DNA of 35,043 bases from the IMG/VR virus record IMGVR_UViG_3300021961_000014, positions 1 to 35,043 of that record. One strand, written 5' to 3'. Source of the DNA: a virus. A model generated the notes under the pieces. The model saw nothing but the letters and a program-made list of their open reading frames with translations. It had not been told where the DNA came from and did not search any database. Of this stretch, positions 1 through 35,043 are shown piece after piece (the first letter of the stretch is position 1; each line of letters begins with the position of its first letter). The position numbers and the translations under genes are program-made.

Positions 1-127
1 GATCGTCCGAGGGTATTCTGACATTCAGGCCGCCGGGCGGGCTATGGGTGGAGATCTTAAGCAGATAAGAGATGCAACCGTTCCGATCGATCAGTTTTTG
101 TCTAAAGTTTTGGGGGTGTCTGTAACT
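1..127. repeat. 127-bp terminal direct repeat, left copy
   Basis: Bases 1-127 are identical to 34917-35043. Both copies lie inside the tape-measure reading frame and are in the same phase, so joining them restores one gene. An exact 127-bp overlap is what a de Bruijn assembler leaves on a circular contig. It is therefore most likely an assembly overlap rather than a biological terminal repeat. Confidence 0.93.
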
Positions 128-1735
128 CAGGTTAGAAAGTTGAGTGAGCAATCAAAGATATCAGCGGAAGACGTTAGAAAAGCGTTTGAATTAATGACGT
201 CCGATGGGTACCGATTCCATGACATGATGAAAGCCCAGTCTGAAACAACCGGCGGGGCTATTTCTAACCTTAAGGACCAAATAGGTGTTTTGGCCATTGC
301 TATGGGACAGCCATTGCTTAAGCCCATTAATACTATAGTTAATGCATTACGTTGGTTAGTTGAAGCGGTAAACAATCTTTCACCAGCATCAAAAACGTTT
401 ATTTCAATATCTGCCGCCGTAACAACTGGCGTCATGGGCATGGTAACTGCATTCGGACTCTTTGCGCTTGCCGTTGGCGGTGCGAAGATAGCACTCATAG
501 CACTTGCTGGAAGTACAGGAATGGGTCTTTTGATTGGCGGCGTGACGCTTCTTGGGACGGCTGTCTATAGAAATATGGACAGCATAAAAATAGCTTTCCT
601 TGAAATGAGGGTTAGCGTAACAAAGAGCTTGATTGCCGTAAAAGAGGCCGTTAATAGTGTTATGTATGGCATGAGGTACGCTCTCGGAAAGTTCAATAAA
701 GAAGAGGTAAAGCCATTTTTTGACGTAGAATCAGACAAAAAATCTATTGAAGCACTAAAAAAAGCGATCTATGAACTAAATAAGAAAAAAGCCGACGCTG
801 AGGAAAAGGAGATAGCGGACAAGAAAAAAGCACTCGCAGAAAAAAAAGCACTTGAAGACAAAGAGGTTCAGGATAAAAAAGACAGGTTGGCTCAGGTAGA
901 ATCTGATAAAAAGGCGGCGGCTGATTTAGAAAAACAGAAAGAAGAAGAAGAAAAACAACGCAAAGAAGAAAAAGCGCAGCGCGAAATAGACAGAGAAGCC
1001 GCAAAAGCACTCAAAATAAAACAGGATGCCGAGAAAATATTTCTCGAAAAAGACGCTCAAGAAATTGAACGTAAAAAAGCACTCAATCAAATCACGCTTG
1101 AAGAAGAGATTGCGCACAATGAAAGGCTGCTTGAGCAAGAGGGTCTGACTCAAGACGCTATAGATGCTATAAGGAAAAGAGGTTACGATTTAGAAACGCA
1201 GAGGATGGTTGAGCTTGACGCAAAGAAAAAGTTGCAGCAATCAATGTTTTTGGATGCATTCGCCAAATTGGGAGAGGGTCAACTTTCTATACAAGAGGCC
1301 GTTTCGGAGGGAATCCTTGAGTTTTACAAACGCGAGGCATTGGCTGCGATAGACATTGAGGCTGGAAAACTACTTCAAATGGGGATAGGTAAGCTAATGG
1401 CGTCAATGTTTACTGACCCGTTGGGTTATGCCGCAATAGCCGCCGCGGGAGCGATAACATCCGGTGCCAGGTCCATTATATCCCCGATCAAACTTGCAGA
1501 GGGCGGCATCGTAATGCCTCAATCCGGCGGGGTTCAGGCAACAATCGGAGAGGGCGGGCGCGCCGAAGCTGTAATACCATTAGACGATCCACGGTCACAG
1601 GAAGTTTTGGGTGGTGGCCAGGCAATTCTTCGCGTGATAATCTTGGACTCTGACGGCATGACAACGTTGGCAAAAGGCGTTTACAAGAAACAAACCGAGA
1701 TGCTAAGAACTGGCGAGCTGACACCTAGAAAGTAA
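2..1735 (+). CDS. Tail tape measure protein, C-terminal part (gene crosses the window ends)
   Basis: This is the 3' part of the tape measure gene; the 5' part is at 34438-35043, and the joined protein is 737 aa. It sets tail length and is packed inside the tail tube. The reading frame is already open at base 2. Two long hydrophobic stretches lie around window bases 390-570 (IALIALAGSTGMGLLIGGV is one). A very charged Lys/Glu/Ala coiled coil follows, around 730-1240. The C-terminus has the GGIV...IGEGGRAEAVIPLD pattern common at tape measure ends. It is followed 4 bp later by the distal tail gene and preceded by tail chaperones, the normal siphovirus order. The length is short for the class, which suggests a fairly short tail. 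Confidence 0.9.
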   Translation: MVRGYSDIQAAGRAMGGDLKQIRDATVPIDQFLSKVLGVSVTQVRKLSEQSKISAEDVRKAFELMTSDGYRFHDMMKAQSETTGGAISNLKDQIGVLAIAMGQPLLKPINTIVNALRWLVEAVNNLSPASKTFISISAAVTTGVMGMVTAFGLFALAVGGAKIALIALAGSTGMGLLIGGVTLLGTAVYRNMDSIKIAFLEMRVSVTKSLIAVKEAVNSVMYGMRYALGKFNKEEVKPFFDVESDKKSIEALKKAIYELNKKKADAEEKEIADKKKALAEKKALEDKEVQDKKDRLAQVESDKKAAADLEKQKEEEEKQRKEEKAQREIDREAAKALKIKQDAEKIFLEKDAQEIERKKALNQITLEEEIAHNERLLEQEGLTQDAIDAIRKRGYDLETQRMVELDAKKKLQQSMFLDAFAKLGEGQLSIQEAVSEGILEFYKREALAAIDIEAGKLLQMGIGKLMASMFTDPLGYAAIAAAGAITSGARSIISPIKLAEGGIVMPQSGGVQATIGEGGRAEAVIPLDDPRSQEVLGGGQAILRVIILDSDGMTTLAKGVYKKQTEMLRTGELTPRK

Positions 1736-1739
1736 CATT

Positions 1740-2522
1740 ATGGCAACACCAACATTTTCATTTCACACAAAGAATAGGATAAATAGTGGCAGCACATTTG
1801 TCATGACATCTGCGCCTTCAATCTCAACATCTGCCATTTTTGACCGAAAAAGAAACACCAAATTGACGTCTGTAGGGTCTGATGATGTTACGGATGAAGT
1901 GTGGCAGATAACGTTTACAGGTGACGTGGCCAAAAATATAAGTGCCATCATGATGGATAATCACAACATAAAAAGTGGTAACGTCAAGTATTGGAACGGG
2001 GCTTCATACGTTGACTTTTCGCCAGCAATTTCACTCAGTGGCAACTCAGCGGCGACAAGTTTTTTTAGCTTCGCTCAAGTTTCTACGTCAAGATTGCAGT
2101 TTACATTCGAGACAACAATTGTCGCAGACGCTCAAAAATATGTAGGCGAAATAATGGCGTTCGATTTGATCGGCACTCCATCGCGTAGGCCATCATCGTT
2201 CGTGATATCTCAAAATGAGAGATCTGTAATACATGAGACAGCTAACGGCGGTAATGTTTACGTTTTTTTTGGGAAAAAGTCTAAAATAAAAATTACATTT
2301 TCCGACGCTTCATATTCTGATATTGATCTTTTCTTGACGCTAAAAGAGCTTGGCGATGTTTTTTATATCTACCCAAGCGGCGGTGAGTATGAAGGCGTTG
2401 ATGTCGGTTTTAGATTGCAAGACATCTATCAAGTTAACTACGTTAATGATTTTTCACCAAACCTAAAATCCAACATACTAGAATTAAATCAGTCGTTGGC
2501 CATGGAGTTGCAGGAGACGTGA
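1740..2522 (+). CDS. Putative distal tail / tail tip protein (260 aa)
   Basis: This gene lies directly after the tape measure, where siphoviruses encode the distal tail protein that joins the tube to the tip. The 260-aa product is rich in Ser, Thr and aromatic residues in alternating patterns typical of beta sandwiches and has no membrane segment. No family motif could be recognised by eye, so the role rests on position. The ATG is 4 bp after the tape measure stop. The stop codon overlaps the GTG start of the next gene (GTGA), which implies coupled translation. Confidence 0.6.
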   Translation: MATPTFSFHTKNRINSGSTFVMTSAPSISTSAIFDRKRNTKLTSVGSDDVTDEVWQITFTGDVAKNISAIMMDNHNIKSGNVKYWNGASYVDFSPAISLSGNSAATSFFSFAQVSTSRLQFTFETTIVADAQKYVGEIMAFDLIGTPSRRPSSFVISQNERSVIHETANGGNVYVFFGKKSKIKITFSDASYSDIDLFLTLKELGDVFYIYPSGGEYEGVDVGFRLQDIYQVNYVNDFSPNLKSNILELNQSLAMELQET

Positions 2523-3775
2523 GCGCAGAGGAGCAGATTGATAGCAACATCCACCGGCCTTTTCGCCGTTTGTGGATCAAAAGAAAGCTAACGTCTGGCG
2601 ATTACGAATCAGACTGGCAACGCGTCGACACGATAGACGGCGAGGATCAGGTCATAGAGTGGGGCATTGTCACGTATGAGATTGACTCCGACCCATCGAC
2701 TGATCAGTCTACGTTTGATATTTCCAGCGTTACTATAAAGATAAGGAACGACACCGGACTATGGAATAACGAGCGATCAAGTACGTCATTGTTTTTCCCA
2801 GACGACGTTTTCTTGACGCGTAAGTTTACACGAATAAAAATAGAGGCCGGATACCTTGACTCAGACGGAGAAGAGCAGGGCGGCTGCACAATGTTTGAGG
2901 GCCTTATAGAGTCGGTTCGCACATCTGAGGACCGTGTTGCCGTGATAAACACCATGAGCTATCTTTACGTACTGAAAAACTACCCGATATCAGATAGGTC
3001 ATATAGTGCGACGCCTACTGATATCTCTACGTTAATTTCTGGGATATTTGGGCTATCAAAAGTTTCTGATTTCATTTATCTTGACACGAACACCCCGGCA
3101 CTTGACGGCGAGATAGCGGACCCTTCGGCGTTAGAGGGGGATTACTGGCAAGTAATCCAAAGGCTGGCTTTCCTAAGCAACTCAGTACCCGTTTTGGTCG
3201 GTGAGATAATCGGTAGCGAAGGAAACGGGCAGTCCTTTAAATTTATACCGCGCACGCCGGTAGGCACTTCTAAGCGAGTTTTCAAAGGGTCTGGGACATC
3301 AGACCCAGACATTTACACCATTGACAGCTACGACGACGAAGGCGCAAAGCGTGTAGTTTTGAGATGGAATGACTATACATCTTCTCCGCCAATATTTGCT
3401 CAAAGCTCAAATGACAAACTTCGTGAAAAGTATTTAAATAAAACGTCAGAGGTTGACGTTTCAATTTTGTCATCTTCTGATAGGCAGGCGTTACTTGATG
3501 CACTGCTTGCATACTGGGAGAACCCAAGAGAAAGTTTGACGTTTAGCTGTAAAATGATGTTAAATAATATCAACGTAATGGATTTGATAAACATATCAAT
3601 ACCTGGCGTATACCCAGAGGATGTTGCCCGTTGGGGGTATGGTGTTTGGGGTGATGTTGTCGGATCTGCTGCACGCGCCGGGCTAATTATCGACTCCGCC
3701 GCAGAGTCCCTTGTCACTGGGGTATCATCTGATCTTGACAACTGGAAAACAACTATAAAATGCGAGAAGGTATAA
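2519..3775 (+). CDS. Putative tail hub / minor tail protein (418 aa)
   Basis: The gene starts with GTG inside the stop of the preceding gene. The 418-aa product has long beta-rich segments and no hydrophobic helices. It lies third in the tape measure, distal tail, hub order of siphovirus tail tips, so it is probably the baseplate hub or tail-associated protein that carries the receptor-binding tip. An Asp/Ser-rich first third precedes a segment around residues 300-360 with an amphipathic helix (SSDRQALLDALLAYWENPRE), a hub-like feature. No peptidase motif is visible. The role is inferred from position. Confidence 0.55.
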   Translation: MSAEEQIDSNIHRPFRRLWIKRKLTSGDYESDWQRVDTIDGEDQVIEWGIVTYEIDSDPSTDQSTFDISSVTIKIRNDTGLWNNERSSTSLFFPDDVFLTRKFTRIKIEAGYLDSDGEEQGGCTMFEGLIESVRTSEDRVAVINTMSYLYVLKNYPISDRSYSATPTDISTLISGIFGLSKVSDFIYLDTNTPALDGEIADPSALEGDYWQVIQRLAFLSNSVPVLVGEIIGSEGNGQSFKFIPRTPVGTSKRVFKGSGTSDPDIYTIDSYDDEGAKRVVLRWNDYTSSPPIFAQSSNDKLREKYLNKTSEVDVSILSSSDRQALLDALLAYWENPRESLTFSCKMMLNNINVMDLINISIPGVYPEDVARWGYGVWGDVVGSAARAGLIIDSAAESLVTGVSSDLDNWKTTIKCEKV

Positions 3776-3778
3776 AGA

Positions 3779-4366
3779 ATGACGTTCAATAATATTAATA
3801 ATGGCGACCCGCTTGACGCTACAAAAGCCATGGAGAATTGGCGAAATGTGAATTATGGTAGCGCATTGCTTCCTGTTAATAGTTCAGGATCTGGTGTCGA
3901 TGACACCATTGATCTAGGAAGTTCAAGTTTTGGTTTTAAAGATGGGTTTTTTACTGGCGCGTTAACTATTGGTGCACAGCCATATTTCTTGGCTGACAGC
4001 GGTTCCAGGAGTAATACTGGAAATATTGACAACCTCGTTGAAGTTGAAAATGTTGGTGGGTTTACTCTTTCTTCTGGAAAAATAACAATATCAGCATCCG
4101 GTCTATACATCATATCTGTAGACTGCATTATAGCCGCAACGGGTGGTTTTTCCGGTAACGTTACGCTTAACCATTACAATTCATCTGGGACTTTACTAAG
4201 GGCTGTGCAGATTGGAGCCGGCTCTACAGACCAGAACAGCTCGCAATCTGGATCCATAACGCTAAGGATGTCAGCGGGTGATTATATTTATGTTGCCTAT
4301 GTAGAGACGGCTGGTACCCCAAGCGTGTCTAGCGTGCAGGTGTCTATACTTGGTTGGCCATCATGA
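3779..4366 (+). CDS. C1q/TNF-like tail tip protein, putative receptor binding (195 aa)
   Basis: The last ~110 residues follow the C1q/TNF jelly-roll pattern: a hydrophobic strand with SGLYIISVDC, a turn, a second strand with LNHYNSSGTLLRAVQ, then SITLRMSAGDYIYVAYVETAG and a C-terminal VQVSILG strand. Such domains trimerise and occur at the ends of phage fibres, where they contact receptors. The N-terminal ~65 residues would attach to the hub. It is the last gene of the tail module and the only candidate tip adhesin there. The stop overlaps the start of the lysis gene (ATGA). The fold call is good; the receptor role is inferred. Confidence 0.65.
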   Translation: MTFNNINNGDPLDATKAMENWRNVNYGSALLPVNSSGSGVDDTIDLGSSSFGFKDGFFTGALTIGAQPYFLADSGSRSNTGNIDNLVEVENVGGFTLSSGKITISASGLYIISVDCIIAATGGFSGNVTLNHYNSSGTLLRAVQIGAGSTDQNSSQSGSITLRMSAGDYIYVAYVETAGTPSVSSVQVSILGWPS

Positions 4367-4764
4367 ACACACTAGAATTTCACGTAACAAAAAAAGAAAA
4401 AGGCAAAAAAGCTGATATAGTATTTGGGGAACTACTATTTATGGATGGGGACAGATGCGTCCGACAATTCCCTGCCAACTCTGGCGGATGGGGAAATGGT
4501 CCGCTACCTTTTGGAGAGTATAAATGCCACGCCGCAAGGCCGCTTCCTTCTGGTTCACCTGAAGGGTTGGGCACTTGGATAATGGGGATAGAACCACTTT
4601 TTGAAACGTCAAGATACAACCTTGCTATCCATAAAGACGGTGGCGTACCTGGAACTCTTGGCTGCATTGGCATAACCGAGGATGATGATTTTTGCTTTGC
4701 GTTATTAAAAACGCATAAACCAGAAATGTTGACGGTATATGATTTCGCAAATTCTAAACGATAG
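4363..4764 (+). CDS. DUF5675-type peptidoglycan hydrolase candidate (endolysin?)
   Basis: The 133-aa product has the DUF5675 pattern: a GEY motif near residues 51-53, then LAIHKDGGVPGTLGCIGI with His90 and Cys101. This H...G-x2-G-C-I-G arrangement resembles the His/Cys centre of L,D-transpeptidase-like enzymes acting on peptidoglycan. There is no signal peptide, so a holin would be needed for export. I chose ATG 4363, which overlaps the preceding stop (ATGA), over a TTG at 4354. No other lysozyme or amidase is visible in the genome and holin-like genes follow, so this is the best endolysin candidate. Catalytic activity is inferred. Confidence 0.65.
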   Translation: MNTLEFHVTKKEKGKKADIVFGELLFMDGDRCVRQFPANSGGWGNGPLPFGEYKCHAARPLPSGSPEGLGTWIMGIEPLFETSRYNLAIHKDGGVPGTLGCIGITEDDDFCFALLKTHKPEMLTVYDFANSKR

Positions 4765-4981
4765 AGAAAAAACGCATGGATCTTTCTGTGACGTTTCAAA
4801 CACATCACAGGCACTAAAGAAAGTTTTGCAAAAAAATATAATTCTACCGGAAAGGGCCGAGGCTATTTATGATGTTTTACAGAAAATAGCACGCATAGGT
4901 GAGGGTGACAAACTGTTTACCGACCACTGGGTAGCCATCGCTGGTTACGCCGAACTTCGCAGAAAGAGTTGCGTAAGATAA
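4739..4981 (+). CDS. DUF6378 family phage protein (80 aa)
   Basis: The product carries the DUF6378 signature: ILNDREKTHGSF at the start, a central EAIYDVLQKIARI helix, and DHWVAIAGYAEL near the end. The family is frequent in phages; its function is not known. It overlaps the end of the hydrolase gene by 26 bp in another frame and is followed 1 bp later by a membrane protein gene, so it is embedded in the lysis module. Family assignment is confident; no function is claimed. Confidence 0.8.
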   Translation: MISQILNDREKTHGSFCDVSNTSQALKKVLQKNIILPERAEAIYDVLQKIARIGEGDKLFTDHWVAIAGYAELRRKSCVR

Positions 4982-4982
4982 T

Positions 4983-5255
4983 ATGGAAATGTTTTATTTG
5001 TTGATAGGCGCTTTTTCTGGCGGTGTTTCGTCAATTATTCTGCTTTATCGTATTTTCACAACCAAATCAGAATTTGAGAAATTAAAAGAAGATTTTGAAA
5101 AATCAGAGAAAAATATCCTTGACATGAAACGTGATTACGTCACTCACCAAACACTAGAATTAATGCTTGCAAGGATCACTGACCAACTTAGTCATATCAG
5201 CGATTCACTAAAATCACTCACTAAGAAAGGTTACAATGGAGGAAATAACGAGTGA
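4983..5255 (+). CDS. Membrane-anchored coiled-coil protein, holin- or spanin-like (90 aa)
   Basis: One N-terminal transmembrane helix (about residues 4-24, YLLIGAFSGGVSSIILLY) is followed by a charged coiled coil (about 28-85) with no second membrane segment. This is the layout of an inner-membrane spanin subunit, and also of some small holin-associated proteins. It sits between the putative hydrolase and the LLH-like holin. No outer-membrane lipoprotein partner (lipobox gene) was seen inside it or next to it, so the spanin call is open. Confidence 0.6.
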   Translation: MEMFYLLIGAFSGGVSSIILLYRIFTTKSEFEKLKEDFEKSEKNILDMKRDYVTHQTLELMLARITDQLSHISDSLKSLTKKGYNGGNNE

Positions 5256-5433
5256 AGAAATTGAACTTTTCCACTCGATGCACGAACTTATTTTGCTATT
5301 AAGTATGAAACTTGATAAAATTGAACGTGAATTAATGAATTTGCAGGCAGCGAACGTGTCTCAGGTAATTGTTATCGATAAAGCGATAGCGAATATCGGT
5401 ACGGTTATTAAACAAATGAGGATTTTAAAATGA
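5236..5433 (+). CDS. Small coiled-coil protein of the lysis module (65 aa)
   Basis: A 65-aa, mostly helical protein with heptad-like hydrophobic spacing (LHELILLLSMKLDKIERELMNL) and no clear membrane helix. The ATG lies within the end of the preceding gene, 6 bases after an AAGG motif, and the stop overlaps the next start by 4 bp (ATGA). It could assemble with the preceding membrane coiled-coil protein. No family was recognised. Confidence 0.6.
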   Translation: MEEITSEEIELFHSMHELILLLSMKLDKIERELMNLQAANVSQVIVIDKAIANIGTVIKQMRILK

Positions 5434-5807
5434 ATTTTATACTAGGATTTTTTGGAAATATTGGAACTGCCGTTGTTAGCTGGGCAGTTGGCGGCGTTGT
5501 CCGTTCATTTGTTGAAACTGAGCTAAAGAAACACGCCGACAATTTGAAAGACGACGTAATATCAAAAATAAAAGGTGACGTTAAAAAAGTAGACGATAAA
5601 GATTTGCAGGAGATGGCACGTTATGCAGTCCGGTATGTAGCAAAGAATTTCCCAGATATTGACAACTCCGAAAAACTTCAAAAGGCAATTACAACGCTTC
5701 AATCAATAACGCCACCCGCTGTTGACTTTTTCTTTTCTGACGCCGCTCTCAGAGGGATAATTGAGGCGGCGTATAGAGATTTTAAAAAAGAGTTGTCGAA
5801 TATTTAG
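5430..5807 (+). CDS. LLH-family-like holin candidate (125 aa)
   Basis: The N-terminus is hydrophobic (residues 1-27, with AVVSWAVGGVV), followed by an amphipathic Lys-rich region. The C-terminal half resembles the phage LL-H holin family: MARYAVRYVAKNF, then a Lys-containing helix with a short linker, and IIEAAYRDFKKEL at the end. In that family the hydrophobic N-terminus forms the membrane lesion. It is the last gene of the rightward late unit and faces the leftward gene ending at 5822. The fold similarity is by pattern only. Confidence 0.55.
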   Translation: MNFILGFFGNIGTAVVSWAVGGVVRSFVETELKKHADNLKDDVISKIKGDVKKVDDKDLQEMARYAVRYVAKNFPDIDNSEKLQKAITTLQSITPPAVDFFFSDAALRGIIEAAYRDFKKELSNI

Positions 5808-5821
5808 GGGAGTTTATCATC

Positions 5822-6061
5822 TCAAACACAAACCTCCAAAATATTATTTAATTTCGCAGCTGCCGACCTCAATGTCTCCCCGGCATATCTTGGACACTGA
5901 ATCTCTATGTCATTATAGGGCTTTATTGTTATCATGTCAATAACATTCCTTTTGCAAAGAGATGATCCTTTCTTCGTTAACACCAAGACGTGGTCGTCAT
6001 TAATCATTAAATGATGATGTTTTTCTTTCACTTTATAAATTAACTCGTTGATATTTTTCAT
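5822..6061 (-). CDS. Hypothetical protein (79 aa), leftward early gene
   Basis: A leftward 79-aa frame with an AAGGA motif 6-7 bases before the ATG at 6061. The protein is Lys/His/Ile rich, starts with a helix containing a KHHHL stretch, then has short strands; there is no membrane segment or recognised family. It follows the pentapeptide-repeat gene by 16 bp and probably shares its promoter near 6313-6341. It ends 14 bp from the late operon end, and no clear terminator hairpin is seen between them. Confidence 0.6.
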   Translation of the reverse strand: MKNINELIYKVKEKHHHLMINDDHVLVLTKKGSSLCKRNVIDMITIKPYNDIEIQCPRYAGETLRSAAAKLNNILEVCV

Positions 6062-6077
6062 TTTTTATCCTTATTTT

Positions 6078-6284
6078 TTAAAAATTTTGCATCAAAAATT
6101 TTGCATCGCTAAAATCTGCACAACTCAAATCTGAATCCATAAATTTTACACCTCTCAAATCTGAATCATTAAAGATTACATCTCTCAAATCTACAAAGCT
6201 AAAATCTGCACATTCTCCACCCGGTTCATTGTTTAAATATTTCCGGTGTAATTCTAAAATTTCATTGAATTCCTCTTGATTCAT
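6078..6284 (-). CDS. Short pentapeptide-repeat protein (68 aa)
   Basis: After an N-terminal helix (residues 1-17) the protein consists of A(D/N)LXX-type pentapeptides: ADFSF VDLRD VIFND SDLRG VKFMD SDLSC ADFSD AKFLM. That is about eight coils, or two turns of a right-handed quadrilateral beta helix. Long members mimic DNA and inhibit gyrase; one this short may only be a binding or scaffold module. The repeat is visible in the DNA as recurring imperfect 15-mers. A strong AGGAGG lies upstream of the ATG at 6284. It is the first gene after a leftward promoter with an operator. Confidence 0.75.
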   Translation of the reverse strand: MNQEEFNEILELHRKYLNNEPGGECADFSFVDLRDVIFNDSDLRGVKFMDSDLSCADFSDAKFLMQNF

Positions 6285-6307
6285 AATTAATACCTCCTAA
6301 ATTATAA

Positions 6308-6341
6308 TTGAAATAATAACATAATATCTTTACAATGTAAA
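6308..6341 (-). promoter_or_regulatory. Leftward promoter with operator O1 (overlaps a rightward one)
   Basis: On the minus strand TTTACA (6336-6341), a 17-bp spacer and TATTAT (6313-6318) form a good sigma70 promoter for the pentapeptide gene. On the plus strand TTGAAA (6308-6313), 17 bp and TACAAT (6331-6336) form a second candidate. The palindrome TTTACAATGTAAA (6329-6341) covers the leftward -35 and the rightward -10, so one bound repressor could block both. Confidence 0.7.
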
Positions 6342-6377
6342 TACATTTTTAAATTTTTTCAGATATAAAAAAACGCA

Positions 6378-6406
6378 TTGCTCTTTACATTGTAAAAGTG
6401 TAGACT
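6378..6406 (+). promoter_or_regulatory. Rightward promoter for the primase-helicase with operator O2
   Basis: TTGCTC (6378-6383), a 17-bp spacer and TAGACT (6401-6406) lie about 30 bp before the helicase ATG. The palindrome TTTACATTGTAAA (6384-6396) fills most of the spacer, an ideal place for a repressor. Confidence 0.65.
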
Positions 6407-6434
6407 GGCCACTCAATAATCTGGGAGTTTAAAA

Positions 6435-8348
6435 ATGGAACATCAAATAGCAGAATCTATGCGATCGGCTGGAATATCCCCACCGCCGCAAATAATAATC
6501 GATGGCACGTTGCACCGCTTTGATAACAACTCAAAAGGTAAGACTGGATGGTATGTAATATTTCCAGACGGCGTACCTGCTGGCCGGTTTGGTTGTTGGC
6601 GTGACGGCGTTGATCAGTCGTGGCGAGCTCATATAGATAGGCCATTATCAATGATGGAGAGCATGCAACACGCAAGGCGAATGGCTGAGTCTAAGAAAAT
6701 GAGAGATGATGCCAAAATGGCCGCTCAATCAATCGCCGCGCTATCAGCGGCTCAGATATGGGAACGGTCAAAAGAATGTGATTCAAGCGAGTATTTGACG
6801 CGTAAAAACGTAAGCGCAAACGGCGCGAGATTGTCTGAGGATGGACGTCTAGTCATTCCCGTCTATAGCGAGAGCGGCGATATTCAATCGCTTCAATTCA
6901 TCTCAGAAAACGGAGAGAAGCGTTTCCTTAAATCTGGAAAAATGAAATGTGGTCACTACATCATCGGGGAAACAGGGTCGGGCAGTATTTATATCGCCGA
7001 GGGGTTCGCGACTGCATCAACGATACACGAGACCACCGGTAGCGCGTGTGTCGTCGCATTCTCAGGTGGGAATATGTTAGATGTTGCCGAACATATCAAA
7101 AAACAATTTGGCGCAGCGAGAGACATTGTTATCGTCGGAGATAATGACAACAACGGGAAAGGGCAGGAGTACGCAGCCGTTGCAGGGGAAGCTACTGGTT
7201 GCAGGGTTATAATTTCGCCAGAAAAGGGTGACGTAAACGACTACGCGGCCAGTGGCGGGGATGTGTTGTCGTTGTTGTGCCCACCAAAAAACGCCGGGTG
7301 GTTGGTTCCTGTATCTGATTTTTGCGCACAACCGGCCCCGATCCGCTGGCTTGTGCGTGGGTGGCTACAGTCTGACGCACTCATGATGGTGCATGGACCG
7401 TCTGGCGGCGGGAAAACATTCGTAGTCCTCGACTGGGTTTTGCGAATATCCGCGGGAATGAATGATTGGTGTGGTAAAAAGGTGACGTCCGGAAGTGTTG
7501 TGTACCTAGCCGGAGAAGGCCATCATGGTCTAAGGGGTCGTGTTGCCGCTTGGAAGCATAAAAATGAGGCTACGTTAGGTAACATGTGGCTATCTAGCGA
7601 TGGCTGCGAGCTAAACACACCGGAGGGTTACATCACTGTAGTAGAGAGCATTAAAACGTTGCCGAAATCGCCTTCGATAATAATAGTTGACACACTACAC
7701 CGTTTCCTGCACGGCGACGAAAACAGTGCGCAGGATGCAAAGTCCATGATCGACGCCTGCGCGGGTCTAATGCGTGAGTTTGGGTGTTCTGTTGTTTTAG
7801 TTCATCACACTGGGACGGGTGGGACAGATAGAGCCAGGGGGTCAACGGCGTGGCGTGGGGCTCTCGATATTGAAATAGGGATAACGCCTGGCGAAAACGG
7901 CGGACCTATAAAGATAGCGCAGCATAAAAGTAAGGATTCCGAGCAATCAAAAGATGTGTACGTTAAACTTGAGAGCGTCACAATCCCAGGTTGGATAGAT
8001 GAAGATGGGGAGCCCGTTAAAAGTGCCGTGGTTACACAATCTGACGCTCCCGTTGACAGAAAGAAAGACAATGCACAACACATGAAGACGTTCAAGAATG
8101 CTTGGTTCGATTCTGGCGCAGAAGTGCGAGAAAATAAGCCGTATATCTCAAAATCGGCACTGAAAAATAAATTGGAAAAAGACGGTCGCAGTGAAAGAAC
8201 CGTTAAGAATGACTTGAATCCATCGTACAATGACAAACTTATCGGGTTTCTGATTTTGAATAAATTCATAACGACACATGAGCATGGCTGGATCGTTATT
8301 AATGACACAGAGTCAAGCGCGATGATGATATCTAGGCTGGAGAGGTAG
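6435..8348 (+). CDS. Bifunctional Toprim primase / RepA-type hexameric helicase (637 aa)
   Basis: A replication protein expected to unwind the fork and probably prime it. The N-terminal half has a Toprim domain: IAEGFATA (187-194) supplies the catalytic Glu, and VIVGDNDNNGKG (232-243) the acidic metal-binding cluster. The C-terminal half is a RecA-like AAA_25/RepA core: Walker A HGPSGGGKT (320-328), AGEGHHGLRGR (359-369), Walker B IIIVDTLHR (415-423) and VHHTGTGGTDRARGS (456-470). A helical tail (about 530-610) may bind DNA or partners. The gene stands alone on the plus strand behind its own operator-controlled promoter and ends at a hairpin terminator. With DnaA boxes at 17,338, it suggests theta replication helped by host DnaA. 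Confidence 0.9.
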   Translation: MEHQIAESMRSAGISPPPQIIIDGTLHRFDNNSKGKTGWYVIFPDGVPAGRFGCWRDGVDQSWRAHIDRPLSMMESMQHARRMAESKKMRDDAKMAAQSIAALSAAQIWERSKECDSSEYLTRKNVSANGARLSEDGRLVIPVYSESGDIQSLQFISENGEKRFLKSGKMKCGHYIIGETGSGSIYIAEGFATASTIHETTGSACVVAFSGGNMLDVAEHIKKQFGAARDIVIVGDNDNNGKGQEYAAVAGEATGCRVIISPEKGDVNDYAASGGDVLSLLCPPKNAGWLVPVSDFCAQPAPIRWLVRGWLQSDALMMVHGPSGGGKTFVVLDWVLRISAGMNDWCGKKVTSGSVVYLAGEGHHGLRGRVAAWKHKNEATLGNMWLSSDGCELNTPEGYITVVESIKTLPKSPSIIIVDTLHRFLHGDENSAQDAKSMIDACAGLMREFGCSVVLVHHTGTGGTDRARGSTAWRGALDIEIGITPGENGGPIKIAQHKSKDSEQSKDVYVKLESVTIPGWIDEDGEPVKSAVVTQSDAPVDRKKDNAQHMKTFKNAWFDSGAEVRENKPYISKSALKNKLEKDGRSERTVKNDLNPSYNDKLIGFLILNKFITTHEHGWIVINDTESSAMMISRLER

Positions 8349-8350
8349 TT

Positions 8351-8386
8351 TAAAAAAAAAAGATCCGCATTTTTGCGGATCTTTAA
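8351..8386 (-). terminator. Strong intrinsic terminator between convergent genes
   Basis: An 11-bp perfect stem AAAGATCCGCA / TGCGGATCTTT (8359-8369 with 8374-8384) has a TTTT loop. On the minus strand the stem runs straight into a ten-base T tract, so it ends the leftward transcript from 8415 efficiently. On the plus strand only TTT follows, so it is weaker for the helicase transcript. Confidence 0.88.
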
Positions 8387-8414
8387 AATCATCTCTTGAT
8401 TGCCAAAACGTCTT

Positions 8415-8798
8415 CTACTTAAATAATTCTGGATGATCAAGTCTTGCACGATTACGCGCACGTGAAACTTCTTCGGATGTTGATTTGTAAAATTCTGTTA
8501 AAACCGTATTCATATCAAAATCAACGTCCGTTTCCATTGCCTCTCCGGCATCTACTTCCTTGCCGCATTCAGAACACGGCCATACTTCTTCCCCTGCCTG
8601 TGACGCTTTAAAACGGTGCTCGCATAGAGCCTGCACGACCATGGTCAATCGACGGGATAGGGGAGGATTCTTTTCCTCGAAAATACGCGCGGCGGATTTA
8701 ATGATCTCGATAGAGGGGGCATCTTCGAGTAGGGCATCTGATAGATCCTGGAGGCGCATCGCCGCGCCTCTGAGGGTTATTTTTTGTGCTGTGTTCAT
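8415..8798 (-). CDS. Hypothetical protein with a CxxC knuckle (127 aa)
   Basis: A leftward 127-aa frame. Its start overlaps the end of the methyltransferase gene by 4 bp (ATGA), so the two are probably co-translated. The N-terminal ~60 residues are helical. PCSECGKEV is a CxxC knuckle, but no second CxxC follows, so a zinc site would need Cys or His elsewhere (LCEH precedes it). The C-terminus is acidic and then basic (SRARNRARLDHPELFK). No family is recognised. Only a terminator follows. Confidence 0.65.
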   Translation of the reverse strand: MNTAQKITLRGAAMRLQDLSDALLEDAPSIEIIKSAARIFEEKNPPLSRRLTMVVQALCEHRFKASQAGEEVWPCSECGKEVDAGEAMETDVDFDMNTVLTEFYKSTSEEVSRARNRARLDHPELFK

Positions 8799-9361
8799 TT
8801 TACGGCAGTCTCCAATTCAATATCTGAAAAAACTTCATTACCGAACACGTCCCATCCTTTGGTGTTTTCACGCGCGAACAATTCAACGCGCGGAATGTCA
8901 CCAAATAGCTCGACTATTTTGTCTCGAATAACGGCTGGTTTTTGGCTGTGCCTCTGTATCGGAGTCATGACGATCTGACTCACGCAATTCGATACCGGTT
9001 TCATTTTTCCCTTGATTCCAAGGACGCATATTTCCGCGTTTGATTTTGTGTAGTACCCAACGCCGAAAAATGGCTTTTCTGTTTGTCTTTTGTTTGTCTT
9101 GACCCATGTAAACGCGTTGGTGGCGTACCTAAACCCCCATGTCTTCAAAACGTTCAATTGTTCAGGCAGTTGTGGAAATGTACACCACATAAACAATGCA
9201 CAATTTTCATCAGCGAGAGATGCAATATCCATTTTCATGATGTCATTTATCGGCATGCATGGGTAATGAGCCATTGCGCCGCCTGAAAACTTTGTTGCTG
9301 TGTTTTTCCGAGCGTTGTACTGCCACGGGGGGTCTGCGTAGATTATGTTGTATTTCTTCAC
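8795..9361 (-). CDS. MT-A70-family DNA N6-adenine methyltransferase (188 aa)
   Basis: The catalytic motif YADPPW is at residues 8-13 and is followed by a Rossmann-type MT-A70 fold: IMKMDIASLADENCALFMW, WGFRYATNAFTWVK, and a C-terminal FARENTKGWDVFGNE. Small phage members methylate adenine in specific sites, for example to evade host restriction. No restriction partner is adjacent, so an orphan protective methyltransferase is likely. The upstream 9362-9725 stretch is decayed, and the nearest intact upstream gene is DUF3310. Confidence 0.88.
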   Translation of the reverse strand: MKKYNIIYADPPWQYNARKNTATKFSGGAMAHYPCMPINDIMKMDIASLADENCALFMWCTFPQLPEQLNVLKTWGFRYATNAFTWVKTNKRQTEKPFFGVGYYTKSNAEICVLGIKGKMKPVSNCVSQIVMTPIQRHSQKPAVIRDKIVELFGDIPRVELFARENTKGWDVFGNEVFSDIELETAVK

Positions 9362-9364
9362 AGA

Positions 9365-9725
9365 GATGTACTTTTCATTGATTTAATTATTATATCCATT
9401 TTCTTCTTTGCATCTTCTAAATCTTGCTCTAGCTCTCCGATATAGTCATTAAGCGACTCAACTTCTGACTCTAACTCATTAATAATATAATTTAAATCCT
9501 TTATCTCCTTGTCTTTACTTACGAGTTTTTAAACAACCAATACTAAATCCTCCGGAATACAATATGGGATTACATAGTCCGGGAATCTATTATCTCCATT
9601 TTGTATAAACCTCCAAAAATGTCAAATTCGATTGGTTTAAAAGATGGTCATAAGCAGAGCATTCGATTCGTTTACTCTTTAACTCAAGAATGTCAACTGA
9701 TTTTTCTGATTTTTCAAATTGACAT
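9365..9725 (-). pseudogene. Decayed stretch with frameshifted protein-like fragments
   Basis: This leftward stretch between DUF3310 and the methyltransferase has protein-like pieces in different frames without usable starts. One reads KRIECSAYDHLLNQSN and ends at 9590. Another reads FPDYVIPYCIPEDL (about 9535-9595). A third is a coiled coil, ELESEVESLNDYIGELEQDL, with its in-frame stop near 9361. Shine-Dalgarno-like GGAGG motifs persist near 9550 and 9610, but no ATG, GTG or TTG follows at proper spacing in the coil frame. The likely explanation is one or two small genes broken by indels; rare start codons or assembly errors are alternatives. Confidence 0.4.
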
Positions 9726-9938
9726 TTAATGCAACATAGAAAGCTCTTCCATGTACCAAAACGCCTTTTGTATGTCTTCATTCTCATCACCCTTTTTTCC
9801 AGCTCGAAACAAATACTTTAAAACATTACCCTTCAAAAACCCCTTTAATTGCTCCGGTGGCAACTTGGCCTTCAAAATATCAATAACCTCAATTCCGCCA
9901 TCAGTATAGTGAGGCGGGTGGTTTATCATGTCTGTCAT
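9726..9938 (-). CDS. DUF3310 (SaV-like) protein, nucleotide-kinase-like (70 aa)
   Basis: The product carries the DUF3310 signature: NHPPHY near the start, IEVIDIL, and KGNVLKYLFRAGKKG followed by EDIQKAFWYMEEL. The family is common in phage early regions and is often annotated as nucleotide-kinase-like, but its activity is not established. I chose the ATG at 9938 because GGAG lies 9 bases upstream; the longer frame from 9971 would overlap the broken zinc-ribbon gene. Intact and close to the family's usual length. Confidence 0.85.
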   Translation of the reverse strand: MTDMINHPPHYTDGGIEVIDILKAKLPPEQLKGFLKGNVLKYLFRAGKKGDENEDIQKAFWYMEELSMLH

Positions 9939-9943
9939 AATCT

Positions 9944-10103
9944 TTACTCCAATCTTATCGAGCACATACAATACGATCTCAACTTTAAAAAATACATTTT
10001 ATCATAACAATCATCACAATATGGACTTTAAATAGATACTGTCATCGCCACGTCCCGCCTTCCCTGTTTCGCTGTCACAGATACAGCAATTTTCATAATT
10101 CAC
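9944..10103 (-). pseudogene. Zinc-ribbon gene split by a one-base frameshift
   Basis: From GTG 10103 (GAGGT 6 bases upstream) the frame reads MNYENCCICDSETGKAGRGD, continues to about residue 27, and stops at 10014. A one-base shift near 10025-10035 restores a frame reading PYCDDCYDKMYF. Together the halves give two Cys knuckles (CCIC and CDDC) with the TGKAG-GDDSIY spacer seen in small phage zinc-ribbon proteins. The break is next to an AAA run. It is either a true pseudogene, a sequencing indel or, less likely, programmed +1 frameshifting. Confidence 0.55.
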
Positions 10104-10144
10104 ACAAATACCTCAATTGAAAAAATATTTTCTATTTACAGAAA

Positions 10145-10173
10145 AGAATAAAGCATTTTCTTTATTCTGTAAA
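10145..10173 (-). promoter_or_regulatory. Leftward early promoter
   Basis: TTTACA (10168-10173), a 17-bp spacer and TATTCT (10145-10150), read on the minus strand, lie about 45 bp before the zinc-ribbon GTG and the DUF3310-methyltransferase block. The surroundings form an imperfect inverted repeat (TTTACAGAA... and ...TTCTGTAAA, 10136-10173), possibly an operator with wider-spaced half-sites. Confidence 0.6.
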
Positions 10174-10184
10174 CAAGATTTTAC

Positions 10185-10213
10185 TTTACATAAGAACAAG
10201 TCCTATATATAAT
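10185..10213 (+). promoter_or_regulatory. Rightward promoter of the Cro-like gene
   Basis: TTTACA (10185-10190), a 17-bp spacer and a consensus TATAAT (10208-10213). The core is bracketed by CTTTACAT and ATGTAAAG half-sites, so it carries operator-like arms spaced more widely than the 13-bp operators elsewhere. AGGAGGTG follows at 10229. Confidence 0.75.
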
Positions 10214-10240
10214 GTAAAGAAAAAAATCAGGAGGTGTAAC

Positions 10241-10420
10241 TTGTCCACAATGATTTCAATTGATGACGTAAAAGAGCATGTAAAGTATGCTTCTAATAAG
10301 TCAGATTTGGCAAAGCGTTTAGGCGTAACGAAGCAATATTTGGAATATTTCCTAACGTCACGAAAAATAAAATTAGAAACGCGTTTAAACTTTACTTTAA
10401 AGAAGAAGTCCCAGGATTAA
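10241..10420 (+). CDS. Small Cro-like helix-turn-helix protein (59 aa)
   Basis: A 59-codon gene starting with TTG 10241, four bases after a near-perfect AGGAGGTG; the next ATG is too far (10250). Residues 20-45 form a helix-turn-helix: KSDLAKRLGVTKQYLEYFLT, followed by a basic RKIKLETR stretch. It stands alone on the plus strand, divergent from one leftward operon and convergent with another, with a strong promoter: the position of a Cro- or CI-type regulator. It is a candidate reader of the phage operators. The stop overlaps the end of the opposing nuclease gene by 4 bp. Confidence 0.8.
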   Translation: MSTMISIDDVKEHVKYASNKSDLAKRLGVTKQYLEYFLTSRKIKLETRLNFTLKKKSQD

Positions 10421-10430
10421 ACCTGGGACT
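10407..10430 (-). terminator. Hairpin shared by two converging gene ends
   Basis: A perfect 9-bp stem AGTCCCAGG / CCTGGGACT with a 6-base loop that contains the stop codons of both converging genes. Read on the minus strand it is followed by TTCTTCTTT, so it may end the long leftward operon; read on the plus strand there is no T tract. Confidence 0.55.
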
Positions 10431-10770
10431 CTCTAAACGATATTACGTCAAGAAATACTTTCTTAGCTTCATCTGTGCTGTAACAAACGGCGCAAATATA
10501 CCCCACCCCAACTAGATAATCTTTCCATACCATTTGCTCTTTTGATTCAGTGCCTTTTTTTTGCTTCATCTCGATGAATAATTTTAGAGCGGGGACAAAT
10601 AGGTCCGGCACGCCAGCGGAAACCCCTTCAGCCTTCAATTTCGCCGCGGTTGCTATGCCTCGTTTTCCGCCGTTTGGTATTGCAAATATTTTGTGGTGGC
10701 TATTTTTTCTTACCCAAGAAACAAACTCTCTTTGCTCAACATGCTCGCTTCTCTTTTTAATAGTTGTCAT
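10417..10770 (-). CDS. VRR-NUC family nuclease (117 aa)
   Basis: The core VRR-NUC motif is visible: FAIPNGGKRG (29-38), then GVPDLF with the metal-binding Asp56, and LFIEMKQKKG with Glu67 and Lys69, i.e. the PD-(D/E)XK set. Stand-alone phage VRR-NUC proteins are structure-specific nucleases, often next to helicases of the SNF2 or RadD type, as here. It is the last gene of the leftward operon. ATG 10770 has AGAGGA upstream and overlaps the small gene before it by 14 bp. Confidence 0.88.
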   Translation of the reverse strand: MTTIKKRSEHVEQREFVSWVRKNSHHKIFAIPNGGKRGIATAAKLKAEGVSAGVPDLFVPALKLFIEMKQKKGTESKEQMVWKDYLVGVGYICAVCYSTDEAKKVFLDVISFRESQV

Positions 10771-10942
10771 ATTCTGGGTCCTCTATTTTTTGAATTTCAG
10801 GTAAGAGGTGACGAGGAGAAACCAGTACCTCATGATTTTCACCACGCCGCTGTATATACTCAGCTGGGACGCGTCGACCATCTACAATCACAAATACAAG
10901 CTCACCTCTTACGTAATCTTTTTTCATATCTATTTTTTCCAT
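10757..10942 (-). CDS. Small hypothetical protein between helicase and nuclease (61 aa)
   Basis: The 61-aa product has beta-rich, charged sequence (VRGELVFVIVDGRRVPAEYI) and an acidic end. It starts 2 bp after the helicase stop, with AAGGA about 10 bases before the ATG, and overlaps the nuclease start by 14 bp. Tight packing and coupling suggest a partner or specificity factor of the helicase-nuclease pair, but no family is recognised. Confidence 0.6.
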   Translation of the reverse strand: MEKIDMKKDYVRGELVFVIVDGRRVPAEYIQRRGENHEVLVSPRHLLPEIQKIEDPEYDNY

Positions 10943-10944
10943 TT

Positions 10945-12525
10945 TTAAAAAATCCTTTCTTTCACGTTAAAATATTTTCCAGATCGTTTGTACTTTATCA
11001 TAGACGGCGGATTAGCCGCGTTCATGTGTTCGCATATAGAGGAGACATCAAACGGCATAGCATTTGTATCTGCACCAGATTTACGTGCCAACTTTCCCAA
11101 CATTCTTATAGCAAGTTGCCCCGCTATCCCTTCATGATTGATTGCAAGAGGCTCTGTGACGTAATCAATTAAGCCTGGGCCTTTATATCTAATCATGATC
11201 AGTTCTTTCCCGCTTGCGCGGCTCTTATGCGGCATCCATTGCCAGCCACTGACGGCCATCTCAGTTAATTCTATCCCCATTATATCATCAGACCTTAACG
11301 TTAGCTTTTTTTCTTCTGGCAGTGGGAACTCGGTACCGCAATTTGTGCAGTTTCTAGCAGATATCGCCACGATCTCACCGCATTCGTCGCAAACCTTAAC
11401 CGGTGCATCGCCGCCCTTGTCACCTTTTTTGTCCGGCGGAGCCACTGCCGTTATAGGTCCATGCATAGAAACAACGCCGGCAAAGTCAAGCACTAAACAA
11501 TGATCAGTGTGTGATTTAACACGAAGCCCACGGCCAGCCATCTGCATATATAACGCCGGTGACATTGTCGGTCTCAACATAACAATCAAATCGATATCTG
11601 GGTAATCAAAGCCCGTCGTTAAGACATTTGCGTTTGTGACAGCTTGAATACGTCCACTTTTAAAGTCTGCAATAGATTCCTTACGTTCTTTTTTACCCAT
11701 TTTTCCAGTTATGCATTTCGCCGATATCCCCCTATCGTTTAGAATATCTGCTATATTTTGAGCGTGAGAAACGCCAGAGCAAAAGAAAAGCCATGCCTTC
11801 CTATCGCCTGCAACACTCAAAACCTCATCTATTACAGCGTTGTTTTTCTTGTCGACATTGACAGCGGCCTGTAGCTCTTTCTCGATGTATTCACCGTTTC
11901 GTTTATGCACGCCTTCGACGTTAAGTTTTTCTATAGTAACCTTACTTTTTAACGTAGACAAAAAACCTTTATGTACCAACTCTTCGATGCTGACAGGCTC
12001 GATTAGCTCGTCAAATATTGCCGGCTTGTCCGTTATGTAACCATGACCCAATCTATACGGGGTTGCTGTCAAACCAACAACCCGAATTTCTGGGTTGATC
12101 ATTTTAAGGTTTGACAGAAAATTACGGTACCCGCCTTCGTCTTTATGACCTACAAGGTGACATTCATCAATGATAACTATGTCAATATGACCTACATCAT
12201 GAGCGCGTTTAGCTATTGATTGAATGCCTGCAAATGTGATCGGCTCGCCAAGTTCTTTTTTACCTAAACTAGAAGAAAAAATGCCCATCGGCGCACCTGG
12301 CCAGTGTTCACGCATTTTTTCGGCATTCTGTTCTATCAACTCTTTGACGTGAGTTAGCATCAAAAGACGCGTTTCTGGCCATTCCTGCAATATTTCCTTG
12401 CACATCGCCGCGACAATATGGCTTTTGCCTGAGCCTGTCGGCAACACCAAGCAAGGGTTACCATCGTTTGATTCAATCCAGCTGTAGAGCTGATCAATTG
12501 CTCGGCGTTGATAATCTCTAAGCAC
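10945..12525 (-). CDS. SF2 DNA helicase, RadD/YejH-like (526 aa)
   Basis: A superfamily-2 ATPase with the full motif set: PTGSGKS (29-35), DECH box (120-123), TATPYR (153-158), and QMAGRGLR (328-335). After the second RecA lobe comes a four-Cys zinc ribbon (C379, C382, C393, C396) and a C-terminal domain, the architecture of RadD, which acts in recombination and repair. In phages this helicase is often near an SSB-like protein, a Sak4-like ATPase and a VRR-NUC nuclease; all three are in this operon. The start is GTG 12525 with AAAAGGA about 9 bases upstream. Full length. Confidence 0.88.
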   Translation of the reverse strand: MLRDYQRRAIDQLYSWIESNDGNPCLVLPTGSGKSHIVAAMCKEILQEWPETRLLMLTHVKELIEQNAEKMREHWPGAPMGIFSSSLGKKELGEPITFAGIQSIAKRAHDVGHIDIVIIDECHLVGHKDEGGYRNFLSNLKMINPEIRVVGLTATPYRLGHGYITDKPAIFDELIEPVSIEELVHKGFLSTLKSKVTIEKLNVEGVHKRNGEYIEKELQAAVNVDKKNNAVIDEVLSVAGDRKAWLFFCSGVSHAQNIADILNDRGISAKCITGKMGKKERKESIADFKSGRIQAVTNANVLTTGFDYPDIDLIVMLRPTMSPALYMQMAGRGLRVKSHTDHCLVLDFAGVVSMHGPITAVAPPDKKGDKGGDAPVKVCDECGEIVAISARNCTNCGTEFPLPEEKKLTLRSDDIMGIELTEMAVSGWQWMPHKSRASGKELIMIRYKGPGLIDYVTEPLAINHEGIAGQLAIRMLGKLARKSGADTNAMPFDVSSICEHMNAANPPSMIKYKRSGKYFNVKERIF

Positions 12526-12543
12526 AATAAAATTCCTTTTCAG

Positions 12544-12580
12544 AACCTACCAGCGACGAATCGCCGGTAGGTTGTTTTTT
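12544..12580 (+). terminator. Hairpin with T tract, oriented against the operon
   Basis: AACCTACC / GGTAGGTT (12544-12551 with 12566-12573) plus an inner GCG/CGC form a stem followed on the plus strand by GTTTTTT. That is a good intrinsic terminator for rightward (antisense) transcripts entering the leftward operon. On the minus strand it lies just before the helicase ribosome site and could act as an RNA processing or attenuation element. Confidence 0.6.
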
Positions 12581-12585
12581 AAAAA

Positions 12586-13080
12586 CTAACGCTTTGCCCA
12601 AGGGGCTTTCTTTGGCTCAGCTACTTGATTCTGCCCCGCGTATGGATTAACGCTTGGCTGTTTTGGTAGGTCAATCGGTGCGCCCTGAGTTATTGCGCGA
12701 TAATCAATAATGACTGTCTTCTCCCCATATACTTGATCATGCTTCGTCTTTGTCGTCACTTCCATTGGCGCCCCTATCAATTGATCTGTGTCAGTGATAG
12801 AATCAAGCCCGCACGCTCTCATGATTCTCCCTAGTTCCTCATGTGCAATCTGCTCAGCTTTATAACTCCTGTTCTCTATGTTCAAATTCACCCAAACTTT
12901 TCTACCCGCATAGCTTGGTCCAACTATTGAAAATGTGATAGCAAGTATTTTACCTGATCCGTCACGTGTACTTTTAATTTCTGCATCATCTATGCACGCC
13001 TGGTAATCACCATCTGGAATTGGGCCGACTGGTTTAGGCTCCGGCATTTGTGATAAGAATATCGCTTTATCTAATTTCAT
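12586..13080 (-). CDS. DUF669-family ssDNA-binding-like protein (164 aa)
   Basis: The sequence follows the DUF669 pattern: PIPDGDYQACIDDAEIKSTRDG, GKILAITFSIVG, GRKVWVNLNIENRSYKAEQI, an LGRIMRACGL helix, and a strand with GEKTVIIDYRA. The last 30 residues are a disordered Pro/Gln/Lys tail ending PWAKR. DUF669 proteins are OB-fold-like and are thought to act as phage SSBs or recombination mediators, usually next to a Sak4-like ATPase, which is upstream here. It may also be transcribed from its own promoter (13120-13148). Confidence 0.85.
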   Translation of the reverse strand: MKLDKAIFLSQMPEPKPVGPIPDGDYQACIDDAEIKSTRDGSGKILAITFSIVGPSYAGRKVWVNLNIENRSYKAEQIAHEELGRIMRACGLDSITDTDQLIGAPMEVTTKTKHDQVYGEKTVIIDYRAITQGAPIDLPKQPSVNPYAGQNQVAEPKKAPWAKR

Positions 13081-13119
13081 TTTTTAATTCCTTTCAATTT
13101 AACAAATTTTATACACCAA

Positions 13120-13148
13120 ATTATAGCATTAGTGTTTTACGCTGTAAA
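13120..13148 (-). promoter_or_regulatory. Internal leftward promoter with operator O7
   Basis: On the minus strand TTTACA (13143-13148), a 17-bp spacer and TATAAT (13120-13125) precede the SSB-like gene. The palindrome TTTACGCTGTAAA (13136-13148) covers the -35 and also encodes the end of the upstream gene. It gives the SSB, helicase and nuclease genes a second start point under the same control. Confidence 0.7.
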
Positions 13149-13400
13149 GCCATTTGTGAGATTAGATTTTTCATTTTTTAAAAATTCAAGAAACTCAGCC
13201 TCATTTTTAAATAGAACTTTTTGAGTCGATCCATTCACGTAAGAAATTCCGCCGTTCTTGTAAATACAAACTTCGTAAACGTTCTCATGAGAGTATGTGT
13301 CAACCTCTATGATGGTATTTCCGCACGGAACATTCTGGACAAACGCCCGCCTATGATGTGATCTTTCAAGTGCATTTTTAACGGCAAGTATTTTTTTCAT
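13137..13400 (-). CDS. Hypothetical protein (87 aa)
   Basis: A leftward 87-aa frame with GAAGGGAAGG upstream of the ATG at 13400. It has a basic N-terminal helix (MKKILAVKNALERSHHRRAF), then beta strands with one Cys, and a charged C-terminal helix (EAEFLEFLKNEK). No membrane segment or known motif. It lies between the 127-aa gene and the SSB-like gene in the recombination operon, and its end overlaps the internal promoter. Confidence 0.6.
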   Translation of the reverse strand: MKKILAVKNALERSHHRRAFVQNVPCGNTIIEVDTYSHENVYEVCIYKNGGISYVNGSTQKVLFKNEAEFLEFLKNEKSNLTNGFTA

Positions 13401-13418
13401 ATCTCAAACCTTCCCTTC

Positions 13419-13802
13419 TCAATCCAACCGAAAATCAACCTTAAAAGTTGGCCGTTGATTTTGAAATTTAACAGCCGGCGCAAACGCGTCTTTTATTTCC
13501 TTCGGGGCTTTCTTCCATACCGATTTTTCAAGCTCAGGCTTCCACCTAAACAGCCTCGACAACTCACCCTCTAAGCCTGCATCGGCGGCGACATCTTGCA
13601 GTATTTCACCATCAATCTTTACCGTCTCAGATATAGAGACACCGACATCGTAAAGCCCCGCATTAAATTTTGAACGCTGGCCAATTTCAATATTTGCGCA
13701 AATAGTGTCTTCTATCGCCCGTCTTAAATCATTCATTTTTTTCTCAATGCTTTTTGCACGACGCCAGCGTCGCGCCAGCGTCTCCAATTCTTTTTCAGTC
13801 AT
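13419..13802 (-). CDS. Hypothetical helical/beta protein of the recombination operon (127 aa)
   Basis: I chose ATG 13802 (MTEKELETLARRW) because AAGGA lies about 7 bases upstream; the longer frame to 13925 has no ribosome site and runs into the preceding gene. The first 45 residues are helical and basic, suggesting a coiled-coil or nucleic-acid contact; the rest alternates strands and helices and contains FRWKPELEKSVWKKAPKEIK. It resembles small phage proteins that accompany Sak4/DUF669 modules, but I cannot name a family. Confidence 0.65.
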   Translation of the reverse strand: MTEKELETLARRWRRAKSIEKKMNDLRRAIEDTICANIEIGQRSKFNAGLYDVGVSISETVKIDGEILQDVAADAGLEGELSRLFRWKPELEKSVWKKAPKEIKDAFAPAVKFQNQRPTFKVDFRLD

Positions 13803-13812
13803 TATTTTTTCC

Positions 13813-14061
13813 TTATGTGTTAGTAAAGCCAAATTTTTTCTCTGGCAATTTTGGTTTTTCCATAAAAATATTCGGAAGAGCATGCGTAGTGTCGTCATGG
13901 ATAACGGTGCCGCAACTACGCTCAAATGCCTCTGAAATTATTTTTGAAAAAAAACTTTTCTTTATAAGAATTTTTTTGCCTAAAAAAATATTTACCCCGT
14001 TAGAAAGCAACACCTCTTTCCCGACTTCCAATTTGTCAATGCTGAGCCATTTATTATCCAT
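13813..14061 (-). CDS. Hypothetical protein (82 aa), translationally coupled to the Sak4-like gene
   Basis: The ATG at 14061 lies inside the end of the Sak4-like gene (8-bp overlap), with AAAAGGAAA upstream. The product has a beta-rich first half (LEVGKEVLLSNGVNIFLGKK), then a Lys/Phe-rich helix and a Pro-rich tail. No family is recognised. Confidence 0.6.
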   Translation of the reverse strand: MDNKWLSIDKLEVGKEVLLSNGVNIFLGKKILIKKSFFSKIISEAFERSCGTVIHDDTTHALPNIFMEKPKLPEKKFGFTNT

Positions 14062-14725
14062 TGTTTTTCCTTTTATTTTTTATTTTTTCGATTATTGCGC
14101 CAAGGTCTGGCGCCTCCCATAAATCACACGCACCGGACCTATCCTTTGCTTGATAAACGCCATCAGTTACACACATAAGCGCAGATGTGGCCTCTCCAGT
14201 TTCCGGGTCAGTCTCTTTTCTCAAACAAAACACCTCATCGAACTGATACATTATCTCTCTTGAAAGCGTTTTCCCCGGCATAGATGGACTATACAGCATT
14301 CTCCCATGCTCATCTTGTTCTCTATCCATCTTTGCTGTCATGTAAACGTCCATATTTAATGCCCTGAATCCTCGGCATATTTCAATGAACTTCTCGTTTA
14401 GATTGCCGTATGCCGCGCGACCATCTTTTGTCGTTTTTTTCTCATGAGACAAAACAATCTCGGCAATCTCCGAAAGACTGTCTAAAACAACGCATCCATA
14501 CCCCCCATGACTCGCCATCTCGTATGCTTCCCAAAGCTCTGACATACTAGACACTTCAACATAGGCCAAATCCTCGTCTAAACTCAAAAGCCCACCCTCC
14601 GCGCTTATAACAAGAGGATTATCAAGAGTTTGAGTAAGCCTAGTCTTCCCAACACCAGCTGCGCCATACACTAATATCTTGACATATTTAGAATCTATAT
14701 CACCTGTCCGTTTTACTTTTAACAT
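14054..14725 (-). CDS. Sak4-like RecA-fold recombination ATPase, AAA_24 (223 aa)
   Basis: A P-loop ATPase with Walker A YGAAGVGKT (20-28), an early strand LVISAEGG, Walker B GCVVLDSLSEIAE, and a later YMTAKMDRE motif, matching phage Sak4-like/AAA_24 proteins that promote single-strand annealing or recombination with an SSB. I chose ATG 14725, which follows AGGAGG by 6 bases; an upstream frame to 14764 starts within the promoter. First gene of the leftward operon, behind an operator-controlled promoter. Confidence 0.88.
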   Translation of the reverse strand: MLKVKRTGDIDSKYVKILVYGAAGVGKTRLTQTLDNPLVISAEGGLLSLDEDLAYVEVSSMSELWEAYEMASHGGYGCVVLDSLSEIAEIVLSHEKKTTKDGRAAYGNLNEKFIEICRGFRALNMDVYMTAKMDREQDEHGRMLYSPSMPGKTLSREIMYQFDEVFCLRKETDPETGEATSALMCVTDGVYQAKDRSGACDLWEAPDLGAIIEKIKNKRKNNG

Positions 14726-14754
14726 ATTTTTCCTCCTAAAACTTGATGCATAGA

Positions 14755-14783
14755 ATTTTACCATGATCTATTTACATTGTAAA
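14755..14783 (-). promoter_or_regulatory. Main leftward operon promoter with operator O3
   Basis: TTTACA (14778-14783), a 17-bp spacer and TAAAAT (14755-14760) on the minus strand lie just before the Sak4-like gene. The palindrome TTTACATTGTAAA (14771-14783) covers the -35. Confidence 0.78.
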
Positions 14784-14795
14784 GTTATTATTTAG

Positions 14796-14823
14796 TGGGC
14801 TCGAATCCCCCCGATGGGCCCCA
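14796..14823 (+). other. Possible tRNA 3'-end remnant
   Basis: GGGCTCGAATCCCCCC followed by GATGGGCCCCA resembles the T arm (loop CTCGAAT, with C instead of the usual first T) and acceptor end of a tRNA, with no tRNA body upstream. Phage attachment cores are often such 3' ends, but no integrase is present. Weak call. Confidence 0.25.
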
Positions 14824-14842
14824 TTATTTAGCCTAAAAATCT

Positions 14843-15037
14843 TCATTTTCTCGGTTTTGGCTCAAAATAATGTTGTACAAATGTGGTACGAGTGGTATTT
14901 TTTATAGGCACCGGCAGCACGGATGGACGCGCGAACGGATGATTGTCTAAAACGTAAACCCAAATTCCGACAGAGGGTTGATCGCCTCGAAGTGCGGTAC
15001 GCAGAGTGTGAGTCCTTGCTATTTTAATAGCGGGCAT
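14843..15037 (-). CDS. Doubtful 64-aa frame in the GC-richer island
   Basis: A leftward open frame of 64 codons (MPAIKIARTHTLRTALRGDQ...), Arg/Thr/Pro rich and unlike the Lys/Ile/Asn-rich phage proteins around it. No ribosome site is evident before the ATG at 15037. Base composition and codon choice differ from its neighbours, so it may be a host-derived fragment or no gene at all. The stretch 14784-15237 otherwise holds the tRNA-like elements and a palindromic repeat. Confidence 0.2.
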   Translation of the reverse strand: MPAIKIARTHTLRTALRGDQPSVGIWVYVLDNHPFARPSVLPVPIKNTTRTTFVQHYFEPKPRK

Positions 15038-15070
15038 CGAATTGGGGACATAGCATTTAGATTAGTTGGA

Positions 15071-15125
15071 ATACCAGGATCCTAGCTCCCTGGATATCTA
15101 GACCCGGAATCAAGCCCGGGACGGT
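15071..15125. repeat. Degenerate palindromic repeat of alphaproteobacterial type
   Basis: Two stem-loops follow each other: CCAGG...CCTGG (about 15075-15094), then CCCGGAATCAAGCCCGGG (about 15104-15121). CTGGAT, CTAGACCCGGAATCAAG and CCCGGGACGG in this order resemble the intergenic CCTGGATCCCGG-ATCAAG-CCGGGATGACGG palindromes scattered through many alphaproteobacterial genomes. It sits directly upstream of the tRNA-like gene. Likely host-derived; the identification is from memory of the motif. Confidence 0.4.
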
Positions 15126-15130
15126 GCAAA

Positions 15131-15189
15131 AACGATGTAGCTCAGTTGGTTAGAGCCCAGGCGCGGCGGTTCGAGTCCGCCCATCGTTA
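15131..15189 (+). tRNA. tRNA-like gene lacking the anticodon loop
   Basis: A 58-base tRNA-like element with a perfect 7-bp acceptor (AACGATG, 15131-15137, with CATCGTT, 15182-15188), an intact D arm (GCTC AGTTGGTTA GAGC, 15140-15156) and an intact T arm (GGCGG TTCGAGT CCGCC, 15165-15181). Between D and T arms only 8 bases remain (CCAGGCGC). CCAGG could be the 5' side of an anticodon stem, so the anticodon loop and 3' stem are missing. No CCA is encoded; the next base is A. It cannot decode a codon. It may be a pseudogene with a neat internal deletion, or a tRNA mimic. Confidence 0.6.
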
Positions 15190-15237
15190 TTTTGGGGATA
15201 GGAGGATATGTGTGGATATTCCAATAAATTTTTTAAT

Positions 15238-15459
15238 CTACCAACAAAAATGCTTATTGCAGCGAATGAATACATTACATTCTTTGCAATGTTCAGTATC
15301 ATTTTTGTATGTCATTCCAGTATCAAGAAAAGGGAATAGCTTGTAGTTTGTGTTGAAAACAATTTCCTCAAGTGGATTGACACCCACATACTTGGCAAGC
15401 GTTGTTTTCCAGCCGTGCCCGAAAACGGGTCGACATATTGATTCTAGTTCTTCATTCAT
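15238..15459 (-). CDS. Small Cys-rich hypothetical protein (73 aa)
   Basis: The frame starts at ATG 15459 with AGAGGTG 6 bases upstream and encodes 73 aa. The C-terminus is Cys/His rich: EHCKECNVFIRCNKHFCW, which could bind zinc or iron-sulphur; C12-type spacing at the N-terminus adds CRP. No family recognised. It is the only convincing gene of the leftward transcript from the operator-controlled promoter at 15709-15737. Confidence 0.65.
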   Translation of the reverse strand: MNEELESICRPVFGHGWKTTLAKYVGVNPLEEIVFNTNYKLFPFLDTGMTYKNDTEHCKECNVFIRCNKHFCW

Positions 15460-15488
15460 AATAACACCTCTTTTTTTATCCTTTAAAC

Positions 15489-15581
15489 CTAAGAAACAAA
15501 CTTACCGCCACGTTGCCATAGTATACGCTTAACTAAAACGCGCCCGAACATAGAAGGCTCACCACATAGCGTTGTACCCAT
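15489..15581 (-). CDS. Possible 30-aa peptide gene or frameshifted remnant
   Basis: A 30-codon frame from ATG 15581, MGTTLCGEPSMFGRVLVKRI and ten more residues, with no ribosome site. The same frame is open further upstream (about 15 codons), where it overlaps the 21-aa frame at 15596-15661 in a different phase. The two may be halves of one small gene broken by an indel. Confidence 0.3.
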   Translation of the reverse strand: MGTTLCGEPSMFGRVLVKRILWQRGGKFVS

Positions 15582-15595
15582 GAATACGCTGTGCT

Positions 15596-15661
15596 TTAGT
15601 ATGCTTGGATAAACCGTTTATGTGAAAAACAATCCGCTGTCAATTTTTTAATATTACGCAT
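15596..15661 (-). CDS. Possible 21-aa leader peptide
   Basis: ATG 15661 follows AAGAGGTG at ideal spacing and opens a 21-codon frame (MRNIKKLTADCFSHKRFIQA plus one residue). It is the first frame after the promoter at 15709-15737. The ribosome site is good but the peptide is short; it may be a leader or the start of a broken gene. Confidence 0.35.
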   Translation of the reverse strand: MRNIKKLTADCFSHKRFIQAY

Positions 15662-15708
15662 TTTGCACCTCTTGTTTTAATTATCCATACATCAAACTCG
15701 ATGGCACT

Positions 15709-15737
15709 ATTATACAATAACCTATTTACTTTGTAAA
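15709..15737 (-). promoter_or_regulatory. Leftward promoter with operator O4
   Basis: TTTACA (15732-15737), a 17-bp spacer and a consensus TATAAT (15709-15714) on the minus strand. The palindrome TTTACTTTGTAAA (15725-15737) covers the -35. It lies between thyA and the small leftward genes. Confidence 0.78.
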
Positions 15738-15745
15738 GAGTTATT

Positions 15746-16507
15746 TCAAACAGAAACCCCAAACTTAACCGCCGGGTGTGGGTGATATCCGACAAGATGG
15801 ATGTTTTCCTTTTTTATTTTGAAAAATGGAACTTTGTCTATGTGAATTTTTGGCAAAAAAGTTGGTTCTCTTTCAATCTGTTTTTTTAACGCTTTAATAT
15901 GATTGGCGTAAATATGCGCATCCCCGAGCGTATGGATAAAGAATCGTGGTTTTAATCTGCACTCATTAGCCACCATCATGAGCAATAGCGAATAGCTCGC
16001 AATATTAAAAGGCACCCCCACGGCAATATCCGCAGAACGCTGATAAAGCTGGCAGTCTAAAAAACCATCCACCGCATAAAATTGAAAAAAAGCATGACAA
16101 GGGGGTAATGCCATATCATCAATTTCCGGCGGATTCCATGCGCTCACGATATGACGACGGCTGTCTGGGTTCAATTTAATGTCACGAATAACATTTACTA
16201 ACTGATCGATGCCGCCAAAGTCACGCCATTGTTTCCCGTAGATCGGCCCCAAATCGCCGTTTTCGTCCGCCCAAGCATCCCAAATTTTGCACCCAAGCGT
16301 TGCTGTGTTTGTTTCACCGCGAATAAACCAAAGCAACTCTTTGACAACCGCTTTAAAGTTTACCCTTTTTGTCGTGAGCAACGGGAACCCGTTTCGTAAA
16401 TCATAAACAGATTGGTGCCCGAAAATTGAAATGACATCGCCGGACCTTGTTGATTTATGCCGCCCCTCTGAAATCACTTTTTCAACCAATTCAATATATT
16501 GTTTCAT
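15746..16507 (-). CDS. thyA: Thymidylate synthase ThyA (253 aa)
   Basis: Makes dTMP from dUMP with methylenetetrahydrofolate, supplying thymidine for phage replication. The signature regions are clear: GPIYGKQWRDFGG (87-99), catalytic Cys137 in LPPCHAFFQFY, CQLYQRSADIAVGVPFNIASY, and GDAHIYANH. The length is near the bacterial norm of about 264 residues, with all core motifs. It is the last gene of a leftward operon, with the 60-aa HTH gene ending 4 bp upstream. dTMP-only ThyA does not by itself imply a modified base. Confidence 0.97.
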   Translation of the reverse strand: MKQYIELVEKVISEGRHKSTRSGDVISIFGHQSVYDLRNGFPLLTTKRVNFKAVVKELLWFIRGETNTATLGCKIWDAWADENGDLGPIYGKQWRDFGGIDQLVNVIRDIKLNPDSRRHIVSAWNPPEIDDMALPPCHAFFQFYAVDGFLDCQLYQRSADIAVGVPFNIASYSLLLMMVANECRLKPRFFIHTLGDAHIYANHIKALKKQIEREPTFLPKIHIDKVPFFKIKKENIHLVGYHPHPAVKFGVSV

Positions 16508-16511
16508 TATT

Positions 16512-16694
16512 TTACTCCCTAACTTTCCAGATTATTTTTTTCTCAAAATGTTTGCCGGCGAATACAGAAACGGCCTCTTTCGACACACCAAGCTCACGCG
16601 CTATTTCTGATATTGTTCTTCCTTCATCTACAAGCCTTTTTCTGTAAAACTCTATTTTTTTCGGGTCCGGTTTTGGGCCTCTCTTTACGTTCAT
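16512..16694 (-). CDS. Small helix-turn-helix protein upstream of thyA (60 aa)
   Basis: A basic 60-aa protein whose centre is a helix-turn-helix: GRTISEIARELGVSKEAVSV (25-44), flanked by KRGPKPDPKK and FEKKIIWKVR. Resolvase/Hin-like HTH tails look like this, but there is no catalytic domain. AAGGAG precedes the ATG, which shares one base with the stop of the 18-codon frame before it (TAATG). A candidate DNA-binding regulator. Confidence 0.72.
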   Translation of the reverse strand: MNVKRGPKPDPKKIEFYRKRLVDEGRTISEIARELGVSKEAVSVFAGKHFEKKIIWKVRE

Positions 16695-16750
16695 TATCTT
16701 TTCTCCTTTTGATCCCGTTTCTTTATTTTAAAATCATCTACTTTTGACAT
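16694..16750 (-). CDS. 18-aa micro-ORF coupled to the HTH gene
   Basis: ATG 16750 follows GGAG at suitable spacing and encodes MSKVDDFKIKKRDQKEKR; the stop overlaps the HTH start as TAATG. Such an overlap makes ribosome re-initiation likely. Function unknown; it may only set the expression of the HTH protein. Confidence 0.4.
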   Translation of the reverse strand: MSKVDDFKIKKRDQKEKR

Positions 16751-16773
16751 AATTATTTCTCCATTCTGTATCA

Positions 16774-16812
16774 CTAGAAAGGCAACATGCGTACTAGGTT
16801 TAAATCATTCAT
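16774..16812 (-). CDS. 12-aa micro-ORF with a perfect ribosome site
   Basis: GGAGGTGA, which overlaps the end of the 27-aa frame, leads to ATG 16812 and the peptide MNDLNLVRMLPF. The ribosome site is the best in the operon although the frame is only 12 codons, which suggests a leader peptide. Confidence 0.3.
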   Translation of the reverse strand: MNDLNLVRMLPF

Positions 16813-16819
16813 AACACAC

Positions 16820-16903
16820 TCACCTCCATGGAGGGCCTATTATTTTAAAAATAATACGCCCCAAAACATTCCCAATAATGCAACACCAAAAAATAAATCG
16901 CAT
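16820..16903 (-). CDS. 27-aa hydrophobic micropeptide
   Basis: The ATG at 16903 overlaps the stop of the preceding gene (TAATG). The 27-aa peptide MRFIFWCCIIGNVLGRIIFK plus seven residues is a single hydrophobic, positively charged helix able to insert in the membrane. Too short for a family call; could be a membrane micropeptide or an unused frame. Confidence 0.35.
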   Translation of the reverse strand: MRFIFWCCIIGNVLGRIIFKIIGPPWR

Positions 16904-17082
16904 TACCTGCGAGTCCCCTTCCCTAGTAGTTTATTAACAAAGACAACCGCCTCGCTAGAAGTGCATGCTGCGAGTTTTTCGCCTATAGCAAATCTAAAAA
17001 ATTCTTCGTCTTTTGGCTCTGCGATAATAGGAATAAACGTATCTAATATATTTTCTATTTCCATCGCGTTTAATTTGTTCAC
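16903..17082 (-). CDS. Hypothetical protein, first gene of the thyA operon (59 aa)
   Basis: A helical, acidic 59-aa product (MNKLNAMEIENILDTFIPII..., ending LLGKGTRR) with no known motif. I chose GTG 17082, 6 bases after GAG, because a longer frame to 17181 runs through the promoter at 17119-17147 and would not be transcribed from it. An in-frame ATG at 17064 is another option. Confidence 0.55.
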   Translation of the reverse strand: MNKLNAMEIENILDTFIPIIAEPKDEEFFRFAIGEKLAACTSSEAVVFVNKLLGKGTRR

Positions 17083-17118
17083 TTTTATCTCACATACCAA
17101 AATTGATTCGATGCCAAT

Positions 17119-17147
17119 ATCATAATAATATATTATTGATAAGTCAA
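17119..17147 (-). promoter_or_regulatory. Promoter of the thyA operon
   Basis: TTGACT (17142-17147), a 17-bp spacer and TATGAT (17119-17124) on the minus strand. Unlike the other early promoters it has no TTTAC-N3-GTAAA palindrome. Confidence 0.6.
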
Positions 17148-17182
17148 CAACCTTTTTTATTTTGCACAAAACTTGGCACAAA

Positions 17183-17360
17183 AAATGTTTTTGAGGCTAA
17201 AACTTATTAACTTGTCCGTACCTTAGGGTACCCTAGGGTTTAATAAGGTACGGATTCGTCAACATGTTTTAGTATGTGCCATAATCCTTTTGTTATAATA
17301 TTGACAAATCAACTATATTTAGCCTCAAAAACTAAAGTTATACACAGGTTATCCACATGC
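17183..17360. other. Putative replication origin with nested inverted repeats and DnaA boxes
   Basis: No gene fits here. GTTTTTGAGGCTAAA (17187-17201) is repeated in perfect inversion at 17318-17332. Inside lies an 11-bp perfect inversion, TCCGTACCTTA (17215-17225) with TAAGGTACGGA (17244-17254), whose loop contains GGGTACCC and CCCTAGGG. Right after the outer repeat come two consensus DnaA boxes, TTATACACA (17338-17346) and TTATCCACA (17349-17357), two bases apart. AT-rich sequence lies between. The layout suits a DnaA-assisted origin; the position between divergent transcription units agrees. Confidence 0.65.
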
Positions 17361-17428
17361 ATAAACCTTGCTAAAAACGAGGTCTTTTCTGGGGTTTTTA
17401 TACCTGCCCGATAGGGGGTGGAGTTACA

Positions 17429-17468
17429 CACACACCACACCCCCCCCTAAAGGGGGGTGTGGGGTGTG
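17429..17468. other. Large GC-rich hairpin downstream of the DnaA boxes
   Basis: An 11-bp stem (17435-17445 with 17452-17462) with a 6-base loop is extended by 5 more pairs after one mismatch. One arm is C8-rich, the other G6 and G4. The plus strand then has further GGG runs up to about 17483, so a G-quadruplex is also possible. No T tract follows at once, so a replication or RNA structural role fits better than simple termination. Confidence 0.55.
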
Positions 17469-17530
17469 CCCCCGGTTGGGAGGGTTAAAATACCCCCAGA
17501 CCTTGGCCGTCGGTACTGTTGTTTTGGTTG

Positions 17531-17560
17531 TTGACAAAGTAAAGTCTCCCGGTTTATAAT
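17531..17560 (+). promoter_or_regulatory. Rightward early promoter with operator O5
   Basis: TTGACA (17531-17536) and TATAAT (17555-17560), both consensus, with an 18-bp spacer. TTGACAAAGTAAA (17531-17543) matches the operator with one change, the one that makes the -35 perfect. AGGAGG and the first small gene follow. Confidence 0.8.
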
Positions 17561-17593
17561 TGGGTATCGATTATTTCTTAGGAGGGTTTTGGA

Positions 17594-17767
17594 ATGAATA
17601 AAGAGAATTTAAAAAAGTATTTGGAATTTAGAGTTAAACGTGAATGTGATTTGTTGGGGAGAACAGACACGAATGAGTACGTTTTATCAATGACGCACGA
17701 TCAGAAGTTGGAAATAGCTCTCGATATTCTTGAATATGAAAAAATATCCGCAAAGATTGCGGGGTAA
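17594..17767 (+). CDS. Small hypothetical protein (57 aa)
   Basis: A 57-codon gene with AGGAGGG ahead of ATG 17594, first in the rightward block after the origin. The product is helical and charged (MNKENLKKYLEFRVKRECDL...), ending in a helix IALDILEYEKISAKIAG. No motif known. Strong promoter and ribosome site suggest high early expression, as for host-takeover proteins. Confidence 0.65.
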   Translation: MNKENLKKYLEFRVKRECDLLGRTDTNEYVLSMTHDQKLEIALDILEYEKISAKIAG

Positions 17768-17777
17768 GGATTTGAAA

Positions 17778-17903
17778 ATGTTTAAAATAAAAGTTACGCG
17801 GATTTCTACAGGGCAAGAAAAGATCATCGATGAGATATCGATTCAGGATATCTCGAATCTGGTTAATAAGTGCGATGGGTTGTTGGTTGAGTTTGTTTTG
17901 TAG
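17778..17903 (+). CDS. Small hypothetical protein (41 aa)
   Basis: A 41-codon gene starting 10 bp after the previous stop with AAGGA upstream. MFKIKVTRISTGQEKIIDEI is beta-hairpin-like, followed by an amphipathic helix and a final VEFVL strand. No family. Small size and position suggest an early accessory protein. Confidence 0.55.
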   Translation: MFKIKVTRISTGQEKIIDEISIQDISNLVNKCDGLLVEFVL

Positions 17904-18032
17904 CACGTCAAAAACCGCCGTAATTGAAGATATTTTTATTTAAGGTATCATTAGGCGGTATTGATTTATTTTTTGATTTAAGGGCGTTTTTAATGGGTGT
18001 TGATGTTTTAGAGTTGAAGGGTGATTTTCGAT

Positions 18033-18185
18033 ATGATTTTGAATTTTTTATTTTTGAGCTTTTTTTTGGTTGCGATTGCGTCGGTTATCCGGTCATCATC
18101 GGGAACAACTAGGCATATTTTTTTAAGAAAAAAGACCCACGAAAATATCTTGGCGGTGTCTATGGCGGGGGTTATGAGGAGATAA
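18033..18185 (+). CDS. Small membrane protein (50 aa)
   Basis: ATG 18033 encodes one N-terminal transmembrane helix (MILNFLFLSFFLVAIASVI) and a basic 30-residue tail. A competing frame (TTG 17924 or ATG 17992 to 18112) is Phe-rich and has no ribosome site; I prefer the 50-aa frame because its end is coupled to the next gene (GAGGAG at its stop serves the next ATG). Nothing else is seen in 17904-18032. Confidence 0.5.
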   Translation: MILNFLFLSFFLVAIASVIRSSSGTTRHIFLRKKTHENILAVSMAGVMRR

Positions 18186-18187
18186 TT

Positions 18188-18361
18188 ATGAGTATTTATG
18201 TTGGGTTCGCTTTGGTTGGTGTCGGGTTTTTATTTTTGGCGTTGATTTGTGGGGAGGCTGCTGGGGGTGGTATCCACGACGGGCTTGGGGCAGCTATAAT
18301 TGTGTTTATTTTAATTGCTTCAGGCGTTTTCAATTTTATTCGCGGGATTGATGAGTTATGA
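18188..18361 (+). CDS. Small two-helix membrane protein (57 aa)
   Basis: Two hydrophobic helices (about residues 4-21 and 33-50) separated by a Gly-rich loop with EAAGGGIHDG. GGAG lies 6-8 bases before ATG 18188, and the stop overlaps the RNA ligase start (ATGA). Together with the preceding gene it forms a pair of membrane proteins linked to an RNA ligase. Holin-like topology is possible but the location is early. Confidence 0.65.
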   Translation: MSIYVGFALVGVGFLFLALICGEAAGGGIHDGLGAAIIVFILIASGVFNFIRGIDEL

Positions 18362-18975
18362 AAAAAATAAAATCTTTGTTTGTTCGTGATTTTTCAAATA
18401 AAGAATGCCCGGCAAGGCCAGTTTTAAATGGTGATTTTAGGTGGGTTCTTGATGGTAAGGGTAAGGCGTATAGAAAAATGGATGGGATGGCTTGCATGGT
18501 TATGGATGGCAAGCTTTACAAGCGGTATGATTGCAAGCGTGGACGGACTGCTCCGGATGGATTTATCCCCTGCCAAGAACCTGATGAGGTTACGGGTCAT
18601 TGGCCTGGTTGGGTTGCTGTTGGCGACGGACCAGAAGACGCTCTCATGGTTAAGTGTTTTAATCGTAATCTTACGATAAAGAACGGTCTGGGGGATGTAA
18701 TAATGAAAAGCCCGTTAGATAATGGGACGTATGAGTTCGTGGGTCCAAAGGTCAACGGGAATAAAGAGGGATTGGATGATAATTTATTCATGAAACATAA
18801 CTTATTAATTAATTTGATAAGCAAAGACACGCTTGATTTGTCTGTTGTTGTTGAAAAATCATATTTGCAAATCTATTGTTTTTTAAAAAAATACAGAATT
18901 GAGGGGATTGTTTGGCATAGGAGAAACGGAGAGATGGTTAAAATAAAACGTTCAGATTTTGGTTTGGAGTGGTAA
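18358..18975 (+). CDS. RNA ligase-like nucleotidyltransferase (205 aa)
   Basis: Contains the ligase motif I with the adenylylated Lys: YRKMDGMACMV (K40-x-D-G43). MDGKLYKRYDCKRG follows, then a motif IV-like EGIVWH (182-187) and a motif V-like KIK (195-197). The order and spacing match short DUF5565-type RNA ligase-like proteins that seal broken RNA, classically tRNAs cut by host anticodon nucleases. No polynucleotide kinase is present. Its start is coupled to a membrane protein and its end overlaps or abuts the zinc-ribbon gene. Confidence 0.8.
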   Translation: MKKIKSLFVRDFSNKECPARPVLNGDFRWVLDGKGKAYRKMDGMACMVMDGKLYKRYDCKRGRTAPDGFIPCQEPDEVTGHWPGWVAVGDGPEDALMVKCFNRNLTIKNGLGDVIMKSPLDNGTYEFVGPKVNGNKEGLDDNLFMKHNLLINLISKDTLDLSVVVEKSYLQIYCFLKKYRIEGIVWHRRNGEMVKIKRSDFGLEW

Positions 18976-18977
18976 CT

Positions 18978-19352
18978 GTGGATAAAAAATGCTCAGAGTG
19001 CGGCGTTGAGATAGCGGGTAGAAAATACACTTGCTCGCTAGATTGTAAAAAAGTTAGGCGGAATCGTCTTGAATTTGAGAAGAGGCGTTTTCGAGAAGAT
19101 TTGATAAATATCGATGGTAAAAGTGTGTCTAAAATGGTTTTTTTTAACGGCGTAATATATGCACACTTGTACCCAAGGTATGACGTTATAAAGGGCGTTC
19201 TGGTGGTCACTTGCAGGGCCTCAAAAACAAAAGAGAGGGACATATCGACGGAAACTTTATTTACAATAAAAAAGAAAAAGGCTTGTTTGAAAAACATGTA
19301 TAAGAAAGCTGTAAGCCGACTTGTTGCCCACGGGTTTACGGAAATGATTTAG
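18978..19352 (+). CDS. Zinc-ribbon protein downstream of RNA ligase (124 aa)
   Basis: The N-terminus has two Cys pairs, KKCSECGVEI and YTCSLDCKKVRR, forming a likely zinc ribbon, followed by a basic helix (RRNRLEFEKRRFRED). The middle is beta-rich and the end Lys-rich and helical. I chose GTG 18978, 8 bases after GGAG; a GTG at 18969 is in frame too. Nucleic acid binding is likely. No nuclease motif (HNH) is evident. Confidence 0.62.
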   Translation: MDKKCSECGVEIAGRKYTCSLDCKKVRRNRLEFEKRRFREDLINIDGKSVSKMVFFNGVIYAHLYPRYDVIKGVLVVTCRASKTKERDISTETLFTIKKKKACLKNMYKKAVSRLVAHGFTEMI

Positions 19353-19381
19353 TTTACATAAAAAAGTTTCCGTGATAAAAT
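19353..19381 (+). promoter_or_regulatory. Rightward promoter for the late region
   Basis: TTTACA (19353-19358), a 17-bp spacer and TAAAAT (19376-19381) lie ahead of the ParB-methyltransferase, terminase and structural genes. It has only one TTTAC half-site. No other promoter was noticed up to the lysis genes, so the whole late unit may start here. Confidence 0.6.
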
Positions 19382-19390
19382 GTAGTCCTC

Positions 19391-19446
19391 GGCGACCCTA
19401 TTTTTCTCCCCCCTAAAAGTCCAAACCCAAACTTTTGAGGGTCGCC
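19391..19446 (+). promoter_or_regulatory. Leader stem-loop before the ParB-methyltransferase gene
   Basis: A perfect 9-bp stem GGCGACCCT (19391-19399) with AGGGTCGCC (19438-19446) encloses a smaller AAAAG/CTTTT pairing. An A tract, not a T tract, follows, so it is not a normal terminator. It lies between the promoter and the preferred TTG start at 19474, so it could control translation or RNA stability of the late transcript. Confidence 0.5.
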
Positions 19447-19473
19447 AAAAAAATCAACGAGGAAACAACGAAA

Positions 19474-20823
19474 TTGAAAATCGATTTTTTAAAAATATCT
19501 GACTTGGTTCCTGCTGAATACAATCCGAGAAAATTGAGTAAGAAGCAGGCCTCAGAAATAGAGGCTAGCTTGCTTGAGTTTGGATTCGTTGATCCCGTTA
19601 TAGTCAATAAAAACCCAGATCGTCTGAATGTGATCGTTGGTGGCCATCAGCGCGTAAAAGTTTGGGGGTCTATGGGGTATGATACAGTTCCGGTTTTTTT
19701 AGTTGATCTTTCACCTGAGAAAGAAAAAGAACTTAACGTAAGGTTAAATAAAAATACCGGCGAGTGGGATTTTGATTTGCTGCTGTCTGAGTTTGACAAA
19801 ACAGATCTAAATGATTGGGGCTTTGAGGATTCGGATTTTCCGGATATAGATGTGTTGAAACCTGATGAGACGACCGGAGACGATGAAGTCGGCGGGAAGG
19901 GTTCATTGTCTGATAGGTTTTTGATTCCACCTTTCTCAGTCTTTAACGCCCGCGAGGGATGGTGGCAGAATAGAAAAAAAGCATGGGTTAAAATTGGAAT
20001 AAAAAGCGAGAAAGGGCGCGACATCAACCCGACAAGCGTTTCAAAGGACGCCCCCGCATACATGGCCGGACGGGGCAATAATGACGGCGGGTCAATTTTC
20101 GACCCTGTACTGTGTGAGATTGCATACCGTTGGTTCTCACCACCTGGCGGTCTCATATTAGACCCGTTTGCGGGAGGAAGCGTTCGAGGTATTGTGGCTA
20201 GCAAGTTGGGCCGTCAGTATGTCGGCCATGAATTGCGCGATGAGCAGGTTTTCGCGAACAGGGAACAGGCGTTGGAAATATGCACGGATAAGGATCCTCA
20301 CCCTGTGTGGATAATTGGGGACAGTCGTGGGATAGATAAGACATGCGCTGACGTTGATGCTGATTTTATTTTTTCTTGCCCCCCCTATGCAGATCTTGAG
20401 GTTTACAGCGATGATCCGGACGACTTGAGCACTTTGGGCTACAGCGAATTCAGAGAAGCTTATTTTGAGATAATAAAGAAATCATGTGCCAGGTTAAAGG
20501 ATAACAGTTTTGCCTGTTTTGTTGTTGGTGAGGTACGTGACAAAAATGGAAACTATTATAATTTCGTAGGAGATACGGTTTCTGCGTTTATGGCCGCCGG
20601 TTTGAATTTCTATAATGAGGCAATACTTGTTACTTGTGCTGGAACGTTACCGATAAGGGTAGGACGACAATTTAGTTCAGGTAGAAAACTTGGTAAAACT
20701 CATCAAAATATACTACTTTTCGTTAAGGGTGATGGTAAAGAGGCCGCCATGAATTGCGGAATGGTAGAGGTTCATGAATCTGTGTTTGAAGGACTAGAGG
20801 GAGTACCTGCTGATGAGGGCTAA
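19474..20823 (+). CDS. ParB-like / DNA methyltransferase fusion (449 aa)
   Basis: The N-terminal ~105 residues are a ParB/Srx-type domain: ISDLVPAEYNPRKLSK, FGFVDPVIVN and IVGGHQRVKVWG (GGHQR at 56-60). The C-terminal part is an N4/N6 methyltransferase with motif I LDPFAGGSVRG (229-239) and catalytic SCPPYADL (301-308). The fusion is common in phages and mobile elements. I chose TTG 19474 (GAGG 11 bases upstream) over TTG 19435, which falls within the leader stem. It is directly before the terminase genes, so it may mark or protect phage DNA before packaging. Confidence 0.82.
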   Translation: MKIDFLKISDLVPAEYNPRKLSKKQASEIEASLLEFGFVDPVIVNKNPDRLNVIVGGHQRVKVWGSMGYDTVPVFLVDLSPEKEKELNVRLNKNTGEWDFDLLLSEFDKTDLNDWGFEDSDFPDIDVLKPDETTGDDEVGGKGSLSDRFLIPPFSVFNAREGWWQNRKKAWVKIGIKSEKGRDINPTSVSKDAPAYMAGRGNNDGGSIFDPVLCEIAYRWFSPPGGLILDPFAGGSVRGIVASKLGRQYVGHELRDEQVFANREQALEICTDKDPHPVWIIGDSRGIDKTCADVDADFIFSCPPYADLEVYSDDPDDLSTLGYSEFREAYFEIIKKSCARLKDNSFACFVVGEVRDKNGNYYNFVGDTVSAFMAAGLNFYNEAILVTCAGTLPIRVGRQFSSGRKLGKTHQNILLFVKGDGKEAAMNCGMVEVHESVFEGLEGVPADEG

Positions 20824-21018
20824 TTTCCCTGCCTCTATGCATTCATCTACGTTCTTGCCAAGCTGCTCTAAGAATGATGGGCTTGTGAACGCGGTATGTG
20901 CCCGCATTATAGCTTCTTTTTCTTTTCCAAGACGTGTGAATTTTGACGCTATCTTTATTGCCCGTTGCCAGTTTCCTGTAGATGCTGCATCTTTAATTTC
21001 TTGTAATTTGGTTTTCAT
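20794..21018 (-). CDS. Small hypothetical protein, antisense to the late unit (74 aa)
   Basis: A leftward 74-aa helical protein (MKTKLQEIKDAASTGNWQRA, then RLGKEKEAIMRAH, ending ALISRYSL). It resembles small phage proteins found near terminase genes, of unknown role. Its end overlaps the methyltransferase end by 30 bp. The promoter's -10 (21026-21031) is only 7 bases before the ATG, so the mRNA is probably leaderless; no ribosome site is seen. Confidence 0.68.
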   Translation of the reverse strand: MKTKLQEIKDAASTGNWQRAIKIASKFTRLGKEKEAIMRAHTAFTSPSFLEQLGKNVDECIEAGKLALISRYSL

Positions 21019-21025
21019 AAAAATA

Positions 21026-21054
21026 AGTTTACCATGTATGCTTTATTTTGTAAA
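21026..21054 (-). promoter_or_regulatory. Leftward promoter with operator-like O6
   Basis: TTTACA (21049-21054), a 17-bp spacer and TAAACT (21026-21031) on the minus strand. TTTATTTTGTAAA (21042-21054) matches the operator arms in 9 of 10 positions. It lies within the gap between the methyltransferase and terminase genes. Confidence 0.65.
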
Positions 21055-21069
21055 TACGAAAGAATTGTT

Positions 21070-21474
21070 ATGAATGACGAAAACATATTGCCCTACAGTT
21101 TTAAACCCGGACAATCTGGAAACCCAAAAGGGCGTCCAAAGGGGTCCGTTAGTGTAACGAAGTTCATGAAGGAACTTCTTGACACTAAGATTTCTATTCC
21201 TAAAACGCAGTTCACAAGCGAGGGCGAAAGAATCCCGGCGTCTAAGGCCTTGGCTATACGGATAGTCACCGGTGCCATAAAGGGCGATAATTCGAAGATA
21301 CGGGAGTTGCTTGACCGCGTTGAAGGAAAAACAAAGGACGTCCTTGAAATTGAAAACACGGAAAAAGTTGACGCAGATGATGTCTACTCCGATATAAGAA
21401 AGCGGTTGTCTAATGCCCGCAAAGGACCAAAGACTCCTAAGCCAAAGAAAAGCACTAGCAAGAAGGCTAAATGA
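21070..21474 (+). CDS. Putative small terminase subunit, DUF5681-like (134 aa)
   Basis: The N-terminus has the DUF5681 signature FKPGQSGNPKGRPKGS (11-26). The middle is helical and the C-terminus is a long Lys/Pro-rich tail (KGPKTPKPKKSTSKKAK). Such proteins commonly precede large terminases and are thought to recognise phage DNA. I chose ATG 21070; the longer frame to 21034 includes the promoter region. It overlaps the large terminase start by 62 bp. Confidence 0.75.
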   Translation: MNDENILPYSFKPGQSGNPKGRPKGSVSVTKFMKELLDTKISIPKTQFTSEGERIPASKALAIRIVTGAIKGDNSKIRELLDRVEGKTKDVLEIENTEKVDADDVYSDIRKRLSNARKGPKTPKPKKSTSKKAK

Positions 21475-22894
21475 TGTCAAGAAAGCCTATGATCTTGGCC
21501 TTGTTGGCGATGATGAGTATTCTTTTCTTTTGGAAGACGCGCAAAAAAAACTTGACGCGATAGAGCTTGAAGAACGTAAGGCGGATATCCTGGAATGGGG
21601 GAAATATTACTTCCCCGATAAATTCACGCTACCCTTCTGTGAGGAACTACACCGATATCTGATATCGATAGCGGATGAACCGTTTACGGACACGCTTGCC
21701 CCACGCGGTCATGCCAAAACGACTATAAAATGCTTCCTTATCCCAATTTATTACGCGCTAAACTCCCCCGATAAGTACCGGCACTATGTAAACATTCAAT
21801 CTACGGCAACAAAGGCCATAGCTGTAAATCTGTCTATACGTCAAGAATTAGAAGAAAATGAGCTTTTATTGCGTGATTACGGGAATTTGCAGGGTAAAGA
21901 TAAATGGACGGAGAAACAGTTTGCGCTTACAAACGGCGTCGTATTCACGGCGGTGGGTGCTGGTGAGTCGTTTAGGGGAAAGAATTATCGAAGCGTTAGG
22001 CCGGATTACATAATACTAGATGATCTCTATGACGAGGAGGACATGGAGAACCCTGAGCGCATAGGTAAGAAAAATAGGTGGTTCTGGGGGACTGTTTATA
22101 AATCAACGGCGGTTGGTCGTAAGACTTCTATTCACATACAAGGGACGGCGATACATAGCTCGGATCTAATGCATAGTCTACAGAAAAGTAAACGTTGGAT
22201 TTTCAAGAAATTCACCGCCTGCATTTTTGAAACTGGATATATCTTGTGGGTAGAAAATAACTCACTCGAAAAATTGTTAGCGGATAAAGATGATATGGGA
22301 AGTATCATCTTTAACCGAGAGATGCTTAATGAATTACGTGATGATTTTGCAAGCATCATAAAATCAAGCTATATAAAAATAATTGACGAGATCCCTAGCG
22401 ATGTCGAGATTGATTACCGAATCGGGGCTATTGATCCGGCGGAGAAAACAAAAGAGATAAACGACTTTACAGGAAAGGTAGTTATTTACGTCACACAAGA
22501 AAAAGATATTTATATTGTTGACATAAGGAATGACAAATTTACATTCAACGAAAACAAGTTGGATACTATCGCCATGAATGAGAGACACAGATTGTCTGTT
22601 GTTCCGTTTGAGACAAATAAGGCGTTCGGATTATATGAGGAATTGAAGCGCACAACAGGCGTGCCGGTAAAAGAGCGCATAACAACGAAGGACAAAATAA
22701 CCAGATTAATATCCGTATCCTCATTTTTTGAGAATGGCAAAGTTTTCTTTGTAAGAAAAAATATAACGCCAGAATTATTGACCGAAGCGGTTGATCAATG
22801 TATATATAATAACCCAACGCACGACGATATCCGGGACGCAATAGTTTTGGCCATTGAAGAAGTAAAGAAATTACGTCAAGCTTTTGTTGGATAG
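21413..22894 (+). CDS. Terminase large subunit (493 aa)
   Basis: Packages phage DNA. The ATPase half has a Walker A-like APRGHAKTT (96-104) and Walker B YIILDD (199-204) followed by acidic residues. The C-terminal RNase H-like nuclease begins with IGAIDPAEKT (first catalytic Asp341) and ends with a DDIRDAIVLAIEE motif carrying later acidic residues. The ATG at 21413 lies inside the small-subunit gene; no other in-frame ATG occurs before residue 200, and no strong ribosome site is seen, so coupling is likely. Full length. Confidence 0.93.
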   Translation: MPAKDQRLLSQRKALARRLNDVKKAYDLGLVGDDEYSFLLEDAQKKLDAIELEERKADILEWGKYYFPDKFTLPFCEELHRYLISIADEPFTDTLAPRGHAKTTIKCFLIPIYYALNSPDKYRHYVNIQSTATKAIAVNLSIRQELEENELLLRDYGNLQGKDKWTEKQFALTNGVVFTAVGAGESFRGKNYRSVRPDYIILDDLYDEEDMENPERIGKKNRWFWGTVYKSTAVGRKTSIHIQGTAIHSSDLMHSLQKSKRWIFKKFTACIFETGYILWVENNSLEKLLADKDDMGSIIFNREMLNELRDDFASIIKSSYIKIIDEIPSDVEIDYRIGAIDPAEKTKEINDFTGKVVIYVTQEKDIYIVDIRNDKFTFNENKLDTIAMNERHRLSVVPFETNKAFGLYEELKRTTGVPVKERITTKDKITRLISVSSFFENGKVFFVRKNITPELLTEAVDQCIYNNPTHDDIRDAIVLAIEEVKKLRQAFVG

Positions 22895-22902
22895 GAGAAA
22901 AA

Positions 22903-24960
22903 TTGAACATACTAAACAGGGCGAAGAATATTTGGAACCTGTCCTCAAAGTCTAATCCATTCAACTCTCCTTATTTTGGGGAAACATCTATGGTGGCAAG
23001 GAATGAAATAAGGGGGACGCAAGATGAGATTGCGGCGTATGGCGGCCACGCTACATACATAAGCGCATGTACTGACGCTATAACGCGTGATGTAATATCC
23101 CAGGGGTGGGATTTTAAGAATCCAAGCACTGGCGAAATAGTTGACGAAAGGCGCGTGCCGAAAAACATAATCGCACCGTACAACGGCAGATGGCACGGAA
23201 TTGGGTTTATTGATCTATTAAAGACCGTCATACCAGGCATGATATTGACCGGGAATGGGTATGTTTGGAATATAAAGGGGACGGCACTTGGGATGGCTAA
23301 TGATGTAAAGGATGTATTCATACCGATACCTTCTCACAAATGCAAGCCATTTCTTAACGTAAATGGTGAGGGCATTGATTACTACACGGTTACAATGGGA
23401 GGAATGTCCTATAAGGTATTACCTGGCGATATGATTCATTTTCGACAAAACACGGTCTTCAACCCGTTCATTGGAGTTGGAAACGTCACAAAGTCGCGTC
23501 TTTTGGTTGAGGGTGAAGTTGCCATAACTGAGTACATGAATGTGTTTCTAACAGAGGCTCAGGGATCCCCTACGTTAATAATGTTAGATAAAACGAACAT
23601 GGAGCATTCAAACAAACAACGCATGGCCTCTATGCTTAAAGATAAATGGTCATCAAAAATACTTTACCTGAACGTCGATGATGCCGATATGATACAGAAC
23701 TCATTAATGAGTAAGGACATAGATTTTGTTGGCAAGAGAAAGTTTGACATGGACGCTATGTTGGCCATCTTTGGCGTTCCTCGCGTTGTCCTGGGCATCC
23801 CTGAGGGATCAAATAGATCTACGTCATCTAATCAGATACCCCTATATTATAAATCTACAGTAAATCCTTTGATCCGCGAAATTTCTCGGACGTTCACAGA
23901 GCAGCACGTAAAGAATTACTCTGACATTCTTGATTTCTGCATCGAGGAGCATGCTTCGGCTGATATGACAGAAGTTACAGGTATGGTGGGTAGTGGGTTA
24001 ATAACGCCAAACCAGGGATCACACATGATGGGGCAAGAAACGGATTGGAATAATGCAGAGCGTAACCTATTTTATCTGCCATCTAATCTTTTACCTATGG
24101 GTGGCGTTGGTAAGGTGCAGGACTCCCCAGCAGAAACGCAACCACCAATTATTGAGGATGGGGAAAAGTTGTCCAGAAAAAACCTGAATGACCCTAGGCA
24201 TGTGGACGCTATAGTTGAATCGTTCAATAAAGCGTCTAATTTTGATAGGCTGTATCAGTCTCGATTTTTACGACGGGCTTTAACGTCAAGGAATAACATT
24301 GAGGATAAATATGTTGGCGTTATTTCTGATTACTATAAACGAACAGGGGTTGCGGTTATAGGGATTTTCAAAGAACAGATGAATATCAAAGAGGCCGCAA
24401 GCCCTGACGATATTGAAAACGCAGTGACGTTAATAATTCGATATCTAGATGAAAACATACAGGCAGAAAAGGAAATGCTGACACCGCTTCATACGTCTGG
24501 AATCCAGCGAGCCATAAGTGATGTTAATACTATAACTGGGTCGGCTGTTTCCCTTACTTTCTCTAACCCGTTTGTGAAAGGTGCCGTCGAGAGATTGGCA
24601 GACCAGATAACGGGCGTGCTAACAGAAACGACAAAGAAAGATATCCGTAAACTTTTTGCTAGGGCACTTTCTGAGGGGTGGAACACAAATACGATCCAGG
24701 ACGCAATTAGCGACAAGTTTAGCCAGTATCAAGGGTATAGGGCTAGAATGATTGCAAGGACGGAGGCAAGGAAGGCATGGGACGCTGGCGCAGAGGTTGC
24801 TTATACTGATATCGGAGTCAAAAAGGTTGACGTTATAGGTTGTACCCAATTCGAGTGGAACTCTGATTGCGGAAAGCGAGGTATACCTGTGCATCTGATA
24901 TCCTCATTAGTATTTCACCCAAATCACATAGGCTCATTGGCGCCAGAAGAGGAATTGTAG
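22903..24960 (+). CDS. Portal protein fused to a MuF-like head morphogenesis domain (685 aa)
   Basis: Residues ~1-400 are an HK97-type portal: AYISACTDAITRDV-like start, GNGYVWNIKG, GDMIHFRQ, and the FGVPRVVLGIPEG motif near 295-307. After a Pro-rich linker (~410-425), the C-terminal ~250 residues are helical and end in an SPP1 gp7/Mu gpF-like region (ARMIARTEARKAWDAGAEVA). Most phages encode these two as separate genes. It starts with TTG 22903 after AGGAGAAAAA. It docks the terminase and forms the DNA gate; the MuF part is normally carried within the head. Confidence 0.88.
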   Translation: MNILNRAKNIWNLSSKSNPFNSPYFGETSMVARNEIRGTQDEIAAYGGHATYISACTDAITRDVISQGWDFKNPSTGEIVDERRVPKNIIAPYNGRWHGIGFIDLLKTVIPGMILTGNGYVWNIKGTALGMANDVKDVFIPIPSHKCKPFLNVNGEGIDYYTVTMGGMSYKVLPGDMIHFRQNTVFNPFIGVGNVTKSRLLVEGEVAITEYMNVFLTEAQGSPTLIMLDKTNMEHSNKQRMASMLKDKWSSKILYLNVDDADMIQNSLMSKDIDFVGKRKFDMDAMLAIFGVPRVVLGIPEGSNRSTSSNQIPLYYKSTVNPLIREISRTFTEQHVKNYSDILDFCIEEHASADMTEVTGMVGSGLITPNQGSHMMGQETDWNNAERNLFYLPSNLLPMGGVGKVQDSPAETQPPIIEDGEKLSRKNLNDPRHVDAIVESFNKASNFDRLYQSRFLRRALTSRNNIEDKYVGVISDYYKRTGVAVIGIFKEQMNIKEAASPDDIENAVTLIIRYLDENIQAEKEMLTPLHTSGIQRAISDVNTITGSAVSLTFSNPFVKGAVERLADQITGVLTETTKKDIRKLFARALSEGWNTNTIQDAISDKFSQYQGYRARMIARTEARKAWDAGAEVAYTDIGVKKVDVIGCTQFEWNSDCGKRGIPVHLISSLVFHPNHIGSLAPEEEL

Positions 24961-24961
24961 A

Positions 24962-25588
24962 ATGAAAAGTAAAGATGTCGTAATTGAAGACTTTAAGGCG
25001 TTTGAGGATAACGGGGCGCATTATATTACAGGATACGCCAACACTAAAGGGGTTGAGGATAGCCACGGTGATATAGCAATGTCACTAAATGGTGCCCCAG
25101 TATATGACCTTACTTCACGTTTTCAGTTCAACCCCGTTGCCCTAGCTGACCACGGTAGAAGTGTCGGTAATATATTCGGGGCATTCGTTATGGGCCCTGG
25201 TGGAACATACGAGGACGAGCGCGGTTTGAGGTTTAAATTAAGGCTTATGGATAACCCTCAAACAGATATCGCCAAACATGCTGTAGAGGCTTACAGATCG
25301 GGCGTTGCGCGAGCTTTTTCTATCGGCGGAGAGTGGTTCTATAAACATCCTCAGAATAAAAAATATTTGACGTCAGCTATAATTTATGAAATAAGTGGTG
25401 TGGCTATAGGGTCTGAGCCTCTGGCCTTGTCTTCTGCCCCCTCATATAAATCGATAGACGAAGAAACGGAAGCCAAACAACGGCATAATGTTTTGGAAAT
25501 CCTCGTTTCTGAGTACAGAAAGACACTGTCTAGTCAGATTTTATCAGCTATCGAATATCTAGGAAAAGGTGACGTAAATGACAATTAA
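24962..25588 (+). CDS. HK97-type prohead protease (208 aa)
   Basis: A serine protease of the S78 family that matures the capsid. Catalytic His64 lies in VALADHGRSVGNIFG and Ser120 in RAFSIGGEW. The fold begins with HYITGYANTKGVEDSHGD. The ATG is 1 bp after the portal stop region, and the end overlaps the capsid gene by 11 bp. Size is typical. It should remove the N-terminal delta region of the capsid protein next door. Confidence 0.92.
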   Translation: MKSKDVVIEDFKAFEDNGAHYITGYANTKGVEDSHGDIAMSLNGAPVYDLTSRFQFNPVALADHGRSVGNIFGAFVMGPGGTYEDERGLRFKLRLMDNPQTDIAKHAVEAYRSGVARAFSIGGEWFYKHPQNKKYLTSAIIYEISGVAIGSEPLALSSAPSYKSIDEETEAKQRHNVLEILVSEYRKTLSSQILSAIEYLGKGDVNDN

Positions 25589-26963
25589 AGAACTTATTGG
25601 AAAGATGATCAAAGAAGGCAAAACGGACGCGCAAATCGCTGTTGCTCTCGCTGAGCATAAAGAAGACGGCAAATCTGTTTCAACTGACACCGTTGTTTCT
25701 GCTATTTTGGCTGCCAGAAAAGCAGCTGAAATTGAAGAAAGATTACAAGCTAAATCTGAGGCGCAGAAAGCTGCTGAGGACGCTGAGGCTAAAGAGGCCG
25801 CTATTTCTGCAAAGCTTGATGCTGCTGTAGAGGCTAAACTTGCTAGTATCAATATTTCTCCGAGCATGTTTCAGCCTCAAAAGTCATTGAAACGATTCAA
25901 TCATCGCACAGGTGAGATCGAAGAAGTGTCCGGTCTTTCAGACGCGTACAAAGGCATGAATGACATGTTTGCAGCACTTTCCCGCAAAGATGAAGCTTCT
26001 GCCCGCTCAATTTCTGACAGCATTGTGAAAGACAATGACCACTATTTGGGTCGTAAAGATACGCCCACCGTTTCAGATGTGAACGCACGCGGTCAATTTG
26101 CAATCCCGATCACAGTTGAAATGTCCATTATGCAGTTGACCCAGGCGCAGTCACTTGTGTTGCCTTACGTGAACAAAGATAACGTTGTTTATAACTCAAA
26201 AATCTATCCCGTAATGTACGGAATTGACATAGACTATATCGCGGATCAGTCAACGGCTGCTGGAGAGAAAAACCCAACATTCACAAACCCTACAATCGCA
26301 ATGAAACGCTTGGGTGGATTCTCGGCCATTTCTAACACAATCATTCGTCAAAAGGGTGCTGATTTGGTTAGTGCGTTCGTCGGTGCTTATTCTTCTGCCT
26401 TGGCTAAAAAACTTGACCAACAAATCACAGTCGGTAACGTTACCGGCGACTCTGATTTGGTTGATGGTATCGTTTTTGACGCATTGACATCGTTGCCATC
26501 TTCTATCGCATTAGCTAACCTAACAGTTGCCGATTTAAGATCAATTCTTGAGCTTTTGAGCGCGGATTCTTCTCTTGCGTCAACTATTTTCATGGCTAAC
26601 CGTAAGGTAGTAGGGAAAATTGGTCTTTTTGAAAACACGGCCGGAAATTATGTGTTTCCTAGATTTGTTGACGGTGGGAAATATGCGCCATTTGGGGTTC
26701 CGATGGTTGAAATTCCACAGATTCCATCTACGCTCGACGTTGGTGGTGACGCTCGAACAGGCGGCACAGATGACGTTCTTATCTGTGCTGACATGTCAAA
26801 GGTCATGGTTGGGCTTGGTGAAACGCGCATCGATTCATCTGAGCATTTCCGTTTCACAGACGACACTATGGTTATGCGAGTTATTAAAGAGTTTGGCTGC
26901 AAAGTTCTTTCGGGTTCATCAACTGCTGGAGTTGTCGCTGTAGCCCAGGAATTAACAAACTAA
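25578..26963 (+). CDS. Major capsid protein, HK97 fold with N-terminal scaffold region (461 aa)
   Basis: Residues 1-~95 are an Ala/Lys/Glu-rich coiled coil (for example AEIEERLQAKSEAQKAAEDA), the delta domain that acts as a built-in scaffold and is cut off by the protease. The rest has the HK97 capsid pattern: IPITVEMSIMQLTQAQSLV, GGFSAISNTIIRQ, a Val/Asp-rich middle, and FRFTDDTMVMRVIKEFGCKV near the end. No separate scaffold gene is seen, in agreement with this. Codon choice is slightly richer in common codons than neighbours, as expected for the most abundant protein. Confidence 0.95.
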   Translation: MTIKELIGKMIKEGKTDAQIAVALAEHKEDGKSVSTDTVVSAILAARKAAEIEERLQAKSEAQKAAEDAEAKEAAISAKLDAAVEAKLASINISPSMFQPQKSLKRFNHRTGEIEEVSGLSDAYKGMNDMFAALSRKDEASARSISDSIVKDNDHYLGRKDTPTVSDVNARGQFAIPITVEMSIMQLTQAQSLVLPYVNKDNVVYNSKIYPVMYGIDIDYIADQSTAAGEKNPTFTNPTIAMKRLGGFSAISNTIIRQKGADLVSAFVGAYSSALAKKLDQQITVGNVTGDSDLVDGIVFDALTSLPSSIALANLTVADLRSILELLSADSSLASTIFMANRKVVGKIGLFENTAGNYVFPRFVDGGKYAPFGVPMVEIPQIPSTLDVGGDARTGGTDDVLICADMSKVMVGLGETRIDSSEHFRFTDDTMVMRVIKEFGCKVLSGSSTAGVVAVAQELTN

Positions 26964-27184
26964 TGGAGTACACAGTCACCTGCCCGCGAGGCGTGGCATA
27001 TCTTGATGGCGGGTTCAACGGTGGGGAGTTAGCCATTTTCCCCACCGGCACAACTATTCGGCAGAAAGACATTGATAAAGGGTTTGTTTCTGTTTCTGGA
27101 TTACAAGCTCTTGAAAAGCGCGGCAGGGTTAAGAAGGTTTTAGGGACTGATACTAAACCTCTAAAAGGAGGGTCTCATAAATGA
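26963..27184 (+). CDS. Small head-module protein (73 aa)
   Basis: The ATG overlaps the capsid stop (TAATG). The beta-rich protein has GGFNGGELAIFPTGTTIRQ, and a helix GLQALEKRGRVKKVL, with a Lys/Gly tail. Small genes like this, often just after the capsid, encode head-fibre or decoration parts, but no family is certain. Its end overlaps the next gene's start by 4 bp. Confidence 0.62.
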   Translation: MEYTVTCPRGVAYLDGGFNGGELAIFPTGTTIRQKDIDKGFVSVSGLQALEKRGRVKKVLGTDTKPLKGGSHK

Positions 27185-27324
27185 AAAAGTTGACGTTACT
27201 TTTATTGGTCGCATTAGTTCTTGTCGGCGGGAGTGTTTCCGCTGACGAGTACCCGGCGTTCGCTATTCAGACGCTAACCGAGGATCAGAAAACCCCCGTT
27301 GAGTTAGAAAGATCGTATAACTAA
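27181..27324 (+). CDS. Small secreted protein with signal peptide (47 aa)
   Basis: A 47-codon gene with AGGAGG ahead of ATG 27181. MKKLTLLLLVALVLVGGSVS then ADEYPA is a textbook Sec signal peptide, with predicted cleavage at VSA-DEY, leaving a 26-residue acidic peptide. There is no lipobox Cys. Its stop overlaps the next start (TAATG). A secreted peptide within a head gene cluster is unusual; it may act on the envelope late in infection. Confidence 0.68.
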   Translation: MKKLTLLLLVALVLVGGSVSADEYPAFAIQTLTEDQKTPVELERSYN

Positions 27325-27902
27325 TGGCTATTTGCACGTCAGCAGACGTATTTGAGTTTTGCGGCTCACCAGCTGACGTGCAAACCACACAAGCCGACGC
27401 TGTAACGTCACTTATTGCAAACGTCTCAAATTTTGTAGAAACATATATCGGAAGAAAAATCGAGACGACTGCAATAAGTGACGTCATAATGCAAGATGGC
27501 CTAAACTGCGAGATTTACGGCGACAAGTTGTATTTAAAAGGAATATATAGAGACTTGTATTCGATAAGTTCTATCAAAGAGGTTGGGACTACATTAACTT
27601 CGGTCGCGGCATACAATGATGATGGCGATTATTACCTCGACCCCGTTGTGGGCGCGATTATTAGGGCCAACCAAAATTGGAGCTTAGAACAATTTGCAAT
27701 ACTAGTATCTGGGGATGTTGGACTTGGCGGGGCGTCTGGGTCTCTGGGCATGAAGCAGTTGGTGATTGAGATAGTGGCGTCAAAGGCCGGGCTTCTGAAA
27801 ACTGAAATATTGACCGATTCCGGCACTATTGATACAGTCAGAACATTGTCAGAGACACAAATTAAAAGCATGTTAAAAACTTACATAACGAGGAGCGCAT
27901 AA
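27324..27902 (+). CDS. Head-tail connector (gp6-like) protein (192 aa)
   Basis: The pattern matches gp6-like/YqbG head-tail connectors: a helical start (SADVFEFCGSPADVQTTQAD...LIANVSNFVETYIGR), a beta insertion (LYLKGIYRDLYSISSIKEV), and a C-terminal helical half (QLVIEIVASKAGLL). These form a ring below the portal. The ATG overlaps the preceding stop. Confidence 0.78.
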   Translation: MAICTSADVFEFCGSPADVQTTQADAVTSLIANVSNFVETYIGRKIETTAISDVIMQDGLNCEIYGDKLYLKGIYRDLYSISSIKEVGTTLTSVAAYNDDGDYYLDPVVGAIIRANQNWSLEQFAILVSGDVGLGGASGSLGMKQLVIEIVASKAGLLKTEILTDSGTIDTVRTLSETQIKSMLKTYITRSA

Positions 27903-27904
27903 TA

Positions 27905-28216
27905 ATGGGATTAGGTGACGGACAGGGGCGCGCTGGTCTACAGTATGCGGCCCCCTCAAATGTGACAGTAGGTGTCACAAGTACGACTGTTTTAACGCAA
28001 GCCAATGCTTCTCTTTGTGAGTATATCGCGTTAGTGAATGACTCCGATGAGATCATTTACTTAGCGTTGGGTGCTGACGCTGAGTTAAATAAAGGAATTA
28101 GACTTAACGCTAGCGGTGGGGCCGTTGTTTGGGAGACATCGGCAATTCCAAAAACTGTCATAAACGCAATTTGCACATCTGGTTCTAAGAATCTATGTGT
28201 TCAGATTGGTAGTTAG
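27905..28216 (+). CDS. Small beta-rich virion protein (103 aa)
   Basis: A Gly/Ala/Ser/Thr-rich beta protein (NVTVGVTSTTVLTQANASL, YIALVNDSDEIIYLALG, GGAVVWETS) with no helix or membrane segment. It is like small head decoration or stopper-associated proteins. It is 2 bp after the connector gene and 3 bp before the next one. No family can be named. Confidence 0.6.
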   Translation: MGLGDGQGRAGLQYAAPSNVTVGVTSTTVLTQANASLCEYIALVNDSDEIIYLALGADAELNKGIRLNASGGAVVWETSAIPKTVINAICTSGSKNLCVQIGS

Positions 28217-28219
28217 ATT

Positions 28220-29425
28220 ATGGGGATATCTAATGGCGGCGGAGGATCTTCGCCAGAAACAGCATTACAGATAACAAACACAACCCTTTCCGGGGATTTT
28301 CAACTAACATCATCTTCGACCGTGTTTCAGGTGTTCGACCCAAACGGGGCTAACAGGAATGTGGCTGCTGAGGACACCCCAGAGCAAGGCCGGTTCTATC
28401 GTATATCTAACCCCGCCGATATTTCCAATCTTGTCTTTAAAGACTACGCGGGATCAACTATCGCCACTGTTTACCCTGAAACCTCGAAATTTTTTGTTTA
28501 CGACGAAACCATCGGCTGGTTTGAGTGGGTAGAAGGTAGCGCTATTGACGGTGTTGAGCTAGGATTTAACACTCCAATAGACTCAATTAAAGTTGATTCG
28601 CTGCAATTGTACGGCGGGACAATACGGATAGATGGATCACCTATTGATTTAAATTTGACAGCGGGGACCGGGAAAGATGTGGTAGTAAACTCACCACTCA
28701 AGCACACAATCGGGGCTATTAATGCTATAAACAATCAAACGCTTTCAGTTGATCTTCAGTTAACTGCAACGTCAAAATCTCACCAATATTTAAATTCTAA
28801 CACAGGAGCTATGACTGGTAGGCTTGTCTACGCTGAGGCTAACCCAAAGAGCGGACGGACTTACTATCTGCACAATTCGGGGGTTTTCGGGGTTGATGGT
28901 TTCCTTGTTTTCTCAAACGCCGAAGGCACTCAAACCTTTGATGGCATCCCTGGCGGTTTTGGGGGCACGTTCATATACAACGGCACGTCATGGCAGCGGA
29001 TTGATCTGTACTACGACCAAATAACGTACGGTAATCTTTACGGATTGGCCAACTTTACGAGCATTGCCCCTCTACTGGCCTCAACAAACACATTTACAGC
29101 CGCGCAATCAGTAACTCCCGTAGCTCTCACAAGCGATTCTAATAGTGTCGCCATAAATGCGGCACTAAGCAATAACTTTACGCATATATTGACAGAGGAC
29201 ACAACACTCGCAGCTCCGACAAATTTAGTTGATGGAACAGCCTACAATTTCATAATCAAACAGAATGCGTCATCCGCAAAAACGCTATCATTTGACGCTG
29301 CTTTCTTGTTTCCTGACGGGGTTGATCCGACAATAACTACTACGTTAAACAGGGTCATGATGGTTTCTTGTATTTACACAACCGTCGGCGGTCTTATGTG
29401 TGTCAGCGCTCAAAATTTCCAATAA
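28220..29425 (+). CDS. Beta-rich surface/fibre protein (401 aa)
   Basis: A long beta-strand protein without helices. The C-terminal ~90 residues have the fibre-end pattern (THILTEDTTLAAPTNLVDGT, YNFIIKQNASSAKTLSFDAA, then VSCIYTTVGGLMCVSAQNF) seen at the ends of many phage fibres and decoration proteins. N-terminal GNGGGG-like Gly linker (MGISNGGGGSS). Located between connector and neck genes, so more likely a head fibre or capsid surface protein than a tail fibre. Confidence 0.62.
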   Translation: MGISNGGGGSSPETALQITNTTLSGDFQLTSSSTVFQVFDPNGANRNVAAEDTPEQGRFYRISNPADISNLVFKDYAGSTIATVYPETSKFFVYDETIGWFEWVEGSAIDGVELGFNTPIDSIKVDSLQLYGGTIRIDGSPIDLNLTAGTGKDVVVNSPLKHTIGAINAINNQTLSVDLQLTATSKSHQYLNSNTGAMTGRLVYAEANPKSGRTYYLHNSGVFGVDGFLVFSNAEGTQTFDGIPGGFGGTFIYNGTSWQRIDLYYDQITYGNLYGLANFTSIAPLLASTNTFTAAQSVTPVALTSDSNSVAINAALSNNFTHILTEDTTLAAPTNLVDGTAYNFIIKQNASSAKTLSFDAAFLFPDGVDPTITTTLNRVMMVSCIYTTVGGLMCVSAQNFQ

Positions 29426-29429
29426 TTAT

Positions 29430-30590
29430 ATGTTCATAATACCCGTAGCGTTTAACCAACCAAGACAACCCAGCATTCTAAGTGTAAAAACTGACAATGC
29501 AGGGACGTCTGGCTCTACCCAATTTACATTCCCAACGGTAGCGGGGGGGTCTTACGATTTTTATTACAAAACAATCGACGGAGTTTCCCCACGGATCACA
29601 ACCTACAACGATTCTGCTCTCACGAAAACGTTTTCTGGAGGCGCGGGTACGTACGACATTGAAATCCATGGCCAATTTGAGGGCTTTTCTTTTTTTAATT
29701 CGGGGGATAAATTAAAATTAAAAGAGATTAAAATGTGGGGTTCTGAATTTAGGCTGGGGTCAAGTCAATCAAGTCATTTCCGCGGATGCAATCAGATGAC
29801 TATCTCAGCCCCAGATATTTTAGACATTTCCCAAGAAACGTATATCAACAGCACATTTCAGGACTGCGCGCTATTGACGACTATTCCACGCATAGACGAG
29901 TGGAATTTTTCAAAAATTCTTAACGCCTCAAGTATGCTCAGGGGGTCAAGCTTTAACCAACCTATCGTTGATTGGAATTTAACTTCCTGCACTGTAATGT
30001 CCTCATTTCTGGACGGAAACACCGTTTTCAATAACCCTATTTCTATGATTACCCCGCTTGTGCAAGATTTTTCATTTGCATTTAGAGGTATGACTTTGTT
30101 TAATTCTAGTCTCAACATTGACACTGGGAGTGCCACCACATTATTGAGAATGCTAGACAACGCCCAAGTTTTCAACCAAACGCTAGACCATCTCAATGTT
30201 GAAAATGTTCAATTCTTCAATGGTATGTTCTGGAACGCGTGGGCATACAATCAACCGATGCCTAGTTGGGTCACTTCTAGTTTGACAAACTTGACAAACT
30301 TCGTACAAAGAGCGTACGCGTTCAATCAAGATATATCACATTTTAATGTCGCGGGGCTTACTTCTGCATCCAATATGGCTTTAAATAGTGGATTTTCAAA
30401 AATAAATTATGACAAACTTTTAGATAAGTTTAACGGCTGGCCGTCCCAGTCTCTGCAAAATGGGGTGAACGCACATTTTGGAACGGCCAAGTATACAGAC
30501 AACCCGTCTCTTGTAGCAAACCCCAAAGATGGTAGAAATATTTTGACAAACACTTATTCATGGTATGTCACAGACGGAGGTATAGCATAA
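29430..30590 (+). CDS. BspA/DUF285-type repeat surface protein (386 aa)
   Basis: After an N-terminal beta region (~1-105) the protein carries about six to seven repeats of BspA/DUF285 type: F(N/D)QPI-x-W(N)-x-S-x-V/L-x-x-x-x-x-M-x..F, for instance FNQPIVDWNLTSCTVMSSF, FNQTLDHLNVENVQFFNGMF and FNQDISHFNVAGLTSASNMA. It ends in a DKFNGWPSQSLQNGV...KYTDNPS cap typical of the family. Such leucine-rich-repeat-like solenoids occur on bacterial surface adhesins and in some marine phages. I chose ATG 29430, right after the previous stop; GTG 29400 overlaps it. It probably decorates the virion and binds hosts or mucus. Confidence 0.78.
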   Translation: MFIIPVAFNQPRQPSILSVKTDNAGTSGSTQFTFPTVAGGSYDFYYKTIDGVSPRITTYNDSALTKTFSGGAGTYDIEIHGQFEGFSFFNSGDKLKLKEIKMWGSEFRLGSSQSSHFRGCNQMTISAPDILDISQETYINSTFQDCALLTTIPRIDEWNFSKILNASSMLRGSSFNQPIVDWNLTSCTVMSSFLDGNTVFNNPISMITPLVQDFSFAFRGMTLFNSSLNIDTGSATTLLRMLDNAQVFNQTLDHLNVENVQFFNGMFWNAWAYNQPMPSWVTSSLTNLTNFVQRAYAFNQDISHFNVAGLTSASNMALNSGFSKINYDKLLDKFNGWPSQSLQNGVNAHFGTAKYTDNPSLVANPKDGRNILTNTYSWYVTDGGIA

Positions 30591-31015
30591 TGACCACGAC
30601 AACTTTTGCAGAAGATTTTAAATATAATGACGTAACAAAGAGGCTTGAAGTTGATGGTGGCGTGCGTCTTATCGCCACTGCTACTGTTGATTGGGGAATT
30701 GAAACAGAGCAAGTGATCTACACTGTTCCCTCTGGTAAATCTTTGATAGTAACGCAAGTTTTAGTTTTTAATTTCTCAGCCACGCCAGATTATGAACTTT
30801 ACTTTGGCGTGAGCCCAGGCGTTGATGAGTTGTACGCTAGACATCAATACACGCCAGCTGAAAATCAGGTTTCGCAGATGTCTGGTGGGACATTAACCCA
30901 AATTAAAGGCGTTTATGCATCTGATGGCGATGTTTTGTCTGCGATAATGCCAACGGCGTCAACTGTCCCATGCACAAGTGAGCTACATATCGTTGGGTAT
31001 CTAATTGATGCATAA
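30590..31015 (+). CDS. Virion protein of the neck region (141 aa)
   Basis: Coupled to the repeat protein by TAATG and to the next gene by ATAATG. The product is beta-rich (VIYTVPSGKSLIVTQVLVFN, YELYFGVSPG, SELHIVGYL), a jelly-roll-like pattern also met in small head fibre and neck proteins. No family is certain. Confidence 0.58.
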   Translation: MTTTTFAEDFKYNDVTKRLEVDGGVRLIATATVDWGIETEQVIYTVPSGKSLIVTQVLVFNFSATPDYELYFGVSPGVDELYARHQYTPAENQVSQMSGGTLTQIKGVYASDGDVLSAIMPTASTVPCTSELHIVGYLIDA

Positions 31016-31983
31016 TGGGAAATAAAACAAATGTAATCCAAAAAGTTTACGATAGAGTTTCGCGCCTTACTGATTACGGCGTGAAATCCGTTCGTATTGG
31101 TCCGGTTGAGGCTGCAAGAAAGCATACCGATTTACCTATAATTTGGGTGAATCTTGAAAGTGGAAGAGAGGCTGGAAACTATCAAAATGGCGCGGCCGTT
31201 GACGCTATGCGTGTATCGTTGAATATTTTGGAAAATAAATTAAAGCTAACGAATAACACGCTATTCAGGATACCAGCCAATGGTGGTGGCGACATCTACA
31301 CGATTAGCGATGAGGCTGACGTCGATGCTCAGGATGATATTCTTGACTGGTTCAATATTTTGAACATTAGAGAGACAACGACTAGCGACGGGGTGAATGG
31401 CGCAGAGTTGATAACATCCGGCGCCTCTGTTGGCGTTTCGTCTATGATGTTGTCTGTTTCTGCAAATTCAACACAAGATCAAGATTTCCTAGAATTTATG
31501 GGGCAGCTGCAATATCGGACGTTAACTATTGGAGATTCAGTTTGTAATGTTCTTTGTAACGCAAGCGTGCTTCCAGGATTCAGTTATAACGGGTTATCTC
31601 TTGGAGAGCCGGTAGACATCGATTTTGAAGGTGGTATTTTTGCGCTGTTGCCAAACATCAAAAAACATGTGTTAACTATTACTGACTATTGGGGAAACTC
31701 AAAATCTTCGTTTACAATTTACACGTACAACACCGGATCATCTTCAACCGGCGGTACGGCAACACTCGGGACACCTGGCGAGGGAGCGTTGATATTGCTA
31801 GAAAAAGCACTGGATCAGATAGACTTGGATGATTCAGGCGTTGCCGATATAGGGCTGTCATCTGTTGCAAACAACCGTAGAGATATTTATTACACGGTGG
31901 ATACTACAGGCGACTATGTTTTTATACAGGCATTTGTTGATGTAGAATCATCTATATTCAGAAACGGTACCAGAAGTGGCTAG
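31015..31983 (+). CDS. Tail terminator-like neck protein with inserted domain (322 aa)
   Basis: The first ~120 and last ~65 residues together look like a tail-terminator fold: NVIQKVYDRVSRLTDYGVKS, IIWVNLESGRE ... then EKALDQIDLDDSGVADIGLS, ANNRRDIYYTV, VFIQAFVDVESS. Between them sits an extra beta-rich segment of ~130 residues (about 125-255), including NGLSLGEPVDIDFEGG and TITDYWGNSKSSFTIYTY, which reads like an Ig/PKD-type module. It is next to the gp10-like gene, in the right place for a tail terminator. The inserted domain would project outward. Confidence 0.6.
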   Translation: MGNKTNVIQKVYDRVSRLTDYGVKSVRIGPVEAARKHTDLPIIWVNLESGREAGNYQNGAAVDAMRVSLNILENKLKLTNNTLFRIPANGGGDIYTISDEADVDAQDDILDWFNILNIRETTTSDGVNGAELITSGASVGVSSMMLSVSANSTQDQDFLEFMGQLQYRTLTIGDSVCNVLCNASVLPGFSYNGLSLGEPVDIDFEGGIFALLPNIKKHVLTITDYWGNSKSSFTIYTYNTGSSSTGGTATLGTPGEGALILLEKALDQIDLDDSGVADIGLSSVANNRRDIYYTVDTTGDYVFIQAFVDVESSIFRNGTRSG

Positions 31984-32473
31984 CTATGAGATAAGGGGGT
32001 CTGATAAGTTGATAAAACAAATCGAAAGAATGTTTCAATTGCGTCAGCTTTTGGACCCCGTATACAAAAGAGCTGCAATAACCGCCACTTCTGAGCTTAT
32101 AAAAGAAACTCCGGTGATGACAGGAAAAACCGCACGCGGTTGGTCTTTTCCGAGAAAGTTAGCAAATTCTCACTATTTGATAACAAACAAAACTACAACT
32201 TCTGACAAAAAACACTCATTGATCGAGATACTAGACAAGGGTCGCGGTCCAATATTTCCAAAAAATGCAAAACGTCTTTATATTCCACTTTCAAATAAGG
32301 GTAGAAGTAAAAAATTAGGCGCACCGGTTCCGAAGGGCCTTGTTTATGGTGTCGATTATGTTTTCGCTAAAAAAGCAGGACCAGCAAAGGGAAAGTTTTT
32401 TATTGATAAAATAAACTCAGACGTTCAGGATCGTATAGAGCGTGAATCGCTATCTATTTTAGAGAAAAGTTGA
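31976..32473 (+). CDS. HK97 gp10-like head-tail joining protein (165 aa)
   Basis: The typical gp10 start is seen: an N-terminal helix region ending AAITATSELIKETPVMTGKTARGWSF, i.e. the TPV-x-TG-x-x-R-x-x-W motif. Basic and Lys-rich in the rest, ending in the helix VQDRIERESLSILEKS. It links head and tail in HK97-like phages. It overlaps the previous gene by 8 bp. Confidence 0.82.
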   Translation: MASYEIRGSDKLIKQIERMFQLRQLLDPVYKRAAITATSELIKETPVMTGKTARGWSFPRKLANSHYLITNKTTTSDKKHSLIEILDKGRGPIFPKNAKRLYIPLSNKGRSKKLGAPVPKGLVYGVDYVFAKKAGPAKGKFFIDKINSDVQDRIERESLSILEKS

Positions 32474-32527
32474 CGTTAATTTGTTGCGGCCTTATACTTA
32501 AACAAAAATAACCGTAGAGGTAAATAA

Positions 32528-32704
32528 ATGGAAAAAATCAAAGTTAAGTACGTGGGGCCTTATACTTCCACGTTAATCTGCAAATCACACGTTGGTATTA
32601 TCAAAAAGGGTGACGTCATAAAAATTACAGAGAGAGAACTCGAAGAGCTTGACGATAATTTTAAAAAAATCCACCCAAAGAAAGCAGGAGAAATAGATGA
32701 CTAG
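32528..32704 (+). CDS. Small SH3-like phage protein before the tail tube (58 aa)
   Basis: A 58-codon gene with GTAGAGG upstream of ATG 32528. VKYVGPYTSTLICKSHVGII, KKGDVIKITERELEELD and FKKIHPKK give a small five-strand barrel pattern, frequent in short phage neck proteins. Its stop overlaps the tail tube start (8 bp). Confidence 0.7.
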   Translation: MEKIKVKYVGPYTSTLICKSHVGIIKKGDVIKITERELEELDDNFKKIHPKKAGEIDD

Positions 32705-33704
32705 AACAGGAATTGGTCAAAGTGGCTTTCTACGTGTCAAGAAAGAGACAACATATGGAACGGCCGACACGACAAGCATGACGGCCTGGCCTATAAAGTC
32801 CAGTGCTTTGGTAAAGTCTATGCGTGAGCCAATCCTAAACGATAATATTATAGCGTCAAGATTAAAGCAGATCCCAAATCTTGGACGTGAGGTTTCTGCT
32901 TTTGAATTGCCACTTGATATCCCCCCCACTATTTTGGGCCAGATTTTCCAATTTTTCCTAGGGGCGTCTTCTGACGGCACAGTATCAGATAGCACATACA
33001 CTCACACATGGTTAATGCCGATCACTGGCGAGACCGTTGGGTATTCTTTTACGTTACAGCAGGCATTAGGGTCTGACCTTGCAGACACTTATGCGGGGTT
33101 AAAGATTCATAATGTCGTTATTAGTGGCGACAGCTCTGGTAATGTTTTGATTACGATGACAGGAACTTGCGAGGGTGTAGATGCCCAGGATGTTACGCGT
33201 GTAACATCGTTCTCGTACCCAACGGCGGCGCCTTACAATTTCTCGATGCCATCAATCACAATAAACCCGGCAGATGGGGATTCTTTTACGCAACTTGTCA
33301 ATTCATTTGAAATAACCCTAAACACAGGTCTCATGGATGACCGCTTTAAGGTTAGCGGATATCAGCAACTTGAGCCATTAATAGGTACAATCCCATCAGT
33401 CATGTTCAAGTGCAACATTGACGCGGAAAAACAATTTGTTAACGCTGCACGCGCCTACACGGCTTACGCACTAACTTTCACGATGACAACCTCCGAGTAT
33501 GCGGCTGGGACAACTCCATTTTTGTTTGCGTTAGAAATTCCTCAGGCACTCCTTAAAGCTGACACGGTAATCGAGAATGGGAACGACACGTTGCCTATGG
33601 ATCTTGAGTTTGATTGTGGGTATGGTGGGACAACAACCGGCAGCGGTTCTGACTCTGTCATGGCCGAAGTTCGGGTTCGCGATGCCGTCGCAGCTTACGC
33701 ATAA
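32697..33704 (+). CDS. Major tail (tube) protein (335 aa)
   Basis: Forms the tail tube. The N-terminus has the pattern of phage tail tube proteins (GQSGFLRVKKETTYGTADTT, ALVKSMREPILNDNIIASR, NLGREVSAFELPLDIPPTILG), followed by beta strands throughout. Its place between gp10-like and tail chaperone genes is canonical. The C-terminus is Gly/Ser/Ala rich and may carry a small surface extension. Confidence 0.85.
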   Translation: MTRTGIGQSGFLRVKKETTYGTADTTSMTAWPIKSSALVKSMREPILNDNIIASRLKQIPNLGREVSAFELPLDIPPTILGQIFQFFLGASSDGTVSDSTYTHTWLMPITGETVGYSFTLQQALGSDLADTYAGLKIHNVVISGDSSGNVLITMTGTCEGVDAQDVTRVTSFSYPTAAPYNFSMPSITINPADGDSFTQLVNSFEITLNTGLMDDRFKVSGYQQLEPLIGTIPSVMFKCNIDAEKQFVNAARAYTAYALTFTMTTSEYAAGTTPFLFALEIPQALLKADTVIENGNDTLPMDLEFDCGYGGTTTGSGSDSVMAEVRVRDAVAAYA

Positions 33705-34266
33705 GTTTAGGGTATCAAGATTTAAGTTTTTCGGCGGGGACGTTTATGTTTTGCGTAAACTAACCCCTGCCAATTTTCTTGATGAAAACGATGGGTTGCC
33801 GTTGAATTTTTTCCGCGGTGGCACTTCTGAAAAGAGCATGTATGAACTTGCGATGGAAGCGTGCGGTATTGACATCAACAAAAAGAAAAGTGAAACAGAG
33901 TCTCATTTGAGAATAATCAAGTTTATGCTCTCAAAGTGCGTTATTTCTGAGAATAAAAAGAAATTTGACGTCGAAGAGTTCATGAGTAGGCCTGGAACGC
34001 CTAAAAATATCGCAAAAATGATGCATTTATTCGGAGAGGCCGTTAAAATAAGTTTTAAGCGGTTTTCTTGTGAGACCCGCATTAATGACTCTAATGCTGT
34101 ATCAATATTCGTCCTATCAAAGCGGTTTTCTAGACCGCCGATAGAGATTCTTCTTCCGGGGGGCGATTATAGCGAAATGGACGCTTGGATGTTCAATATG
34201 TACATAGCGAGCGTTGGGATTAAAGAGGAAAACAGGCAGGCGCAGAAAGCTATTAATAAAAAATGA
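33682..34266 (+). CDS. Tail assembly chaperone, first part (194 aa)
   Basis: Lies between tail tube and tape measure, as gpG-type chaperones do. MPSQLTHKFRVSRFKFFGGD is followed by a helical domain (KSMYELAMEACGIDI) and a C-terminal domain. I chose ATG 33682; the longer frame to 33577 lies inside the tail tube gene. The gene ends in AAT AAA AAA TGA where the next frame begins. Confidence 0.75.
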   Translation: MPSQLTHKFRVSRFKFFGGDVYVLRKLTPANFLDENDGLPLNFFRGGTSEKSMYELAMEACGIDINKKKSETESHLRIIKFMLSKCVISENKKKFDVEEFMSRPGTPKNIAKMMHLFGEAVKISFKRFSCETRINDSNAVSIFVLSKRFSRPPIEILLPGGDYSEMDAWMFNMYIASVGIKEENRQAQKAINKK

Positions 34267-34448
34267 GAATTTTGCTTTATATTTATGGTAGGTTGACCGG
34301 AGAGCAGCTTTTTTGTGAATGCGTAAAATCTGCGCATAGTCGAGATATGCAGGGGTTGTTTTACTGCATGCAGCATCACCGAAAGTACGGCCGATTTCTT
34401 CCTGCGCAGATTGATATATTCGAGAGGATTTTAGAGGATGTCAAATAA
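34263..34448 (+). CDS. Tail assembly chaperone, second part (61 aa)
   Basis: Starts with ATGA overlap on the chaperone stop and is in the -1 frame relative to it. 61 aa, with Cys, His and Tyr rich helix (EQLFCECVKSAHSRDMQGLF). Siphoviruses often make the second chaperone as a -1 frameshift extension of the first (G/GT); the A6 run just before the stop would allow this, though the heptamer is not canonical. It overlaps the tape measure start by 11 bp. Confidence 0.68.
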   Translation: MRILLYIYGRLTGEQLFCECVKSAHSRDMQGLFYCMQHHRKYGRFLPAQIDIFERILEDVK

Positions 34449-35043
34449 AATCGTCGAGATAATCTATAAGCTGATCGACAAGGTAACTCCTGAGGCAAAA
34501 AAAATAAAAGCGTCGATAGAGTCTATCGATAAATCGTCCGATGATGCAGGCGAGCAGCTAGAAAAATTACAGAATAAACAAAAATCACTTTGGAAATCTG
34601 TTGCTATAGAGGCCGTAGCCGCATCTGCTCTAATCACTGCCGGAATGGCCAAAGTCGGGAAATCCGCAATATCGGCGGCTATCGATTACGAGCAACAGGA
34701 AATGGCATTCACTTCTATGCTTGGCAGCCGTTTAAGGGCTCAGGAATTGATTGCAGATATTCAACGAGTGTCCGCGGAAACGCCATTTGAGCAAAGGGAC
34801 CTTATTGAGTATTCAAAAAAATTGATAGCCGTTGGAGTTGCAGCTTCTGACGTAATCCCAACTATGACAATGTTGGGCGATGTCGCATCGGCTTTGGGGA
34901 CAGAAAAACTTCCTCAGATCGTCCGAGGGTATTCTGACATTCAGGCCGCCGGGCGGGCTATGGGTGGAGATCTTAAGCAGATAAGAGATGCAACCGTTCC
35001 GATCGATCAGTTTTTGTCTAAAGTTTTGGGGGTGTCTGTAACT
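34438..35043 (+). CDS. Tail tape measure protein, N-terminal part (continues at the left end)
   Basis: Begins at ATG 34438 within the chaperone gene, with AGAGG upstream. The first 202 residues are present. They include a Lys/Glu helix (VTPEAKKIKASIESIDKSSD), a hydrophobic stretch (IEAVAASALITAGMAKVG), and SMLGSRLRAQELIADIQRVS, AETPFEQRDLIEY, typical of the first domain of tape measure proteins. The frame is continuous with base 2 of the window, giving 737 aa in all. Confidence 0.9.
   Translation, partial: MSNKIVEIIYKLIDKVTPEAKKIKASIESIDKSSDDAGEQLEKLQNKQKSLWKSVAIEAVAASALITAGMAKVGKSAISAAIDYEQQEMAFTSMLGSRLRAQELIADIQRVSAETPFEQRDLIEYSKKLIAVGVAASDVIPTMTMLGDVASALGTEKLPQIVRGYSDIQAAGRAMGGDLKQIRDATVPIDQFLSKVLGVSVT
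34917..35043. repeat. 127-bp terminal direct repeat, right copy
   Basis: Identical to bases 1-127; see the left copy. It shows that the sequence is circular or circularly permuted with a unit length of 34,916 bp. Confidence 0.93.

What the first reader, a model, noticed from the sequence alone, without database searches (positions are those of the whole stretch)
17594..19352. Early cassette: small soluble and membrane proteins, RNA ligase and zinc ribbon
Under the strongest operator-controlled promoter lie two small soluble proteins, two small membrane proteins, an RNA ligase-like enzyme and a zinc-ribbon protein, with the three last junctions coupled. A membrane pair coupled to an RNA ligase is not a standard phage module that I know. 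It might repair RNA after host defence cleavage, with the membrane proteins as sensors or exclusion factors. It is the best candidate for an undescribed system here.
Basis: inference. Interest (0 to 1): 0.7.

Follow-up and report, generated by a model that had tools for sequence, protein, structure and literature searches.

The report
Stand-alone phage RLIG1-type RNA ligase
The interesting gene is a phage version of the human RNA-mending enzyme RLIG1, probably used to repair RNA cut by bacterial defences; the small membrane proteins beside it are local passengers and do not form a new system with it.

Summary
The six ORFs, the strong promoter and the three tight junctions are real. The 205-aa protein is an RLIG1-family (PF17720) 5'-3' RNA ligase: PHROG 'RNA ligase' E 2e-50, confident model matching Yasminevirus RLIG1 crystals, all catalytic motifs invariant in 44 relatives. 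This family is known in phages, and published work already shows that viral and bacterial homologues seal tRNA halves.

The 'membrane pair plus ligase' is not a conserved system. The closest sister phage (ligase 83% identical) lacks the 57-aa membrane gene. None of the small partners occurs at the other ~140 ligase loci examined, and a small membrane gene upstream of the ligase is no commoner than background.

The phage (complete; 127-bp terminal repeat) has no T4-type end-healing kinase, and only 1 of 42 RLIG1-bearing phage records has one. The proposed PrrC/RloC targets are therefore unlikely. Breaks with 5'-phosphate/3'-OH ends, as left by PARIS AriB or VapC-type nucleases, fit better.

Verdict: new member of a known kind.

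Side finds may be worth more: an anticodon-armless tRNA-like RNA in this phage (28 distinct examples in viral contigs) and an orphan abiF antitoxin RNA in the sister phage.

The parts
17531..17560 (+). sigma-70-type promoter TTGACA-18-TATAAT heading the rightward gene block
   Evidence: 12/12 consensus match; -35 and -10 identical in sister contig L002
17594..17767 (+). 57-aa small soluble protein, no known family
   Evidence: ORF with AGGAGG upstream; no relative found; replaced by other genes in L002
17778..17903 (+). 41-aa small soluble protein
   Evidence: shared only with L002, in a ~97-99% identical block; 3 synonymous, 1 non-synonymous change
18021..18185 (+). 54-aa (GTG) or 50-aa (ATG 18033) protein with one N-terminal hydrophobic segment
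   Evidence: max hydropathy 2.56; found only in the sister contig
18188..18361 (+). 57-aa very hydrophobic protein, probably two transmembrane segments; absent from the sister phage
   Evidence: max hydropathy 2.57; gene-precise indel versus L002; no relatives
18358..18975 (+). RLIG1-family ATP-dependent 5'-3' RNA ligase, catalytic Lys40 (KMDG)
   Evidence: Pfam RLIG1 9e-10; PHROG 14301 1.9e-50; PDB 9c6l 2e-12; model pLDDT 89.9 and Foldseek 8.5e-13; motifs invariant
18969..19352 (+). 127-aa (GTG 18969) or 124-aa (GTG 18978) putative zinc-ribbon protein, CxxC...CxxxC
   Evidence: 91% identical in sister, dN/dS 0.10; no family, no relatives elsewhere
19435..20823 (+). ParB-domain/DNA methyltransferase fusion, next gene downstream, followed by terminase genes
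   Evidence: PHROG 498 and 620, Pfam N6_N4_Mtase and ParB_N
17185..17475 (.). origin-like region: tandem DnaA boxes, nested inverted repeats, C/G-run hairpin

Best explanation
The functional core of the finding is one gene: a small stand-alone RLIG1-family RNA ligase. It takes AMP from ATP onto Lys40, transfers it to a 5'-phosphate RNA end, and seals that end to a 3'-OH. Its most likely job is to rejoin host tRNA (or other RNA) nicked during infection by a metal-dependent defence or toxin nuclease that leaves 5'-phosphate/3'-OH ends, such as the PARIS effector AriB or VapC/PIN-type toxins, without any separate kinase-phosphatase. The four small proteins upstream and the zinc-ribbon protein downstream are accessory genes sharing a variable slot beside the origin. 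The zinc protein may be a regulator or nucleic-acid-binding partner, but the membrane proteins are not required partners. Shown: family, predicted fold, catalytic residues, no detectable Pnkp-type kinase, no conserved partners. Inferred: activity of this protein, tRNA as substrate, and anti-defence role.
For: Family and fold. Motif I K40/D42/G43, Ia R56, III E126, IIIa H147, IV E182, V K195 invariant in 44 phage and bacterial relatives, matching the residues mutated in the solved enzyme (PMC11494293). In that paper several viral and bacterial homologues (a phage one was cloned) seal tRNA-Lys anticodon-loop halves with 5'-P/3'-OH ends, and an anti-immunity role is predicted. Purifying selection, dN/dS 0.20. 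Lone travel: cassette partners absent from the other RLIG1 loci examined; among 107 immediate neighbours no family is seen more than twice. The ligase tree interleaves viruses and cells, at least 12 label changes forced. No Pnkp-type kinase over cut-off in this complete genome and in only 1 of 42 RLIG1 phage records, while T4 Pnkp scores 83 bits in the same test. AriB leaves a 3'-OH (shown) and a 5'-phosphate (expected) on tRNA-Lys (PMC12409363). Some RLIG1 loci sit beside tRNA genes, RtcB or Ro60/TROVE, and bacterial DUF5565 neighbourhoods are RNA- and tRNA-rich (PMC10364804).
Against: No experiment on this protein. The host is unknown, so no PARIS or VapC system can be shown in it. A kinase too divergent for PF13671, or a host kinase, could prepare ends. 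The PNK3P phosphatase model is a weak detector (18 bits on T4, below its cut-off). IMG/VR records may be fragments. The ligase of this pair of phages has extra segments relative to most relatives and a long branch, so its substrate may differ.
Confidence: 0.62

Rival explanations
1. T4-like healing and sealing: the ligase repairs PrrC-type breaks, with end-healing done by an unrecognised phage protein or by host enzymes.
For: T4 Rnl1 plus Pnkp is the classical precedent (PMC11494293); in jumbo phages ATP-grasp ligases usually occur with end-healing enzymes (PMC7824862).
Against: No AAA_33 kinase over cut-off in this complete genome and in 41 of 42 RLIG1 phage records, although the test finds T4 Pnkp easily. 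RloC removes a nucleotide, which simple sealing cannot restore.
Confidence: 0.12
2. A membrane-anchored RNA-repair or sensing system: the two membrane proteins recruit or regulate the ligase.
For: Tight coupling of both membrane genes and the ligase in the window; the 54-aa membrane gene is kept in the sister phage directly before the ligase.
Against: The 57-aa membrane gene is missing in the sister phage; neither gene is found elsewhere; small membrane genes upstream of ligases are at background level, 3/69 against 67/715. The 54-aa gene lies in a block ~97-99% identical between phages that otherwise differ by 11-20%, suggesting recent exchange.
Confidence: 0.06
3. The ligase serves phage RNA or DNA metabolism (for example joining RNA at replication, or processing a phage RNA such as the tRNA-like RNA at 15131) and not host tRNA repair.
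For: It lies in the gene block next to a likely origin; the same phage encodes a tRNA-like RNA.
Against: RLIG1 relatives occupy unrelated genomic settings; none of 34 other phage records with anticodon-armless tRNA-like RNAs carries RLIG1; the published assays found single-stranded RNA and tRNA halves as substrates.
Confidence: 0.15

Closest known systems
RLIG1 / C12orf29 family (PF17720, formerly DUF5565; PDB 9c6l, 9c6m)
   Same: Minimal nucleotidyltransferase domain without an RNA-binding domain, all motifs I-V, fold match E 8.5e-13, same family by Pfam.
   Different: 205 aa against 277 in the crystallised chain; insertions of its own relative to most phage relatives around residues 100-120 and 150-168; identity to the solved enzyme only about 22-27%.
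RLIG1-type ligases of mycobacteriophages (Collard, Paola), Burkholderia phage FLC9, Cellulophaga phage phi10:1, Nocardia phage NTR1 (PHROG 14301)
   Same: Full-length homologues, 30-43% identical, several annotated RNA ligase; active-site residues invariant.
   Different: None shares the neighbouring small genes; in Collard and Paola a 195-aa membrane protein lies upstream, without detected similarity to the small ones here.
T4 Rnl1-Pnkp tRNA repair system
   Same: ATP-dependent sealing of 5'-P/3'-OH RNA ends in a phage; probable counter-defence role.
   Different: No Pnkp detected, different ligase family, no RNA-binding domain.

Membership tests
RLIG1 RNA ligase family | Pfam PF17720 score over curated cut-off | tested here: met
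   38.4 bits against cut-off 25
RLIG1 RNA ligase family | KxDG lysine and motifs Ia, III, IIIa, IV, V | tested here: met
   K40, D42, G43, R56, E126, H147, E182, K195 invariant in 44 sequences (motif roles)
RLIG1 RNA ligase family | Minimal NTase fold like Yasminevirus RLIG1 | tested here: met
   AlphaFold2 pLDDT 89.9, Foldseek 9c6l E 8.5e-13, TM 0.75
RLIG1 RNA ligase family | Auto-adenylylation and 5'-P/3'-OH RNA sealing | not testable with these tools
   Shown for other family members (PMC11494293, PMC9931718)
T4 Rnl1-Pnkp tRNA repair system | Polynucleotide kinase-phosphatase partner | tested here: not met
   No AAA_33 over cut-off in the window; T4 positive control 83 bits
   57-aa gene absent even in the sister; partners absent at other ligase loci; 3/69 small hydrophobic neighbours against background 67/715
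Known anti-phage defence or superinfection-exclusion families | Match to PADLOC, PHROG or Pfam models | tested here: inconclusive
   No significant match for the small proteins; very short proteins are easily missed

The most novel reading that the evidence does not exclude
Phage RLIG1 ligases form a widespread class of one-protein RNA repair that works without end-healing and specifically undoes 5'-P/3'-OH tRNA cuts by metal-dependent defence nucleases such as PARIS AriB and VapC-type PIN toxins.
Probability: 0.33. Interest if true: 0.6.

Novelty: new member of a known kind. Interest (0 to 1): 0.3.

Why it matters
The ligase itself is a known kind, but the survey sharpens a testable idea: about 295 viral loci carry this family, and almost none of the 42 records tested has the kinase that T4 needs. 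That points to a different set of host nucleases from the classical PrrC case, notably PARIS and PIN-domain toxins. It also shows that the membrane proteins should not be pursued as part of a ligase system.

Tried and rejected
Membrane-ligase system: rejected on absence in the sister phage and at other ligase loci. Small proteins in PADLOC, NCBIfam, PHROGs and Pfam: only sub-threshold chance-like hits. Zinc-protein structure: model uninformative, pLDDT 50. Weak matches of the zinc protein to T4 gp59-N (E 9e-4, below cut-off) and Csx19 (E 0.005) set aside. A simple deletion between the TTATGA repeats as the origin of the 57-aa gene's absence: the sister junction has two extra bases (AATTATATGAAA), so not an exact repeat-mediated deletion. 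Link between RLIG1 and anticodon-armless tRNAs: no co-occurrence in 34 records (that search's named controls were also silent, but the same family model rings on the window protein). Host identification by terminase or capsid: only distant or no hits. Literature search for phages carrying anticodon-less tRNAs gave nothing decisive.

Full report
What is there. The window carries an exact 127-bp direct repeat at its two ends, and an open frame continues across the join where tape-measure matches begin, so it is a complete, circularly permuted phage genome of about 34.9 kb. Family searches place tail genes, lysis genes (spanin- and holin-like) and a primase-helicase on the + strand at 0-8.3 kb; a methyltransferase, helicase, SSB-like, Sak4-like and thymidylate synthase genes on the - strand at 8.8-16.5 kb; and a rightward block from 17.5 kb to the end with the cassette, a ParB-methyltransferase, terminase, portal, protease, capsid and tail genes. 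The cassette therefore heads the packaging/structural arm; nothing in the sequence shows that it is early.

The promoter is a 12/12 sigma-70 match. Between the divergent gene blocks lies an origin-like region: DnaA boxes at 17338 and 17349 (four in the window against 1.5 expected), the cumulative GC-skew minimum, and nested inverted repeats that fold far better than shuffles (z -5.7). In the sister contig the inner hairpin has different letters but stays 90% complementary, so its structure is conserved. The skew minimum is confounded by the change of coding strand at the same place.

The ligase. The 205-aa protein matches Pfam RLIG1 (9e-10, over cut-off), PHROG 14301 RNA ligase (1.9e-50) and the crystal structures of Yasminevirus RLIG1 (2e-12). 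An AlphaFold2 model from 44 relatives has mean pLDDT 89.9 and finds 9c6l/9c6m first by Foldseek, then Naegleria RNA ligase at much weaker E-values. Motifs I, Ia, III, IIIa, IV and V are invariant across those 44 sequences. About 295 viral and 160 bacterial loci encoding relatives were matched, of which 80 each were kept. The tree interleaves viral and cellular sequences with at least 12 forced changes. The family is therefore known and mobile. Published work cloned several viral and bacterial homologues, including one called 'C. phage RLIG1' (probably the Cellulophaga phage phi10:1 protein, my reading of the abbreviation), reported that several homologues sealed tRNA-Lys halves, and predicted an anti-immunity role for viral copies (PMC11494293).

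The neighbours. The closest relative, contig L002 (ligase 83% identical), is colinear, but the 57-aa membrane gene is missing: the 54-aa gene's stop is followed after four bases by the ligase start, which has its own AGGAGGT. In the window the matching Shine-Dalgarno site now serves the 57-aa gene, and the ligase start overlaps that gene as ATGA. The promoter-proximal gene is also different: L002 has there a gene that the window carries on the other side of the origin, on the opposite strand. A block from 17797 to 18107 is about 99% identical while flanks are 80-89%, indicating recent exchange. None of the small genes is found at the other ligase loci or, for the four proteins tested, in GenBank phages. 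Small hydrophobic proteins directly precede the ligase in 3 of 69 viral loci, including this phage and its sister, against 67 of 715 small ORFs in the background. Among 107 immediate neighbours of viral RLIG1 ligases no family occurs more than twice; single neighbours include RtcB and a TROVE/Ro60 protein, and 8 of 58 loci have tRNA genes. The ligase travels alone. The ORF caller behind searches was a simple one of mine, so very small partners could be missed there.

Mechanism. RLIG1 enzymes need 5'-phosphate and 3'-OH ends; PrrC leaves ends that Pnkp must heal first. This phage has no AAA_33 kinase over cut-off, and only one of 42 RLIG1-bearing phage records does, although T4 Pnkp is found at 83 bits. 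The PNK3P phosphatase model is a weaker test (T4 itself 18 bits, under cut-off) and gave 0 of 42 over cut-off. I therefore prefer nucleases whose products are directly sealable: AriB of PARIS cuts tRNA-Lys leaving 3'-OH (shown) and 5'-P (expected) ends (PMC12409363), and VapC PIN-domain toxins are metal-dependent and cut the anticodon loop of initiator tRNA (PMC5408214; their 5'-P/3'-OH products are from my general knowledge). This is an inference; the host and its defences are unknown.

Side finds. Between the Sak4-like and thymidylate synthase genes the window encodes a 59-nt RNA scoring 45.6 bits as tRNA in Rfam: acceptor, D and T stems are fully paired, but the anticodon arm is replaced by eight bases. 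ARAGORN misses it. A pattern scan found 34 more such contigs; the 28 distinct sequences (window included) keep 92% of acceptor and outer T-stem pairs with 49 pair types, against 50% in shuffles. The pattern fixes the D arm and inner T arm, so only the acceptor and outer T pairs are independent evidence, and recent descent from intact tRNAs would also give covariation. In the sister phage the same interval holds an abiF RNA (RF03085, 41.6 bits) followed by a T-run, with no Abi_2 gene in the contig (the contig is a 14.4-kb fragment). A C. difficile prophage abiF-motif RNA neutralises its toxin in trans (PMC12373285), so an orphan copy in a phage could be a counter-defence RNA. None of the 34 other records with armless tRNA-like RNAs carries RLIG1.

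Verdict. The RNA ligase is a good new member of a known family with a sharper testable target; the membrane-ligase system is not supported.

Noticed in passing
window 15131-15189 (+); loci L177-L210: tRNA-like RNA lacking the anticodon arm (Rfam tRNA 45.6 bits; acceptor, D and T stems intact, 8 nt in place of the arm, missed by ARAGORN). A pattern scan finds 34 more viral contigs; 28 distinct sequences keep 92% of acceptor/outer T-stem pairs with 49 pair types against 50% in shuffles; mostly without encoded CCA, and 9 of 28 carry CAA there. Possibly an unrecognised class of phage RNA.
   Followed up: partly
L002 4299-4336 (contig IMGVR_UViG_3300007234_000291): Orphan abiF RNA (RF03085, 41.6 bits) with a following T-run in the sister phage, in the interval where the window has the tRNA-like RNA; no Abi_2 toxin gene in the contig. 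Could neutralise a host AbiF toxin in trans.
   Followed up: partly
window 17185-17475: Origin-like region: tandem DnaA boxes, GC-skew minimum, nested inverted repeats; inner hairpin arms differ in the sister phage but remain complementary; C/G-run hairpin 17429-17468 unchanged.
   Followed up: partly
window 16903-17079 (-) versus L002 7150-7332 (+): The same small gene (KLNAMEIENI...) lies on opposite sides of the origin, in opposite orientation, in the two sister phages; in L002 it is the first gene under the strong rightward promoter.
   Followed up: partly
window 17119-17152 (-) and 17526-17560 (+): The two divergent promoters share an exact GGTTGTTGAC element over the -35 region, a candidate shared regulatory site.
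   Followed up: no
L127-L167 (Chryseobacterium and Flavobacterium chromosomes): Bacterial RLIG1 homologues sit in recurring chromosomal clusters that, judged by sequence look only, include a second Rnl2-like ligase, a metallophosphoesterase, an MBL-fold protein and a band-7-like protein; an RNA-repair neighbourhood in line with the published ProFaNA analysis.
   Followed up: no
window 14797-14825 (+): A T-arm-like remnant (GTGGGCTCGAATCCC...) upstream of the tRNA-like RNA, perhaps a decayed tRNA.
   Followed up: no
window ends 1-127 and 34917-35043: Exact 127-bp terminal direct repeat: the record is a complete circularly permuted genome; an open frame runs across the join.
   Followed up: yes
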